A DNA stretch of 51,854 nt from a virus. The notes under the pieces are model-generated. The model did not search any database. It had not been told where the DNA came from and saw only the letters and a list, made by a program, of their open reading frames with translations. The position numbers were made by a program, and so were the translations under genes. Positions 1 to 51,854 of the stretch are shown piece by piece (position 1 is the first letter of the stretch; each line of letters starts with the position of its first letter). Location of the stretch: positions 1 to 51,854 of the IMG/VR virus record IMGVR_UViG_3300020182_001863. One strand, written 5' to 3'.

Positions 1-52
1 TACAATATTATCATCTTCCATTATTCTTCTCACTTATATAAGTTAACATATC

Positions 53-60
53 TATTTATA
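53..60 (-). promoter_or_regulatory. T4-type late promoter box (TATAAATA)
   Basis: Exact T4 late consensus TATAAATA on the minus strand. It points out of the left edge, so the gene it serves lies outside the window. It sits just past the terminator of the porin-like gene, so a new late unit probably starts here. Confidence 0.6.
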
Positions 61-66
61 AGCAAT

Positions 67-95
67 AAAAAAGGGATGCAAAGCACCCCTTTTTT
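67..95 (-). terminator. Rho-independent terminator after the porin-like gene
   Basis: Hairpin with arms GGG-TGC / GCA-CCC and a T run on both sides, 20 bp after the stop codon of the porin-like gene. The flanking A6 and T6 make it potentially bidirectional. Confidence 0.8.
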
Positions 96-114
96 CTCAA
101 TATGTTTTCTTATA

Positions 115-888
115 CTAAAATGCAAAACTTAGTGTAACTGATGGTGTTACTGTTTCATCATCCACATTATAGTTAACATCTGTTTCTACAGTTGCACCAG
201 AAAAATCAAATTCATGTCCTACGCCGATGTTTTCTAGTAAATCATCTTCGTCACCATTGATATATGTTGTTAGACCGTATGTACTAACCGTAGAATCTAA
301 TTCGTATGCTAATGTATCTGTTTCATATGATACAGTTGTACCAAGTGCAACACCTGTAACTTCTACCGTATCAACCCGTGCACCCCAGGTGTATTTTTCA
401 GATGTGCGATTATAATCCATAGATGCAGTTACATCTACCAATGCCAAATCAACATTATATGCAAGTTGTACATTTGACACTTCAGTAACATCAGTTGTGA
501 TATCAGTGAAACCAACTGCTACCGCGGCTGGACCGTATGATAATGTCAATGATTCATCAATAGTTGGTTCTGCGATTGATGAAAAATCGGATGTTGCTTC
601 TACAAAAACACCATCCTGGTCACCAAATGTTACGGTTGTATCTGCAACTTCTGTGCCAACATGCCATTTATCTAGTTTGATTGTGTCACCATCAACTGAT
701 TCAAACTCTAGTCCAACGTTTGCCACTCCTTCGCCTGCATCAACATCAATACCGATTGTGGTTGTCGCTTCATACTTATCGGTTGCTTCATTTTCAGCAA
801 CTTTCATTTTAGCAGAAACACCAATGTCTGCTGCAAATGAAGTCGTAGCCAATACCATAGCGGCTACTGTTGTTAGTAATAGTTTCAT
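115..888 (-). CDS. Exported outer-membrane beta-barrel (porin-like) protein
   Basis: 257 residues. Residues 1-19 form a classical Sec signal peptide (basic start, hydrophobic core, SFA then AD at the cleavage site). The mature part is acidic and made of alternating polar/hydrophobic strands with short turns. It ends in ...TLSFAF, the terminal aromatic signature recognised by the BAM complex. This is the architecture of a small Gram-negative porin or OmpA-like barrel, so the product would sit in the host outer membrane, not the virion. The start is supported by an AGGAAA-type ribosome site. The gene has its own promoter (955-983), an unusual leader hairpin and its own terminator. It could alter permeability or mask the phage receptor; neither is shown. 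Family assignment rests on signal peptide, strand pattern and C-terminal Phe only. Confidence 0.65.
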   Translation of the reverse strand: MKLLLTTVAAMVLATTSFAADIGVSAKMKVAENEATDKYEATTTIGIDVDAGEGVANVGLEFESVDGDTIKLDKWHVGTEVADTTVTFGDQDGVFVEATSDFSSIAEPTIDESLTLSYGPAAVAVGFTDITTDVTEVSNVQLAYNVDLALVDVTASMDYNRTSEKYTWGARVDTVEVTGVALGTTVSYETDTLAYELDSTVSTYGLTTYINGDEDDLLENIGVGHEFDFSGATVETDVNYNVDDETVTPSVTLSFAF

Positions 889-908
889 TATTATATTTCC
901 TTTTAAAC

Positions 909-937
909 AAAAAAATATGAGCAGGTTACCTGCTCAT
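909..937 (-). terminator. Terminator-like hairpin in the porin leader
   Basis: A perfect 9-bp stem (ATGAGCAGG/CCTGCTCAT, 917-937) with a 3-nt loop, followed on the minus strand by a T7 run. It lies after the 83-residue gene, so it probably ends that operon. It is also downstream of the promoter at 955-983 and 29 bp upstream of the porin start, so a transcript from that promoter would begin with this hairpin. It may act as an attenuator or as a 5' stabilising stem. Confidence 0.65.
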
Positions 938-954
938 ACTACTCTACTTATACT

Positions 955-983
955 AATATAATACATTTTTGCTTTATTATCAA
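955..983 (-). promoter_or_regulatory. Sigma70-type promoter for the porin-like gene
   Basis: TTGATA (978-983), 17-bp spacer, TATATT (955-960). The expected transcription start is near 948, about 60 bp before the porin start codon and just before the hairpin at 917-937. Confidence 0.55.
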
Positions 984-1034
984 GTAGGTACAAAGTTAAT
1001 ATTAGTATATGTGTCATTTATATCACACTATTAA

Positions 1035-1286
1035 TTATGCTTTAGTATTTTTCTTTACATTCTTTTTTGTCTTAGTTTTAGGTTTAGACACTGGCTTTTT
1101 TGATTTGGTAGTTGGTATGATTTTCTTATCATACCAACCCCACCGTTTTAATAATGGTTCGACTGCATATTTAACCTGCGAATCATTCCAATTATATAAC
1201 TTTTTAACATCAGTAAAAAGTTTATCTTTATCGTCATAGATAGCCATCATATTAATAATGTTTTTATCTATGTCTATCCAATTCAT
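1035..1286 (-). CDS. Small basic protein of unknown function
   Basis: 83 residues. The N-terminal half is acidic and mixed (IDIDKNIINMMAIYDDKDK). Then comes a Trp-rich stretch around residues 33-52, and a Lys/Thr/Pro-rich tail from about residue 55 that is probably disordered and nucleic-acid or membrane-surface binding. Its ATG overlaps the stop of the 51-residue membrane protein in the form ATGA, so the two are translationally coupled. No family recognised. Confidence 0.6.
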   Translation of the reverse strand: MNWIDIDKNIINMMAIYDDKDKLFTDVKKLYNWNDSQVKYAVEPLLKRWGWYDKKIIPTTKSKKPVSKPKTKTKKNVKKNTKA

Positions 1287-1438
1287 TCAGATTTCCAGAT
1301 AGTCCATATACCATATGCAATTGCCGCATATGCAATTAAATCAACTGGCACAATAAGCATTGCGATTCCAGTTGCAACTAGTGCGGCACCGTCGAGTGTT
1401 GTACGCTCCTTTAGTCTATTTTTAATCCAATTAATCAT
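1283..1438 (-). CDS. Small membrane protein (51 aa)
   Basis: Starts MINWIKNRLKERTTLDG and ends WTIWKSE. It has a charged amphipathic N-terminus followed by a hydrophobic stretch of about 30 residues (GAALVATGIAMLIVPVDL and onward), enough for one or two membrane segments. It overlaps the end of the CDF transporter by 8 bp and its stop overlaps the next gene's ATG, so it is the middle member of a coupled three-gene unit. Small proteins of this type are frequent in marine T4-like phages; the function is unknown. Confidence 0.65.
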   Translation of the reverse strand: MINWIKNRLKERTTLDGAALVATGIAMLIVPVDLIAYAAIAYGIWTIWKSE

Positions 1439-2360
1439 TTTTTTTCTCCTCTAATAATTTATTATAAAACAGTTCTTCATCTGGACAATTATTATGTTCA
1501 ATTTGAATAGTTGTGTGTACTATTTTATAATTATCGATTAATAGTTTCTTGGTATTATATATTGTATCATCGCATTCGCCATCATCCAATATATTGATGT
1601 GCATAGCGGCTGAAATTTGTCCGCTTGCTAATTCCCATATATGTATATGGTGAACATTATTAACATGATCGATATTTGTTATAATATCTTTTACTATAAC
1701 ATCAATATCAATATGTTCTGGTTTTCCAGTCATTAGTATTCTAAGACAATCTTTTAATAATTCCCAACCACTTTTTAATATTAAACTGGCAAGAAGTACA
1801 CTTATAATAGGATCAATATAATACCAATCAGTAAAATATATTACGATACCACCTATAATGGCACCAACACTGCCTAAAATATCAAGTAAGATATGAAGTA
1901 TCACTCCTCGCATATTAATATTATGACCATCATGGTGATGATGCACTACTTTAAATAATACCAAATTAACGATTAATCCAATAATCGCAATTGGTAACAT
2001 CCAATATATATCAACATGCTCAGGATTTAGTATTCGATAGATTGCTTCGTATATAATATATGCAAAAAGTCCAATCCACATCAGTGCATTTAAAAATGCT
2101 GCAATAACTTCCGCTCTCATAAATCCATATGAGTATGTGGCAGTCGGTGGTTTTCTACCAATCCAAAATCCAAATACGGCAATAATCATTGCTAACGCAT
2201 CGGTTGAAAGATGCAATGCATCACTTAATAATGCAAGTGAATTACTTATATGTGCACCAAATAACTCGATAACAACAAATAGTATTAAAATAAAAATACT
2301 TATTTTTAATGCACGTTCTTCTTTGCCGGCTTTTCTGATATGATATTGATTATGCTTCAT
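1431..2360 (-). CDS. Cation diffusion facilitator (CDF) metal efflux transporter
   Basis: 309 residues, full length for a CDF/ZitB/CzcD protein. Six hydrophobic segments lie between residues 18 and 200. Segment 2 carries H50-x3-D54 (SDALHLSTD) and segment 5 carries H156-x3-D160, the HD-HD metal site of zinc/cadmium-type CDFs. A His-rich loop (H140-H143, H146) lies between segments 4 and 5, as in ZnT/ZitB proteins. Residues from about 205 form the cytoplasmic ferredoxin-like dimer domain (HHIHIWELASG). CDFs exchange Zn2+ or similar ions for protons across the inner membrane. The ORF is intact and overlaps the epimerase gene by 11 bp, so it is co-transcribed. A transporter of this family is very unusual in a phage. 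Family call firm; metal specificity inferred. Confidence 0.9.
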   Translation of the reverse strand: MKHNQYHIRKAGKEERALKISIFILILFVVIELFGAHISNSLALLSDALHLSTDALAMIIAVFGFWIGRKPPTATYSYGFMRAEVIAAFLNALMWIGLFAYIIYEAIYRILNPEHVDIYWMLPIAIIGLIVNLVLFKVVHHHHDGHNINMRGVILHILLDILGSVGAIIGGIVIYFTDWYYIDPIISVLLASLILKSGWELLKDCLRILMTGKPEHIDIDVIVKDIITNIDHVNNVHHIHIWELASGQISAAMHINILDDGECDDTIYNTKKLLIDNYKIVHTTIQIEHNNCPDEELFYNKLLEEKKND

Positions 2361-3273
2361 CTATACTTTTCTTTAGATTATAAAGGTCTCTAATACCAGT
2401 TTCGGTATCTATTAAAGGTTGCCAGCCTAATAGTTTTTTTGCCTTAGATATATCGGCAAGAGTATCGGTTGCATATCCTTTAGGCTTATCTTGGTATTCT
2501 ATTTCCAAATCTGGAAAAAACTCACGTAATATATTTACTATCTGATTTACCGAATAACTTTTTCCTGTTCCCACATTAAAGACTTCACTTTTTACTTTGG
2601 ATTCCATACTCGCAATACATGCACTTGCTACATCGCTTACATGAATATAATCTCGTTTAAATTCACCATCGCCATGAACGGTTAATGGATGGCTATCATT
2701 TGCTAAACGATAAAACTTACTAATCATTAATCCGTTATCGTCGTCCGATGGTTGTTCTGTTCCATAGGTTGTAAAGAAACGTAATACATTATAGTTCAAG
2801 TCAAATACATTTTTATACTGTTTGCATAATTGCTCACCGAATAATTTAGTCATTGCATAATAATTCAATGGATCTGGTTTATGAAATGGTTTATGTGGCG
2901 GAGGATTATTACCATATATACTAGATGAACTAGCATAAACAAATTTCCGTATACCAACCGCATGTGCGGCAGTTAATACATTTCGTGTGCCAGTTACATT
3001 ATTATCAAAATAAGTATCAGGATCAATAAAACTTTGTGGTATTCTTGCTTTTGCTGCAAGATGAATAATATAATGTTGACCAACTGCTGCCATAACACAT
3101 TTAGCAGCACTTTGTATGTCACCTTTAATATAACGTACATATTTAAAATCTTGTGGCTTTTCAGATTTATCTAACACCGTTACTTCATACCCTTTTGAAA
3201 GTAGTTGTCTGACAACTTCTCTGCCTATGAAGCCTGATCCGCCAGTGACAAGAACTTTACCTTTTACTAACAT
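2350..3273 (-). CDS. NAD(P)-dependent sugar epimerase/dehydratase (extended SDR)
   Basis: 307 residues, typical for UDP-glucose 4-epimerase/UDP-glucuronate epimerase-type extended SDRs. Rossmann motif GGSGFIG at 11-17; adenine-site acid in GDI (51-53); HLAA at 71-74; catalytic Ser cluster 115-118 and Y139-x3-K143. The C-terminal half has the usual substrate-domain motifs (NVGTGKSYSVNQIV, LGWQP). It interconverts nucleotide sugars in the cytoplasm and probably supplies a sugar for capsule/LPS change or for DNA or virion glycosylation. Two glycosyltransferase-like genes occur elsewhere in the window. The exact substrate cannot be read from the sequence. Confidence 0.9.
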   Translation of the reverse strand: MLVKGKVLVTGGSGFIGREVVRQLLSKGYEVTVLDKSEKPQDFKYVRYIKGDIQSAAKCVMAAVGQHYIIHLAAKARIPQSFIDPDTYFDNNVTGTRNVLTAAHAVGIRKFVYASSSSIYGNNPPPHKPFHKPDPLNYYAMTKLFGEQLCKQYKNVFDLNYNVLRFFTTYGTEQPSDDDNGLMISKFYRLANDSHPLTVHGDGEFKRDYIHVSDVASACIASMESKVKSEVFNVGTGKSYSVNQIVNILREFFPDLEIEYQDKPKGYATDTLADISKAKKLLGWQPLIDTETGIRDLYNLKKSIDEA

Positions 3274-3329
3274 ATTAATTCTTTCTTAATTTCTTGATTC
3301 AACATATTTAGTCTATTATTGTTTGTATC

Positions 3330-3358
3330 ATTATAACAAAATAATAACCAAATAGCAA
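3330..3358 (-). promoter_or_regulatory. Sigma70-type promoter for the epimerase-CDF operon
   Basis: TTGCTA (3353-3358), 17-bp spacer, perfect TATAAT (3330-3335). It lies 57 bp upstream of the epimerase start and is the only strong promoter seen before the four-gene unit ending at 1035. Confidence 0.55.
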
Positions 3359-3455
3359 GCATTATTTAACTTGATGAAGTGTCACAGTTGCACTACACGC
3401 ATACCGAGTCTTCGCAAAATGCAGTTGTTTTTAGTGTTTTTTAGTGTTATATTAC

Positions 3456-3463
3456 TATAAATA
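3456..3463 (+). promoter_or_regulatory. Late promoter box TATAAATA of the plus-strand operon
   Basis: Exact T4 late consensus, pointing into the four small plus-strand genes at 3564-4294. Transcription would start near 3470, giving a leader of about 95 nt. The rest of the 3274-3455 gap shows only the oppositely directed epimerase promoter. Confidence 0.7.
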
Positions 3464-3473
3464 AAAGTGTAAG

Positions 3474-3534
3474 ATAAGCGACCTCAGCTTATAAAAAATG
3501 AGTGGCACTGGGAAAGACTAGGGTATTGCTTCCC
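3474..3534 (+). promoter_or_regulatory. Structured 5' leader of the DUF1127 operon
   Basis: Two stems are visible. One is ATAAGC/GCTTAT (3474-3492) with loop GACCTCA. The other is GGGAA (3510-3514)/TTCCC (3530-3534). CTCA in the first loop can pair with TGAG at 3499-3502, which would make a pseudoknot. The structured part ends about 20 nt before the GGAG ribosome site. I do not match it to a known riboswitch class. Confidence 0.4.
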
Positions 3535-3563
3535 TCAAGCATCAAAAAATTTGGAGAAACTGA

Positions 3564-3758
3564 ATGACACTAAACCTATTTAGTGCCCTAGCAAATCTTT
3601 TTGGAGGATTTCCTAATAGGGCAACAAAACGCTCAGACTTAATGACTTGGGCAAAAACAGAGTATGCACGTGATTGGGAATTTGCTTACCAATACATGCT
3701 TGATAATCGTGGCAAAGCGCCATCACATAGATACACACAAGGAATAACACATGATTAA
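3564..3758 (+). CDS. Small protein, first gene of the DUF1127 operon
   Basis: 64 residues, ATG preceded by GGAGAAACTGA. Hydrophobic/aromatic start (LNLFSALANLFGGF), then a basic-aromatic body (KRSDLMTWAKTEYARDWEFAYQYML) and a polar tail. The length, aromatic content and position beside a DUF1127 gene suggest a related regulator, but the DUF1127 signature is not clear here. It overlaps the next gene by 8 bp. It is one of only five genes in the window on the plus strand. Confidence 0.65.
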   Translation: MTLNLFSALANLFGGFPNRATKRSDLMTWAKTEYARDWEFAYQYMLDNRGKAPSHRYTQGITHD

Positions 3759-3987
3759 TAAACTAGTAGTAGCATACAAAAATTTTAGAACCGAAATGGA
3801 TTATAGAAAGAAAGTTCGTACAACAATCAAAGAACTGTCTGCACTTTCAAACTATGAACTAAATGATATCGGAATTTCACGTGGTGAAATATATAATATT
3901 GCAATCACATCATATAATAAGCCAGAACGTCTAGTAGTTGAAGATGTTGAAATAACAGTAAATGAAAATCTAAGAGGGGCAGTATAA
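3751..3987 (+). CDS. DUF1127 (YjiS-like) small protein
   Basis: 78 residues. Residues 23-50 show the DUF1127 signature: basic lead-in RKKVRTTIKEL, then LSNYELNDIGISRGEI, equivalent to L-S-D-x-x-L-x-D-I-G-I-x-R-x-x-I. In alphaproteobacteria, DUF1127 proteins are small Arg/Lys-rich stress proteins; some (such as Rhodobacter CcaF1) bind RNA and alter its stability. An extra acidic tail of about 25 residues follows. Its stop overlaps the next ATG (TAATG). A role in changing host or phage RNA late in infection is inference. Confidence 0.85.
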   Translation: MINKLVVAYKNFRTEMDYRKKVRTTIKELSALSNYELNDIGISRGEIYNIAITSYNKPERLVVEDVEITVNENLRGAV

Positions 3988-4160
3988 TGACTACATTAGT
4001 AATGAACTACACGGTTAATCCTTTTTGGACTGCACTTAAATCTTTTGGTCGCGGAGTATGGGCTTTTGGTGAATCAGCAGGTAGAGCAAGAGCAGCCGCT
4101 GAACTACATCGTCAAGGCTACACCGAAGCTGCAAAAAACCTAATGTTGGAGAACAAATAA
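3987..4160 (+). CDS. Small protein of the DUF1127 operon (57 aa)
   Basis: Starts MTTLVMNYTVNPFW and ends NLMLENK. It has an aromatic N-terminus, a Gly/Ala/Arg centre and a helical tail AAELHRQGYTEAAKNLM. That tail resembles AIRELRNKGLYKEAQRV in the next gene, so the two are likely paralogues that share a short helical motif (A-x-E/R-x-L-x-x-x-G-x-x-x-E-A). TAATG overlaps at both ends give strict coupling. Function unknown. Confidence 0.6.
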   Translation: MTTLVMNYTVNPFWTALKSFGRGVWAFGESAGRARAAAELHRQGYTEAAKNLMLENK

Positions 4161-4294
4161 TGTTTAAACGTTTTATCAAAGCAATGGAATACCGTTCATA
4201 CTGTATGGCAATTCGTGAATTACGCAACAAAGGCTTATATAAAGAAGCACAACGTGTCAGTGAATATAAGCACAATATGTATCCTACTACTTAG
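4160..4294 (+). CDS. Small basic protein, last gene of the DUF1127 operon (44 aa)
   Basis: Starts MFKRFIKAMEYRSYC and ends MYPTT. It is basic and helical, and shares the ELRxKGLYKEA-type motif with the preceding 57-residue protein. A short palindrome (ACTAC-TTA-GTAGT, about 4287-4299) covers its stop, without a U-tract. The operon is convergent with the minus-strand genes that follow. Function unknown; RNA binding would fit the context. Confidence 0.55.
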   Translation: MFKRFIKAMEYRSYCMAIRELRNKGLYKEAQRVSEYKHNMYPTT

Positions 4295-4308
4295 TAGTAT
4301 GATCGAAG

Positions 4309-4560
4309 TTAATTAGGACCAGCAATGAAATGTAGTTTGAGCATTATGCCTTCTACATCTGCTGGTTCAAGATAAGGTATAACATCATCTCCTGTATGTA
4401 TACCAGGTAGTTGAACAAAATTATTATTCTTGAACACCGCAATTTCATAAAGTTTTTTGCCTGGTTCTTGAATCACACTCAAATCATAATTACCAAAAGA
4501 TCGCTTGGCTTGAAAGTGTTGTGGTCGTATTTCATTAAATTTTAAATCACAAAAATTCAT
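4309..4560 (-). CDS. Hypothetical protein (83 aa)
   Basis: I place the start at ATG 4560 (MNFCDLKFNEIRP), with GAGGA nine bases upstream, in preference to the in-frame TTG at 4575. Small globular protein with an aromatic/basic middle (QAKRSFGNYDLSVIQEPGK) and an acidic C-terminus. It overlaps the SWIM-like gene by 14 bp and is the last member of the early operon that begins at the promoter at 5141-5169. No family recognised. Confidence 0.55.
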   Translation of the reverse strand: MNFCDLKFNEIRPQHFQAKRSFGNYDLSVIQEPGKKLYEIAVFKNNNFVQLPGIHTGDDVIPYLEPADVEGIMLKLHFIAGPN

Positions 4561-4768
4561 TGTTTGTATCCTCAAATTTTTCTTCTATTGATTTAATATG
4601 TTTGCATTTTTTAAATGCTGGACAATCACATGTAAATCCCTTGTCAGACATTTTAATTGTGTATATATTATCTTTGCTGCCTGATACATTCCATTTAGTA
4701 TCAACTGCCCAATGACCCTTAGTATTAATCAGGTCACTAGGAAATATACGTGGTCCATACTTTGCCAT
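4547..4768 (-). CDS. SWIM-type zinc-finger small protein
   Basis: 73 residues. C47-x-C49-x5-C55-x-H57 (CDCPAFKKCKH) matches the SWIM pattern CxCxnCxH, a zinc-binding module for DNA or protein contacts found in MuDR transposases, SWI2/SNF2 proteins and Rad51 regulators. Before it is a short beta-rich section (WNVSGSKDNIYTIKM), as in many SWIM domains. Here the domain stands almost alone. ATG at 4768 overlaps the previous stop (TAATG). Confidence 0.6.
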   Translation of the reverse strand: MAKYGPRIFPSDLINTKGHWAVDTKWNVSGSKDNIYTIKMSDKGFTCDCPAFKKCKHIKSIEEKFEDTNNEFL

Positions 4769-5109
4769 TATATAGATTCGAATCCAAAGTTTGCTACAAC
4801 CGAACGATTACCATCGACATCTTCAATAATATTTCCAACTGAAATACTAGACATTTTTCCAAACCGCTCAATGCGATCTTCTGGTCCAATATTTCCTACT
4901 TCAAAAACATGATCAAGACTATCAGCAACAATGTTGGCAACGTGAGTATAACATTCATCGAATTTCATAGCAGCCGCTTTAAAATTTCCAAATGTTGCAT
5001 CTGCATATGCAGTTGCTTTTTCATGACAATTCCAGCCCTCTTTATTAACCAGTTCTACTAGTTTTTCATCTAATTGAATTTGATAAACTTTGAAAATTTG
5101 AACTGACAT
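4768..5109 (-). CDS. Early hypothetical protein (113 aa)
   Basis: Mixed alpha/beta protein with no motif I recognise. The N-terminus reads MSVQIFKVYQIQLDEK; the middle is Ala/Phe rich (ATAYADATFGNFKAAAMKF); the acidic C-terminus ends FGFESI. It starts inside the 72-bp repeat that supplies its promoter, leader and start codon, and it leads a three-gene operon with the SWIM-like gene and the 83-residue gene. Confidence 0.6.
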   Translation of the reverse strand: MSVQIFKVYQIQLDEKLVELVNKEGWNCHEKATAYADATFGNFKAAAMKFDECYTHVANIVADSLDHVFEVGNIGPEDRIERFGKMSSISVGNIIEDVDGNRSVVANFGFESI

Positions 5110-5175
5110 ATGAGATTTCCTTGTTGCTATCTATACATTCTTTATAGACTGATTCGTTTGAATTGTCAAGTATTA
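5104..5175 (-). repeat. 72-bp perfect direct repeat, copy 1 (early promoter/start cassette)
   Basis: Identical to 5479-5550. The unit contains a full ACGAATCA-class promoter, the leader, the ribosome site AAGGAAA and the ATG plus the next two bases of the gene. Both genes it drives therefore begin ATG-(A/T).. from the same cassette. Confidence 0.9.
5141..5169 (-). promoter_or_regulatory. Early promoter, ACGAATCA class
   Basis: TTGACA (5164-5169), N6, ACGAATCA (5150-5157), N3, TATAAA (5141-5146); spacer 17. It drives the gene at 4768-5109. Confidence 0.85.
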
Positions 5176-5484
5176 ATTATCAGGAATATCTAAACCATAT
5201 TTGTCTTCGAGCCACTGCTTTATATATCCAGCTTGCCTTTTTCCAATACCTGGTATTTTCATTATACTTTTTAGTGTTATTGGGTCATTATTCTCCACTG
5301 AAGGATGCGATTGCTGCAACCGCCGAAGGTTGAGATATCGCGGAAATATCCCATGTGATCGCTGGCATCTTTGAATTGCTCTATAAACATGAGGAGGAGA
5401 TAAATCAATATCATCCTCCATTGAATCCAGTGTTGTAAATAATTCACCCATTGTTGTTGCGTGATGCAATGATGCTATTGACAT
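5173..5484 (-). CDS. Helix-hairpin-helix-like small protein
   Basis: 103 residues. Residues 71-92 (LKSIMKIPGIGKRQAGYIKQWL) fit a helix-hairpin-helix DNA-binding motif with the I-P-G-I-G hairpin. The N-terminal half is helical with Cys/Arg (YRAIQRCQRSHGIFPRYLNLRRLQQ). It probably binds DNA non-specifically early in infection. Its stop lies only a few bases before the -35 of the next promoter. The HhH call rests on one motif. Confidence 0.6.
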   Translation of the reverse strand: MSIASLHHATTMGELFTTLDSMEDDIDLSPPHVYRAIQRCQRSHGIFPRYLNLRRLQQSHPSVENNDPITLKSIMKIPGIGKRQAGYIKQWLEDKYGLDIPDN

Positions 5485-5550
5485 ATGAGATTTCCTTGTT
5501 GCTATCTATACATTCTTTATAGACTGATTCGTTTGAATTGTCAAGTATTA
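5479..5550 (-). repeat. 72-bp perfect direct repeat, copy 2
   Basis: Second copy of 5104-5175, offset by exactly 375 bp, covering promoter, leader, ribosome site and start codon of the gene at 5173-5484. Confidence 0.9.
5516..5544 (-). promoter_or_regulatory. Early promoter, ACGAATCA class
   Basis: TTGACA (5539-5544), N6, ACGAATCA, N3, TATAAA (5516-5521). Identical to the copy at 5141-5169. Confidence 0.85.
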
Positions 5551-5567
5551 TTTCACACTTTTAAATA

Positions 5568-5753
5568 TTAAGCCTCGTCAATTAGAGTAAAATATTCCTC
5601 TTCATCTTTGCTCAGGTAAATCGCATCAAAAAGATTTTCTGGCACAACGCCCAGACCAACTGCACGCCGAGTTTGACAATAGTGTGCATAATCTTCACAA
5701 TCTTTAATTTCTGGTAGATATGGGTGTGATGAAACGATGATTTCTTGTGTCAT
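5568..5753 (-). CDS. Early hypothetical acidic protein (61 aa)
   Basis: Small acidic protein (MTQEIIVSSHPYLPEIKDCEDYAHYC...EEEYFTLIDEA) with no recognised family. It has its own early promoter at 5785-5813 and an AAGAGAA-type ribosome site. Size and acidity are typical of phage early proteins that bind host enzymes; that role is inference. Confidence 0.55.
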   Translation of the reverse strand: MTQEIIVSSHPYLPEIKDCEDYAHYCQTRRAVGLGVVPENLFDAIYLSKDEEEYFTLIDEA

Positions 5754-5784
5754 GTGATTCTCTTTCTTGTTAACTTATACATAC

Positions 5785-5813
5785 TTTATATCAGTCGTAT
5801 GTTAGGTTGTCAA
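5785..5813 (-). promoter_or_regulatory. Early promoter, divergent member of the ACGAATCA class
   Basis: TTGACA (5808-5813), 17-bp spacer containing ATACGACTGA in place of ACGAATCA, TATAAA (5785-5790). The downstream sequence GTATGTATAAGTTA is shared with the promoters at 6095 and 41573. The TGA inside TTGACA is the stop codon of the upstream gene. Confidence 0.75.
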
Positions 5814-6061
5814 GCAAATAGAGGTTTCATTGTTTCGAAAACTTTGTTGTAAGCATTTACTTCTGCTTCATAGTATTCATAAAAATCTGAGTCGTCAGTA
5901 AAATGAGCATGGTCACAATTATAACTGGCACAATGTTCATCCCATACACGATTCATTGCTTCCATACCTTCAAGCAAATCACCACGACCATAAGAAGTCA
6001 TTACTGTTTTGGCATCTTCAAAGGAAGTATCAAACTTATAAAAACTAGGGATTCTAAACAT
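5810..6061 (-). CDS. Early hypothetical protein (83 aa)
   Basis: Acidic, aromatic-rich small protein (FRIPSFYKFDTSFEDAKTVM...YEYYEAEVNAYNKVF), predicted helical, no recognised family. Own early promoter at 6095-6123 and GGAGAATACAAT ahead of ATG. Its stop codon lies inside the next promoter's -35 box. Confidence 0.6.
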   Translation of the reverse strand: MFRIPSFYKFDTSFEDAKTVMTSYGRGDLLEGMEAMNRVWDEHCASYNCDHAHFTDDSDFYEYYEAEVNAYNKVFETMKPLFA

Positions 6062-6094
6062 ATTGTATTCTCCGTTTTTCTAACTTATACATTC

Positions 6095-6123
6095 TTTATA
6101 AAGTGATTCGTTTAGAATGTCAA
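6095..6123 (-). promoter_or_regulatory. Early promoter, ACGAATCA class
   Basis: TTGACA (6118-6123), N6, ACGAATCA, N3, TATAAA (6095-6100); spacer 17. Drives 5810-6061. Confidence 0.85.
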
Positions 6124-6130
6124 GTAAAAA

Positions 6131-6955
6131 CTAAGAAAAAATATTGTTTATATTGCCTTCAAATATAAAATGTCCAGTGTGGTCTAATTTTACCAAAGGA
6201 TCAAGCCATATCTTACCATCAAGATTTTGCCATCGTCTACAAAACGCATAGTCTTCTGAAAGATATCTTTTTGTATCAGATTCTAGATATGTATCAAAGA
6301 ACAAGTATGTCCATTTTGCAAACTCTGGATCCATATTCAAATCGTTATTAAAATAGAGATCGGGATATTCTTCAATCATTTTCATAATCACTTCACGTTT
6401 GATTAACATGAAACCTGTTGCGGCATCTTTTAATTCTGTGAGACCATCTGTCATTTGTATTTGTGGTTCATCGTTATCTAAATGATATTTAAAATTAAGT
6501 GCATAGTTTGAACCAACTGAATTTAATAAGTTTGCATCAATTGATGTATTATTTACAACATTATGTTTTATATTATTCCAGTTCAAATCTTTTTTAGGAT
6601 ATGCACCAACAATAATATCTTTATCATGTTGTAGCATATGTAAGATATCAAGTGCATCAAAATTTATATCTGCATCAATAAACATCATATGTGTTGCTTC
6701 TGGATTAGCCATGAAATATGCTACCATATGACATCTAGCACGTGATACTAAACTTTCGTTTGCACTGGTAGTCAGGGAGTATGGGATTTCATGTTTTGTG
6801 AACATCATATGTGCACGTGTCCATGATCTAAAAAACGGTTCAGTTACTTGTCCGCCATAACAAGGGGTGCAGTAATGTACATGTGTTTTTCGTATGAAAT
6901 CTAAATCAATTTCTTTTCTAAATTGCAGGCAATGCTCTAATGCGCTATTGTTCAA
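6131..6955 (-). CDS. Glycosyltransferase, GT-A fold (Anp1/GT25-like)
   Basis: 274 residues. HVHYCTPCYGGQVTEPF near residue 26 is the nucleotide-sugar strand. MMFIDADINF (about 90-99) supplies the D-x-D metal/sugar motif. DGLTELKDAATGFMLIKREVI and a C-terminal SEDYAFCRRW...LDHTGH match GT-A enzymes annotated in marine myophages. It transfers a sugar from a nucleotide donor; the acceptor (virion protein, DNA or host glycan) is unknown. No ATG is available, so a TTG start at 6955 is used, with a weak GCGGA site upstream. Promoter at 6991-7019. Confidence 0.75.
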   Translation of the reverse strand: MNNSALEHCLQFRKEIDLDFIRKTHVHYCTPCYGGQVTEPFFRSWTRAHMMFTKHEIPYSLTTSANESLVSRARCHMVAYFMANPEATHMMFIDADINFDALDILHMLQHDKDIIVGAYPKKDLNWNNIKHNVVNNTSIDANLLNSVGSNYALNFKYHLDNDEPQIQMTDGLTELKDAATGFMLIKREVIMKMIEEYPDLYFNNDLNMDPEFAKWTYLFFDTYLESDTKRYLSEDYAFCRRWQNLDGKIWLDPLVKLDHTGHFIFEGNINNIFS

Positions 6956-6990
6956 TTTCTATCCGCTTCATTAATTTATAGTTAGATTAT

Positions 6991-7019
6991 ATTCTACACG
7001 ATTCTAAAGTATTTGTCAA
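6991..7019 (-). promoter_or_regulatory. Sigma70-type promoter for the glycosyltransferase gene
   Basis: TTGACA (7014-7019), 17-bp spacer, TAGAAT (6991-6996). The spacer contains GAATC one base out of register with the ACGAATCA class. TGA of the upstream stop codon is part of the -35 box. Confidence 0.65.
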
Positions 7020-7693
7020 CTTCTTTGATCTTTAATCCAATTCTTGGCCGGTGGCATAGATGGCGGCTTATTTAAAAATTTATCAATTGCTCTATCAACT
7101 TCTAAGAAATTTGCTTTACGTTCTGGATCTTCTAGTCCACCAGAGTTATCAACAATATGAAAATTTCCTGCACCGAATAACTGTTGGAACTTCATAAGAT
7201 TCTGCTGTACTGCTTGCCACATCTTAGTTACTTGTTCTCTTGGTAAACTTCTAGGACGATTTTCATTACGATCTTGTGCAACATCTTCACTCGTATTAAC
7301 AAACAACATCATTGTTTCATAGCCAAGTTCTTTTAGTTGTTCACTTGCTTTTTGAACTTTTGCTACATCTTTACCAGTGCCATCAATAATAAGCCCTAGA
7401 CGGCCTTCGATATGTAATTGTTGTTTATTTTTTGTAATCTGTTTTGCACGATTACGAATTTCTTGACCTTCATCAGAATAGATATCATCTGGAGTCAATT
7501 CTTTTCCTGCTTTGTTCATCATATATTCGTAAATGTCATCTGAATTTACTGTTCTGAGCCCAGTACCTTGGAGCATCTTATTAGCAACAAAACTTTTGCC
7601 GCTACCTGGACCGCCTGCTAAGAATACTGCTTTGAAAATATGAGGATCATTCACGCCCTCTTCCATAGATTGTATGATTTCTTCTATTTTCAT
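7016..7693 (-). CDS. P-loop kinase (AAA_33/zeta-toxin/polynucleotide-kinase-like)
   Basis: 225 residues. Walker A GGPGSGKS at 27-34, then a lid/substrate region with NRAKQITKNKQQL, LIIDGTGKDVAKVQK (Walker-B-like), LFVNTSEDVAQDRNENRPRSLP (Arg-rich lid) and HIVDNSGG. This is the order of small nucleoside/polynucleotide or zeta-type kinases. It phosphorylates a nucleotide, nucleic-acid end or nucleotide sugar in the cytoplasm. It is under a late box at 7727-7734, so it may act late or be packaged. CGGAGATTATA precedes ATG. Confidence 0.75.
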   Translation of the reverse strand: MKIEEIIQSMEEGVNDPHIFKAVFLAGGPGSGKSFVANKMLQGTGLRTVNSDDIYEYMMNKAGKELTPDDIYSDEGQEIRNRAKQITKNKQQLHIEGRLGLIIDGTGKDVAKVQKASEQLKELGYETMMLFVNTSEDVAQDRNENRPRSLPREQVTKMWQAVQQNLMKFQQLFGAGNFHIVDNSGGLEDPERKANFLEVDRAIDKFLNKPPSMPPAKNWIKDQRS

Positions 7694-7726
7694 TATAATC
7701 TCCGATTAGATAATACTATTATAGTG

Positions 7727-7734
7727 TATTTATC
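7727..7734 (-). promoter_or_regulatory. Late promoter box (GATAAATA)
   Basis: GATAAATA followed by CAC, 34 bp upstream of the P-loop kinase start, overlapping the last codons of the 708-residue gene. Confidence 0.65.
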
Positions 7735-9856
7735 TAGGTCCTAGAATTGATTGAGATTTAATGGATTCCCATGTTTTATTAATATTTTCGATTTTAGGCA
7801 CGATTCTATCAATAACTCTTTGTTGTGGTGCCTTAACTTCATTTATATAGTATCTACGAATTTGTTCTTCTTTAGAGTTATCTAAATCGCCACCTGGTGA
7901 TTGATATACAAATTTATCTCTTACTTTATACAAGGCTCTTAGTGTCTTCTTATGTGATAGTAGTTCTTCTTCTAGAATTATCACTTGTCTTCTTTGACCT
8001 TCTTGGAAATATGTCTTTGTTGATCCTATATAATTTCTTATATCAGAAAGTATTGTTCGTATTAATTTCTGTTGTGCCTGTACTTGAACTGCAATTTGTG
8101 GTCGCCATTCTGATTTTTCAACTTGTGCACGAACTGGTAATGTTGCTAATTTTCTATTTTTATTATCGTAAATAGGCTCGTTTGCAGATGTATTGATTAT
8201 ACTTGCGTCACTCGTATTTGATGATAATTCAGGACTTAGTGCATCACTACGGGTTAAACTATCTGCTATCGGTTTTACAGAATTACCGGCTGTTGTCAGT
8301 GAAGCCAAATCTGATACACTTCCCACTGAGTTACCTAAATTTCCTATCTGACTCGTTAAATCAGAAAGATCACTTGGAACAAGATTAGGTATAGACTGTA
8401 ATCCACCAGAAATAATTCCATCTAAGTTTGATATGCTAGGAATTGAATCTATCTGTGGCAATCCTAGTTGTGATGGTTGTCCTAGTCCCAATGTTGAGGA
8501 TGTATTTTCTATATTATCACTCAATGATGGAGCAGGGTCTAAATCATGTAAATATCCATCAATAGGCTCATATAACTTTGCGGCTTCACTAAATGGAGTT
8601 TGCGGTACACCTGGTAATCCACTTGCTATCGATTTAGCATCACCCATAATTGCGTCTACTTCGCCAACGAATGCTCTTGGATCTGGTGCAGTGGGAATAT
8701 TAAATTCTGGTAATCCAGTAGGAAGCGGAGCATTAAGTAATCCCGCTGCACTTTTTAATGCTGGTGAACCAGTATTCATTAGTACTGATAATTTGCAAGG
8801 ATCTAGCATTGCTGCTGCCATTGCTATTGATGCAAGTTTGTCAGAAATTTGAACTGCCATATCTGCAATTTTTGAAATCTCTCCTAGTATTTGATTAGTA
8901 ACACTAGAAACTGCATTTAATGCACTAGCGGCAATATCACCTAAATTACCCAGCATGCCTTTAATGTCAGGTAAAAATCCTATAACATTTGATAATGCTT
9001 CATTAACTTTAGATGTTATTCCATTTATTAGTGAACTAATGTTATCTGATATATTTCCTGTTAATCCTGAAATTAAACCAGAAATATCACTAGTTAGAGT
9101 ATTAAACATATTAATAACACCTACTTCATTTAAAATATTAAGCAGTTGATCTTTTGCTGTACCTAGGATATCAAATGCACTATCAAAGCCACCAGACATT
9201 ATGCCCATTAATTCATTAAACAAACTACAACTATTATCTTGCTCTCCAAAACTTTTATTGAGACCTGATAACATATCTGCATCTTGTAATGTTTGCGGCA
9301 AATCAGATATTTGACTAGAAGTATGTGTATTTAGACTAGCAAACATACTTAATGCATTATTTCCTAGAGAACTTGCAGCAAGTATTCTATTAAAATCTAA
9401 ACCGGTATTAGAAAGAACACCTGCAATAATCGTACTTTTTGCAAGTTCTGTGCCACCTAAGGTAGGATTATTCAATAGTGAAAATGAATCATTTGCGGCA
9501 TTTAATGAATTAAAGCCGGGACTTGAATTAAATTCAGTAAAATCAGCAGTTCCATTTGATGCTATTTGCGCGTATGGATTAGTAAAATTATTCTCTTTAA
9601 GTTCATTTGAAATTATTGAAAGTGCTTGTTTTCTATTGAATTGCTCTTCTGCTGCATTTAATTCTGCCAGTTTACTGGGTGATAAATTAATATTATTAGT
9701 TTCACTGTAATATGATGCTGGAGTGTTTACTGTTTCTCCTAAACTATTTAAAATAGTATCAGATGCTCCAGGAACATTTGATCCTGTTAGACTTCCGCCA
9801 CCTCTTCTTAAAAATTCTTGATATAATCTTTCAAATTCTGCTTCGCTCAATGCCAT
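7730..9856 (-). CDS. Large tail/baseplate-associated protein (708 aa)
   Basis: Ser/Asn/Leu/Gly-rich protein. It is built of many short hydrophobic-Gly-Asn segments (LGNLGDIAASALNAVSSVTNQ, DLTSQIGNLGNSVGSVSDL) that look like an extended fibrous or coiled helical region between about 230 and 540. It ends in a charged helical C-terminal domain (about 570-708) with PVRAQVEKSEWRPQIAVQVQ. No enzyme motif. Directly downstream of the PAAR gene in the same operon, so a virion role near the tail spike or as a needle-associated or injected protein is the best guess. Confidence 0.6.
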   Translation of the reverse strand: MALSEAEFERLYQEFLRRGGGSLTGSNVPGASDTILNSLGETVNTPASYYSETNNINLSPSKLAELNAAEEQFNRKQALSIISNELKENNFTNPYAQIASNGTADFTEFNSSPGFNSLNAANDSFSLLNNPTLGGTELAKSTIIAGVLSNTGLDFNRILAASSLGNNALSMFASLNTHTSSQISDLPQTLQDADMLSGLNKSFGEQDNSCSLFNELMGIMSGGFDSAFDILGTAKDQLLNILNEVGVINMFNTLTSDISGLISGLTGNISDNISSLINGITSKVNEALSNVIGFLPDIKGMLGNLGDIAASALNAVSSVTNQILGEISKIADMAVQISDKLASIAMAAAMLDPCKLSVLMNTGSPALKSAAGLLNAPLPTGLPEFNIPTAPDPRAFVGEVDAIMGDAKSIASGLPGVPQTPFSEAAKLYEPIDGYLHDLDPAPSLSDNIENTSSTLGLGQPSQLGLPQIDSIPSISNLDGIISGGLQSIPNLVPSDLSDLTSQIGNLGNSVGSVSDLASLTTAGNSVKPIADSLTRSDALSPELSSNTSDASIINTSANEPIYDNKNRKLATLPVRAQVEKSEWRPQIAVQVQAQQKLIRTILSDIRNYIGSTKTYFQEGQRRQVIILEEELLSHKKTLRALYKVRDKFVYQSPGGDLDNSKEEQIRRYYINEVKAPQQRVIDRIVPKIENINKTWESIKSQSILGPR

Positions 9857-9861
9857 ATTAT

Positions 9862-10167
9862 CTATCCATTTACAATAACTTTTTGTGCACCAGTTGCTAC
9901 TTTAATTCCACATGAATGCGAATCATTAACTCTACCGAGCTGCTTACCATTTACATAAACATTAGGTGAACCTTGTACTAGTGGCGTAACATGTGGAATA
10001 CATGATGGAGGTGATCCCACATAGATAGAGTGTGGAAAAGTAACATCAGTAACACGGTATGCAAGTTTACCTTCAATAATAACATTGTTACTGCCCATGC
10101 CGCATTTTCCTGGAGGACAGGGCGAGTGAGGTGTTAACATATCAGTTGTTCTTGCGGCTGCTGGCAT
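9862..10167 (-). CDS. PAAR-domain spike-tip protein (T4 gp5.4-like)
   Basis: 101 residues, close to T4 gp5.4 (97). MPAAARTTDMLTPHSPCPPG at the N-terminus, then repeated beta turns with VYVNGKQLGRVNDSHSCGIKVATGAQKVIVNG. Potential metal ligands are His14, Cys17 and Cys22 at the start and His and Cys in HSCG near residue 83, as in PAAR cones that bind Zn or Fe. It would cap the gp5-type spike and sharpen it for outer-membrane piercing. ATG overlaps the previous stop (TAATG). Confidence 0.85.
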   Translation of the reverse strand: MPAAARTTDMLTPHSPCPPGKCGMGSNNVIIEGKLAYRVTDVTFPHSIYVGSPPSCIPHVTPLVQGSPNVYVNGKQLGRVNDSHSCGIKVATGAQKVIVNG

Positions 10168-10478
10168 TATGTAATTAATCCTGTTTTCTCGGGTACAACA
10201 AGTCCTGACGTTGCAGCACGATATGACTGGGCAGTATCATCATTTGTTTTCATTATAGCAATAATATGATGGCGAGTAATAGTCACTTCACCTTGACTTG
10301 CACCAGTTACAGTAAATGCTTGAAATGTTACTCCTTGTTGACTAAAGGCAATAGTCAATGGTTGAGATAAGACCACATGTGTTTCTTCTTCTCTTATCAA
10401 CTTTCCTAAAACTTCTTGCCCGCCCGGAAGAGCAATAGTAACAATATCATTTTGTTTAAATTTTGGTTGTACTAACAT
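10167..10478 (-). CDS. Small virion-type beta protein (LSm/SH3-like barrel suspected)
   Basis: 103 residues. N-terminal half FKQNDIVTIALPGGQEVLGKLIREEETHVVLSQPLTIAF resembles an Sm/SH3 barrel; the tail is polar. AGGAAAAT precedes ATG, and an AATAAATA late-like box is at 10504-10511. Translationally coupled to the PAAR gene, so an assembly or baseplate role is likely. The fold call is tentative. Confidence 0.55.
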   Translation of the reverse strand: MLVQPKFKQNDIVTIALPGGQEVLGKLIREEETHVVLSQPLTIAFSQQGVTFQAFTVTGASQGEVTITRHHIIAIMKTNDDTAQSYRAATSGLVVPEKTGLIT

Positions 10479-10503
10479 ATTTTCCTCATTCTGCTGTATA
10501 AAT

Positions 10504-10511
10504 TATTTATT
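10504..10511 (-). promoter_or_regulatory. Late-like promoter box (AATAAATA)
   Basis: One mismatch from TATAAATA, 26 bp upstream of the 103-residue gene that starts the PAAR operon. Weaker than the other late boxes. Confidence 0.4.
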
Positions 10512-10531
10512 CTTTTTATTAACTATGTATA

Positions 10532-10975
10532 TTAAATATCTCTGAATTTTAATGTATCAATAATAAAATCTTTTGAAAAACGTTTTAATATGTCAATATC
10601 TTTGCTCACATCTTCTAATTTTTCAACAATACCATTGCGTCTGTTTAATATCCATCCGTCAACAACGCATATCAAATACATGTCTCCATAATACAAGTCA
10701 TGTATTAACATTAATTCTGGGTCTAAAGTAACGTCACTATGATAAACTGTATAGAAACATCCTAAACCATTTCCACTATTAGTATAGAATTGTTCACTGA
10801 TATATTCCCATACATCTGGCCATGTAGTTGGATTGTCATAATTAAATCCGTTATGGTGATAATTCAACTTTTTCCACCAGGTAACTACATCTTGTAAATT
10901 ATCTTTTGTAAAATCATTTTTTAACTGTAATCTAATTTGTCGCCACTCATAAAGTAGTGTAGATTTGTCTTTCAT
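10532..10975 (-). CDS. Hypothetical protein (147 aa)
   Basis: Trp/Tyr-rich globular protein (WWKKLNYHHNGFNYDNPTTWPDVWEYI, LGCFYTVYHSDVTL, DGWILNRRNG). No recognised motif. It resembles a family of small phage proteins with W-P-D-x-W-E segments. It starts directly after the stop of the fibre-like gene, so it is part of the late operon from 13192. Confidence 0.55.
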   Translation of the reverse strand: MKDKSTLLYEWRQIRLQLKNDFTKDNLQDVVTWWKKLNYHHNGFNYDNPTTWPDVWEYISEQFYTNSGNGLGCFYTVYHSDVTLDPELMLIHDLYYGDMYLICVVDGWILNRRNGIVEKLEDVSKDIDILKRFSKDFIIDTLKFRDI

Positions 10976-13168
10976 TTACATGGACCATCTCTTAACAGTA
11001 TAACTAATTTCTACATCATATCCAGCATCTTGCGTAAAATATATTTTTAAACGATCACCCTTTTCTACAGTAGCAGTTTGTGCTGAATTTACCAAATCGT
11101 TTACTACGGTAGTATAATCCCATAGAGGATCTTGGCTTGTAATTATTACATCATCCCCATCTTGCTTCGTTTTCCCTACAAATCCGCTTGAGTTCAGTGG
11201 CGTTTCAAACCAATTATTAATTGCTAACTCTGTTTGATTTGTAACACGTATTATATCTTCACGTTTTACATCAAATTGAATATTAGAAAATTCTACTTCC
11301 GGTGCCACTGGTGGCGCAGGTACCGCTGGCGGTTCAGGATACAATGGGTTAGGATACATCTCTGCTATACCATCTGTATTAAGATCCTGCCATAATTCTG
11401 TACTTTCATCTGTTAACTTAACTTGATTTACACCATGTGGATAACCATTTATTACTTTTATGGTACCAGTTCGCAAGAATAGATTTCCTGCACTAATACT
11501 TTTTTGTTTTAATGAATAGTCAATAAAAAATGTGCTACAACTGTCAAAATGATAACTTAAAAAAGTATCATGTTCAATTGAATAAAGTTTTTTGAATAAA
11601 CTAGAACGTTTACCACTATGATGTGAATGTGATGATAGATGCTGGTCTGCAAATAATTGATTATACGTATTTTCTGTTAGAACTTCAACATTTCGGCGAG
11701 ATCGTGCATAATATGGTGCTTCAAATTCAGGTACGTCTATAAATTCAACATTTACGGTATCAGCAAAATCTACATCTGATGGACTACCAATTAATGATTT
11801 AGTATAGTAATATTCTCTATGCATATTATTATAGTTATATAAGGTATAATCATTCGTTCCTGCTTGATCACGTTCCTTAATAAAGATAGTGGCATTATTT
11901 AATGTTAAATCTGGTAATGCCCATACTAATTGATACTCTAATAAGTTCAGTGATGCCAATGCATCAGATGCATACACAGGTAATGTGGTATCATCATATC
12001 TATAATAGTTGTTAACTTCTTCTAATGTCATTGACGAAAGAATACTATTTACTGGAACATCTGCAATTCTAGGAGATAAAATATCAAATTCAGAAAGAAT
12101 TAATTCTAATCCATTCTGTATATCTCGACTATAATCTATGTAGTAATCATTATTTACAAGAGGAGTTCCATCACTGCGTACATTTGGAATTGCAATTGGA
12201 GTATCTGATATATTTTGATTATCTACATCAGTTGTTCTAAATTGAAAATCTTGATCACCGGTGCCTAAAAGTTGCCACGTTATGTTGCTTTTATACCAAT
12301 ATGTAACTCTATCTGGACCGGTAATTACTGCAACATCACCTTCCAATCCAAGACTACTGACTGGAGAATTTGTGGTATAATCTATACTTGCATTTAGAGG
12401 ATCATAATTAAGAACATAATCAATAACTTCTGGTATCCACTCAGTATTATTCCACTTAAATAGTCCGAAGTTAGATTTATTCATATAAGTTGAGTTGTTA
12501 TTTGGAGCAATATCCTGTGATGGCATTGCTGCACCATGTCTCATATATAGTGATGTGACAGTTACATCTCTTACTGAGTCATAATATGACGATGTGACAA
12601 TTCCTTGTGTGTAATCTTCAACTCCGATTACTTCTAGTACTTCGCCATTACCGTTCAATGGTCCAACTGCATTAGATTTAAATTTTACATTTACTACATT
12701 ATCGCTTGCGCCCATTATATAGTAATCAGTGTTGCCTAATTCTTTTATGATATAAGTTTTACCAGGATCAATTTCCGATGATGGAATTCTGTGGTCATCA
12801 TATAAAAATCTTTTTAGATAAATTGTTTCACCTGGCGATAAATTTACATTTCCTTTCCATTCTACATTATGTAGATAGAAATGCATTGCCCGAATTAAAG
12901 CATCAACATCGTTGACATTACGAATTACTAAGTCTTCGTCAACTGTTAGTCCAGGTTCTGGATTATTTGCACTATCCAACCAAGACTGAATAACTGCATG
13001 TGCATTTTCGAATGCACCAAATTGAACTTCGTCAATCGCATCATCTATACCAACGAATAACTGATTCGTATCTATAGTGAATCCCATTTCGCCAGTTTCA
13101 AATGTGTCAACGCCGATTTCTTCACGTAAACCGCGTCTTAGTAGAATTTTTACGTTTGTTATAGCCAT
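10976..13168 (-). CDS. Tail-fibre/structural protein with Mtd-like N-terminal domain
   Basis: 730 residues. The first 50 residues (VKILLRRGLREEIGVDTFETGEMGFTIDTNQLFVG) match the repeat found at the N-terminus of tail fibres and major tropism determinant proteins, where it attaches the fibre to the virion. The rest is a long Asp/Asn/Tyr-rich beta region without catalytic motifs. A Pro-rich linker lies near residue 615 (PLYPEPPAVPAPPVAPEVEF), followed by a C-terminal beta domain. Probable fibre or adhesin. Clear late box 24 bp upstream of ATG and ribosome site AGGAG. Confidence 0.75.
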   Translation of the reverse strand: MAITNVKILLRRGLREEIGVDTFETGEMGFTIDTNQLFVGIDDAIDEVQFGAFENAHAVIQSWLDSANNPEPGLTVDEDLVIRNVNDVDALIRAMHFYLHNVEWKGNVNLSPGETIYLKRFLYDDHRIPSSEIDPGKTYIIKELGNTDYYIMGASDNVVNVKFKSNAVGPLNGNGEVLEVIGVEDYTQGIVTSSYYDSVRDVTVTSLYMRHGAAMPSQDIAPNNNSTYMNKSNFGLFKWNNTEWIPEVIDYVLNYDPLNASIDYTTNSPVSSLGLEGDVAVITGPDRVTYWYKSNITWQLLGTGDQDFQFRTTDVDNQNISDTPIAIPNVRSDGTPLVNNDYYIDYSRDIQNGLELILSEFDILSPRIADVPVNSILSSMTLEEVNNYYRYDDTTLPVYASDALASLNLLEYQLVWALPDLTLNNATIFIKERDQAGTNDYTLYNYNNMHREYYYTKSLIGSPSDVDFADTVNVEFIDVPEFEAPYYARSRRNVEVLTENTYNQLFADQHLSSHSHHSGKRSSLFKKLYSIEHDTFLSYHFDSCSTFFIDYSLKQKSISAGNLFLRTGTIKVINGYPHGVNQVKLTDESTELWQDLNTDGIAEMYPNPLYPEPPAVPAPPVAPEVEFSNIQFDVKREDIIRVTNQTELAINNWFETPLNSSGFVGKTKQDGDDVIITSQDPLWDYTTVVNDLVNSAQTATVEKGDRLKIYFTQDAGYDVEISYTVKRWSM

Positions 13169-13184
13169 TTCGTGTAACTCCTAG

Positions 13185-13874
13185 TTACATGTATTTATCA
13201 AAATACTCTTGAACTTTATTTGCCCATTGCAAGGAGTAGTTATCAAATTCTTCACCTTCTACTACAAACTCTTGGTAATTTCCTAAATTATCTGCCTCTG
13301 CATCCCATCCAATCATCATAATAACAATTGTACGAATATTTGTTCCATATAATTCATTATGAGCGGCTGCATATGCTGCACCTTGTAAAAAATAATCGTC
13401 GATCCATGCCCGCTTTTTTGGCTTACGAGTTGTTTTAAAGTCAACAATTGCTTGCTGTCCTTTATATACACCAATGCAATCAGCAGTTCCAGCATATAAA
13501 CCAGGATAATATAATGGTACTTCTGTGCCCCATACCTCATTAATTTTACTTAGTCCAGATGAAATTACAATATCTGATAGTTCTTTTGCCATCTGATGTA
13601 TTAGATTACTACCAGACGGGCGATCTTCTTCTAAAATAAATTTCTCTAAATGTAAGTGTACCTGAGTGCCAATACCTGTGGCAAGGCGCATAATACGGTC
13701 CGCCTCTTCGTTGCCAACACGTTTTCGCCATTCATGAATAGCGGCTTTATCTGCAAGTGCACTTAAAACTGTCGTGACACTAGGCAAAGGTTTCCCGTCA
13801 GGTGTTTGATAATGTCTAGAGCCATTAACATTAACACGGGACAAAGGAGCATATGAATAAGTTTCTTTTAACAT
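13185..13874 (-). CDS. PD-(D/E)xK exonuclease (Cas4/RecB-type)
   Basis: 229 residues. LPSVTTVLSAL at 30-40 and G-x3-H at 69-73 (GTQVH) are the N-terminal RecB-nuclease-like motifs. AGTADCIG gives D132; D145-F-K147 completes the (D/E)xK core, followed by Q/Y (FLQGAAYAAAH, motif QxxxY-like). Such enzymes are common in T4-like marine phages and probably trim DNA ends in recombination or host DNA breakdown. Own sigma70 promoter at 13881-13909. The late box of the next gene lies inside its 3' end. Confidence 0.85.
   Translation of the reverse strand: MLKETYSYAPLSRVNVNGSRHYQTPDGKPLPSVTTVLSALADKAAIHEWRKRVGNEEADRIMRLATGIGTQVHLHLEKFILEEDRPSGSNLIHQMAKELSDIVISSGLSKINEVWGTEVPLYYPGLYAGTADCIGVYKGQQAIVDFKTTRKPKKRAWIDDYFLQGAAYAAAHNELYGTNIRTIVIMMIGWDAEADNLGNYQEFVVEGEEFDNYSLQWANKVQEYFDKYM
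13192..13199 (-). promoter_or_regulatory. Late promoter box (GATAAATA) for the fibre-like gene
   Basis: GATAAATACAT, located within the last codons of the exonuclease gene and 24 bp before the fibre-like gene's ATG. Confidence 0.7.
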
Positions 13875-13880
13875 AGAGTA

Positions 13881-13909
13881 ATATTATCATATAAATTTAG
13901 ACTTGTCAA
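13881..13909 (-). promoter_or_regulatory. Sigma70-type promoter for the exonuclease gene
   Basis: TTGACA (13904-13909), 17-bp spacer, TAATAT (13881-13886). The start is only a few bases from ATG, so the leader is very short. The -35 directly follows the terminator U-tract. Confidence 0.7.
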
Positions 13910-13941
13910 GAAAAAAGCGCAAGATATTATATCTTACGCTC
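13910..13941 (-). terminator. Terminator fused to the next promoter
   Basis: Stem AGCG-AAGATAT / ATATCTT-CGCT (13916-13940, one internal mismatch) with T6 on the minus-strand 3' side, which leads straight into TTGACA at 13909. Ends the operon 13971-16202. Confidence 0.75.
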
Positions 13942-13970
13942 TTATAATAATTATAATTCACTGAATAATA

Positions 13971-14465
13971 TTACAAATGCGGTTTTAAATCAGCAATCAT
14001 ACGATCTTTTGTATTTCTACGATCCAATTGAATTCCTAAGTTTTCATCTGCCCAAATATCAATTTCTTTTTTGGTCATTTTAGTAAAATCTGGAACAGTG
14101 TTTTCATTTGAAACTTCTTCTTTTGTTTCAATTATTACAGATACAGATGCATTTGTATCAACTGTAATTGGAGCAACGGTTTCTACTACCGCGTCTTTAA
14201 CTTTTTCAGAAACTGCAATTTCAATTTGTTCTTTTTCTTTTTTTAGTTTTTCTGCCGCGGCTTCTGCCTTTTTCTCTGCCATAAGTGCAGAATTTTTTCT
14301 TGCTGATTTATTTGCCAAAGTCTCCCGGCGTTTTTCTGCAACCTCTGGAGATAAAGTTTTTAATACTTCTTCTGATGTACTACTTTCAATAGATTTAATT
14401 ATGGTCTTCATTTCTTTCTTAGAAACTATTCTCGGCTCTTTACCGCCTTTAATTATAAGTGGCAT
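13971..14465 (-). CDS. Lys/Ala-rich coiled-coil protein (164 aa)
   Basis: Residues 20-90 form a highly charged Lys/Glu/Ala helix (KNSALMAEKKAEAAAEKLKKEKEQIE), a likely coiled coil. A Val/Thr-rich linker follows, and then a C-terminal SAP/Rho-like helical motif (FTKMTKKEIDIWADENLGIQLDRRNTKDRMIADL), seen in proteins that bind DNA. Late operon, coupled to the gene before it. It could be a head-core or internal protein; not shown. Confidence 0.6.
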   Translation of the reverse strand: MPLIIKGGKEPRIVSKKEMKTIIKSIESSTSEEVLKTLSPEVAEKRRETLANKSARKNSALMAEKKAEAAAEKLKKEKEQIEIAVSEKVKDAVVETVAPITVDTNASVSVIIETKEEVSNENTVPDFTKMTKKEIDIWADENLGIQLDRRNTKDRMIADLKPHL

Positions 14466-14785
14466 TATTTTATTCTCCTTGATGTTGCTTTCGTAGCAAG
14501 TTTTTTAACAGCTTCTTTAGAACTATCATCATTATCTGATGTAGGGACAAATTCTAATTCTATACTGCTATTAGTCGCACTATTAACATATTTACTATTT
14601 GTAAGTAAGTCAACTAAGCCTTCGATAGTTATCGAATGGCCAAGATCATTTAACTCGCGTACCATTATTTCAGTACCTATACTATTAATATCATTTGCTT
14701 TTAAGCGAACAAGATAAACATTAATATCATTCATAAGTTGAGACTTATAATTGTCATTTTCGCTTAAAAGTGTAGAAATTTTCAT
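14465..14785 (-). CDS. Hypothetical protein of late operon (106 aa)
   Basis: Helical N-terminus (LLSENDNYKSQLMNDINVYLVRLKANDIN), then a hydrophobic patch with G-HSITIEGLVDLL and an acidic/basic tail (NDDSSKEAVKKLATKATSRRIK). ATG overlaps its downstream partner's context; the spacing to the 471-residue gene is 1 bp. No known family recognised. Confidence 0.55.
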   Translation of the reverse strand: MKISTLLSENDNYKSQLMNDINVYLVRLKANDINSIGTEIMVRELNDLGHSITIEGLVDLLTNSKYVNSATNSSIELEFVPTSDNDDSSKEAVKKLATKATSRRIK

Positions 14786-14786
14786 T

Positions 14787-16202
14787 TTATGTTCTCTTTG
14801 TTCTGCCTAATGGTTCATCATCCGGACCAGATGCCGCTTCATCACCACCTGCAAAAGCATCGCCATCTAATTCAACATCATCTTCAAAATCATCTTGCAT
14901 ATCGCCGCCGATTTCAATATCGCTTGCCATATCATTTGATGGTTTTTCACCATTAAGAACTAGAACTGCATCATTAACAGTATCTTTTGTTGAACGTGCC
15001 TGTCCCAATAGACCAGAAATAGCATCATTCACTGACTCTTTGAATGCTGTTGCACGATCTGCACCATGTGAGTATGCCATTTCATCTGATAGTGGTCCAA
15101 GTTGATCATTTTGTAATTTACCTAATTTTTCAATCATATCCTGTAGTTCATCTACCATGCCACGCGCCGCCATCAAAACTTCGGCTTCTGCTGCATCACT
15201 CTCAAGCAAGGTATTAAGTTCTGCTAATAAGTTTTCTTGAATTTTTTGAGTTGACATTTTATATTCCTTTTGACCGTTGAAAGTATTTGAAAATTCATTT
15301 TGTGTATTTACTTTTGGTGCATCGCTTTCATTTTTATTGCCGCCAAGTGCTTTAGCAGCAACTGCACGTGTTGCAACATTGGCTGCTGCGCCAGCAACTT
15401 TACTACCAACCTTTTTTGCAACCGCGCCGCCAACTGCTCTTGCTGCCATACCAACTAATGGCACTAATGGTAATACTTCGTCGGTGCGTTCTTTGCCTTC
15501 GGCATGCATTGCTGCCATATGTGCTTTATATTTCTTGGTACCTTTTTTATGAGGACTTTTACCTTCTTTCATATATGAAGATTCTTTTACCCAGCAATCT
15601 AGTGTAGGATCATTACAATCATTTTTACAATCAGTTGTTGGCTTGCCGAAGGTATCACCGCAATCTTTACATACTGCTTTCATTGCATTTTCCTTTGATG
15701 CTTCGTAAGTTGTCATTGTATCAAACTCATCGTCATCAAATTCGCCAAATGCTGGGTGTTCACCATGACCGAAAAACTTTTTAGCTTTTTTAGTAGCTTT
15801 GCCGATTTTCTTACCTGCTGCTTTCACCGTGTCTTTGATGCCTTCATCTACTGACTCGCCCATTTCTTCTGCTTTTGACGCATGTTTGGCTTTCTTCTTA
15901 GCCGGCGATTTGCCTTTTTTCTTTGCATCTTGATATGCTTTTAAACCTGCTGGTAATTCACCTTCCGCAACGTGTGCTTTCAATAGTGATTTGATTGTTT
16001 CAATCATAAGCATGTTTTCAACATATGCACGATCCTGGTGGTCTGCAGTCATTTCACGCTTTTGTGCTTCTAATTGTGCTTTCGCTTCTCTCAGTGATTC
16101 AAGATCACCATCTACTTCATAACCAAAGTTGCTTTTCATATACTCATTCATTTTTGAAGAGATAGCAACTGGGTCAGAGTTGTAAAAAATTGTTTTTCTC
16201 AT
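14787..16202 (-). CDS. Large late protein, probable head/core component (471 aa)
   Basis: N-terminal charged helix (residues 30-60). Two Lys-rich basic patches follow (KKGKSPAKKKAKHASK; KAAGKKIGKATKKAKKFFGHG). A Cys cluster AVCKDCGDTFGKPTTDCKNDC (about 176-195) may bind zinc. An Ala/Val-rich segment (about 245-285) could be membrane-active. Then a helical region and a strongly acidic tail. Composition resembles phage scaffold/core or internal proteins. Late box at 16236-16243. The ribosome site is weak, so MNEYMKSN downstream is an alternative start. Confidence 0.55.
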   Translation of the reverse strand: MRKTIFYNSDPVAISSKMNEYMKSNFGYEVDGDLESLREAKAQLEAQKREMTADHQDRAYVENMLMIETIKSLLKAHVAEGELPAGLKAYQDAKKKGKSPAKKKAKHASKAEEMGESVDEGIKDTVKAAGKKIGKATKKAKKFFGHGEHPAFGEFDDDEFDTMTTYEASKENAMKAVCKDCGDTFGKPTTDCKNDCNDPTLDCWVKESSYMKEGKSPHKKGTKKYKAHMAAMHAEGKERTDEVLPLVPLVGMAARAVGGAVAKKVGSKVAGAAANVATRAVAAKALGGNKNESDAPKVNTQNEFSNTFNGQKEYKMSTQKIQENLLAELNTLLESDAAEAEVLMAARGMVDELQDMIEKLGKLQNDQLGPLSDEMAYSHGADRATAFKESVNDAISGLLGQARSTKDTVNDAVLVLNGEKPSNDMASDIEIGGDMQDDFEDDVELDGDAFAGGDEAASGPDDEPLGRTKRT

Positions 16203-16235
16203 GGTATTTGCCCCAATACATAAAGTTATATCATG

Positions 16236-16243
16236 TATTTATC
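16236..16243 (-). promoter_or_regulatory. Late promoter box (GATAAATA)
   Basis: GATAAATACAT, 34 bp upstream of the 471-residue gene. Confidence 0.7.
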
Positions 16244-16264
16244 TTTTTAGTTTCATTTTCTAAT

Positions 16265-16891
16265 TTACTTAATCGACTCATATATGGATTTTATACTACG
16301 TTTTGCACTTCCTGCCTCAGATTTAGCACGTGTAAATCGTGCTTCTGCAATATTCATCTTGCCAGTATCCTTGCGTTTCTTTGCTTTAGAATATGTATCT
16401 TTATACTGAATGGCATCAAAATAGAATTTTTCGAATACTGCGTTACTTGCCATTATTTTTGTTAATTCTGGTGAGTTTATTTTCTTTCCAGAATTCAAAT
16501 GTCTTGTTATAACATATGCAGTTTCATACAAACAAATTTCCTCAAATAATGTATCATCTGAACGATTGTCCCTAATATCATAGTAACCATTGTCATTTTT
16601 TTCAACAGAAAACATTCCTACTTTTACACCATTATGTGTCTTTGTAGACTCATTCATTGTTGTTGCAACTTTTTTACTAACATTGTTACTGGCACTATTA
16701 AATGCGTTCATAATATTTTCCATTGCTTTAATATCTGCAGTTTTAACTCCATGTGATACATCAATATGACCAGAGTCAGCCATTACTTGCTGTTCATGGG
16801 CAACCTGTTCTTTTAATGCAGTTTTGTCACCGTTCAGTGCCTTCATTAAATTTGACATTGCATTCACATCTTGTTTACTAGGTGTTGTCAT
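16265..16891 (-). CDS. Hypothetical late protein (208 aa)
   Basis: Helical N-terminus with a near-repeat: MSNLMKALNGDKTALKEQ and MENIMNAFNSASNNVSK, about 40 residues apart. The central part is a beta domain (GVKVGMFSVEKNDNGYYDIRD). The C-terminus is a basic helix rich in Lys/Arg/Ala (YSKAKKRKDTGKMNIAEARFTRAKSEAG). This layout is widespread in T4-like marine phages but has no known function. Strong GGAGGATGTA ahead of ATG. Confidence 0.65.
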   Translation of the reverse strand: MTTPSKQDVNAMSNLMKALNGDKTALKEQVAHEQQVMADSGHIDVSHGVKTADIKAMENIMNAFNSASNNVSKKVATTMNESTKTHNGVKVGMFSVEKNDNGYYDIRDNRSDDTLFEEICLYETAYVITRHLNSGKKINSPELTKIMASNAVFEKFYFDAIQYKDTYSKAKKRKDTGKMNIAEARFTRAKSEAGSAKRSIKSIYESIK

Positions 16892-16902
16892 TACATCCTC
16901 CG

Positions 16903-17097
16903 TTAGTTGACTCTATATCCACGTAGTGTTGGTACTAGCACACCTTTATGTACTAGTTTGTCAGCAATTAATGCTGCACGTTCACTCAATTGAGATTCAT
17001 TAACATATTCATTCTCAGTAAACATTTCTGCTAATAAATCACTTTCTTCTTCGGTGATCATCACATATATACCACCTAATACTTCTTGTAATTTCAT
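16903..17097 (-). CDS. Small helical protein (64 aa)
   Basis: The start at 17097 is fixed by AAGGAGGT four bases ahead of ATG, the strongest Shine-Dalgarno in the window. It reads MKLQEVLGGIYVMITEEE then a helical, possibly winged-helix-like part ending in VLVPTLRGYRVN. Conserved-looking small phage protein of unknown function; high translation is expected. Confidence 0.6.
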   Translation of the reverse strand: MKLQEVLGGIYVMITEEESDLLAEMFTENEYVNESQLSERAALIADKLVHKGVLVPTLRGYRVN

Positions 17098-17122
17098 GCT
17101 AACCTCCTTAAATAGGCTGAGA

Positions 17123-17662
17123 TTATTTTAGTTTATTTAATAGACTTCTAAATTGCTGGGCAGTCTTTGGATCACTTGCTAATTTATCTACCGATGATGC
17201 CTGTGCTGCCATTGCTTTCCGTTGCATTGGTGTTAAGGCTTTTCCTTGTTCTGCTTTATCTAATGCAGATGCCGCTTGTTGTCCAGTTACTCCACCTAAA
17301 TTCTTTTTGCCCAGACGCTGCATTGCTGCTGCTTTCTTGCTCATCGTGGCGTTATCTGTTTGTGCACCGGCTGCAGGGGCTGACGCTGAAGATTGTGCTT
17401 TCTGTCCACGCATTTCGCCCGGCGATAATGTACTACCAGTTGAATATGCCTCTTCGACGCTAAATCCCAATATTTCTTTTGCAGTGTCTGAATCTTGATC
17501 ACGCAATGCTCTCATTAAATTCACATAGTTACCAAAGTCAAGGGTTTTCATTCTATCTTTAACGTCGGAATCATTTGCACCAACTAAATCTGCAATATTA
17601 GTCAACTTAGTATTATAAGTTTCAGTGACCATCGCATTTTCTATATCATTTTTTAATCCCAT
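17123..17662 (-). CDS. Hypothetical late protein (179 aa)
   Basis: N-terminal helical domain (1-75: DIENAMVTETYNTKLTNIADLVGANDSDVKDRMKTLDFGNYVNLM). An Ala/Gln/Ser-rich low-complexity linker follows (PGEMRGQKAQSSASAPAAGAQTD), then a Lys/Ala-rich helical C-terminus. No motif known. Part of the late block downstream of 18229. Confidence 0.6.
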   Translation of the reverse strand: MGLKNDIENAMVTETYNTKLTNIADLVGANDSDVKDRMKTLDFGNYVNLMRALRDQDSDTAKEILGFSVEEAYSTGSTLSPGEMRGQKAQSSASAPAAGAQTDNATMSKKAAAMQRLGKKNLGGVTGQQAASALDKAEQGKALTPMQRKAMAAQASSVDKLASDPKTAQQFRSLLNKLK

Positions 17663-17669
17663 TATTTTT

Positions 17670-17954
17670 CTACCTATTTAACATTTTTAATCGTTTACTC
17701 GCTGGATTCATTCTCTTAGTCATTTTTGATTTTCGGGACATCCGTGTACCCATTTTTGCTTTAGTTTTTGCAAGTGTGAAACGTTTCTTTACATCTACAG
17801 GTTTAAAACATGCAGATGGATTTTTAACAGTTTTGCCTTTTAATCTACCTGATGAACAACGATATTTACGTACCACTTTTTTACCACTACGGGCATAAAC
17901 AAGTTTTGCTTCATAAAACTCTTCTTTTGGCGTTATAATCTCTTCTATTATCAT
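17670..17954 (-). CDS. Very basic small protein (94 aa)
   Basis: Extremely Lys/Arg-rich from residue 17 on (YARSGKKVVRKYRCSSGRLKGKTVKNPSACFKP...KTKAKMGTRMSRKSKMTKRMNPASKRLKML). Contains two Cys near 33 and 49. Typical of nucleic-acid-binding internal or packaged proteins. TAATG coupling to the membrane-anchored coiled-coil gene before it. Confidence 0.6.
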   Translation of the reverse strand: MIIEEIITPKEEFYEAKLVYARSGKKVVRKYRCSSGRLKGKTVKNPSACFKPVDVKKRFTLAKTKAKMGTRMSRKSKMTKRMNPASKRLKMLNR

Positions 17955-18202
17955 TATATCACCTTAAACACAGAAGTCAATAGTGCAATTAGCAATGTAC
18001 CAAATAATGTTGAACTTGCCCAAACAACTATCTTTTTTAATTCTGTAAATTGTTCCTTTGTATCTAATGTTTGACGTTCTACTAATGTTTCTAACCGCCT
18101 GATTGAATCATCTAATTTCTTAAATCGTTCATGATTAACTGCTACATGAGTTTCTAAACTCTGCATCTCAAGTGCTGCTAATTGCGGTTCATTTATAGAC
18201 AT
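17954..18202 (-). CDS. Coiled-coil protein with C-terminal membrane anchor (XhlA/holin-like)
   Basis: 82 residues. A heptad-patterned helix at about 20-57 (HERFKKLDDSIRRLETLVERQTLDTKEQFTELKK) is followed by one hydrophobic segment at 59-79 (VVWASSTLFGTLLIALLTSVF). This is the layout of haemolysin XhlA-type proteins that work with holins, and of small phage membrane proteins. Late box at 18229-18236 with GGAGAAG before ATG fits a lysis-time role, but no endolysin is nearby. Confidence 0.6.
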   Translation of the reverse strand: MSINEPQLAALEMQSLETHVAVNHERFKKLDDSIRRLETLVERQTLDTKEQFTELKKIVVWASSTLFGTLLIALLTSVFKVI

Positions 18203-18228
18203 CGTTCTTCTCCACTAAATGTTATATG

Positions 18229-18236
18229 TATTTATC
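18229..18236 (-). promoter_or_regulatory. Late promoter box (GATAAATA)
   Basis: GATAAATACAT, 27 bp upstream of the XhlA-like gene. Confidence 0.7.
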
Positions 18237-18265
18237 ATTTTAGTTTAGAAGAATTATCCACATAT

Positions 18266-18294
18266 AAAAAAACCCAGTAAAAACTGGGTTTTTT
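18266..18294 (-). terminator. Bidirectional rho-independent terminator
   Basis: Stem AACCCAGT/ACTGGGTT with a 4-nt A loop, A run and T run on opposite sides. It ends the late unit that includes the gene at 18395-18784 and the structured element between them. Confidence 0.85.
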
Positions 18295-18325
18295 CTTTAC
18301 ATTCACTGCTTAATGGGGTATCTCC

Positions 18326-18390
18326 ACATTCTATTTCATTATGCGAATGATTCCAAGACCATACTATGTAGTGGGCGCTCAATAGAATGT
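18326..18390 (-). ncRNA. Candidate structured RNA with a three-way junction
   Basis: Perfect 10-bp outer stem, ACATTCTATT (18326-18335) with AATAGAATGT (18381-18390). Inside it are two smaller hairpins, TCATT/AATGA (about 18337-18351) and ACTA/TAGT (about 18363-18372). The element lies between a stop codon and a terminator, in the late transcript of the upstream gene, and holds no ORF. I see no hammerhead core or tRNA features. Could be a 3' UTR element, a processed small RNA or a recombination site. Confidence 0.45.
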
Positions 18391-18394
18391 AGAT

Positions 18395-18784
18395 TTATAG
18401 TAGTTCTGACATCTCAAATTCCATTGTGATAGGATCAATTGGCACACCATCAATATCTACACCGTAGAATATTTCTTTAAGTAATGCGACATTATCGCCA
18501 CTACGTTGAAATGCTTGCCCATGCTCTACCGCAAATTTAAAAATCATACCATTACCAGTTAGTGTCGGTGCTAGACCAGTAAGTGATACTGGAATAGGAC
18601 TATTCATAATTACAGGTTGTGCCACCAGATTGATTAGATTACAAACATCATCAAAATTTTGTTGTGACTGATCTAAGATATCACCGGTTGAGGTGATGTC
18701 TAATGTTTTTACATATATTGTATAAAAATTCAAGTTACCTGATAGATTTTCACTTGAACCTGCTGCACCGTGTATTCTTGCCAT
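18395..18784 (-). CDS. Late virion-type protein (129 aa)
   Basis: Start set at ATG 18784 (MARIHGAAGSSENLSG), not at the longer 155-residue frame: the late box (18814-18821) and GGAG lie between the two, so the upstream extension would not be in the transcript. Beta-rich protein with Gly/Asn/Pro turns (PIPVSLTGLAPTLTGNGMIFKFAVEHG) and an acidic C-terminus. Looks like a structural or decoration protein. No family recognised. Confidence 0.65.
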   Translation of the reverse strand: MARIHGAAGSSENLSGNLNFYTIYVKTLDITSTGDILDQSQQNFDDVCNLINLVAQPVIMNSPIPVSLTGLAPTLTGNGMIFKFAVEHGQAFQRSGDNVALLKEIFYGVDIDGVPIDPITMEFEMSELL

Positions 18785-18813
18785 ATTATTTTCTCCATTA
18801 TGGTGTATGTGAG

Positions 18814-18821
18814 TATTTATC
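18814..18821 (-). promoter_or_regulatory. Late promoter box (GATAAATA)
   Basis: GATAAATACTC, 30 bp upstream of ATG 18784. Decides the start of that gene. Confidence 0.7.
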
Positions 18822-18842
18822 AATATCTGATGATAATTAAAA

Positions 18843-18874
18843 ACAAAAAAAAGACCCAGCATAGCCGGGTCTTT
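18843..18874 (-). terminator. Rho-independent terminator
   Basis: Stem AAGACCC/GGGTCTT with a 9-nt loop and T8 on the minus strand. It ends the single-gene unit 18901-19152. Confidence 0.85.
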
Positions 18875-18900
18875 ATACTCTAATAGATAGAGGTTATGTA

Positions 18901-19152
18901 TTAGTAATCAAAGTCTGTTACTGTATAACCTGCACCTAGTGCTGCTTGTAGGTCTGCTGCATCCCATGCGCCGTTGTTTTCAACTGCAACACGTTCGCCG
19001 CCTGCACCTAGAATTACAACTGTTGCTCTCATACCAACTGTTTCGACAACTAATTTCATGTCTACTGCTGATGTGTGTGCAATTGTGAAGTGTACTAGTG
19101 ATCCTGTTAGGAATTGACCTGCGTCATATGATTCATGTACTTTTGCTACCAT
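18901..19152 (-). CDS. Small late protein, single-gene unit (83 aa)
   Basis: MVAKVHESYDAGQFLTGSLV then beta-strand-like segments, GAGGERVAVENNGAWDAADL and a C-terminal GYTVTDFDY. It has its own late box, ribosome site GGAGAAAT and strong terminator, so it is set up for high late expression, as a decoration or abundant virion protein would be. No family recognised. Confidence 0.65.
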   Translation of the reverse strand: MVAKVHESYDAGQFLTGSLVHFTIAHTSAVDMKLVVETVGMRATVVILGAGGERVAVENNGAWDAADLQAALGAGYTVTDFDY

Positions 19153-19200
19153 TTTATTTCTCCATTAAAATTTGTTGAGACTTTATCATCTCTATACTTT

Positions 19201-19208
19201 TATTTATC
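19201..19208 (-). promoter_or_regulatory. Late promoter box (GATAAATA)
   Basis: GATAAATAAAAG, 49 bp upstream of the 83-residue late gene. Confidence 0.65.
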
Positions 19209-19228
19209 ATTTCTAGCCAACAAATATG

Positions 19229-20086
19229 TTATTGTTTATTCCTAGGCTGAAATTTTCTTAGTCCAGATTTGTCAGGTGATTGATATGATGTATTTCCCAT
19301 GCGTTTTCCTAATGCATCTGCGCCCTTTGATAAGGCATATATACCACCAATCGCAGCGGCAGCTTTTACTATTGGTTTATTCCATATCTTTTTCTTTTTA
19401 TCATTTTTGTCATTGACAATATAATTACCACGTTTCTGAAAAGACATTAAAGGCTTCATCATTTCACTTCTTGGTGCCTTTGAACGCATAAATTGTACAC
19501 TTCGAGTTACAAGTAATGATCTTTGATTTTGATTTAAGTTTTCCCAATCACCAACCAAACGGCGCATCGATTTGAGCATACTGTCTTGTATATTAAACTG
19601 ACGCTGAAATCTTAAAAGCATCTTTTGTTCATATGCAGAATTTGATTTATTATTTCCTATATGTGTAAGATATTGTAGTATATCTGTTTTATTAGGCGAA
19701 ATTCGTTTCTTCGCAATAATATCTTTATCATTTGTATACTTTTGATCTTTGCCCATTAATCGATTTAATGAAATATATAAATCAGTGCCACTAGTTCTAA
19801 ACGTATCAAAATTTCTAAACGTAATACTACGGGCTGCATATTCTGATGCCAATGGCGAATAATCATAATCTTTATTAAAAATATTAAGTACCATTAAATA
19901 CATAAATGCGAGATTTGCTGCATCATCTAAATCTACACTTGCAGCAATATTCTTAGTTCTGAATAATCTACTTTCAGATAATTCATTTAATAATTTCAAA
20001 TTCATACTATCGTTGATTTGTTCTGGATCATGGCCACCATAAATTGCTGCCCATTGACTTGCTGTATATTTGTTATCATCTGCCAT
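19229..20086 (-). CDS. Hypothetical late protein (285 aa)
   Basis: Largely helical and basic. It starts MADDNKYTASQWAAIYGGHDPEQ. The middle has many Arg/Lys helices (QKMLLRFQRQFNIQDSMLKSMRRLVGDW). A hydrophobic Ala/Gly/Ile stretch near 243-262 (IVKAAAAIGGIYALSKGADAL) could insert in membrane, and the tail is basic. Separated by 3 bp from the DUF6356-like gene. May be an internal or ejection protein; not proven. Confidence 0.6.
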   Translation of the reverse strand: MADDNKYTASQWAAIYGGHDPEQINDSMNLKLLNELSESRLFRTKNIAASVDLDDAANLAFMYLMVLNIFNKDYDYSPLASEYAARSITFRNFDTFRTSGTDLYISLNRLMGKDQKYTNDKDIIAKKRISPNKTDILQYLTHIGNNKSNSAYEQKMLLRFQRQFNIQDSMLKSMRRLVGDWENLNQNQRSLLVTRSVQFMRSKAPRSEMMKPLMSFQKRGNYIVNDKNDKKKKIWNKPIVKAAAAIGGIYALSKGADALGKRMGNTSYQSPDKSGLRKFQPRNKQ

Positions 20087-20089
20087 GCT

Positions 20090-20284
20090 TTATTTCCTTT
20101 TATCTAGTATATCCTTCATGACATTTGTTGCGGTATTCGTAAAGCATCGTGGTGCCACACTATGTATTAATAATGCTGGCACTAATAATTGCAATTTCAC
20201 TGCAGTACTTAGTGCAGTAGCCATATGTTGAAATCCACTTTCATTTACACTTTCTAAATGTTCTTTGCATTTTTTACTAAACAT
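20090..20284 (-). CDS. DUF6356-like small membrane protein
   Basis: 64 residues. The order E-H-x-x-S-V-x-E-x-x-x-Q-H-M, a hydrophobic segment (about 29-46) and then H-S-V-A-P-R-C-F-T-N-T-A-T matches DUF6356, a family of one-helix membrane proteins otherwise found mostly in alphaproteobacteria. A host-derived gene therefore sits in the late operon. Function unknown. Confidence 0.6.
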   Translation of the reverse strand: MFSKKCKEHLESVNESGFQHMATALSTAVKLQLLVPALLIHSVAPRCFTNTATNVMKDILDKRK

Positions 20285-20288
20285 TATA

Positions 20289-22337
20289 TTATCTTTCTTT
20301 TGTCATGTTTGCAGCACTAAAACCACTGCGATTAACTAATTTACTATCACCCTGGCCAATAACGTAGCCTTCACCACCTCGCTGTCCATTCGTATATGCC
20401 TCTACATCTGCGTCACTTGCATCTAATTGTGCAATTATATCATTTTTTACTTTCATAATACCCATTATTACTGTAAATAATGCCTTCATTCCTTCAGCAT
20501 TGTTATTTACATGATTGTTCATTCTATCTTTCATCTGTTCAGACATTTTAGCAGTTGCTATCCATTTTGACCAATCACCTGTTAAGTTATCTAACTTACG
20601 TGCTTTTGTCATATTATTGACGTATGTATAAAGTGCATTTTTGAAACTTGATAACTTGTTTGATTTTAAAAAATTATCATCTAACAACATATCTATCTTA
20701 TTGGCACTGGAATTTGCAATGCTTGCTACTTTGTCCAAATCATCTGCCTGTACTCTTGGTCCCTTTGTGAGTATCACCGGTGGCATGATAAGAAGATTAC
20801 CTGAGTTTAACTCTGATGTATCTACTTTACTTTTTGTTCCGTCTAGTTCAATCTTAGCATGTAACACTACACCTGATTGACTTTTTGATATTTGTTTGCC
20901 AATATCACTATTGCCACGAACACGATACGTTACCGTATTTGGTGTAAAAACAAAATGTCCATCTTCAAAACCTGGTTTTGTAAAATATAATAAGTCGCCA
21001 TGAACATAACCTCTAAAGTTTTCTGGCGTTGCTGCTTCATATATATCCCATATGCTTGTCATTTGTTTTACAAATGCCTTACGATTAGCATCTGGCGCTT
21101 CTTTGCCTCGTCTTAAAAACATTGATGCCATATCGTTTTTACTTGTTACTTTCCCATCATATCCTTTTGCACCAAAGCCACTCTTGTCTGTTAATACAAA
21201 TTCACCATTCTCATTGCGACCAAAGATTACTGCAGGCGAACCATCCCATTTAACAGTAACATTTTCAGGAGATTTCTCTAAATTCTTTAATGTTTCAATC
21301 GATTTTGCAACACCTTTTGAACCATGCCAAATAGCAAAGTCTTCAACGTGTTGAATACGTGCATCTGATTCACGTAACGAAGATTTAGCCCCTTCACCTA
21401 ACTCAGTTGGAACACCAGCATTTTGTATACTTGGATTATCTTTATAATTTTTAAAAATATCTGCGGCTATATTAGAAGGATAATTCTTTTTAATTGCAGC
21501 GTATAACGTTTCAAAACTATACAAATCATCAACACTATCTAATTTTAGTATCTTGGCCCAGTCGTTAGGACTTTTGAATGGTCCTTTAATGACTTCATTC
21601 TTATTTGCTTTTGTATATCCCAATCCATTTTTCTTTTTAACTGGTCTGCGTACTACACGCACCATGCCATCGGTAGGGGAAAACATCCAACGCTCTAGTT
21701 CTAGAGGTCTACCATCACTAGTTTTATCATTACTTGCCACGACATCTAACACACCGGCAATAGATGCTATCATAATATTACGATGAACACCTTTGTAATT
21801 ACTATGTTTGCCGTCCTTACTCATTGATTTTGAGTGAGGTGAATGATAATAATTCTTCATAAAATCTACATCACCTGGCATAAAGTCAATTTGTACTTTG
21901 CCTGTGCGTGGTTTGTCTCCATCTTTTTTGTTAGCATCAAAGCCAACAATATCTACTACGGTCATAAACACACTTGATTTTCTTATATCTTGTATTATTG
22001 ACGAAGCCTGTAATCTTTTTTCAAATTCATCACGTTTATCACTGTCTAATTGCACTGCAATATCAATGTCACCAGAGAATTCTTTTTTGCCAACACTGCC
22101 TAGTGCATTAGATAATAATGGTATACCTAATTCTTTTTCTAATTTTTTTAATGTAGGAGCAATTTCAGAATGATGAATAACACCAACGCCAGGCATTTTT
22201 CCACCTTCGTTAATTTGTGTATCATCAAGTAAGTTCTTCATACGATTATGTAGACCAACTTGTTTTAAGCGTGGCTTTCTTGGACCTCTAAATCGACGTT
22301 CAATTCCCTGATTTAAAATTATGTCTGATATTTTCAT
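20289..22337 (-). CDS. Nucleotidyltransferase fused to ligase-like domain (DUF6267-like)
   Basis: 682 residues, two enzyme-like halves. N-terminal (about 50-190): a Pol-beta-type nucleotidyltransferase core, with GSVGKKEFSGDIDIAV (G-S...D-x-D) and a third acid in VQIDFMP. C-terminal (about 355-550): VTVKWDGSPAVIFGR carries K-W-D-G, the lysine motif I (KxDG) of covalent nucleotidyltransferases/ligases, followed by FRGYVHGDLLYF (motif III-like) and VVLHAKIEL (motif IV-like). It may transfer AMP or join or repair RNA/DNA ends. Proteins with the KWDGSPA half are known in T4-like marine phages without assigned activity. Overlaps its neighbour by 4 bp. Confidence 0.65.
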   Translation of the reverse strand: MKISDIILNQGIERRFRGPRKPRLKQVGLHNRMKNLLDDTQINEGGKMPGVGVIHHSEIAPTLKKLEKELGIPLLSNALGSVGKKEFSGDIDIAVQLDSDKRDEFEKRLQASSIIQDIRKSSVFMTVVDIVGFDANKKDGDKPRTGKVQIDFMPGDVDFMKNYYHSPHSKSMSKDGKHSNYKGVHRNIMIASIAGVLDVVASNDKTSDGRPLELERWMFSPTDGMVRVVRRPVKKKNGLGYTKANKNEVIKGPFKSPNDWAKILKLDSVDDLYSFETLYAAIKKNYPSNIAADIFKNYKDNPSIQNAGVPTELGEGAKSSLRESDARIQHVEDFAIWHGSKGVAKSIETLKNLEKSPENVTVKWDGSPAVIFGRNENGEFVLTDKSGFGAKGYDGKVTSKNDMASMFLRRGKEAPDANRKAFVKQMTSIWDIYEAATPENFRGYVHGDLLYFTKPGFEDGHFVFTPNTVTYRVRGNSDIGKQISKSQSGVVLHAKIELDGTKSKVDTSELNSGNLLIMPPVILTKGPRVQADDLDKVASIANSSANKIDMLLDDNFLKSNKLSSFKNALYTYVNNMTKARKLDNLTGDWSKWIATAKMSEQMKDRMNNHVNNNAEGMKALFTVIMGIMKVKNDIIAQLDASDADVEAYTNGQRGGEGYVIGQGDSKLVNRSGFSAANMTKER

Positions 22338-22552
22338 TTTTTATCCCCAAATGGATTCTCGCCCGTAAGTTGAGGTCTAGAAAACCACAACTTAAACCAC
22401 TCGGGTGTACCTGGCTCAATATTGTTCTTTTTTTGATACTCACCTTTTTCTTGCCCAGTATGCGATATGTTTTCCTGGTCTTTAGAAACATCATACGGTT
22501 TGTATATGCCTGCTAAAACTTTTAGTTTATTTAACTGTTGTTCATAATCCAT
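22334..22552 (-). CDS. Hypothetical small protein (72 aa)
   Basis: Hydrophilic, starts MDYEQQLNKLKVLAGIYKPYDV and ends ENPFGDKK. PGTPEWFKLWFSRPQLTGENPFGD is a short conserved-looking tail often seen in marine T4-like phages. It overlaps neighbours by 4 bp and 1 bp, so the three genes are tightly coupled. Confidence 0.6.
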   Translation of the reverse strand: MDYEQQLNKLKVLAGIYKPYDVSKDQENISHTGQEKGEYQKKNNIEPGTPEWFKLWFSRPQLTGENPFGDKK

Positions 22553-22788
22553 TATTTGTCTACACTATTCATACCACGGCGAAACTTCCGAGGATCTTTT
22601 GTACGAATACTGTTAACTAAACGCTTTTGTAAATCATGTGATGTGTCTTCATCAAAATTTAACTCTATAAATTCCATCAGATGTATTACACCAGCAATAA
22701 GATGTTCACCCTTTTGCTCAACTAAACGTTTATTATCTTTGTCATAAGATATGCTGTTTAATTCTTCAAATAGACTTTTACGTTTCAT
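22552..22788 (-). CDS. Hypothetical small protein (78 aa)
   Basis: Helical, charged (EELNSISYDKDNKRLVEQKGEHLIAGVIHLMEFIELNFDEDTS), ends in a basic KDPRKFRRGMNSVDK segment. First gene of the late operon driven from 22808-22815, with GGAGAATTGTT before ATG. No family recognised. Confidence 0.6.
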   Translation of the reverse strand: MKRKSLFEELNSISYDKDNKRLVEQKGEHLIAGVIHLMEFIELNFDEDTSHDLQKRLVNSIRTKDPRKFRRGMNSVDK

Positions 22789-22807
22789 AACAATTCTCCG
22801 TTAAGTG

Positions 22808-22815
22808 TATTTATC
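22808..22815 (-). promoter_or_regulatory. Late promoter box (GATAAATA)
   Basis: GATAAATACAC at the very end of the helicase gene, 20 bp before the next ATG. Confidence 0.7.
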
Positions 22816-24232
22816 AAGTTTCGTCAAAAGCCGACCTGCTTTTAGTTTTCAACATTGCTCGGAGTGAACTTGCTGCCTTTGTTTTTTCAAATACAGGAGT
22901 ATCATCATCTGATTTATTTAGAGTTGTTTTCTTTCTAAGTTGATCAACAACACTGGTGGTACCGCCACCATTGCTCGGTGTACCTGCACCAGTACTATCC
23001 TGATCTGGATCATCTGATATACGTAGACTATCTCTATCAAATAATAAACTTACTTTGCTACCAACTCCAGAAGATGAACGTGTTTTTAATAGTTGCAATT
23101 GATATTGTCCACGTTCACGCATGGCATTCGATGTGAAAATACCAATTACATTATCAGCAGTTTGAATTTTACTAATGCCACCCGCAATATGAGAATGATC
23201 AAATTCAATTTCTTCAACTGCACTACGATTTAATTGTGATGCAGTCACCGTAACAGTTTGCGTTTCCATAGAAAAGTTGCGCATTTCTTCTGTGACATAC
23301 TTGTCTTTGGTAAAGGTATCACCTGCTTGGACTTTTTTAGTTGCGGGCATTAACAAATCTAGATAGTCAATACACATGCAATCTACTGTTTTGCCAGTTT
23401 GTATCTGAAGTTCTTTCAAGTAAGACCGTAGATCATTGATTGTTGAACCACTCGGAAGATACTTTATACGTAGCATACCGGACTGTTTGCCTTTCGCTTT
23501 AACTTGTAGTTCAACATCATCTAAGTCTTTAAAAATGCGTCTAGTACTGCGGTCCGTCTGCATTGCATACATACGCATACTTGAAAGTTCCTCGGATAAC
23601 TCCAATGTGAAGTAGACACAATTCAACCCAGCCTCCGCCCAATTCAGGCTCATATTTTGCATAAAAAGGGATTTACCTGCCCCGGAGCCGCCTGCAAAAA
23701 TCGTAATCTCCCCACGATTAATGCCACCATATAACTTATCATCAAGAGATTTCCAACCAGTCGTAATCTGACCATTGTTGTCTTTCATCCGTTCAAGCAC
23801 ACCTCTAGGATCAGCAAAATAATCTGTTCCTAAACTACGTGCCAGTCCAATTTGAACGGCCTCTTTGATTCTAAGTTCTACTTCACCGTACTTGCCAGTC
23901 TCAAGTAAGTCTGTGCTATCGATAATAGCCTTCTCAATAGCCTTGTGACGGCAAAATGTCTCAAACTCATCCACAAACCATTCTTCATGCTGGGTTATGT
24001 TGTCCAACTTCTCAATGTCTTGCCCCGTTTCTGCCTTAATAATTGCAGTGTCTGGCAGTGTAGAATAATCTTCACTATAATCAATAAGTTGTTTGACCAC
24101 AGGACGAACACTGCGGTCGAAATATTCAGGCTTGATAATCCCTCTGATTCTAGTATATAGTTCAGGATTAGTTACCATGAATTGAATGAATAGTTTCTGT
24201 AAGTCTGGGCTATAATTTTTTACTTCTGACAT
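22814..24232 (-). CDS. gp41: Replicative DNA helicase-primase subunit (T4 gp41, DnaB family)
   Basis: 472 residues, as T4 gp41 (475). N-terminal helical domain to about 130; RecA-like core with Walker A GGSGAGKS (181-188), CVYFTLELSEE (motif 1a), CMCIDYLDLL (Walker B, near 285), QTVTVTASQLNRSA (motif 3) and arginine-finger region. Hexameric 5'-3' helicase moving on the lagging strand with primase gp61 (29337-30338). The Ser/Lys-rich C-terminal tail (about 405-472) is longer than the core needs. Own sigma70 promoter at 24239-24267. Confidence 0.95.
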   Translation of the reverse strand: MSEVKNYSPDLQKLFIQFMVTNPELYTRIRGIIKPEYFDRSVRPVVKQLIDYSEDYSTLPDTAIIKAETGQDIEKLDNITQHEEWFVDEFETFCRHKAIEKAIIDSTDLLETGKYGEVELRIKEAVQIGLARSLGTDYFADPRGVLERMKDNNGQITTGWKSLDDKLYGGINRGEITIFAGGSGAGKSLFMQNMSLNWAEAGLNCVYFTLELSEELSSMRMYAMQTDRSTRRIFKDLDDVELQVKAKGKQSGMLRIKYLPSGSTINDLRSYLKELQIQTGKTVDCMCIDYLDLLMPATKKVQAGDTFTKDKYVTEEMRNFSMETQTVTVTASQLNRSAVEEIEFDHSHIAGGISKIQTADNVIGIFTSNAMRERGQYQLQLLKTRSSSGVGSKVSLLFDRDSLRISDDPDQDSTGAGTPSNGGGTTSVVDQLRKKTTLNKSDDDTPVFEKTKAASSLRAMLKTKSRSAFDET

Positions 24233-24238
24233 TTGTAT

Positions 24239-24267
24239 AGTATATCATTTCTATGTGTAAAGGTCAA
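24239..24267 (-). promoter_or_regulatory. Sigma70-type promoter for gp41
   Basis: TTGACC (24262-24267), 17-bp spacer, TATACT (24239-24244). The leader is nearly absent. Confidence 0.65.
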
Positions 24268-24272
24268 CACTT

Positions 24273-25139
24273 TTAATCAAACAGTGCTGGATTTAAATTG
24301 TTTTCTTCTTTCTTGCGTAATCTATCTCTCTTCCATCCTTCGCGCTGCTTTTCTCGTTTTGCCAGTTCTCCTGCAGATGGCGAAATAGGATCCGGGTCAG
24401 GTAATACTTCTACTTCATCAAGTGTTGGTAAGAAAGCATCATATGCGTTTTTATTCATTTCAAATCCAACAAATTTTCTACCATATCGCAATGCAGTTCT
24501 AGGCGTAGTAAAGCCACCACAAAATGGATCCATTACTACATCACCACGATTACTACTATATAGTATAAACTTCTCAATCCAATCTTCATTCAGTTGGTTC
24601 TTGTTTTTAATTTGTCCAGGTTTATGACTACGCGGCATTGTCTGTACTGTCAATCGGTCATGATAACTATCTTTACTATCAGTGTAATAAGCATTGGTAT
24701 TAAATGTACGCTTTTGCTTGCTTGTTTCTGGCTTTGACCAAAACAAAACATGATAGTGACTACTTACAAATTTGTTTTTTGTTGATACACCAAAACTATA
24801 TTGTGCAATAATATGATTAATTTCTTTTAAGTCTGTTGAGTGCAATGCATTAAGTATATGATGCAAATTTGTATAACCACTGACAATATACATACTACCG
24901 CCCGGTCGCAAAACTCTTGCACATTCTGTGATCCATTGCTTAGAAAATTCACCATATGTTTCTAATGGAACTTCTACATAACCTGGAACTACGTTGCCTT
25001 CATCACGATTATAATGTGTGTCAAGTTTATCACCCTCAATACCATACGGAGGATCAGTAAATATCAAATCTACTGTTCCATCTTCTATATGTTCACTGAT
25101 GCCACTAGTGCAATCTTGATTATAAACTGTATAGGTCAT
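24273..25139 (-). CDS. DNA adenine-N6 or cytosine-N4 methyltransferase (beta class)
   Basis: 288 residues. DLIFTDPPYG gives catalytic motif IV D29-PPY32 at the N-terminus, and VVMDPFCGGFTT (about 200) is the S-adenosylmethionine motif I. This order marks a beta-type amino-methyltransferase. RKFVGFEMN supplies motif II. A charged tail (KREKQREGWKRDRLRKKEENN) follows. It methylates DNA at an unknown site. The gene directly follows a PD-(D/E)xK restriction-like gene, suggesting a restriction-modification pair, but it could equally act as a solitary protective enzyme. Confidence 0.9.
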   Translation of the reverse strand: MTYTVYNQDCTSGISEHIEDGTVDLIFTDPPYGIEGDKLDTHYNRDEGNVVPGYVEVPLETYGEFSKQWITECARVLRPGGSMYIVSGYTNLHHILNALHSTDLKEINHIIAQYSFGVSTKNKFVSSHYHVLFWSKPETSKQKRTFNTNAYYTDSKDSYHDRLTVQTMPRSHKPGQIKNKNQLNEDWIEKFILYSSNRGDVVMDPFCGGFTTPRTALRYGRKFVGFEMNKNAYDAFLPTLDEVEVLPDPDPISPSAGELAKREKQREGWKRDRLRKKEENNLNPALFD

Positions 25140-25161
25140 TTACTCTCCTTGATATCTGTCA

Positions 25162-25190
25162 ATTATACTATAATTCGAATAAGATATCAA
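25162..25190 (-). promoter_or_regulatory. Sigma70-type promoter for the methyltransferase gene
   Basis: TTGATA (25185-25190), 17-bp spacer, TATAAT (25162-25167). The upstream stop codon TGA is inside the -35 box. Confidence 0.7.
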
Positions 25191-25771
25191 GCATTTTCTA
25201 TACTTTGTTTAACAGATTCAATTACCGCACGTTGTGCTTTACGTTTTGCATCTTTGTAATTAACTTCTACAAGTTGTGTATTTGAAATATCTTCTGGTCG
25301 AAAAACGAACTCTAATGCATCGAATGGAATATGTGCTTCGATACCGTCAGAAACACCAACCAAATACGGTTTTACATCCTCTGAACTAATAATTGCAATT
25401 GCATTTTGCTGACCAAGCATATAAAAATCAGCAGGGTTTTCAATTGTAGTGCCTTTGTTTTCGCCTAAACTATTTTTTAATTTTACTTTGACTGTCTTTT
25501 TTTGCTTGTTACGTTTGGTAAACATACCGTCAGTCATATATTTAAATTCGATATCTAAATTTTCTATTGTGTCCCGATGATCTCTGCCAATATCATCAAT
25601 CCAAACTAATCTCCCATCTGTTGCTGCTTCAACTGTTTGTTCAATTATATCTGCCTTATCAAATCTATCTTTGCGGTCGTTTAATTGTGATCCTAAACTA
25701 TATACGACCGAACTGTATACTTGTGAATTAATTACTGATTTTAATTGAGTAGCATATGTAGAAGTTTTCAT
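25187..25771 (-). CDS. Restriction-endonuclease-like PD-(D/E)xK protein
   Basis: I place the start at ATG 25771 (MKTSTYATQL...) with AGGAAA ahead of it, because the promoter (25890-25918) lies inside the longer frame. 194 residues. Acids D59/D60 and D64 (VWIDDIGRD) are followed by D73-I-E75-F-K77 (LDIEFKYMTDGMFTK), a D...ExK catalytic pattern. A basic KKTVKVKLKN strand and NAIAIIS core strand follow. This is the layout of small type II-like restriction enzymes. The methyltransferase gene comes next, with only its promoter between. No homologue can be checked here. Confidence 0.5.
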   Translation of the reverse strand: MKTSTYATQLKSVINSQVYSSVVYSLGSQLNDRKDRFDKADIIEQTVEAATDGRLVWIDDIGRDHRDTIENLDIEFKYMTDGMFTKRNKQKKTVKVKLKNSLGENKGTTIENPADFYMLGQQNAIAIISSEDVKPYLVGVSDGIEAHIPFDALEFVFRPEDISNTQLVEVNYKDAKRKAQRAVIESVKQSIENA

Positions 25772-25889
25772 TGTAGTGTTTCCTAAAATTTCAAAATTTC
25801 CCCAATAGTCTTCTGGTTCTATTTGAGTTTCATCAATATTACTAAAGATATCCAACAAATCGGCTCTCTGTTTATTAGCATGTACGTTC

Positions 25890-25918
25890 TTTATATAATG
25901 ATTCGTATTGTTTGTCAA
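25890..25918 (-). promoter_or_regulatory. Early promoter, ACGAATCA class
   Basis: TTGACA (25913-25918), N6, ACGAATCA (25899-25906), N3, TATAAA (25890-25895). About 115 nt of leader before ATG 25771. Confidence 0.85.
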
Positions 25919-25920
25919 GT

Positions 25921-25945
25921 AAAAAGAGCGCCGAAGCGCCCTTTT
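25921..25945 (-). terminator. Terminator with UUCG loop, fused to the next promoter
   Basis: GGGCGC-TTCG-type stem with GCGC arms, then T5 directly followed by ACTTGACA of the early promoter. The hairpin starts at the stop codon of 25944-26159. Confidence 0.85.
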
Positions 25946-26159
25946 ATTTTCCTCTACCAAATCTGTTTGCTGGTCTATAAAAAATCTTTTGATTATGGAA
26001 TCTTCCTAGCAAATCACGAATTTCTTTCAACTCTTGTGCTAGTTTATCATCATGTTCTTCCATTAAACGTTTTGCCCTTCTGGAAACTTTTGCACTTAGT
26101 GCGTTTTCTATAATTTCTAAATCCCTAACTGATAACTTAAAATTTTCATTTGGTTTCAT
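25944..26159 (-). CDS. Small helical basic protein (71 aa)
   Basis: Start at ATG 26159 (MKPNENFKLSVRDLEIIENAL), coupled by ATGA to the preceding small membrane protein. The longer 89-residue frame only reads through that gene. Helical, charged, with RDLEIIENALSAKVSRRAKRLMEEHDDKLAQELKEIRDLLGRFHNQK, likely coiled coil. Last gene of the pseudoazurin operon. Similar small proteins occur in marine phages; function unknown. Confidence 0.6.
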   Translation of the reverse strand: MKPNENFKLSVRDLEIIENALSAKVSRRAKRLMEEHDDKLAQELKEIRDLLGRFHNQKIFYRPANRFGRGK

Positions 26160-26263
26160 AGTCCTAATCTCCACATCCAAATCGGTATAACAACTACATG
26201 TAATACAACACACAAGACAAGCATTAATATAACTATTTTATAATTGCCTCTATCGCCGTGCAT
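26156..26263 (-). CDS. Single-pass membrane microprotein (35 aa)
   Basis: MHGDRGNYK then a continuous hydrophobic segment (IVILMLVLCVVLHVVVIPIW) and a short MWRLGL tail. ATG overlaps the previous stop (TAATG) and its stop overlaps the next ATG (ATGA). This double coupling argues that it is a real gene. It sits directly after the DoxX-like gene, so it may be a subunit or assembly partner. Confidence 0.55.
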   Translation of the reverse strand: MHGDRGNYKIVILMLVLCVVLHVVVIPIWMWRLGL

Positions 26264-26670
26264 TACGTTCTGTTTCCTCTTAGAGCAAAATACATTCCGC
26301 CTACCCATAGTAGAACATGAAAGTGGTCGTATAGGATCACATCCCAGAAACTTTCTGGTTCGCCTGTCCATATAACACCTGTCATAATACTGGCAATAGT
26401 AATGCCACTGAAACGTGTAATAACATCACCAAACTCTTTTAGTCGTTTGATATAGTCTGATAGGCCGCCGACTAATAATCCTGCAGCGGCTCCAAGTTCT
26501 CCTAGTACAACAACCGACCAAACTAATAGTGTAAGTTCTACTGGCGAGTCTTCGATATTGATTGGCCACTTGTTCATTCCTTGCTGAAAAAATACAACAA
26601 TAAGTGGAATACGAAGTAGCCAATGAGTCATACAAAACTCTGGAATTTTGTTTACAAAGTTTCTAAACAT
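26263..26670 (-). CDS. DoxX-like four-helix membrane protein
   Basis: 135 residues with four hydrophobic segments (about 18-31, 46-69, 89-104, 112-128). LLRIPLIVVFFQQGMNKW matches the start of DoxX/DoxD family proteins (L-R-x-x-x-G-x-x-F-x-x-x-G-x-x-K), and GELGAAAGLLVGGL and ITRFSGITIASIM fit later helices. DoxX proteins sit in the inner membrane and are tied to quinone or thiol redox. Just downstream of the pseudoazurin gene (3 bp), hence probably a shared redox role. Confidence 0.7.
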   Translation of the reverse strand: MFRNFVNKIPEFCMTHWLLRIPLIVVFFQQGMNKWPINIEDSPVELTLLVWSVVVLGELGAAAGLLVGGLSDYIKRLKEFGDVITRFSGITIASIMTGVIWTGEPESFWDVILYDHFHVLLWVGGMYFALRGNRT

Positions 26671-26673
26671 AAC

Positions 26674-27090
26674 TTATAACTCTGCTAACAATGCCTTTAG
26701 TTTTTTCTTTGACTTGCCTTTTACTTTGGCTTTGGATACATCATTGTCTCCGTCACCTACAACAACAATAGCAATCATGCCCATCGACTTGTGTGGTGAA
26801 CACTGATATACATAGACGCCTGGGGTATCAAATGCAATTTCAACTTCTTTGTTGAGTTTTGATTTACGTGGTGCTTTCCAACCATCTGGACCTGCAATAA
26901 ATTCCACATTGTGACCTTTTGATGTCGGTACCCAAGTAATTGTATCACCTACGTCAATACGTGTGATATCTTCTGAGTACACCATCTTTGCACCATCATC
27001 ACGATTATTTAACATTTCTACTGTTGTATCTTCTGCATATGCATTAGTAGCAAATAGTGCCACAATTGCTGCAACAATTAAATTTTTCAT
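26674..27090 (-). CDS. Pseudoazurin-type exported blue copper protein
   Basis: 138 residues. Signal peptide 1-19 (NAYA then ED), so periplasmic. The cupredoxin domain covers about 22-113. Copper ligands are all present with pseudoazurin spacing: H60 (KGHNVE), C97, H100 and M105 (YQCSPHKSMGM). This matches pseudoazurin (ligand gaps of 37, 3 and 5 residues here) better than plastocyanin. It carries single electrons between periplasmic redox partners, classically to nitrite reductase or cytochromes. A Lys-rich tail (about 119-133) is unusual and could dock to an acidic partner. Phage carriage is rare. Own promoter at 27121-27149. Confidence 0.9.
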   Translation of the reverse strand: MKNLIVAAIVALFATNAYAEDTTVEMLNNRDDGAKMVYSEDITRIDVGDTITWVPTSKGHNVEFIAGPDGWKAPRKSKLNKEVEIAFDTPGVYVYQCSPHKSMGMIAIVVVGDGDNDVSKAKVKGKSKKKLKALLAEL

Positions 27091-27120
27091 TTTCTTTCCC
27101 TTTCATCTTCTCAATAATAC

Positions 27121-27149
27121 TTATTAATAATATAGTGTATATTTGTCAA
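27121..27149 (-). promoter_or_regulatory. Sigma70-type promoter for the pseudoazurin operon
   Basis: TTGACA (27144-27149), 17-bp spacer, TAATAA (27121-27126). Drives 27090 to 25944, ending at the UUCG terminator. Confidence 0.65.
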
Positions 27150-27192
27150 GTTTCAAGTAAAACACATGCGATAAAGTGTAGCAGTATTACAT

Positions 27193-28140
27193 CTATTTGG
27201 TTTGAATATTCTGTTCAGTTTCAAATTCATTAACACTATTATATGTTTTTAGTTTGAGACCATAATTGTTTGTGTTTGTTGATAATGTAATGCCATCTTT
27301 TAGTTTTAACATATTCTTTTTAAATGGCAAGTAGTCTACATAATGATGCCATCTTCCATATCTCCATACCACTTTCGCAACATCCGGATGCATATCTGCT
27401 AACATTTGTGATTTATTAATTGTTCCATCACTGTTGTATTTGGTTTTTTGAAAGTCTTCATTGTCCGTATATTCAGCATGATAAAATTCTTCTGTATTCC
27501 CACCCTTAACAGTTTGAGTTGCACACTTTCCCTGTAAGAATGCATTAAATTGTATTGTACAATCGCCATCTTTAAGAACACGAAGACAAATATCAGTATC
27601 CTCATTGTATCTGCCACGCCATCTATACTTGCAATCATTTTCAATTAAAAGTGTTGAATATATTCGAGTGTTTTTTACATATGGAGGATATGATTGATCT
27701 GCTGCGCAGAAAAAACGATACTGTGGTCCAGCAATTTTTACATTTTCATATCTATCACAAAAGTCTTCCATAATCTTGAAGAACAAACCAGACTCTACAC
27801 GAATACGCTGATTATTATGTAGTCTATAAAAGTCTTGAATATTATCATCTAGTACCCAATGTCTTTTTGCTTTCAATACTTCCATAGAATGATCCCAGCA
27901 CCAATTTCTTGCTCTTCCTGGTCCATCACCATGATTACTGAAAGGTAATGTTAGCAATGTAACATATGGCCGAATATTAAATTCATCTAATGCAGCATCA
28001 TAATTATCATAATCTTGTGGTTCTACAGAAATATAATGTTTTATTCCCATACGTGCTAATGAACGAGAAGTAAACATGGATTCATGTCTAGTTTTAGATA
28101 TAATATATACTGGATATTTCGGATCAGTTCGTTTACTCAT
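27193..28140 (-). CDS. TET-associated-type glycosyltransferase (TAGT-like)
   Basis: 315 residues. VYIISKTRHESMFTSRSLARMG (11-32), V-E-P-Q-D-Y-D-x-Y (39-47), LPFSNHGDGPGRARNWCWDHS (65-85) and HWVLDDNIQDFYR (94-106, DDN 98-100) are the ordered motifs of the phage TET-associated glycosyltransferases. In phages with TET/JBP dioxygenases, these add sugars to hydroxymethylated cytosine in DNA. No TET gene or C5-methyltransferase is visible here, so the acceptor is inferred; one could lie outside the window. Overlaps the preceding gene by 4 bp. Confidence 0.75.
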   Translation of the reverse strand: MSKRTDPKYPVYIISKTRHESMFTSRSLARMGIKHYISVEPQDYDNYDAALDEFNIRPYVTLLTLPFSNHGDGPGRARNWCWDHSMEVLKAKRHWVLDDNIQDFYRLHNNQRIRVESGLFFKIMEDFCDRYENVKIAGPQYRFFCAADQSYPPYVKNTRIYSTLLIENDCKYRWRGRYNEDTDICLRVLKDGDCTIQFNAFLQGKCATQTVKGGNTEEFYHAEYTDNEDFQKTKYNSDGTINKSQMLADMHPDVAKVVWRYGRWHHYVDYLPFKKNMLKLKDGITLSTNTNNYGLKLKTYNSVNEFETEQNIQTK

Positions 28141-28559
28141 TGCCAGCCTTCATTGTTGTCATCATCGATTGCTGTATCTTCATCATCATCATCTTCTATC
28201 CAACGAAGTAATGCATTTTTAGTAATTTCTAACTTAGGATACCATGCACTTTTTGTTTTCTTTGTAAGATGTGTATTGCCAGTTAATTTTGCAAATTCAT
28301 CATAGTCTTCTTCATTACGAAAATGAATTCTAACTGTTTTCCAAGGTCCATTATCTTCCTGTACAAATTCAGGCATTTCTTTCCAATGTTGTGTCCAGTG
28401 GTCTGGATTAATTTCTACTTCTTCAACATCAAATAAACTTGCAAACGCATCAGGATTTTCTAGTTTTTTCTGTTTATTTTGGGCAGCAAGGTCCATCAAG
28501 TTTTCATATTCACCAGATTCTTTTACTTCTGATGTAGGTATATTTGTTTCTTCTGTCAT
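28137..28559 (-). CDS. Conserved partner protein of the glycosyltransferase (140 aa)
   Basis: The central block HWTQHWKEMPEFVQEDNGPWKTVRIHFRNEEDYDEFAKLTG then LTKKTKSAWYPKL resembles a widespread uncharacterised phage domain (W-K-x-M-P-E-F...K-T-K-S-x-W-Y-P). The ends are very acidic (EDDDDEDTAIDDDN). Its stop overlaps the TAGT-like gene start (ATGA). Promoter at 28592-28621. Possibly a modification or nucleotide-pool accessory factor. Confidence 0.6.
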   Translation of the reverse strand: MTEETNIPTSEVKESGEYENLMDLAAQNKQKKLENPDAFASLFDVEEVEINPDHWTQHWKEMPEFVQEDNGPWKTVRIHFRNEEDYDEFAKLTGNTHLTKKTKSAWYPKLEITKNALLRWIEDDDDEDTAIDDDNNEGWQ

Positions 28560-28591
28560 ATCGTATCCAATAAATTATAACTTTTAAGGTA

Positions 28592-28621
28592 ATTATAACA
28601 CAAATTATAGTAACATGTCAA
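28592..28621 (-). promoter_or_regulatory. Sigma70-type promoter
   Basis: TTGACA (28616-28621), 18-bp spacer, perfect TATAAT (28592-28597), for the pair at 27193-28559. Confidence 0.7.
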
Positions 28622-28631
28622 CTATAATATA

Positions 28632-29318
28632 CTAGTATGTTTGAATAATTTTATCAGCAATTCCATGTTTAATTGCCTCTTCTGGAGTTAACCACATATC
28701 ACTTTCTGGAAGCAAGTTTTTACGAATATAACTTTCTGTTTTGCCTGTACATTTTTTATAATGGTCAAGCATACGTTCTGTTGATAATTCGAACTCTTTA
28801 ACAATTGACATTAGTTCGTGTTCTTTGCCTTTCGACCCCCAACTATATTGATGTGACATTACACTAGTATTCTGTGTTAGATACCTATGGCCTTTTTCGC
28901 CTGCCATCATCAGTAGAACACCGCAACTTGCAATCATACCCATTCCATATGTATATACTGGAATTGAACTTTGTTTGATTGTATCAATTAGATGTAGTGC
29001 GCTATTTACTGCGCCACCGGGAGAATTAATATAAAGATGAATTACCTCAGGTTTTTGGCCTTCGGGCATCATATTATATTCCATAATCATTTTGACTAAT
29101 GGCATACAATTTTCTTGATTGAATTCCTTATCCATGAATAAAACGCCGTTATCGTATAGTATTTCACCTGGCTTTTTTGGTTGCGCCGGAGGCTGCGGCA
29201 TCTGCATTTGAGGTGGTGCCGGTTGCTCTTTCGGCGATGGAATTACTTTTGTTTCTACTGCTGGTTTCTTCTCTGGTTTCTTTTTAGTTGTTTTCTTTTT
29301 GACTGGATTCTTTGCCAT
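28632..29318 (-). CDS. ClpP-like serine protease with N-terminal disordered arm
   Basis: 228 residues. The protease domain covers about 52-228, with catalytic Ser131 (GMGMIASCG), His156 (SVMSHQ) and Asp207 (PESDMWLTPEEA). The Ser-His and His-Asp gaps (25 and 51) match E. coli ClpP (25 and 49). LYINSPGGAVNSALHLIDTI and EEAIKHGIADKI are family hallmarks. The first 50 residues are Lys- then Pro/Gln-rich (KKKTTKKKPEKKPAVE, PPQMQMPQPPAQPKKP), unlike the usual ClpP N-loops. ClpP forms a tetradecameric chamber fed by a Clp ATPase. No ClpX/A gene is near, so it may use the host's or act alone. Confidence 0.9.
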   Translation of the reverse strand: MAKNPVKKKTTKKKPEKKPAVETKVIPSPKEQPAPPQMQMPQPPAQPKKPGEILYDNGVLFMDKEFNQENCMPLVKMIMEYNMMPEGQKPEVIHLYINSPGGAVNSALHLIDTIKQSSIPVYTYGMGMIASCGVLLMMAGEKGHRYLTQNTSVMSHQYSWGSKGKEHELMSIVKEFELSTERMLDHYKKCTGKTESYIRKNLLPESDMWLTPEEAIKHGIADKIIQTY

Positions 29319-29336
29319 GTATTTGTATTTCCTATA

Positions 29337-30338
29337 TTATCCTAAACGCATTTTTACGTTAATTTTGGTACTATTACTTATCTTACTATCAATTATACTC
29401 TTTAGAGTATATAACTTACCATATTTATTCACTGCATCAGCAGCATCTTTTATATCATCTTCCCATCTTGGGAAACTAACACTCCAACCGTTTTCAATAG
29501 CCTGTTTAATTAATTTTTCGCCAGCCTTATCCCTGTCAGGACTTAATATGATATCACCTTTAAATAAGTTAATATAGTCTATTTGTTCTTTACTTGCCTC
29601 ATTACTCATTATAGCAACACCATCTAATGCTGCTGCATCAAACACCCCTTCTGTTACTATTAAATACTTACGTCTACTCTTAATAACATCAATATTATAG
29701 ATGAAGTCTTTGGGTGTCTTCATCATATATTTTGAATCTGCTTTACCAGTATAGTCTCTGCCAGTATATCCTACTATTCGTTCACCTTGTAGATAGGGAA
29801 TAATAATACGTTTTCTGAATACTGGATGTGGACTCCAATATATATTAGATATGTGATCGTATATTCCTCTGTCTACTAGATATTTAGCACCTAAAATTGC
29901 CCGTCTATCTGGATGTTCACTTTGTAATATATCATCTAGTAAAACACTATCCTCTGGTAATTCGCATTCTTTAAATTTAGGTATGATGGTACTTGATTTC
30001 TTACTGGCAAACACCATTGGACCGTCGGCTAATTCTTTGTCTCTAATTGCTTGTAATTGTATTCTTTTTATTTCAGAATCAGAGATGCCTAAATTACGCA
30101 TTAGCAAAATCATTTTCTTATTAATGACTCTGCCTAACTTATGTGATGCCGTAAATCCACAATTAAAACAATGATACGATATACTATCTACATCGTTTCT
30201 AATACCACCGCGCAATCTTGTATCATTTCTTGCTTCGCCATTTTCTATACAACAAGGACAATTAAATGATAACCAGCCACCACTGCTAGGCCTCTGAGGT
30301 CTAGGTAGACTCGAATATATAACTTCCTGTAGATTCAT
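29337..30338 (-). CDS. gp61: DNA primase (T4 gp61-like)
   Basis: 333 residues, near T4 gp61 (342). N-terminal zinc ribbon with FNCPCC near 26-30 and YHCFNC near 55-60. TOPRIM-type domain: KYLIVTEGVFDAAALDG (Glu) about 220-236, and GDIILSPDRDKAGEKLI (DxD) about 260-276. Makes RNA primers for lagging strands together with gp41. Own promoter at 30345-30373. Confidence 0.92.
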   Translation of the reverse strand: MNLQEVIYSSLPRPQRPSSGGWLSFNCPCCIENGEARNDTRLRGGIRNDVDSISYHCFNCGFTASHKLGRVINKKMILLMRNLGISDSEIKRIQLQAIRDKELADGPMVFASKKSSTIIPKFKECELPEDSVLLDDILQSEHPDRRAILGAKYLVDRGIYDHISNIYWSPHPVFRKRIIIPYLQGERIVGYTGRDYTGKADSKYMMKTPKDFIYNIDVIKSRRKYLIVTEGVFDAAALDGVAIMSNEASKEQIDYINLFKGDIILSPDRDKAGEKLIKQAIENGWSVSFPRWEDDIKDAADAVNKYGKLYTLKSIIDSKISNSTKINVKMRLG

Positions 30339-30344
30339 AAGTTC

Positions 30345-30373
30345 ATAATAAACTATAATACAATAATTGTCAA
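30345..30373 (-). promoter_or_regulatory. Sigma70-type promoter for primase
   Basis: TTGACA (30368-30373), 17-bp spacer, TATTAT (30345-30350). Confidence 0.65.
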
Positions 30374-30387
30374 GTATTATTTAAAAT

Positions 30388-31323
30388 TTAAATCCACTTT
30401 GCAATTTTGCGACCACCCATTGGATATACTCCAAATCTGGCACCTTTAATACCAAAGTTATTTCTATCTTTTGAGTATCTTACCATTAATACTGGTTCAA
30501 AGTCGCCTTCGAGTCTTTCTTTATTTGCATGAGATGAACCGGTTGCAACAAGTTTGTTACCATCAAATTTTGGTTCACCCTGTAATACCAAATCAACATT
30601 TTGCGGTCCCGTGGCACCGCCCCATCCTATACCATAAATTGCAATGCCGCGCAGTCTGCCATCTTTTAGTTTTCTAGCAAATGTTGAGCCTTTAATCATT
30701 TGTCCATCAGGTGATATATCTCTAACTGCCTGTACAAATGAATCTATTTCTTCTTTAATACTAGGTATACGTTTATAAACAACCGCAAGTTCTTTATCTG
30801 AAACTCCGCCCCATTGTCCAAAGTCTTTTGCTTTAGAACCTTTTTTATGTGAAATCCAAGCAACTGCATTGCCACTTGTATCAACTGCATGAAAATCTGA
30901 TTTAGGAGTACCTGGAGTAGAGACAAACTTAGCGACCGATACCGTCTTATTACCGATAACAAGATCAATTTCTACATTTCCTTGTTTCATTTGATCTAAC
31001 ATTTTATTTATTGTTGCAAGCGCAGCATCTTCGTCACGTGTGGAAAACCCTGCACCTCTGCCACCAAACTCACCAGTTTTTTCTAAACCTGAAAGTCTAA
31101 CTGTGCGACCGTCTTCTAGTTCAAATGTATCAGGAATAATACCATTTTTAAGATTATCTATAACTTCTGAATTCTTCTTAATTATCACAGATGGCTCACT
31201 TTGTCCAGCAAGAACAAAAGGATCACCTTTCTCAATCTTAGTAATTAATGCTTGCAATCTATTAGGATTATCTCTTAAATTTCCTTTTACAAGAGGTCCT
31301 TCTTGAAGTTCATTATATTTCAT
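30388..31323 (-). CDS. PD-(D/E)xK-like nuclease candidate (311 aa)
   Basis: LEDGRTVRLSGLEKTGEFGGRGAGF at about 70-94, then VSVAKFVSTPGTPKSDFHAVDTSGNAVAWISHKKG (about 128-162): K-S-D-F...(x)...I-S-H-K is a likely D...(x)xK nuclease centre, followed by FGQWGG. The remaining two thirds are mixed alpha/beta, ending KGARFGVYPMGGRKIAKWI. This family is common in T4-like marine phages and is usually left unnamed. It may cut host DNA or resolve phage DNA. Catalytic role inferred. Confidence 0.55.
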   Translation of the reverse strand: MKYNELQEGPLVKGNLRDNPNRLQALITKIEKGDPFVLAGQSEPSVIIKKNSEVIDNLKNGIIPDTFELEDGRTVRLSGLEKTGEFGGRGAGFSTRDEDAALATINKMLDQMKQGNVEIDLVIGNKTVSVAKFVSTPGTPKSDFHAVDTSGNAVAWISHKKGSKAKDFGQWGGVSDKELAVVYKRIPSIKEEIDSFVQAVRDISPDGQMIKGSTFARKLKDGRLRGIAIYGIGWGGATGPQNVDLVLQGEPKFDGNKLVATGSSHANKERLEGDFEPVLMVRYSKDRNNFGIKGARFGVYPMGGRKIAKWI

Positions 31324-31336
31324 TTGTCTCTCTCTT

Positions 31337-32161
31337 TTAATTCCGTATCATGACTTTAGATATAGAGCCACTTGCAGCAGTATAACGTATTCTTATCCAG
31401 TTTACATTAGCATTTACCATATATGCCTGTACTCCTGTTTCATTATTAACAGTAATATTTTTATCATAAAATAACTGTGGAGTAAGATCAAACCAATCAT
31501 TGTCATTTAATGATGGCTGAACTGAAAGATCACCTTGTATATTCACTGTTCCTGTCATGCCATCAAAATATAATGCGATTGTATGCAGTGACTTTGATTT
31601 TATTGTATTGCCACTACCATCAAATGTGGTTGTAGTATATTTAACTATTGTTTCGCCATTTTCTTCGAATGTAGATGGAAAGAATGTTGTTGTTTCTTGC
31701 GAGTCTTCAAATTGAGGATATATATCATCAATAACTTCTATAGTTCCTTTTGCATTATCGTATGTGTCAGTATATATAATTTGCTCTACACCATCATCAA
31801 CTGTATACATTGCAAATTGATAGAATCCTTCAGGTAGCATAATGGTATCAGCGGTGGATATTGATAGAGAGGCTTGTCCCTTAATTGCATTCGTAATATC
31901 TGCAAATCGGAATAGTACATTTTCGCGGCTTTCTCTGTCATACATTTTCCAAATGATAGTTTTACCTGTTAAATCAATAGGCTTCCTATCAGTGTCTTTT
32001 ATTTTGAATCTAAGAGTATTGTCAATACCCTTATGTAATTTGTGTTGTCCATCATACATTGGCATATTTCCTAGGTAGGGCGTCATTGCAGCAGTGCCGA
32101 CGCTATCCACGCACACCACTTCTATTTCTCTATAATACTGAAATACATTTACATTAATCAT
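31337..32161 (-). CDS. Baseplate/structural protein with BppU-like N-terminal domain
   Basis: 274 residues. NTLRFKIKDTDRKPIDLTGKTIIWKMYD (about 48-75) resembles the Ig-like domain of baseplate upper proteins, where a beta sandwich mounts receptor-binding parts. The rest is Thr/Asp/Asn-rich beta, with a C-terminal VNWIRIRYTAASGSISKVMI strand pair. A late box lies immediately upstream, so close that the transcript would start at the ATG. A downstream start (MYDGQHKLHKG, with AGGA nine bases before) is the alternative. Confidence 0.6.
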   Translation of the reverse strand: MINVNVFQYYREIEVVCVDSVGTAAMTPYLGNMPMYDGQHKLHKGIDNTLRFKIKDTDRKPIDLTGKTIIWKMYDRESRENVLFRFADITNAIKGQASLSISTADTIMLPEGFYQFAMYTVDDGVEQIIYTDTYDNAKGTIEVIDDIYPQFEDSQETTTFFPSTFEENGETIVKYTTTTFDGSGNTIKSKSLHTIALYFDGMTGTVNIQGDLSVQPSLNDNDWFDLTPQLFYDKNITVNNETGVQAYMVNANVNWIRIRYTAASGSISKVMIRN

Positions 32162-32166
32162 ACTTG

Positions 32167-32174
32167 TATTTATC
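32167..32174 (-). promoter_or_regulatory. Late promoter box (GATAAATA), leaderless arrangement
   Basis: GATAAATACAA, 5 bp before the ATG at 32161. With normal spacing the transcript would begin at or next to the start codon. Confidence 0.6.
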
Positions 32175-32211
32175 TTTAGAGCGACAATTTTTATTAGACA
32201 TAAATATAAAT

Positions 32212-32598
32212 ATGGATACAGATAAAATTGAATGGATACAAGAGAACTACCCGTTTTTCTCTTGTGTTCGCTATGGAAAAAAAGATTATAAAGAATATAT
32301 TGGTATTCTCATTAATACAGACAATGTAATTACATCTCTGTACAACTGGGAAGATATACCAACACCAGAACTGAGAAAAGGATTTATTGAATTGGGAGAA
32401 CAATGGTGGTGGGAATCAAATAGACTGATTCCAATTAATCTATTTTTAGGTTCACAAATTCTACCATATAAAAATTGGATAATGAATATGAACTCAAAAG
32501 ACGTACAGATTATGTGGGGTCCTGAGACAAGTTTAAATAATATTGTACAAAAAAGAATTAAACGACGGTCGATTCAACTTGTTCGCAAATTAGATTAA
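32212..32598 (+). CDS. Isolated plus-strand hypothetical protein (128 aa)
   Basis: Starts MDTDKIEWIQENYPFF; the longer TTG frame from 32164 overlaps the opposing gene's promoter. Trp/Tyr-rich and globular (SLYNWEDIPTPELRKGFIELGEQWWWES), ends in basic KRIKRRSIQLVRKLD. Protein-like composition and phage-style motif W-I-Q-x-x-Y-P-F-F suggest a true gene. It is divergent from 31337 and convergent with 32558 (41-bp 3' overlap). No clear ribosome site or promoter of its own. Confidence 0.55.
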   Translation: MDTDKIEWIQENYPFFSCVRYGKKDYKEYIGILINTDNVITSLYNWEDIPTPELRKGFIELGEQWWWESNRLIPINLFLGSQILPYKNWIMNMNSKDVQIMWGPETSLNNIVQKRIKRRSIQLVRKLD

Positions 32599-33145
32599 GT
32601 TGCACAACAATACTTACGGCATAGGCAATTGCATGTGCCTTTTTAAAATAGTAACTATTATCTACTGGCTTTGTCCATACATTTTCTTTAATAATATCTA
32701 CACTCTTATTCAATAAATATCTTTTTGCAGGCCGAATTATAGCAAGTACTTCTGCAAGTTCTATAATACTTCTTGGCTTTAATACACGTAATACATCAAT
32801 ATGGCTATGTACGTGTGCTAACTGTTCAACAATTTCAGAGTACTCTAATAATTCCCACATTGGTTCTCTATTTGTCAATATAGATAAATGTTCTTCATCA
32901 TGTATTCCGGCATATAAACTATTATTCAAAAAATCTAATTTAAAGTAACCACGTTCTTCTGCTTCTTTATATTCAATACTTGCTAGATTACTCACCGGAT
33001 CATATGGTATTGCAGATACGTATACACCACTATTATGTTTCGTATAGATGCCATTCTTTTTAATACTAGCCGGAACATGCTTAATTAGGCTCAGAATAGC
33101 ATTTCTATCCAAAATATCAATATCAATATCAGTTTGAATTTTCAT
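32558..33145 (-). CDS. Conserved phage protein, DNA polymerase III alpha-like fragment suspected
   Basis: Start at ATG 33145 (MKIQTDIDIDILDRNAILSLI), coupled TAATG; the extra Met-Val codons upstream start with TTG. 195 residues. IKHVPASIKKNGIYTKHNSGVYVSAIPYDPVSNLASIEYKEAEERGYFKLDFLNNSLYAGI resembles a short conserved block of bacterial replicative polymerase alpha subunits (D-I-D-F...H-x-x-G), without the polymerase catalytic domain. Similar short genes occur in marine myophages. Function unknown. Confidence 0.55.
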   Translation of the reverse strand: MKIQTDIDIDILDRNAILSLIKHVPASIKKNGIYTKHNSGVYVSAIPYDPVSNLASIEYKEAEERGYFKLDFLNNSLYAGIHDEEHLSILTNREPMWELLEYSEIVEQLAHVHSHIDVLRVLKPRSIIELAEVLAIIRPAKRYLLNKSVDIIKENVWTKPVDNSYYFKKAHAIAYAVSIVVQLNLICEQVESTVV

Positions 33146-33360
33146 TACCAAATTCCTAGAGTTTTTCCGTTACCTGCTATTATAGCACAACATGTGACAA
33201 TATGCAAGATAATCCAGAATGTTCTGAATGCTAATGCTCGGCGAACATCTGTTTGTGTAATAGGTAAAAATTCAGGCTTGTCTTCATCGGTAAGACCAAT
33301 CGGCATACCAACTGTTCTTGCCCATATTTTTAACCAACGTCTTTGTCCGCTCATTTCCAT
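33145..33360 (-). CDS. Conserved small membrane-anchored protein (71 aa)
   Basis: Basic start RRWLKIWARTVGMPIGLTDEDKPEFLPIT, then a hydrophobic segment (AFRTFWIILHIVTCCAIIAG, about 44-63). The block WARTVGMP-GLT-E-KPEFLPI looks strongly conserved in T4-like marine phages. Start at 33360 or at MSGQRR (33354), which overlaps the previous stop as ATGA. Function unknown. Confidence 0.65.
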   Translation of the reverse strand: MEMSGQRRWLKIWARTVGMPIGLTDEDKPEFLPITQTDVRRALAFRTFWIILHIVTCCAIIAGNGKTLGIW

Positions 33361-33659
33361 ACCATTATAAACATTGCTGCATCATCTTTGTCTTCGAAAT
33401 ATATATTGCCTCGATGTGCTACATAGTATCCGTCACAATTGCTATTACACCAGTCAATTAATTCTATCAACATCCCACTACCTGGCACAAGTTCTTTTTC
33501 AAATATAATACCATCTTTGGAAACAGGAGTCCATTTAAGAAACTCTCCGTCATTAAAGTCTGAGAAGAATTTACGTCTGTCTCTAATCTCACCTCTGAGA
33601 ACTCGTAACTTATCTAGTAATGTTTTTGTTCTATTTTTTTTAGGAATTAGGGCAGACAT
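33351..33659 (-). CDS. Hypothetical protein (102 aa)
   Basis: Start set at ATG 33659 (MSALIPKKNRTK), which overlaps the previous gene's stop as ATGA; a TTG lies one codon before. Basic N-terminal helix (KTLLDKLRVLRGEIRDRRKFFSDF), then an alpha/beta core with SNCDGYYVAHRGNIYFEDKDDAAMFIMVW. Small conserved T4-like-phage-style protein, no known fold. Confidence 0.6.
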   Translation of the reverse strand: MSALIPKKNRTKTLLDKLRVLRGEIRDRRKFFSDFNDGEFLKWTPVSKDGIIFEKELVPGSGMLIELIDWCNSNCDGYYVAHRGNIYFEDKDDAAMFIMVWK

Positions 33660-34120
33660 CAATATGCTAAATCCTCGTCATTGGCATCATTATCATCATC
33701 ACCTTGTAACAATGCTTCTGCCGCCATGTATTGCTTATACAAATCTTGTAATACTACGTATTTTTCTAGCATATCTTTTTTTGGTTCTAGAATACATAAT
33801 CTTTTTTCAATTGTTTCAAGGCGGCGCTCTGTCTTCTGTTCATATGTTTCTATGTTATCATGGAAACTGAATAAATCTAATCCAACATCAATTGTGCCAG
33901 ATATACTTTGTGTATTGGATGTAATATATGGAGTATTATATGTGATACTATCAATAGTGGTCTGCATATTGATATCGTCTTCGGATTGAATACTTAGTAC
34001 AAATTCATCAAAATCATCAATAACAGTTTCAGTTATTTTTTCTTCTGGTATATGTTTTTTAATTTCATTATCCCAGTCTGTAATTGCGCCAATTGGATAT
34101 TTTCCTGCACCTGGTATCAT
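33659..34120 (-). CDS. Hypothetical protein with C-terminal coiled coil (153 aa)
   Basis: N-terminus MIPGAGKYPIGAITDWDNEIKKHIPE; acidic middle (FDEFVLSIQSEDDINM). A predicted coiled coil runs from about residue 94 (YEQKTERRLETIEKRLCILEPKKDMLEKYVVLQDLYKQYMAAEALL). Acidic tail GDDDNDANDEDLAY. No family recognised. One base from the phosphoribosyltransferase gene. Confidence 0.6.
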   Translation of the reverse strand: MIPGAGKYPIGAITDWDNEIKKHIPEEKITETVIDDFDEFVLSIQSEDDINMQTTIDSITYNTPYITSNTQSISGTIDVGLDLFSFHDNIETYEQKTERRLETIEKRLCILEPKKDMLEKYVVLQDLYKQYMAAEALLQGDDDNDANDEDLAY

Positions 34121-34121
34121 A

Positions 34122-34619
34122 TCATGTCTCCCATGGAAATTGTACCCAACGTTCTTCAGAATCTGAAAATTCCTGACTCCAATAATCAGTGTCTACAATT
34201 GAATTGGGACTACTGAGCAATGCTGCAAATCTAACATTATTGTGCCATATTTGTCCCCATTTTTCGTCTGACGGCAAACAACTTGCTTGCCAATCTTTCA
34301 TAATCCATTCCATCGCATCACCACCACGATTTATATCATCTAAGATTAAGATATTCTTTGGATCTTTTTCATACCCAAATGCATCTTCTGCCATCCAACA
34401 ATTACTTTCGGTATTCTCTTCTAGTCCATTTGCTGCCAGTTGCACACATAATGTATGCATTGGTATCTCAGTCATATGAGAAAGCATAACTGCAGGAACG
34501 AGACCTCCACGTGTAATTCCTATAATATAGTCTGGACGCCAGTTGTCTTTGTACATATCCATTGCAATATCTTGCACGGCAGAGTTAATTTTTGACCAAT
34601 CGTATGTAATAAGTTTCAT
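34122..34619 (-). CDS. Type I phosphoribosyltransferase-like protein
   Basis: 165 residues. PDYIIGITRGGLVPAVMLSHM (29-49) is the early strand-helix. NILILDDINRGGDAMEWI (about 88-105) is the PRPP-binding motif (D-D-I-N-x-x-G). FAALLSSPNSIVDTDYW fits the hood region. Such enzymes couple a base to PRPP or sense PRPP. The phage could use it in nucleotide salvage beside its ribonucleotide reductase. Overlaps the AbrB-like gene by 4 bp. Confidence 0.8.
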   Translation of the reverse strand: MKLITYDWSKINSAVQDIAMDMYKDNWRPDYIIGITRGGLVPAVMLSHMTEIPMHTLCVQLAANGLEENTESNCWMAEDAFGYEKDPKNILILDDINRGGDAMEWIMKDWQASCLPSDEKWGQIWHNNVRFAALLSSPNSIVDTDYWSQEFSDSEERWVQFPWET

Positions 34620-34822
34620 ATATTTTTCCCACTATTTTTTACTTTTCTAAGTCCAATTGCTCCATCAGAATCTTCATACCATTCCAACTCAGTATTTTCA
34701 TTCCATCCCAATGTAGCAAGCATGTGTTCGGGCAAATGTATAATTAACTCACCTGTATCTGGATCCTCTATTATTCCAGTTTTCCATTCATCTAATTTGC
34801 CTAATACTTTTGTAGTACTCAT
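34616..34822 (-). CDS. AbrB/MazE-like swapped-hairpin protein
   Basis: 68 residues. IIEDPDTGELIIHLPEHMLATLGWNENTELEWYEDSDGAIGLRKV matches the AbrB/MazE fold (L-P-x-x-h-h-x-x-h-G-W-x-x-x-x-x-h). It could be a DNA-binding transition regulator or an orphan antitoxin; no toxin lies next to it. Frequent in T4-like marine phages. Overlaps both neighbours by 4 bp. Confidence 0.75.
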   Translation of the reverse strand: MSTTKVLGKLDEWKTGIIEDPDTGELIIHLPEHMLATLGWNENTELEWYEDSDGAIGLRKVKNSGKNI

Positions 34823-35493
34823 AATCCTGCTCTTTCTAATATACTATTAACAAATTTTACATCGTCTGATTGTTTTGAGAATTTACGAGACCAGAACGTT
34901 GGTTCTAAATTCTCATTTATTAAATTTAACTCATGTTCATTAAAATTTGCCATTGCCTCACTGCAACTATAGCAATTAAAAATAATCCAAGGGCTAATCC
35001 GTCCTGACTTAATCCAATGAATAAGACGCGGCTTACTGACTTCCCTAAAAAATACATTAAACGGTCTATCATGTTCTCTTCCCCATTGTTGCATTAATAA
35101 TATACCACGTTCAATTGCTCGTTCTGCAGTTTCTTTTTTATTTAACTCTCTAATATATGTCTCATATACAGAGTCGCTACACCATTTATCTAAATGCACA
35201 CTGTTATTAATAACAAAGTCAATAAACTTTTCTGGATCTATAGCATTAATATCTAATATATATCTTCCGAATTTAGTAAATCCAGTATAATAGTTACTTG
35301 ATGCAAAGTTATCATATGTTTTATCTTTTTTAGATCCTTGTGTCAATGCATAAAATCTATTGTATGCAAGATATCCTAGTCTAACATATTTAGCATCCTT
35401 ATTAAGATAGCGGCGCTTTGGTTCACATAAGTGAACAGATAAAGTCTTTTCACGCTTGAAAGAACGTTTACAGTATTGACATTCAAAACTCAT
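34819..35493 (-). CDS. C2H2-type zinc-finger protein (224 aa)
   Basis: N-terminal finger F-E-C-Q-Y-C-K-R-S-F-K-R-E-K-T-L-S-V-H-L-C (C5, C8, H20-type, Cys at 22). A basic Tyr/Asn-rich region follows, then helical domains ending FWSRKFSKQSDDVKFVNSILERAGL. The finger pattern with the long helical tail is conserved across T4-like marine phages. DNA or RNA binding is likely; role unknown. Confidence 0.7.
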   Translation of the reverse strand: MSFECQYCKRSFKREKTLSVHLCEPKRRYLNKDAKYVRLGYLAYNRFYALTQGSKKDKTYDNFASSNYYTGFTKFGRYILDINAIDPEKFIDFVINNSVHLDKWCSDSVYETYIRELNKKETAERAIERGILLMQQWGREHDRPFNVFFREVSKPRLIHWIKSGRISPWIIFNCYSCSEAMANFNEHELNLINENLEPTFWSRKFSKQSDDVKFVNSILERAGL

Positions 35494-35896
35494 AAGGGCA
35501 TTCTGTTTCTTCTATAGTAAAGCCACCTTCTATCCAAAATTCAGAATCTTCTCCATCATCAAATCCATTGTCAAATAAATAGTTGATACCTTCATCATAA
35601 TAATTATTTATAAACTCTTGATAATCTCTTGCATCATACTCTTCGCCCGTTTTTAAATTATAAAAAATAAGTTCATCCGTGCCACTATCCAACGCATTAA
35701 CCATTGGTTCATCAAACTTCATGTATACATTTGTAGGTTCACTTGTTTCTTCAATGTGTGTGTGATGACCAATATCAAATGAACCCCATTTCCAATTGGT
35801 ATCAATTCTCAATCCAGTATTGGTTTCTTCATTAATAAAATGTTGTATTTCACTAATTCCCCATTTTTGTTTATTTTCAATATGGAACCACTTCAT
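35483..35896 (-). CDS. Hypothetical acidic protein (137 aa)
   Basis: Acidic, aromatic (KWFHIENKQKWGISEIQHF; DARDYQEFINNYYDEGINYLFDNGFDDGEDSEFWIEGGFTIEETECPYEF). No recognised domain. Coupled on both sides (11-bp and 4-bp overlaps) between the probable gp62 and the zinc-finger gene. Confidence 0.55.
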   Translation of the reverse strand: MKWFHIENKQKWGISEIQHFINEETNTGLRIDTNWKWGSFDIGHHTHIEETSEPTNVYMKFDEPMVNALDSGTDELIFYNLKTGEEYDARDYQEFINNYYDEGINYLFDNGFDDGEDSEFWIEGGFTIEETECPYEF

Positions 35897-36372
35897 TTCT
35901 TTTTCCTTTTATTCTTACCAAAAATTTCATCTATCGATTTATCATCTATTCCCATGTCAATTGCAAGACGTTTTATATCTGCATCTGAATTTATAGACCG
36001 ATATAGTTCTATTTCATCTTTTTTTAGATGTGGCATTACTTCAGATAAGAACTCTGTAATAGTATCTTTCTTTTTAATCGCAGTGGGAGGTTTAATCCAT
36101 TCATGGTATTTCTTCTTACCTGAACCCGTTAGGCACATTAACTTCCATATCAATTCTTCATGCTTATACAAATCGGTATAATGCTTATTTACAAAGTCAT
36201 TTGTCGCAAGTAATGCTTCACCTGCTCCAGATCCCTTCACACTACTCGCATAGCGTAAGAATAACCAACTACTCCACTTCTTTTTATCATCATCTGATAA
36301 TTTAGAGTACCAATCATAATCACGCCGATCAATAGCATTCAGAACATCATTCAATGGAAGTTTATCAGCCAT
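35893..36372 (-). CDS. gp62: Probable clamp-loader small subunit (gp62-like)
   Basis: 159 residues (T4 gp62: 187). The order MADKLPLNDVLNAIDRRDYDWYSKLSDDDKKKWSSWLFLRYASSV, NDFVNKHYTDLYKHEELIWKLMCLTGSGKKKYHEWI and SEVMPHLKKDEIELYRSINSDADIKRLAIDMG matches the protein annotated as gp62 in marine T4-like phages. It would join gp44 to load the gp45 clamp; neither partner is in this window. Called from motif memory, so moderately sure. Confidence 0.65.
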   Translation of the reverse strand: MADKLPLNDVLNAIDRRDYDWYSKLSDDDKKKWSSWLFLRYASSVKGSGAGEALLATNDFVNKHYTDLYKHEELIWKLMCLTGSGKKKYHEWIKPPTAIKKKDTITEFLSEVMPHLKKDEIELYRSINSDADIKRLAIDMGIDDKSIDEIFGKNKRKKK

Positions 36373-36589
36373 TCTCTACTCCTCGTGGTGGCGCAATATA
36401 TTTACCACCATTCACAAACATAAACATACCACATTTTGTCTTAGATGTAAAGTAAAAACAATCATTATTTTCAAAATATTCTACACTCCATTCTTCTGGT
36501 TCTAAAGATTGCTCACACCATACAACCGCATTTTTTGTATGTTGGTAATTAACAATTAATACACGATGTAATGTATCAAAAGAAATCAT
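36365..36589 (-). CDS. Hypothetical small protein (74 aa)
   Basis: Beta-rich, aromatic (HRVLIVNYQHTKNAVVWCEQSLEPEEWSVEYFENNDCFYFTSKTKCGMFMF). Contains several Cys. Overlaps neighbours by 8 and 14 bp. No family recognised. Confidence 0.55.
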   Translation of the reverse strand: MISFDTLHRVLIVNYQHTKNAVVWCEQSLEPEEWSVEYFENNDCFYFTSKTKCGMFMFVNGGKYIAPPRGVENG

Positions 36590-37076
36590 AACTGCTTAAT
36601 ACATCTGGTATGCGGTTCAGGTCTTTAACAAAATACGCACACTTTGGTTTGTCACCATGCTCAAGCGGAATTGCAAGAATGTGACCATACTTTAGTTTAG
36701 GAAAGAACCATTTTACATCTGCGAATACATTATTGATTTTAATTTCTTCCCATTGCATCATAAAATCACTTAATGGATTTGTTAAGATTGTATCAAAACT
36801 ACGTTCATTAATACTTGTTAATGGAACAAATTCTAAATCACCAATTTCTCGGTGACCAATTAGAATATTCCAGTCAAGTGGCATTTCAATTTTAAATTTG
36901 CCAATAGTCATTGAAATACTCGGCGCATTAAATGTTTCAATAAATACTAATGGAATGAAAAAGAAGTCTGGATTTTTCTTATCAGTTACATCCATAACAC
37001 AATATCTTATATCTTCTATTTCTTCTGGAAGACTGTTCATTTCAAAACAGTGATTTTCTGGTGTCAGTATTTTCAT
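36576..37076 (-). CDS. Conserved T4-like phage protein of unknown function (166 aa)
   Basis: The pattern LVFIETFNAPSISMTIGKFKIEMPLDWNILIGHREIGDLEFVPLTSINERSFDTILTNPLSDF, then FADVKWFFPKLKYGHILAIPLE and CAYFVKDLNRIPDVL, is a recurring unnamed phage family. It sits directly after uvsW and before gp62-like, so a replication/transcription accessory role is likely. Confidence 0.65.
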   Translation of the reverse strand: MKILTPENHCFEMNSLPEEIEDIRYCVMDVTDKKNPDFFFIPLVFIETFNAPSISMTIGKFKIEMPLDWNILIGHREIGDLEFVPLTSINERSFDTILTNPLSDFMMQWEEIKINNVFADVKWFFPKLKYGHILAIPLEHGDKPKCAYFVKDLNRIPDVLSSYDFF

Positions 37077-38521
37077 TAGTATTTTACCTTTTCTATGCTG
37101 AATGGATACTCAGCATCTTTATAGAATTTCTTTCTTTCTGTCAAGTGTCTTTTTGAGAATTTACATCTACTTGTGATGTCCCAGATTTGAACAAAATCTT
37201 TGTCTTTTGCCACACGGACGCCACGACCGATAGACTGAATAACCCGCACAAAAGACTTGCCAGGCTCCAAAAGAACCATGTTGAATATGCGAGGGATGTT
37301 AATACCAACGGCGGCAACACCGTAAGTAGCAATAGTGATTGAATTGGTACCTTCATTTATTTCCTTATATGCTGTTTTTCTATCATCAGATTTCATTGCT
37401 CCTTGAACAAAATCTGCTTCTGGAATTAGCTCTTGTAATGCTTGTCCTGAATTAATACGCCCAGTTAAAACTAGGGTATTTCCTGTTTTTGATATCTCTT
37501 TAATTAAGTTGGCTAAATATTCTTGTCGTTTTTTGTCCTCTAATAAAAATTTAAGTTCACTTTGATAATCTGTATATGCCTGAGGTTCTTGAGTTTGAAC
37601 AATGTTTACATGACAATTCGATAATACACCAATATCTTGTAAATCTTTTGCTGCTAGTCTATTAACTATATCTCCTAGACTGGCTCTTATAGTGGCAAAC
37701 TCATGATCCGACTTGGGAATAGTCCCTGTTAATCCCCAGCGTAATGGAACACGTGCAAATACACTTGTTAACAAATCTTTCAATACATCCGCCTTTGCTT
37801 GATGTACTTCATCTACAATTACACAACTCACGTCCTCAATAAAGTCCATGATGTTGTCTTCACCTTTTTTAGTTTTCTTTAGCAAGGAATTGAGGGATTG
37901 CCATGTACAGATGGTGTGGGTTTTTCCAATATCTTTCCTATCACCAAAGTAAACTCCTGCATCTAACCCACAATTTAGATAGTCTTCTTCGGTCTGCCGT
38001 ACCAAGTCTTTGTTCGGTACAATAACAATTGATCTTCCATATTTCTCTACAAGTTTGGATAGTGTAGCAGTCATAATGGTTTTACCAGCACCAGTTGCAA
38101 TCTCTTGTAATGCTTGTGGTGATTCTAGAAACTTATTAACAACCTCAACCTGATAGTCACGAAGACGAATAGGTTCACCTTCTGCTGGATGTCCTTCGGG
38201 CCAACATGTATCACCCCAAAATTCATCATTGATTGTATCAAATTCTAGCGTAGTATGTTCACGCCTATCATCAATGTCAATCTCATATCCAGAACTCATA
38301 ATGATAGGCAAAAGATCATCTAATAAATTTAAATAAGTTCTGCCACCTACATCACAGAAACGTACTGTACCATCCCATCGTCCTAATTTATAAGCAGGCA
38401 TATGGTATGCATGTGGCAAGAAAAACTTTAGTTTATCACTGCACTTGCGGCGTGTAGCAGGATCAAGACCTTCTAATTTCACATTCACTTCGTCTTTAAT
38501 TAAGATTGTACATTTTTTCAT
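37076..38521 (-). CDS. uvsW: UvsW-type DNA/RNA helicase
   Basis: 481 residues (T4 UvsW: 503). Superfamily 2 motifs in order: Walker A EIATGAGKTIM (about 141-151), SIVIVPNKDLVRQT, DEVH box (IVDEVHQAK, about 236-244), GLTGTIPKSD (motif III), IATYGVAAVGINIP (V) and QSIGRGVRVAKDKD (VI). In T4, UvsW unwinds R-loops and branched DNA, shuts origin replication and helps recombination-dependent replication with UvsX/UvsY. T4 uvsW is late; here the visible promoter (38528-38556) is sigma70-like. Confidence 0.95.
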   Translation of the reverse strand: MKKCTILIKDEVNVKLEGLDPATRRKCSDKLKFFLPHAYHMPAYKLGRWDGTVRFCDVGGRTYLNLLDDLLPIIMSSGYEIDIDDRREHTTLEFDTINDEFWGDTCWPEGHPAEGEPIRLRDYQVEVVNKFLESPQALQEIATGAGKTIMTATLSKLVEKYGRSIVIVPNKDLVRQTEEDYLNCGLDAGVYFGDRKDIGKTHTICTWQSLNSLLKKTKKGEDNIMDFIEDVSCVIVDEVHQAKADVLKDLLTSVFARVPLRWGLTGTIPKSDHEFATIRASLGDIVNRLAAKDLQDIGVLSNCHVNIVQTQEPQAYTDYQSELKFLLEDKKRQEYLANLIKEISKTGNTLVLTGRINSGQALQELIPEADFVQGAMKSDDRKTAYKEINEGTNSITIATYGVAAVGINIPRIFNMVLLEPGKSFVRVIQSIGRGVRVAKDKDFVQIWDITSRCKFSKRHLTERKKFYKDAEYPFSIEKVKY

Positions 38522-38527
38522 ATTTAC

Positions 38528-38556
38528 ATAATAACACTTTTACTGGTTCGAGTCAA
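38528..38556 (-). promoter_or_regulatory. Sigma70-type promoter for uvsW
   Basis: TTGACT (38551-38556), 17-bp spacer, TATTAT (38528-38533); the -35 adjoins the terminator T-run. Confidence 0.6.
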
Positions 38557-38586
38557 GAAAAAACAGGCACCAGGTGCCTGTTTTAA
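38557..38586 (-). terminator. Terminator fused to the uvsW promoter
   Basis: Stem AACAGGCACC/GGTGCCTGTT, essentially loopless centre, then T6, then C-TTGACT of the next promoter. Ends the AAA+ ATPase unit. Confidence 0.85.
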
Positions 38587-38603
38587 AAATTTAAATATAC
38601 ACA

Positions 38604-39578
38604 CTATACACGTTTCATACAGGTTGTTTCTGCTAGTCGCTGCCAGCGGCCTGGGCTCATTTTACATAAGTCTGCCAATTTCTGGGCCATACGCAATGAA
38701 ATTTCACGCATCTTTGCCTGATTTTCTTCAAGAAAATCTACTACACTACGTTCTTGTTCTTTGGTCAACCCTTTCTGGTCAAACAACCCGCCATCACGTG
38801 CGATTTGACGAATACGCAAGATTTTTTCACGTGTTGAATCCATTGTCAAATCAAGATAGTGACATCGTGACATGATAGCCTCGAGGTGATCTTTGATTTT
38901 GTTTGAACGAACATTATCAAATTTCAAGTTCGTGATAAAGATTACACTGCCCTTAAACTCAAAACGATCTGGAACACCTTCACGCCGTAAGAAGTGAGAG
39001 TCAGAATTCCAAGAAATGTAACGCTTCTTTCCACTATCAAGAGCAGCTTTAAGAATGTTTAGTGCATTTTCATCAAACAAAATACTATCACAATCATCAA
39101 GGACTACAATGTTCTTCGAGTCTGAATACTTATAAAGCATTGCATACAGTCCGATAGGTGACATTGTACCTTTCACAAACGTGTGACGCAATGGGTTATC
39201 AGCCATAACATCAAACAGTGAATCTTTCTCAAGAATCTGTTCAACGCCGTATGTTTTGCCAATACCTGGAGGTCCACTGACGACCATACCGCGAACAATA
39301 CCATCACATGTTGCTTCGGTCATTTCGTCTAATATAGAGAAACGCTCTGCGATACGATCCATAACTTCATCATCAGTTTCATTGTGTACCGAGATAGTTT
39401 CTACATTTTCAGGCTGAACTTTGACACGAATTTTTGAACGTTTGAATTCGGTTTCACTAGCATCAACTGTAATAAAATGTGTGCCGTCTTTGCCTACTTT
39501 CATTTCAGATACAACAGGAAAAATACCTGTAACTTCTTGATTAAGATATGAGCCGTTTGTTATTTGAACTACTGACAT
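38604..39578 (-). CDS. AAA+ ATPase
   Basis: 324 residues. The N-terminal 90 residues are a beta/acidic domain. AAA core: Walker A SGPPGIGKT (about 98-106), Walker B NIVVLDDCDSIL (about 152-163), sensor-1 FKGSVIFITNL (about 213-223), arginine-finger region MSRCHYL. C-terminal helical lid SLRMAQKLADLCKMSPGRW. Not gp44 (no clamp-loader SRC motif). Resembles AAA proteins of marine phages of unknown target. Driven by an ACGAATCA promoter, so expressed early. Confidence 0.85.
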   Translation of the reverse strand: MSVVQITNGSYLNQEVTGIFPVVSEMKVGKDGTHFITVDASETEFKRSKIRVKVQPENVETISVHNETDDEVMDRIAERFSILDEMTEATCDGIVRGMVVSGPPGIGKTYGVEQILEKDSLFDVMADNPLRHTFVKGTMSPIGLYAMLYKYSDSKNIVVLDDCDSILFDENALNILKAALDSGKKRYISWNSDSHFLRREGVPDRFEFKGSVIFITNLKFDNVRSNKIKDHLEAIMSRCHYLDLTMDSTREKILRIRQIARDGGLFDQKGLTKEQERSVVDFLEENQAKMREISLRMAQKLADLCKMSPGRWQRLAETTCMKRV

Positions 39579-39606
39579 TTGATTCTCTTTCTTTGATTAC
39601 TAGTTA

Positions 39607-39635
39607 GTTATAAACTGATTCGTTTGTAATGTCAA
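39607..39635 (-). promoter_or_regulatory. Early promoter, ACGAATCA class
   Basis: TTGACA (39630-39635), N6, ACGAATCA (39616-39623), N3, TATAAC (39607-39612). Drives the AAA+ ATPase. Confidence 0.85.
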
Positions 39636-39642
39636 GTATTTT

Positions 39643-39894
39643 TTATCGATGTCTCCAAGGTTCTGCCAAATCTGCAAGATGGCGCTGATGATTATTATAT
39701 GCAACTGTATAATTCTGCCATGATCCATAAGTATGTGTATTGGGTCCAAATTTATTGTTTCTTGATTCGGCGGCAGTTTTTGCCATCTTTTCGCCAAAAG
39801 GATACCAGTCTACTAATTCTTTGGTATCAGATGTATATACAACAAAAATAGGATAACCTTTTTTTACTTCGGTTCGTAGTTTTTCAATATTCAT
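39643..39894 (-). CDS. Early hypothetical protein (83 aa)
   Basis: MNIEKLRTEVKKGYPIFVVYTSDTKELVDWYPFGEKMAKTAAESR then a His/Asn-rich polar end (NNHQRHLADLAEPWRHR). Probably a small alpha/beta protein. Starts 3 bp after the 56-residue gene's stop. Third gene of the early operon beginning at 40510. Unknown function. Confidence 0.55.
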   Translation of the reverse strand: MNIEKLRTEVKKGYPIFVVYTSDTKELVDWYPFGEKMAKTAAESRNNKFGPNTHTYGSWQNYTVAYNNHQRHLADLAEPWRHR

Positions 39895-39896
39895 TA

Positions 39897-40067
39897 TTAA
39901 ACCCTAGATAATTCGAAATAACAGTCTGCAACAAGTTGTATAGCAAGATCACCATATCGTTCTCTTACTTTGTCATACACTGTTTCAACATCTTTGCCAG
40001 AATTGATTAACTGCTGGGCAAAATTTTGCACTTCCATTCGGAAACTTTTAGTGATTGGAGTATTCAT
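39897..40067 (-). CDS. Early small protein (56 aa)
   Basis: Starts MNTPITKSFRMEVQNFAQQ and ends CYFELSRV. Its ATG overlaps the previous stop (TAATG), and its stop comes 3 bp before the next gene. Helical; a pattern of hydrophobic residues throughout (DLAIQLVADCYF). Too short for family assignment but the coupling supports it. Confidence 0.6.
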   Translation of the reverse strand: MNTPITKSFRMEVQNFAQQLINSGKDVETVYDKVRERYGDLAIQLVADCYFELSRV

Positions 40068-40510
40068 TATGCGGCTTCTTTCATTTCATTGCGATAGTTA
40101 TATGGTTTATCCCATTTGCCACAGTTGATATCAATATAGAAATCGTGGTCAAAATAATCAATTTGTGAATTGCTGTTATTGTAGTAACCAGTTGATTTGA
40201 TAGCGGCAAGCAAGTCACCAAAGAAACGTTTGATAACAGGATCAACAGCATGTTCCTCACACCAGTAAGGATTAACTTGATAGTTGCCAGTAGTAGAGCG
40301 AATCTGCTCACCACAGCGTTGTGCAACGTTATAATTATGAGCATTGATATCGCCGATTAAGTCAAGCGGTCCACCCCAAAGATTAACAACCAATGAACTG
40401 TGATTATCAACGCCAACAGTTACTTCTCGGCCAGTAAAGCCATATGATTTACATACTGTTTTAACATTTTTTGCAATTACTTTTTTGCGGTCCTGAGAAA
40501 TATAAGCCAT
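40067..40510 (-). CDS. Early hypothetical protein, LPD-like (147 aa)
   Basis: MAYISQDRKKVIAKNVKTVCKSYGFTGREVTVGVDNHSSLVVNLWGG followed by helical and Asn/Tyr-rich regions (YQVNPYWCEEHAVDPVIKRFFGDLLAAI). The start MAYISQ..K...IA..VK.V.K.YG resembles domains attached to large polyvalent phage proteins and solo proteins in many phages. Role unknown. Own ACGAATCA promoter. Confidence 0.6.
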   Translation of the reverse strand: MAYISQDRKKVIAKNVKTVCKSYGFTGREVTVGVDNHSSLVVNLWGGPLDLIGDINAHNYNVAQRCGEQIRSTTGNYQVNPYWCEEHAVDPVIKRFFGDLLAAIKSTGYYNNSNSQIDYFDHDFYIDINCGKWDKPYNYRNEMKEAA

Positions 40511-40541
40511 ATTGTTAGTCCTTTTCGCTGATTACTACTTA

Positions 40542-40570
40542 GTTATAAACTGATTCGTTACGCTTGTCAA
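40542..40570 (-). promoter_or_regulatory. Early promoter, ACGAATCA class
   Basis: TTGACA (40565-40570), N6, ACGAATCA, N3, TATAAC (40542-40547). Drives 40067-40510 and the two genes after it. Confidence 0.85.
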
Positions 40571-40573
40571 GCA

Positions 40574-41539
40574 TTATTTTGTTTTAAGGTTATAATCTAA
40601 ACTATGGATTTTCATGTTACCTTTGCCATATGAAACTTCAGTTTGAAATTCGATACCCATGAGATACCACTCATTTTTCACAAATCCTTTTTTCGTCAAC
40701 TGTGCAATGATTGATTTCAAATCTAACTGGCGTTTCTTTGTTCCTACTTGATTTTTATACCAGCCATCAGAAAACCAAACACTGCTAGTTGCAAATTGTC
40801 CGTTATTAGTTGCTGTTGCTGTATTTGTTTTCTTTGATTGAATACACGCGGGCATTTTTCCATACTCAGTATTAATGGAGTATCTAGTCCACTCATTATT
40901 TGTTTTACATTTCCTCATCCAAGTTTCATCATCTTTGAAATTGCCACCTATTTTCAGCATGATTTCAAGTTCTGGCACTTGGCGAAATAATGCCCATGGA
41001 CCAGCATCGGGATCATCTTTGAATCGTGGCTTGTTGACTTGTGAAAACCAAAGTGCAATATGTGTGTTACTTACGCCTTTTAGTTCATATGTATAATTTA
41101 CACTGTAATCTAGGCTTTTTATGCTACTAACTTGTACAGGAAACTCTCTTTTCCTGTTATACATATTGCCTATCGAACCAAACCCCTTTGCACCAACTAC
41201 TGCTGCAGGAGCAAACCACGGCAATGGACCTGGTAATTTATCTGGGCTATACGCCTTGCCAGAATTAAATTCCCATCCCGTACCATCACGATACAAACAT
41301 GATTTAAGCGCAGGGGTTTTTTTCCAGATATATGCACCAAAATCATTGTTTAAAACCCAATCAGCCTTTATGGTTTGCTGATTATCTATAGGAACAACAC
41401 CACGTTGATTACTTCGACAATCATAATTATCATCTCGGTAGTTATCATTAATTTTGTTCCATTGAATGCTATCTGCATATAGTGTGCTTCCACATGATAA
41501 AACAATTGTAGCAGCGAATGTTGTAAAAATATTCTTCAT
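40574..41539 (-). CDS. Exported GH12-like glycoside hydrolase candidate
   Basis: 321 residues. Signal peptide 1-22 (cut after LYA). The mature protein is rich in Trp/Tyr/Asn. FGSIGNMYNRKREFPVQVSSIKSLDYSVNYTYEL (about 120-152) and ELEIMLKIGG (190-199) match the beta-jelly-roll core of family GH12 endoglucanases, with E192 in the nucleophile position. MGIEFQTEVSYGKGNMKIHSLDYNL (294-318) matches the acid/base strand (E301). Four Cys may form disulfides. GH12 enzymes cut beta-1,4 glucans or xyloglucan. Secretion from an infected cell early in infection would be unexpected. Family call is from motif order only. Confidence 0.5.
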   Translation of the reverse strand: MKNIFTTFAATIVLSCGSTLYADSIQWNKINDNYRDDNYDCRSNQRGVVPIDNQQTIKADWVLNNDFGAYIWKKTPALKSCLYRDGTGWEFNSGKAYSPDKLPGPLPWFAPAAVVGAKGFGSIGNMYNRKREFPVQVSSIKSLDYSVNYTYELKGVSNTHIALWFSQVNKPRFKDDPDAGPWALFRQVPELEIMLKIGGNFKDDETWMRKCKTNNEWTRYSINTEYGKMPACIQSKKTNTATATNNGQFATSSVWFSDGWYKNQVGTKKRQLDLKSIIAQLTKKGFVKNEWYLMGIEFQTEVSYGKGNMKIHSLDYNLKTK

Positions 41540-41572
41540 GATGGTTCCCTCTTTTTCTTAACTTATACATAC

Positions 41573-41601
41573 TTTATATAGTGATTCGTCATGTTTGTCA
41601 A
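41573..41601 (-). promoter_or_regulatory. Early promoter, ACGAATCA class
   Basis: TTGACA (41596-41601), N6, ACGAATCA, N3, TATATA/TATAAA-type -10 (41573-41578). Drives the GH12-like gene. Confidence 0.85.
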
Positions 41602-41603
41602 GT

Positions 41604-41635
41604 AAAAAAAGCCGTTGTAAAAAAACAACGACTTT
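41604..41635 (-). terminator. Terminator fused to the GH12-like promoter
   Basis: Stem AAAG-CGTTGT/ACAACG-CTTT (one mismatch) with T7 leading into A-C-TTGACA. Confidence 0.75.
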
Positions 41636-41641
41636 ATTAAG

Positions 41642-41662
41642 TTTAGGTGTTGAACACCTAAA
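41642..41662. other. Perfect inverted repeat between two terminators
   Basis: TTTAGGTG/CACCTAAA with a 5-nt loop. It lies in the 226-bp gap between the DUF262-HNH gene and the GH12-like gene, with a terminator on each side (41604, 41709). Lacks a U-tract on the minus strand. Possible protein-binding site or mRNA stabiliser; nothing else is seen in the gap except the promoter and terminators. Confidence 0.5.
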
Positions 41663-41708
41663 GTGTTTTATTAGTATTTTACTCCTAAGGTTTTGCGGCC
41701 TGGCCAAG

Positions 41709-41738
41709 CAAAAAACGCAAGAAAGAATCTTGCGTTTT
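41709..41738 (-). terminator. Rho-independent terminator after the DUF262-HNH gene
   Basis: Stem AACGCAAGA/TCTTGCGTT with 5-nt loop and T6 on the minus strand, 28 bp past the stop. Confidence 0.85.
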
Positions 41739-41765
41739 CAATTAGTTATAATTTTTATTTGATTA

Positions 41766-43166
41766 TTATGCTGGTTCCATTGACAATTCTAATGCAGTCT
41801 TATAATTTTCAACTGACATTGTACCCATATCTTGATTTACTTTTGAACAAATCATTGCTAAATTATCATATTCAGTAACACCACCGTTTGAATGAGCAAT
41901 GATATGACCGCCGGCTGCATCTTTCATTAACAATGGCTTTCCAGTGACATAACATTTGAAGTTTTGTTCGGCAAGTTTATTTTCCCTCCATTCACGCGGA
42001 AACAACCGGCGCGGGTCTTTTAACGTTACTAATTTGTCCATATCAACTGTACGTAACATCCATAGTAATGTTTCAAGGATAACAGTACGATTACGATGCT
42101 CTCCCAGCGTACTTGCAAACTGTTGACCGACAGTTTTGTTAGCATCATACGGAGATGTTGCTGTCAAAAATTTGTCAGATTCTGCTAAGTGTTGCTCAGT
42201 TTTTTGTTGTTGGTCAAATGATTTGTTGAAAGGGACCATTGCAGTACTGATTGCCTGATAAAAAGCATCATAGTCATTAATCTTAAATGAACCATATGTT
42301 TCTTCCATCCATAGCCAAATTCGAGTGTACAGTGAAAATTCTGATTTTCCCATGCAGGCTTTATTTCGACGCTTACGGATAATTGCAATTTGTTCTACAA
42401 AGTTCAAACAGTTGTGAACCTGGGCAGCCAGTTTATCAACATCGTCTTGTGACAAATCAGCCTGAAACAATTCTTCCAGTGCATTTTCATCCGCACGGCC
42501 TAATCCACCGCCATCGTAATAACGAAAGAACAAGCGCGATACCCGTTCGTCTGTAGCAAGACGATGATTATTAAAACTAACTAAGTTGTGTGTTTTCTTA
42601 GATGATGGATCACGCTGAAAGTAATCGAACAGTGAATGAAATCTGTTATTGATTCCAACGACTGGCCGCACCATTTCTCGAATTGCATTTGCAATTGGGA
42701 TGTTACCATATGAGTTCAATTCCTCTTGGTGATTGACTTTTGTTGTTTCATTGAGTGTTCTAAAGATATATCCAATGTCGTAAACATTCAAGTCTGTATA
42801 GATAACAAAGGTAAATTGGTATTGCATGAAACGTTTACTCTCTTCATCAGTCAATTCGGAAAAGTATCGACCATCTTCAGTTCTAAAACGATTTTCGAAG
42901 AATGCTTTTATATAACGTTTGCGATGCCCACCATCAATACTTTCATACTGAAATTGCGAGTTTTTAATTTCATGGATTGTGATCTCACCTATGTTCATTC
43001 CTTGCAAAATCGATTTGATAATGCCTTGTGATTTTTTATTCTCTAATGTATTTTCAGTGTCCAATCGCTGTCCTACTGGCTGAGAATCTACCTTAGGTCC
43101 CCATTTCAGAATGAAATCAGATATCGATAGTTGGTGACGTGTAAAATTAAATTGTGATTGTGACAT
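41766..43166 (-). CDS. DUF262-HNH (GmrSD-like) protein
   Basis: 466 residues. Residues 10-110 are a DUF262 (ParB/Srx-like) domain, with the key D-G-G-H-R-K-R at 78-84 (canonical DGQQR). C-terminal HNH nuclease: C-Y-V-T-G-K-P-L, then GGHIIAHSNGGVTEYDNLAMICSKVNQDMGT (about 420-452), with H-I-x-A-H and N/N. The fusion is typical of GmrSD, the NTP-dependent enzyme that cuts glucosylated-hydroxymethylcytosine DNA. A lone DUF262+HNH of this size is common in marine phages. Could target superinfecting or host modified DNA. Own tandem promoters. Confidence 0.8.
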   Translation of the reverse strand: MSQSQFNFTRHQLSISDFILKWGPKVDSQPVGQRLDTENTLENKKSQGIIKSILQGMNIGEITIHEIKNSQFQYESIDGGHRKRYIKAFFENRFRTEDGRYFSELTDEESKRFMQYQFTFVIYTDLNVYDIGYIFRTLNETTKVNHQEELNSYGNIPIANAIREMVRPVVGINNRFHSLFDYFQRDPSSKKTHNLVSFNNHRLATDERVSRLFFRYYDGGGLGRADENALEELFQADLSQDDVDKLAAQVHNCLNFVEQIAIIRKRRNKACMGKSEFSLYTRIWLWMEETYGSFKINDYDAFYQAISTAMVPFNKSFDQQQKTEQHLAESDKFLTATSPYDANKTVGQQFASTLGEHRNRTVILETLLWMLRTVDMDKLVTLKDPRRLFPREWRENKLAEQNFKCYVTGKPLLMKDAAGGHIIAHSNGGVTEYDNLAMICSKVNQDMGTMSVENYKTALELSMEPA

Positions 43167-43208
43167 TTTTAGTTTCCTTTTGTAAGTGACACTTTTGATT
43201 AAGTTATA

Positions 43209-43272
43209 CTAATAACCTGATTCGTCGAACAAGTTATGCATATAATATAGCATTTGTTGCCACTACTGTCAA
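43209..43272 (-). promoter_or_regulatory. Tandem promoters before the DUF262-HNH gene
   Basis: Upstream: TTGACA (43267-43272), 17-bp spacer, TATATT (43244-43249). Downstream: an ACGAATCA (43218-43225) with TATTAG (43209-43214) at the class spacing but ATAACT in place of TTGACA, so a degenerate early promoter. Confidence 0.65.
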
Positions 43273-43303
43273 GCAAAAAGCGCAACAAAAAATGCTGCGC
43301 TTT
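43273..43303 (-). terminator. Terminator after nrdB, fused to the next promoter
   Basis: Stem AAAGCGCA/TGCGCTTT with a 10-12 nt loop, T5, then GC-TTGACA. Confidence 0.8.
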
Positions 43304-43332
43304 CAATAATCTATAAAATAGTTTATATTAAG

Positions 43333-44463
43333 TTAAAGTGACATGCCACCAAATGTGTTCTTATCAACATCCTGTTTAACACCACCAACTACATATGATG
43401 AAATTTCAGTCTCTTGTGGTGCAACTTGAACTTCTGCACCAGCAATCCACTTTTGTGTCCATGGCAAAGGATTGGCTTGCGGTGTTGCATATGGACATTT
43501 TAGACCTACAGCAGTCATACGCTTACAACAAATCCATTCAATATAATCACTTAACAATTGTGTGTTTAGACCAATCATTGATCCATCTTTGAATAGATAA
43601 TTTGCCCACGCTTTTTCTTGTTCAACTGCATCAACAAACATTTGAATACATTCTGCTTCTGTTTCTCTTGCAATTTGAATATAGTCAGGATCATCTTTTG
43701 GTAGAAGTTTTAGAAGTGTTTGTGTTGAACCCAAATGTAGATTTTCGTCACGTGCAATCAACTTGATGATTTTAGCATTGCCTTCCATCTTCTTCAATTC
43801 TGCGAATGCCCAAGAACATGCAAATGAAACATAAAAGCGAACACCCTCAAGAATGTTGACACTCATAAGTGTTTTATAAAGTAGTTTCTTAATTTCATAC
43901 TTATCAATAACAACCTTATTACCATTAACAGTATGAGTGCCTTCGCCCAATAGATTGAAATATGCTGTCATATCAATCAGTTGGTCATAACATTCTGAAA
44001 TATCATCAGCACATTCCATAATTTCTTCAATATCCATCATGCCATCAAATACTTTTGATGGGTCAGAATATACATTACGAATGATGTGCGTGTATGAACG
44101 TGAGTGGATTGTTTCACTAAATGTCCAAGTTTGGATCCATGCTTCTAGTTCTGGAATAGTTACCAGTGGCCCAAATGCTTCTACTGGTGCGCGGCCTTGT
44201 ACACTATCTAACAGAATTTGACGCTTTAGATTTGATGTAAAAATATGACGTTCATGGTCTGTAAGATTCTTAAAATCGTTTGAATCTTTAGTTACATCAA
44301 CTTCCTCTGGGCGCCAAAAGAATCCAAGTTGTTTGTCTGTTAGTTTGTCAAACTGCTTATACTTTAACATATCATAACGTTGAATAGCAACGCCACCTGC
44401 AGGATCCATGAAGGCCAATGCTTTAGTATGATCTGTTTTGTTCTGTGAATTAAATACACTCAT
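43333..44463 (-). CDS. nrdB: Ribonucleotide reductase class Ia small subunit
   Basis: 376 residues, as E. coli/T4 NrdB. Diiron ligands D86 (LLDSVQGR), E117 and H120 (FSETIHSR) and radical tyrosine Y124 (SRSYTHI), spaced as in E. coli D84/E115/H118/Y122. Later ligands lie in EGVRFYVSF and ARDENLHLG. The C-terminal tail (NTFGGMSL) is short and hydrophobic for docking to NrdA. Makes deoxynucleotides with NrdA, 15 bp upstream. Confidence 0.96.
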   Translation of the reverse strand: MSVFNSQNKTDHTKALAFMDPAGGVAIQRYDMLKYKQFDKLTDKQLGFFWRPEEVDVTKDSNDFKNLTDHERHIFTSNLKRQILLDSVQGRAPVEAFGPLVTIPELEAWIQTWTFSETIHSRSYTHIIRNVYSDPSKVFDGMMDIEEIMECADDISECYDQLIDMTAYFNLLGEGTHTVNGNKVVIDKYEIKKLLYKTLMSVNILEGVRFYVSFACSWAFAELKKMEGNAKIIKLIARDENLHLGSTQTLLKLLPKDDPDYIQIARETEAECIQMFVDAVEQEKAWANYLFKDGSMIGLNTQLLSDYIEWICCKRMTAVGLKCPYATPQANPLPWTQKWIAGAEVQVAPQETEISSYVVGGVKQDVDKNTFGGMSL

Positions 44464-44478
44464 TTTATATACCCTTAT

Positions 44479-46770
44479 TTAAATTACGCAACTATCACAA
44501 TCATCATCATCTACTTGTGATATTGATAGTGGTTCGTCCATTAGTTTGTCAATGTCAATTTCGCCTTGTCCGTCGAATGTGTTAAAATAATACAATTGCT
44601 TGCCTCCATACTTATAGAACATAATAAGATGTTGGAGCATTGTAGACATTGGAATTTTTTCTTCATCATAAAACACAGGATTGTAACTTGTGTTTACTGA
44701 AATGCCTTGGTCAATATATTTTTGTAAAACTGCTACAATCTTTAGGTAACCTTCAGGAGATGTTTGATCCCATAGCAATTCATATTTGTTTTTTAGTTTG
44801 TGGATTCCTGGCACAACTTGTTTTAGTACACCGTGCTTGGACTGTTTGATTGATACCAGTGAACGGGGCGGTTCAATGCCGTTAGTACTGTTACTAATTT
44901 GTGCAGAAGTTTCTGCTGGCATAAGAGCCATTAGCGTAGAGTTACGAATACCATATTCTTTCAAGTCAGCACGTAATCCATCCCAATCTTGACGCTCTTG
45001 GTATGTAACCAATTCATCTACATCAATTTTACGTGTATCAATTGGTAGAATGCCACTGTGATATTTTGTTTCATAAGAGCCTGTACAAGCACCTTGTTCT
45101 TTTGCAAGTTCAACACTTGCTTTGATTAGATAATAACTCCACGCTTCTGCCCATTCATCAATCATATCCAAGTTTGGATCTGTGTATGTCATATCATTCT
45201 TTGCCATCCAATATGCAAAGTTAATAATACCAACGCCAACAGGTCTACGCTTTAATGTAGATAATTCAGCGGCTAGTACTGGATAACGCTGATAATCAAG
45301 TAATGCATCAATACCACGAACTGCTAAACGTCCAACCCGTTCAAAATCAGTAAGTGTTTTAATATTACCCCAATTAATTGCTGCTAGTGTACATAATGAA
45401 ATCTCACCATCAGGATCATTTAGATTGTTCAATGGTTTAGTAGGAAGATTAATTTCTTGACATAGATTTGATTGACGAACTGGTGCAACCTCTTGAACGA
45501 ATGAACTATGTGTATTAGCATGGTCAACATTCATAAGATAAATTCTACCAGTATTCTTACGTTCATTCATAAATGCTGAAAATAGTTCACTTGCTGAAAT
45601 AGATTTTTGTCTAATAGAACTATCATTCTCAGCAAGTTCATACAATCGTTTAAATTCGTCCTGGTCATTAAAGAATGATTCATACAAACCTGGAACATCT
45701 GCTGGTGAGAATAATGTAATATCACCGCCAGTCATTAGACGCTCGTACATAAGTTTGTTGAACTGGACACTATAATCTAGGTGACGAACCCGATTATCTT
45801 CTGTGCCTTTGTTGTTTTTTAGAACAAGTAAATCTTCTACTTCAAGGTGCCATAATGGATAATGTAGAGTTGCAGCGCCACCACGAACCCCGCCCTGTGA
45901 ACATGATTTTACACTTGCTTGAAACATTTTATAGAATGGAATAACACCAGTGTGTGTTGCATCACCGTTTCGGATTGGCGAATTGATAGCACGAATACTA
46001 CCAGCGCCAATGCCGATGCCTGCTTTTTGTGAAACATACTTCACAATAGCACCTGATGTTGCTGTTATTGAATCAAGAGAATCTCCTGTTTCGATAACAA
46101 CACAACTACTAAATTGACGCTGTGGCGTTCTGACACCAGCCATTACAGGAGTTGGCAAACTAATGTCAAAATTACTCACAGCATCATAGTAGTCTTTTAC
46201 CCATTTCATACGGGTATCTTTTGGATAGTTAGAAAAAAGAGTAGCAGCGATAAGGACATATGCAACTTGTGGTGTTTCATACAATTGCTTAGTTGCACGA
46301 TTTTGCGCAAGATATTTGCCACGAAATTGTTCCATGCCCACATATGATATATTGAAATCTCTTTCATGCTTTATAAAGGTATTAATTCTTTCCCATTCAT
46401 CATCATTATAAGAACCTAATAGTTCAGAATCATAAAATCCATCAGCGGTGTTTTTTTCTACTATCGCTTTTACATGCCACGGATCAAACGAACCGTATAC
46501 TTCTTTGCGAATATGATAGTTGATAAGATTTCCAGCAACCCATTGATAATTAGGTGTTTCCTCACTAATCAAATCTGCTGCAGATTTGATTAATGTTTCT
46601 TGGATTTCTGCACTTGTTATACCATCATAAAACTGTATATGGGATTTAATTTCTACCTCACTGGGTGATACGCCAGCGATACCATCACACGCAAAAAATA
46701 CGACCTTATGCATTTTATCAAGGTCTAATTCTTTTTTTGTACCGTCTCGTTTTGCTACTTTAATTACCAT
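44479..46770 (-). CDS. nrdA: Ribonucleotide reductase class Ia large subunit
   Basis: 763 residues, full length. ATP-cone 1-90 (VIKVAKRDGTKKELDLDKM). Catalytic barrel with F-S-S-C-V near 220, S-N-L-C-Q-E-I near 435 (radical and redox Cys plus E) and LMALMPAETSAQISNSTNGIEPP. C-terminal redox tail DDDDCDSCVI gives the C-x2-C pair. No intron or split, unlike T4 nrdB or some phage nrdA. Reduces ribonucleotides for phage DNA synthesis. Confidence 0.97.
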   Translation of the reverse strand: MVIKVAKRDGTKKELDLDKMHKVVFFACDGIAGVSPSEVEIKSHIQFYDGITSAEIQETLIKSAADLISEETPNYQWVAGNLINYHIRKEVYGSFDPWHVKAIVEKNTADGFYDSELLGSYNDDEWERINTFIKHERDFNISYVGMEQFRGKYLAQNRATKQLYETPQVAYVLIAATLFSNYPKDTRMKWVKDYYDAVSNFDISLPTPVMAGVRTPQRQFSSCVVIETGDSLDSITATSGAIVKYVSQKAGIGIGAGSIRAINSPIRNGDATHTGVIPFYKMFQASVKSCSQGGVRGGAATLHYPLWHLEVEDLLVLKNNKGTEDNRVRHLDYSVQFNKLMYERLMTGGDITLFSPADVPGLYESFFNDQDEFKRLYELAENDSSIRQKSISASELFSAFMNERKNTGRIYLMNVDHANTHSSFVQEVAPVRQSNLCQEINLPTKPLNNLNDPDGEISLCTLAAINWGNIKTLTDFERVGRLAVRGIDALLDYQRYPVLAAELSTLKRRPVGVGIINFAYWMAKNDMTYTDPNLDMIDEWAEAWSYYLIKASVELAKEQGACTGSYETKYHSGILPIDTRKIDVDELVTYQERQDWDGLRADLKEYGIRNSTLMALMPAETSAQISNSTNGIEPPRSLVSIKQSKHGVLKQVVPGIHKLKNKYELLWDQTSPEGYLKIVAVLQKYIDQGISVNTSYNPVFYDEEKIPMSTMLQHLIMFYKYGGKQLYYFNTFDGQGEIDIDKLMDEPLSISQVDDDDCDSCVI

Positions 46771-46818
46771 CTATTCATTCTCCGAAATCGCAATGTATTT
46801 ACACATTTTAAACTTCAC

Positions 46819-47286
46819 TTAATATCTATTGTTTATGTCCGCATCTTCCATACCGGCGACACGTAATTTTATTATATTACTAAGTTGAAAATGCTTTATT
46901 TCAAATCCCTTAGTAATTCCTTGAAACTTATTTCTCATAAGTGCTACCTGATTAATTAGTTCAGATATTGCAACAACTTCTGCTTCACCATCTGAATATT
47001 TTTCAGCATCCCTACTTGATAATGCTTTATTATAGTTTTCTAGGTATTTACGTAAATATTCACTTCGTTTCTTTCTTAGTTGTATATTTAGATGTTCTAA
47101 TATAGCTTCTAATTCTTGCAACTGCCCAAATCTATGTTCAACATAGCCAGGTAGTTGGGTAGATGCTTTCTCAATATTACCTGTTACTTTTACTTCTTTT
47201 TTTGCTTCGGCAAGTTCGATTTCAAAGTGGTCTAAAAAAGCAGGAATATTATTCCAATCAGCAACAACTTTACGATACCAACTCAT
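46819..47286 (-). CDS. uvsY: UvsY-like recombination mediator
   Basis: 155 residues (T4 UvsY: 137). Highly helical; E-A-K-K-E-V-K-V-T-G-N-I-E-K-A-S-T-Q-L-P-G-Y-V-E-H-R-F-x-Q-L-Q-E-L-E-A-I-L is the UvsY pattern. Loads UvsX onto gp32-covered ssDNA. Overlaps the small acidic gene by 4 bp and lies in the order uvsX, small gene, uvsY. Confidence 0.85.
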   Translation of the reverse strand: MSWYRKVVADWNNIPAFLDHFEIELAEAKKEVKVTGNIEKASTQLPGYVEHRFGQLQELEAILEHLNIQLRKKRSEYLRKYLENYNKALSSRDAEKYSDGEAEVVAISELINQVALMRNKFQGITKGFEIKHFQLSNIIKLRVAGMEDADINNRY

Positions 47287-47528
47287 CCGTCGTATTCATC
47301 CCATTCTTCATCTTCATCATATTCTTCATCATTTGAAAAATAACGATCATATGCAGTTTGTAAAATTTTATCTTCTTCTGTCATTTCGAAAATATCCTGT
47401 TTCGAAATACCAAATTCATCAAAAATTTTAATTATACGTTCTGCTGCTTCCATCTTATCCTTTGAAGGGATAAAAGATTTAAGAGTGTCCCATACATCAA
47501 GTAGTATTTCTGTATCGCTAGTTGCCAT
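47283..47528 (-). CDS. Small acidic protein between uvsX and uvsY
   Basis: 81 residues. Helical 1-60 (DVWDTLKSFIPSKDKMEAAERIIKIFDEFGISKQDIFEM), then a very acidic tail (NDEEYDEDEEWDEYDG). Similar proteins sit in this position in other T4-like marine phages. The acidic tail could mimic DNA or bind gp32/UvsX. No function known. Confidence 0.65.
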   Translation of the reverse strand: MATSDTEILLDVWDTLKSFIPSKDKMEAAERIIKIFDEFGISKQDIFEMTEEDKILQTAYDRYFSNDEEYDEDEEWDEYDG

Positions 47529-47564
47529 TTATTATGCCTCTTGTAAAATAATACTTAGTAAATT

Positions 47565-48677
47565 TTAAACTTCATTAACTTCTGTGTTTTCATCAACGAT
47601 TTCTCCATTTGAATCAACTTCAAGTGATTGAAGACCATTAGATTCATCATCAATGTCAATATTGTTCCAATCATTGATAACAATGTCAAGTTTTTCATCT
47701 GTCCAGTTTTTGCGAAATTCAATGATTTCATCGCCCGATTTGGTGATATATCGCAAGCGGTTGCCTTGCTTTACTAGCAAACCTTTTGCTTCAAAAAATT
47801 CAATTAGTCCTGAGTAAGGTGACATTCCAGTTTCATATGGAATTTCTACTTGTACACTTTCAAATGGTTTTGAATATCGTGTTTTTACAACTTTACATGC
47901 AGCACGAATGCCATGTACTTGTGATGTTTTGACTCCATTTGCATCAGTTTTCAATTTTAGTTTACGCATAGCAATAACAATTGAAGATGCATAGATAAAG
48001 CCTTGGCCGCCACTAATCTTATCATCTGGATCAAACATATCCTGTGATGCATATGTATGATTTGTGGCAATCATACCGATATTAAAATCACCAAACATAT
48101 TTACACAATTACGGACTAATGCAGCCAGTGCTTTAGGTTTACGACCCATATCACCTTTCATGTCACCCTTTTCAAATTGTGTTACGTCAGTTGGTGTTAA
48201 CATCATGCCCAAACTATCAAGTACAAAAAGAACTTTTGGACGTTCTGCATCTTCAACATCTGAATATTCCTTGCGATAATCAGCCATAAAATCTGATACG
48301 ATTTTAGCAACATCATCAATCATTGCTACATTTAATTTTAATAGTTTATCATCACTTGTATCTACATTTAGCGCATGTAGCCATGATTCGTCAAGTGCAT
48401 TTTCACTATCAATAAGAACAACAAAAATACCTTGATCCTGTGCATTTTTAACGATATTACCTGATGCAATATACGATTTACCGGCACCAGACTCACCTGC
48501 AAGAACAGTTACTTTTCCCAGTGGAATACCCTTGTGAAAATCATTAGAGATTAACTTGTTTAGACAGTAGTTACCTGTAGAGATCCACGTGTCTGGATCA
48601 CGAAATCCCATAGACATACCTGGAACTGATTTTGTAATTGATTTACGAAACTTGGACGCATCAAATGCTTTTGCCAT
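47565..48677 (-). CDS. uvsX: UvsX recombinase (RecA family)
   Basis: 370 residues. Walker A GESGAGKS (61-68), Walker B VLFVLDSLGMM (about 149-159), and GMIATNHTYAS with the RecA-type loop region SGGQGFIYASSIVIAMR. Acidic C-terminal tail (DDESNGLQSLEVDSNGEIVDENTEVNEV) like RecA. Forms filaments on ssDNA for strand exchange and recombination-dependent replication. AGGAGT before ATG. Confidence 0.96.
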   Translation of the reverse strand: MAKAFDASKFRKSITKSVPGMSMGFRDPDTWISTGNYCLNKLISNDFHKGIPLGKVTVLAGESGAGKSYIASGNIVKNAQDQGIFVVLIDSENALDESWLHALNVDTSDDKLLKLNVAMIDDVAKIVSDFMADYRKEYSDVEDAERPKVLFVLDSLGMMLTPTDVTQFEKGDMKGDMGRKPKALAALVRNCVNMFGDFNIGMIATNHTYASQDMFDPDDKISGGQGFIYASSIVIAMRKLKLKTDANGVKTSQVHGIRAACKVVKTRYSKPFESVQVEIPYETGMSPYSGLIEFFEAKGLLVKQGNRLRYITKSGDEIIEFRKNWTDEKLDIVINDWNNIDIDDESNGLQSLEVDSNGEIVDENTEVNEV

Positions 48678-48711
48678 AATAGACTCCTATATATAATATA
48701 TGTGTATTGGT

Positions 48712-48732
48712 GGGAGGGCAGACTGCCCTCCC
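48712..48732 (-). other. GC-rich hairpin after gp32, no U-tract
   Basis: GGGAGGGCA/TGCCCTCCC, nine perfect GC-rich pairs with a 3-nt loop, between gp32 and uvsX. On the minus strand it is followed by ACCAAT, not T's, so it is not a classical terminator. It may protect the abundant gp32 message from 3' decay, or reduce read-through. Confidence 0.6.
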
Positions 48733-48745
48733 GATTGATCTACTA

Positions 48746-49744
48746 TTAATCAGTTTTACGATTTCGGATCATTGCAAGAATATCAGATGCATCTGTTCCT
48801 GATGAACTTGCTTCAGCAGTCACTGGTTCAGGTGCTGGTTCAGGTTCTGGTGCTGGTGCAGGAGATGCAGCAGGTTTCACTGCTGGTTCTGCAACTTTCT
48901 CTGGTGCTTGCACCGACGATGCTGATGAACCGCCATTTGTATCTGCACCTTCGGGTACATCCATGCCGTACGGACGATAAAAGTTAGCCCAACGCATTGG
49001 ATCATATAGTTCACCATCTACTGATGCTTCAAACATTTCCATGATTACACGAAGTTCATCTTGTGATGGACGCTTTGGCATAAACTCATTCAGGTCAAAA
49101 AGACCATTAGTTTCGATTGCTTGGCGTTCTGATTCATTAAGTGAACGCTCTTTTCGTGCCCAATTTGAAGTTGAATAGTCTGCATATTGACCCTTTTGCG
49201 TTTTGACAAGACGGAAGTCTGTGCCAGCATCATAATCAGTTGGCAGATTCTCCATATCTGGATCCATAAGGGCAGATTTTAGTAGTTTAAAGATTTGTGG
49301 ACCGATTACAAAACGTCTGATAGGATTCTCGGGCCCATCTTCATTCATTGGATCTGTTACTACAAATCCTTGAAAAATATATGAACGCTTCTTCCAGTAT
49401 TTACGTCCCAAATCTTCCATAGATGGATCTTTGAACCATGGACGAATCTCTGCATGAACTGGACATGTGTCGCCCCACATTTCTACACATGGAACTTGAA
49501 CCTGTAGTGGTTTCTGTTCACCACCTGCTATTCCAGCGAACGGAATCTTAATTACTTGACGTTCACGCCAAAAGAATACGTTATCAGGTGAATCATCTGG
49601 CAAGAACCGAATAACTGCTGTACTATCATTATCCATATTCCAGAATGGATAAATTGCATCTGTGCCACGTGATTGATTTGAATTGTCTTGTGATTTATTT
49701 TCTTGTGCAAGTAATTTTGCACGAATTTCTGCTAGTGTTGCCAT
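48746..49744 (-). CDS. gp32: gp32-like single-stranded DNA-binding protein
   Basis: 332 residues (T4 gp32: 301). N-terminal basic LAST-like cooperative region; OB-fold with VPCVEMWGDTCPVHAEIRPWF, where C-x7-C-x2-H supplies zinc ligands (T4 uses H-C-C-C). Aromatic ssDNA-contact residues follow. A Pro/Ala/Glu linker (APEKVAEPAVKPAASPAPAPEPEPAPEP) and an acidic/polar C-terminal tail for protein contacts end it. Covers ssDNA and organises UvsX, UvsY, gp41 and polymerase. Confidence 0.92.
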   Translation of the reverse strand: MATLAEIRAKLLAQENKSQDNSNQSRGTDAIYPFWNMDNDSTAVIRFLPDDSPDNVFFWRERQVIKIPFAGIAGGEQKPLQVQVPCVEMWGDTCPVHAEIRPWFKDPSMEDLGRKYWKKRSYIFQGFVVTDPMNEDGPENPIRRFVIGPQIFKLLKSALMDPDMENLPTDYDAGTDFRLVKTQKGQYADYSTSNWARKERSLNESERQAIETNGLFDLNEFMPKRPSQDELRVIMEMFEASVDGELYDPMRWANFYRPYGMDVPEGADTNGGSSASSVQAPEKVAEPAVKPAASPAPAPEPEPAPEPVTAEASSSGTDASDILAMIRNRKTD

Positions 49745-49839
49745 TGTTGGTTTTCCTTTATATTAGCCATGTTAGCCTTGTTAGATTTTTTATTAGCTTT
49801 AGTTGTGATATGTACCCATTCTCCCTAGAGCATATATAC

Positions 49840-49868
49840 ATATTACAATATTTATTTATCATTGTCAA
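49840..49868 (-). promoter_or_regulatory. Overlapping sigma70 and late promoter for gp32
   Basis: TTGACA (49863-49868), 17-bp spacer, TAATAT (49840-49845). A late box GATAAATA (49853-49860) lies inside the spacer. Either factor can start transcription within about 15 bp, leaving a leader of about 90-100 nt before ATG 49744, which could host translational control. Confidence 0.75.
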
Positions 49869-49870
49869 GT

Positions 49871-49899
49871 GAAAAAGGAGGCATAATGCCTCCTTTTTT
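49871..49899 (-). terminator. Bidirectional terminator fused to the gp32 promoter
   Basis: AAAAAGGAGGCAT/ATGCCTCCTTTTT, 13-bp perfect palindromic stem with T5 leading into CAC-TTGACA. Confidence 0.9.
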
Positions 49900-49918
49900 A
49901 AAATAAATTTTTATTTTT

Positions 49919-51340
49919 TTATTCAAAATTATTGAATGGTTTGAATGCTTCTGATAGAATATCATCGATCTTATCTTCTATTGTAGTTTCTACTACCTCT
50001 TCAGAAATTTCAGAATTTGACATTTTTACAAGTCTTGCGCCCAACTCTAATGCTTCACGATCTACGGATTGAGGTGCATCTTTTATTTCTTCAGCGATGT
50101 TTCTTAGAAATACAGATAATTCTGCTGATCTGTCATTACTTCTATCATGCCTGTGGTTATCATCACATGATTCAACTTGTATTCTATTCGCCAAATCTGA
50201 AAACATCTGTGATAAATTGGGAGTTTCACTATTTTCATCTAGTTCTGTTTTCTTAATACCACTAATATCAATTTTACTATTCTTGAACGAGATAGTATTG
50301 ACTAGTGAACCATCTTCATTGCATGCCTCAATTATATCGCTAACACGTTCCACTTGGTTTATTTTTTGCTTTTCTGATTCCTTTGTGTTAGCACGATGTA
50401 TAAGAGGTAGAATATCTGTTAGTTTTTCTTCAAATGTAGATTTTGTAAACTTACGAACATAATCGTTTACCGTTTCTTCAGAAATTTCTTCAGAAACATC
50501 TGATTCATTCAATGCTAGTGATTCTACAAATGCGGTGTAACCTTTTGCACCTTGAATGCGATTCATATTTTCTTTAACTGATTGTATTTGTCTTTTAACA
50601 TTAAGAACTACATCACGATTTTCTTCATTAACAAGTCTCTGCTTATTTACAATATTCATAAATTCTTTCAATTTAACTAGAGTTGTTGTTTGTTCAATAA
50701 TTGCTTCACCAACCATATCACTTGGTACTCCACCATTACTAACATGTCTAGCCATTGCTCTTGCACCAGATAAATGTTTATGCGGATATTTAAATCGTTC
50801 GCCGTCTGAGTTTTCTACAAATATAGCGGAAATATTACGTGATCTTGATCCACGTTGCTCTTCATTGACTGGCTTTTTATGCCGAATGATCAATCTGACA
50901 TTTTCCAACGTCTGTCTACTTGTTTTTGTAGAGCCTTCTAATGGACTTAAACCTTCCTCCAATACATCATTCATTTTCTGCTCCTTATCATTCTTACTAT
51001 TTTCTATATTATATGTATAATTCTTAGGTTCAATATGTTTGCCAAATGTTCGTATATCAAAATCTAACATATAACTACGTGCTAAATTTTTAATCAATTT
51101 TATTATTTTAGTTATTTTTGGTTCATTGATCTCTACATTTTCACCTATATGTAATTTTATCTCAGTTGTAGTATCATCTACAAATATCATCAGGTTAGGT
51201 TCACGTACATAAAAATATCGGGCGTCTGACGGCACCGCAACACTTTTACCATCTTCATTAGAGAAAAGTTTAGGTGTTAATCCAATCCCTTGTAATATTC
51301 TCATTACTTTTTCAGAAATATTTTCATAATTTATAGCCAT
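49919..51340 (-). CDS. Large conserved phage protein, structural suspected (473 aa)
   Basis: N-terminal alpha/beta region (AVPSDARYFYVREPNLMIFVDDTTTEIKLHI). A central conserved block DGERFKYPHKHLSGARAMARHVSNGGVPSDMVGEAI (about 185-220), then long helices with many Glu/Lys/Asn, and an acidic C-terminus. Similar proteins lie near terminase genes in marine T4-like phages and are listed as hypothetical. Late box 21 bp upstream of ATG. Could be an internal virion protein; not proven. Confidence 0.6.
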   Translation of the reverse strand: MAINYENISEKVMRILQGIGLTPKLFSNEDGKSVAVPSDARYFYVREPNLMIFVDDTTTEIKLHIGENVEINEPKITKIIKLIKNLARSYMLDFDIRTFGKHIEPKNYTYNIENSKNDKEQKMNDVLEEGLSPLEGSTKTSRQTLENVRLIIRHKKPVNEEQRGSRSRNISAIFVENSDGERFKYPHKHLSGARAMARHVSNGGVPSDMVGEAIIEQTTTLVKLKEFMNIVNKQRLVNEENRDVVLNVKRQIQSVKENMNRIQGAKGYTAFVESLALNESDVSEEISEETVNDYVRKFTKSTFEEKLTDILPLIHRANTKESEKQKINQVERVSDIIEACNEDGSLVNTISFKNSKIDISGIKKTELDENSETPNLSQMFSDLANRIQVESCDDNHRHDRSNDRSAELSVFLRNIAEEIKDAPQSVDREALELGARLVKMSNSEISEEVVETTIEDKIDDILSEAFKPFNNFE

Positions 51341-51360
51341 AATATATTGTTCCTTTTAAC

Positions 51361-51368
51361 TATTTATC
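51361..51368 (-). promoter_or_regulatory. Late promoter box (GATAAATA)
   Basis: GATAAATAG, 20 bp before ATG 51340, with AAGGAAC as ribosome site inside the short leader. Overlaps the terminase stop codon. Confidence 0.6.
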
Positions 51369-51854
51369 AAAATACCATAGGAAGTGGTTCATCATAATCA
51401 TCATTCGTATCTAAACTTTCACCTAATAATTCTTCATATTGTTCATCAAATCGTGATATAACTTGTATTTGTCTTACACATAACAATGTCGCACTTACAA
51501 GATCATCAGTCTCTCCTAATTTTGCTTCATAACTTTTACCTTTAGCAACAAATGTCTTAAACTCTCTTATTAAGTTCTTACTGATAGGTGTCATCTTATC
51601 ACTTTCAATCCATGATTTCATCTTCATACACGCAGTAATTTTAGTCTTATATGTTGTAGTAAACCCTTTACGTATCGACCGACTAGAACCTCGCTTCTTA
51701 GGTTCATGCAGAAACTCTCCAGGAAATTTATCTTCATCCATTTCTTCTATGAGTATCAGTGCTGCTTCACCAAGTGAGTTATTCTCAACACTCCAATATA
51801 TTTCTGGTGATTTGTTTCCCAATTCTTTTAATTCTTCTTTAATAATATGCAGAA
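51367..51854 (-). CDS. gp17: Terminase large subunit, C-terminal part (gp17-like), cut by the window edge
   Basis: The frame is open to the right edge (LHIIKEELKELG before GNKSPEIYW), so this is the end of a larger gene; an apparent TTG start at 51822 is not the true start. EIYWSVENNSLGEAALILIEEM, PGEFLHEPKK, RKGFTTTYKTKITACMKMKSWIE and SYEAKLGETDDLVSATLLCVRQ match the RNase-H-like nuclease half of T4 gp17, including the acidic E/D residues of the late motif (D-D-L-V). Cuts and packages DNA with gp16. Acidic tail at the end. Confidence 0.9.
   Translation of the reverse strand, partial: LHIIKEELKELGNKSPEIYWSVENNSLGEAALILIEEMDEDKFPGEFLHEPKKRGSSRSIRKGFTTTYKTKITACMKMKSWIESDKMTPISKNLIREFKTFVAKGKSYEAKLGETDDLVSATLLCVRQIQVISRFDEQYEELLGESLDTNDDYDEPLPMVF

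Follow-up and report, generated by a model that had tools for sequence, protein, structure and literature searches.

Control of host electron transport by phages is established for cyanobacteria. A published hypothesis treats the cyanophage genes petE, which encodes plastocyanin, and PTOX as a mobile gene cassette (PMC3037559), and viromes from the Indian Ocean include cbb3 oxidase subunit I and NADH dehydrogenase as viral respiratory genes (PMC3474794). The Indian Ocean reports concern individual metagenomic sequences, whereas the locus described here is a defined operon that is repeated on many long contigs and includes a soluble carrier. What it would share with those reports is the action of viruses of heterotrophs on respiration. 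No description of a phage pseudoazurin or a phage DoxX protein was found in the literature searched, of which the coverage was partial.

The window, meaning the whole stretch of 51,854 nucleotides that was analysed, comes from a virus record of IMG/VR and carries an operon of genes for a pseudoazurin, a DoxX-like protein and two smaller proteins. Like the petE/PTOX cassette, it is a small cassette with a phage cupredoxin carrier, is presumed to sustain host electron flow, and has an AOX-superfamily quinol oxidase linked to it in related phages. It differs in that the cupredoxin is a pseudoazurin and not a plastocyanin (about 30% identity, E above 1e-3), the partner is DoxX-like, the host process would be alphaproteobacterial respiration and not photosynthesis, and the alternative oxidase of the related phages has no match to cyanophage PTOX at E 1e-5. 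The linkage of cupredoxin and AOX that characterizes the petE/PTOX cassette was not found in the window phage or in a 146-kb relative. By this comparison, the window cassette would work like petE/PTOX but would not be a member of it, having another cupredoxin family, no oxidase and another host chain.

The four genes lie on the minus strand and span 25944-27090. The pseudoazurin, a type I blue copper protein of 138 amino acids with a signal peptide, is encoded at 27090-26674. Its stop codon is followed by a 3-bp spacer (GTT) and the start of the gene for the DoxX-like protein, a predicted four-helix membrane protein (135 amino acids, 26670-26263), an arrangement in which the original prediction and the coordinates agree. 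That prediction went on to a trio closed by a microprotein and coupled by TAATG and ATGA overlaps. Both overlaps are present. TAATG couples the DoxX-like gene to the gene for a single-pass membrane microprotein of 35 amino acids (26263-26156; MHGDRGN.KIV...LCV.LH.VVIPIWMW.LGL), but ATGA leads into a fourth open reading frame that the predicted interval omitted. This final gene of the unit encodes a soluble protein of 71 amino acids (26159-25944).

Upstream of the pseudoazurin gene is an AT-rich gap of 102 bp containing a promoter-like region (ACTTGACA ... TATATTATTAATAA; 27124..27150, minus strand), with the ACTTGACA box at 27149. The same box is common to many intergenic starts on the minus strand (49868, 43272, 41601, 40570, 39635, 30373, 27149, 25918, 13909, 6123, 5813, 5544 and 5169). 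A fuller form reads ACTTGACA-N5-6-ACGAATCA-N-TATAAAG and is also seen continued as -N-ATGTATA, and the minus strand of the window has 37 copies of TTGACA, the plus strand 15. Sigma-70-like sites are present 5' of the pseudoazurin gene, but the scan for them did not exceed shuffled sequence. The shared box is better promoter evidence than that scan, and the upstream box by itself is a weak indication. Directly 3' of the stop codon of the 71-amino-acid protein is an intrinsic terminator hairpin with a T tail (AAAAGGGCGC-TTCG-GCGCTCTTTT; 25917..25943, minus strand; -13.9 kcal/mol, z -3.17), which one scan missed owing to the base pairing of its T run with A. The next promoter-like box (ACTTGACAAACAATACGAATCATTATATAAAG; 25880..25920, minus strand) bounds the unit and would drive the following gene. 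The short gaps and overlaps, the upstream box, the terminator and the next box therefore delimit a self-contained block resembling a transcription unit of four genes, not three.

The first gene encodes a true pseudoazurin, an assignment that is firm and far beyond chance. As had been claimed from the sequence, the protein has a signal peptide (cleavage motif AYA before the cut and E after it) and the four copper ligands H60, C97, H100 and M105, with the C-x2-H-x4-M loop intact. These ligands are invariant across 21 phage pseudoazurins, and across 25 sequences once cellular ones are included. The protein matches PF00127 (Copper-bind) with an E value of 3.4e-15 and TIGR02375 with one of 1.5e-30; the latter score of 105.3 bits is 4.5 bits short of the equivalog cut-off of 109.85, and amicyanin, halocyanin, plastocyanin and all other cupredoxin models score far below it. 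Pseudoazurins also lead a sequence search of the PDB (E 8.6e-24). The structure prediction that had been suggested gave a confident AlphaFold (AF2) model (pLDDT 89.5) with a cupredoxin beta-sandwich and a C-terminal helix, and the top 27 Foldseek matches in the PDB are all pseudoazurins (27/27; TM-score by target, 0.83-0.88). The family scores and structure matches rule out plastocyanin or another cupredoxin as the identity of this protein. Pseudoazurins of marine Rhodobacterales (Ascidiaceihabitans, MED-G08) and of SAR11, SAR116 and OCS116 belong to the same family and have the same ligands. Unlike the phage gene, those cellular genes are chromosomal and stand beside unrelated genes, not in a DoxX operon.

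The DoxX-like protein of the window scores 17.0 bits against DoxX (PF07681), under the Pfam cut-off of 23.6. All 17 of the 17 phage members of its subfamily match this model (best 2.7e-8), and its cellular orthologues exceed the cut-off. The protein thus appears to belong to the DoxX family, an assignment that holds for the subfamily and is weak for the window copy alone. Four hydrophobic peaks are seen at a relaxed threshold, the AF2 model is helical with a mean pLDDT of only 57, and a profile search of the PDB gave no match. The phage protein is like its PF07681 relatives beside NDH-2 and sdhC in being a predicted four-helix membrane protein with a conserved, ALRGNR-like C-terminus. What sets the phage subfamily apart is the pseudoazurin encoded alongside it. 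The classical DoxD/DoxA thiosulfate:quinone function is not indicated, and no DoxA-like neighbor was recognized by eye in the phage and cellular DoxX-like loci that were inspected.

Cellular relatives of the DoxX-like protein offer the main clue to its function. In one marine alphaproteobacterial order with small genomes (32 genomes of 0.9-2 Mb searched), strong homologues occur in about 13 genomes. In four of these genomes the gene adjoins NDH-2 (NDH2_C and cNMP-binding domains), and in the two of these four loci that were read closely it lies about 50 bp upstream of NDH-2 on the same strand. The homologue beside NDH-2 is 47% identical to the phage protein. Among Rhodobacterales, 8 of 13 weaker homologues sit between a MaoC-like gene and sdhC, with SdhC confirmed. 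The remaining cellular homologues have unrelated neighbors, and most of those in the small marine alphaproteobacteria are not beside NDH-2. Both recurring neighbors, NDH-2 and succinate dehydrogenase, reduce the quinone pool. These contexts suggest that the DoxX-like protein acts at the quinone-reducing end of the chain rather than by direct contact with the pseudoazurin. A distant DoxX-like gene of a small marine alphaproteobacterium (contig L335:3773-5438) is near a proteorhodopsin-like gene, the rhodopsin having been read by eye.

Relatives of the pseudoazurin are encoded on at least 336 viral-contig stretches, and relatives of the DoxX-like protein on 97. Linkage was assessed in 27 dereplicated loci that were fetched by the pseudoazurin alone, with 1.5 kb on either side; because they were drawn from the best 80 hits, the fractions apply to relatives close to the window. 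The DoxX-like gene is within 1.5 kb of the pseudoazurin gene in 20/27 of these loci and directly downstream in 15/27, and the ends of the two genes often overlap or nearly do so. Only 8/27 loci have the microprotein nearby, sometimes without the DoxX-like gene, and 11/27 have the 71-amino-acid family. A CoxIV-like small protein occurs within 1.5 kb in 21/27, usually upstream, the single-pass TM58/TM46 family is nearby in 18/27, the two-helix P111 family in 13/27, and an alternative oxidase in 1/27. The conserved unit is the pair of pseudoazurin and DoxX-like genes, which recurs in many marine phages, and the exact trio is conserved only in part. The expectation that the trio would recur intact in viral metagenomes was therefore half borne out: it holds for the pair but not for the microprotein. 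One contig (L045:4573-9332) has a pseudoazurin gene without DoxX, amid three related open reading frames with radical-SAM-like cysteine motifs and a nucleosidase-like frame, as read by eye.

All parts of the operon are under strong purifying selection. Median dN/dS values are 0.137 for the pseudoazurin, 0.115 for the DoxX-like protein, 0.118 for the microprotein (33 pairs) and 0.365 for the 71-amino-acid protein; in related phages, they are 0.207 for the CoxIV-like protein and 0.103 for the alternative oxidase. Its conservation and dN/dS rule out the microprotein as a spurious open reading frame.

Related phages encode further candidate respiratory partners. The CoxIV-like family comprises proteins of 62-76 amino acids (L042:2410-2613, L014:5780-5983 and some 110 other loci in viruses), and 12/17 members match subunit IV of bacterial aa3 oxidase (PF07835), one of them over the cut-off of 22 at 24.2 bits. 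In the PDB, CoxIV chains of Paracoccus and Rhodobacter are among its few, individually insignificant, matches. The family also has a conserved YNGEQY..P tail and an invariant Cys in a lipobox-like VASC motif, which would equally fit a family of small lipoproteins. The phage alternative oxidase is recognized with 272 bits by PF01786 and matches AOX in the PDB (E 4.6e-45). Full-length genes are found on many viral contigs (L080:1892-2500, L157-L236), with 103 relatives in one scan, and the sole match in an annotated phage collection is a record of Phage C48C1, labelled as a hypothetical protein. Several contigs have this gene immediately upstream of the pseudoazurin gene, and in other phages it is placed between P111 and the 71-amino-acid family, members of which adjoin it. 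A pseudoazurin is present in 7/82 phage alternative oxidase loci, and most lack one. Alternative oxidase and DoxX-like genes never share a contig among 82 and 130 redundant viral loci, respectively, nor in 22 large contigs (8 versus 10). As these genes were themselves the basis for selecting the contigs, and as the phage groups may differ, mutual replacement of the two is only a lead. Neither CoxIV-like nor alternative oxidase genes occur in the window phage or its near-identical 146-kb relative, so it is the pseudoazurin and the DoxX relatives that connect that phage to respiration.

The phage is probably T4-like and would infect a marine aerobic alphaproteobacterium, most likely of the Rhodobacterales or a near relative. 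On the 146-kb contig, the pseudoazurin, DoxX-like and neighboring genes are 100% identical to those of the window. The UvsX and UvsW-like helicase of the window are closest to those of Sinorhizobium phage Phosso, and Agrobacterium phage Atu_ph07 also scores high. Identity as a pelagimyophage has no support, as UvsX and UvsW point to large phages of the Phosso/Atu_ph07 type; the pelagimyophage paper makes no mention of azurin, copper or DoxX. The nearest chromosomal pseudoazurins are those of the marine Rhodobacterales Ascidiaceihabitans (71% identity) and MED-G08 (64%). In the proposed phylogeny against alphaproteobacterial pseudoazurins, Rhodobacterales sequences indeed mix with the phage clade, the SAR11 and SAR116 types fall outside, and there is a second, distinct lineage of phage sequences. 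MED-G08 also has a DoxX-like gene, 64% identical to that of the phage, on the same contig as its pseudoazurin gene and about 8 kb away. Two phage contigs binned in metagenome-assembled genomes, one of Muricauda (L237) and one of Rhodobacteraceae (L242), give conflicting and weak evidence of host. The former is a phage fragment with the pseudoazurin-DoxX pair and is probably mis-binned.

We consider it probable that the operon is an auxiliary cassette for aerobic respiration in a T4-like phage of a marine alphaproteobacterium. The secreted pseudoazurin would load copper and, in the periplasm, shuttle electrons to a terminal oxidase, taking them from cytochrome bc1 or some equivalent donor. It would thereby replace or supplement host carriers after the shutdown of host gene expression. 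Within the inner membrane, the DoxX-like protein would act beside the quinone-reducing dehydrogenases, NDH-2 or succinate dehydrogenase, and promote or adjust the flow of electrons to the quinone pool. The microprotein would then be a small accessory subunit. In this way NADH turnover and ATP supply would be sustained while phage nucleotides and virions are made. Phages with an alternative oxidase instead might relieve the quinone pool through direct quinol oxidation. The original prediction had described a redox module in the envelope of a heterotroph, consisting of a periplasmic carrier and its membrane partner. Pairing, selection and relatives beside respiratory enzymes speak for this, but the membrane partner points to the quinone-reducing end rather than to the pseudoazurin. 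The composition also is wider than predicted: a fourth gene belongs to the unit, and related islands add a CoxIV-like protein and, in some cases, an alternative oxidase.

The pseudoazurin might instead feed host denitrification through NirK or NosZ, the phage thereby boosting nitrite or N2O reduction at low oxygen. Pseudoazurins are known donors to NirK and N2O reductase, and a SAR11 nirK-cbb3 region from an upwelling system includes one (PMC12816887). However, none of 27 pseudoazurin-bearing marine alphaproteobacterial genomes, many of them incomplete, has a NirK over the cut-off, and the partners in phage islands are of aerobic types (alternative oxidase, aa3 CoxIV-like). Denitrification is thus the less likely role, and quite an improbable one. 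A NosZ search gave no match, but neither did its controls, so that it carries no information on this point. Another reading is that the cassette handles copper or oxidative stress, with the pseudoazurin as a copper buffer or electron sink and the DoxX-like protein in a membrane redox-stress complex. In mycobacteria, an oxidative-stress complex that includes a DoxX homologue has been described. Conservation of the copper site is equally expected in that case. No genes for copper chaperones, efflux or peroxidases recur near the phage pseudoazurin, and the cellular DoxX-like contexts that do recur are NDH-2 and sdh, so a stress role seems rather unlikely.

The shuffled order of island genes among phages, and the many single-pass small proteins of unknown role, would also suit an accessory island of small envelope proteins (for example, for superinfection exclusion or lysis timing) in which the pseudoazurin and the DoxX-like protein are independent and have no joint redox function. 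The lipobox-like motif of the CoxIV-like proteins would fit such an island. This explanation is unlikely given the direct adjacency of the pair in 15 of the 27 loci from the best 80 hits, the frequent overlap or near overlap of their ends, the respiratory context of cellular DoxX-like relatives and the alternative oxidase beside pseudoazurin in several contigs. Both genes have clear cellular relatives, as captured host genes without a role in infection would, but dN/dS values of 0.10-0.14 across many divergent phages and the two separate phage pseudoazurin lineages make mere capture highly improbable and disfavored.

It is possible, and we suggest tentatively, that marine alphaproteobacterial phages have a modular island for steering respiration, as a heterotroph counterpart of the cyanophage photosynthetic cassette. 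Its modules would be a carrier of the blue copper type, a component on the quinone side (DoxX-like in some phages, alternative oxidase in others), a CoxIV-like oxidase subunit and several single-pass accessories. If so, viruses would adjust how much oxygen major non-photosynthetic heterotrophs of the ocean consume and how much energy they gain, and the tie to quinone-reducing dehydrogenases would offer a way into the biology of DoxX, a large and loose family whose function is uncertain.

Other genes of the window also merit mention. Just upstream of the operon (27193-28559) are genes for a TET-associated glycosyltransferase (PF20691, 3e-43) and a 140-amino-acid partner. Both are absent in the related contigs L003 and L005, where a Clp protease adjoins the pseudoazurin, and they therefore look like a recent insertion or loss. 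A Zeta-toxin/AAA_33-type kinase (7016-7693) adjoins a putative tail gene. At 1431-3273, a cation-efflux (CDF) transporter gene overlaps one for an NAD-dependent epimerase, which is unusual cargo for a phage.
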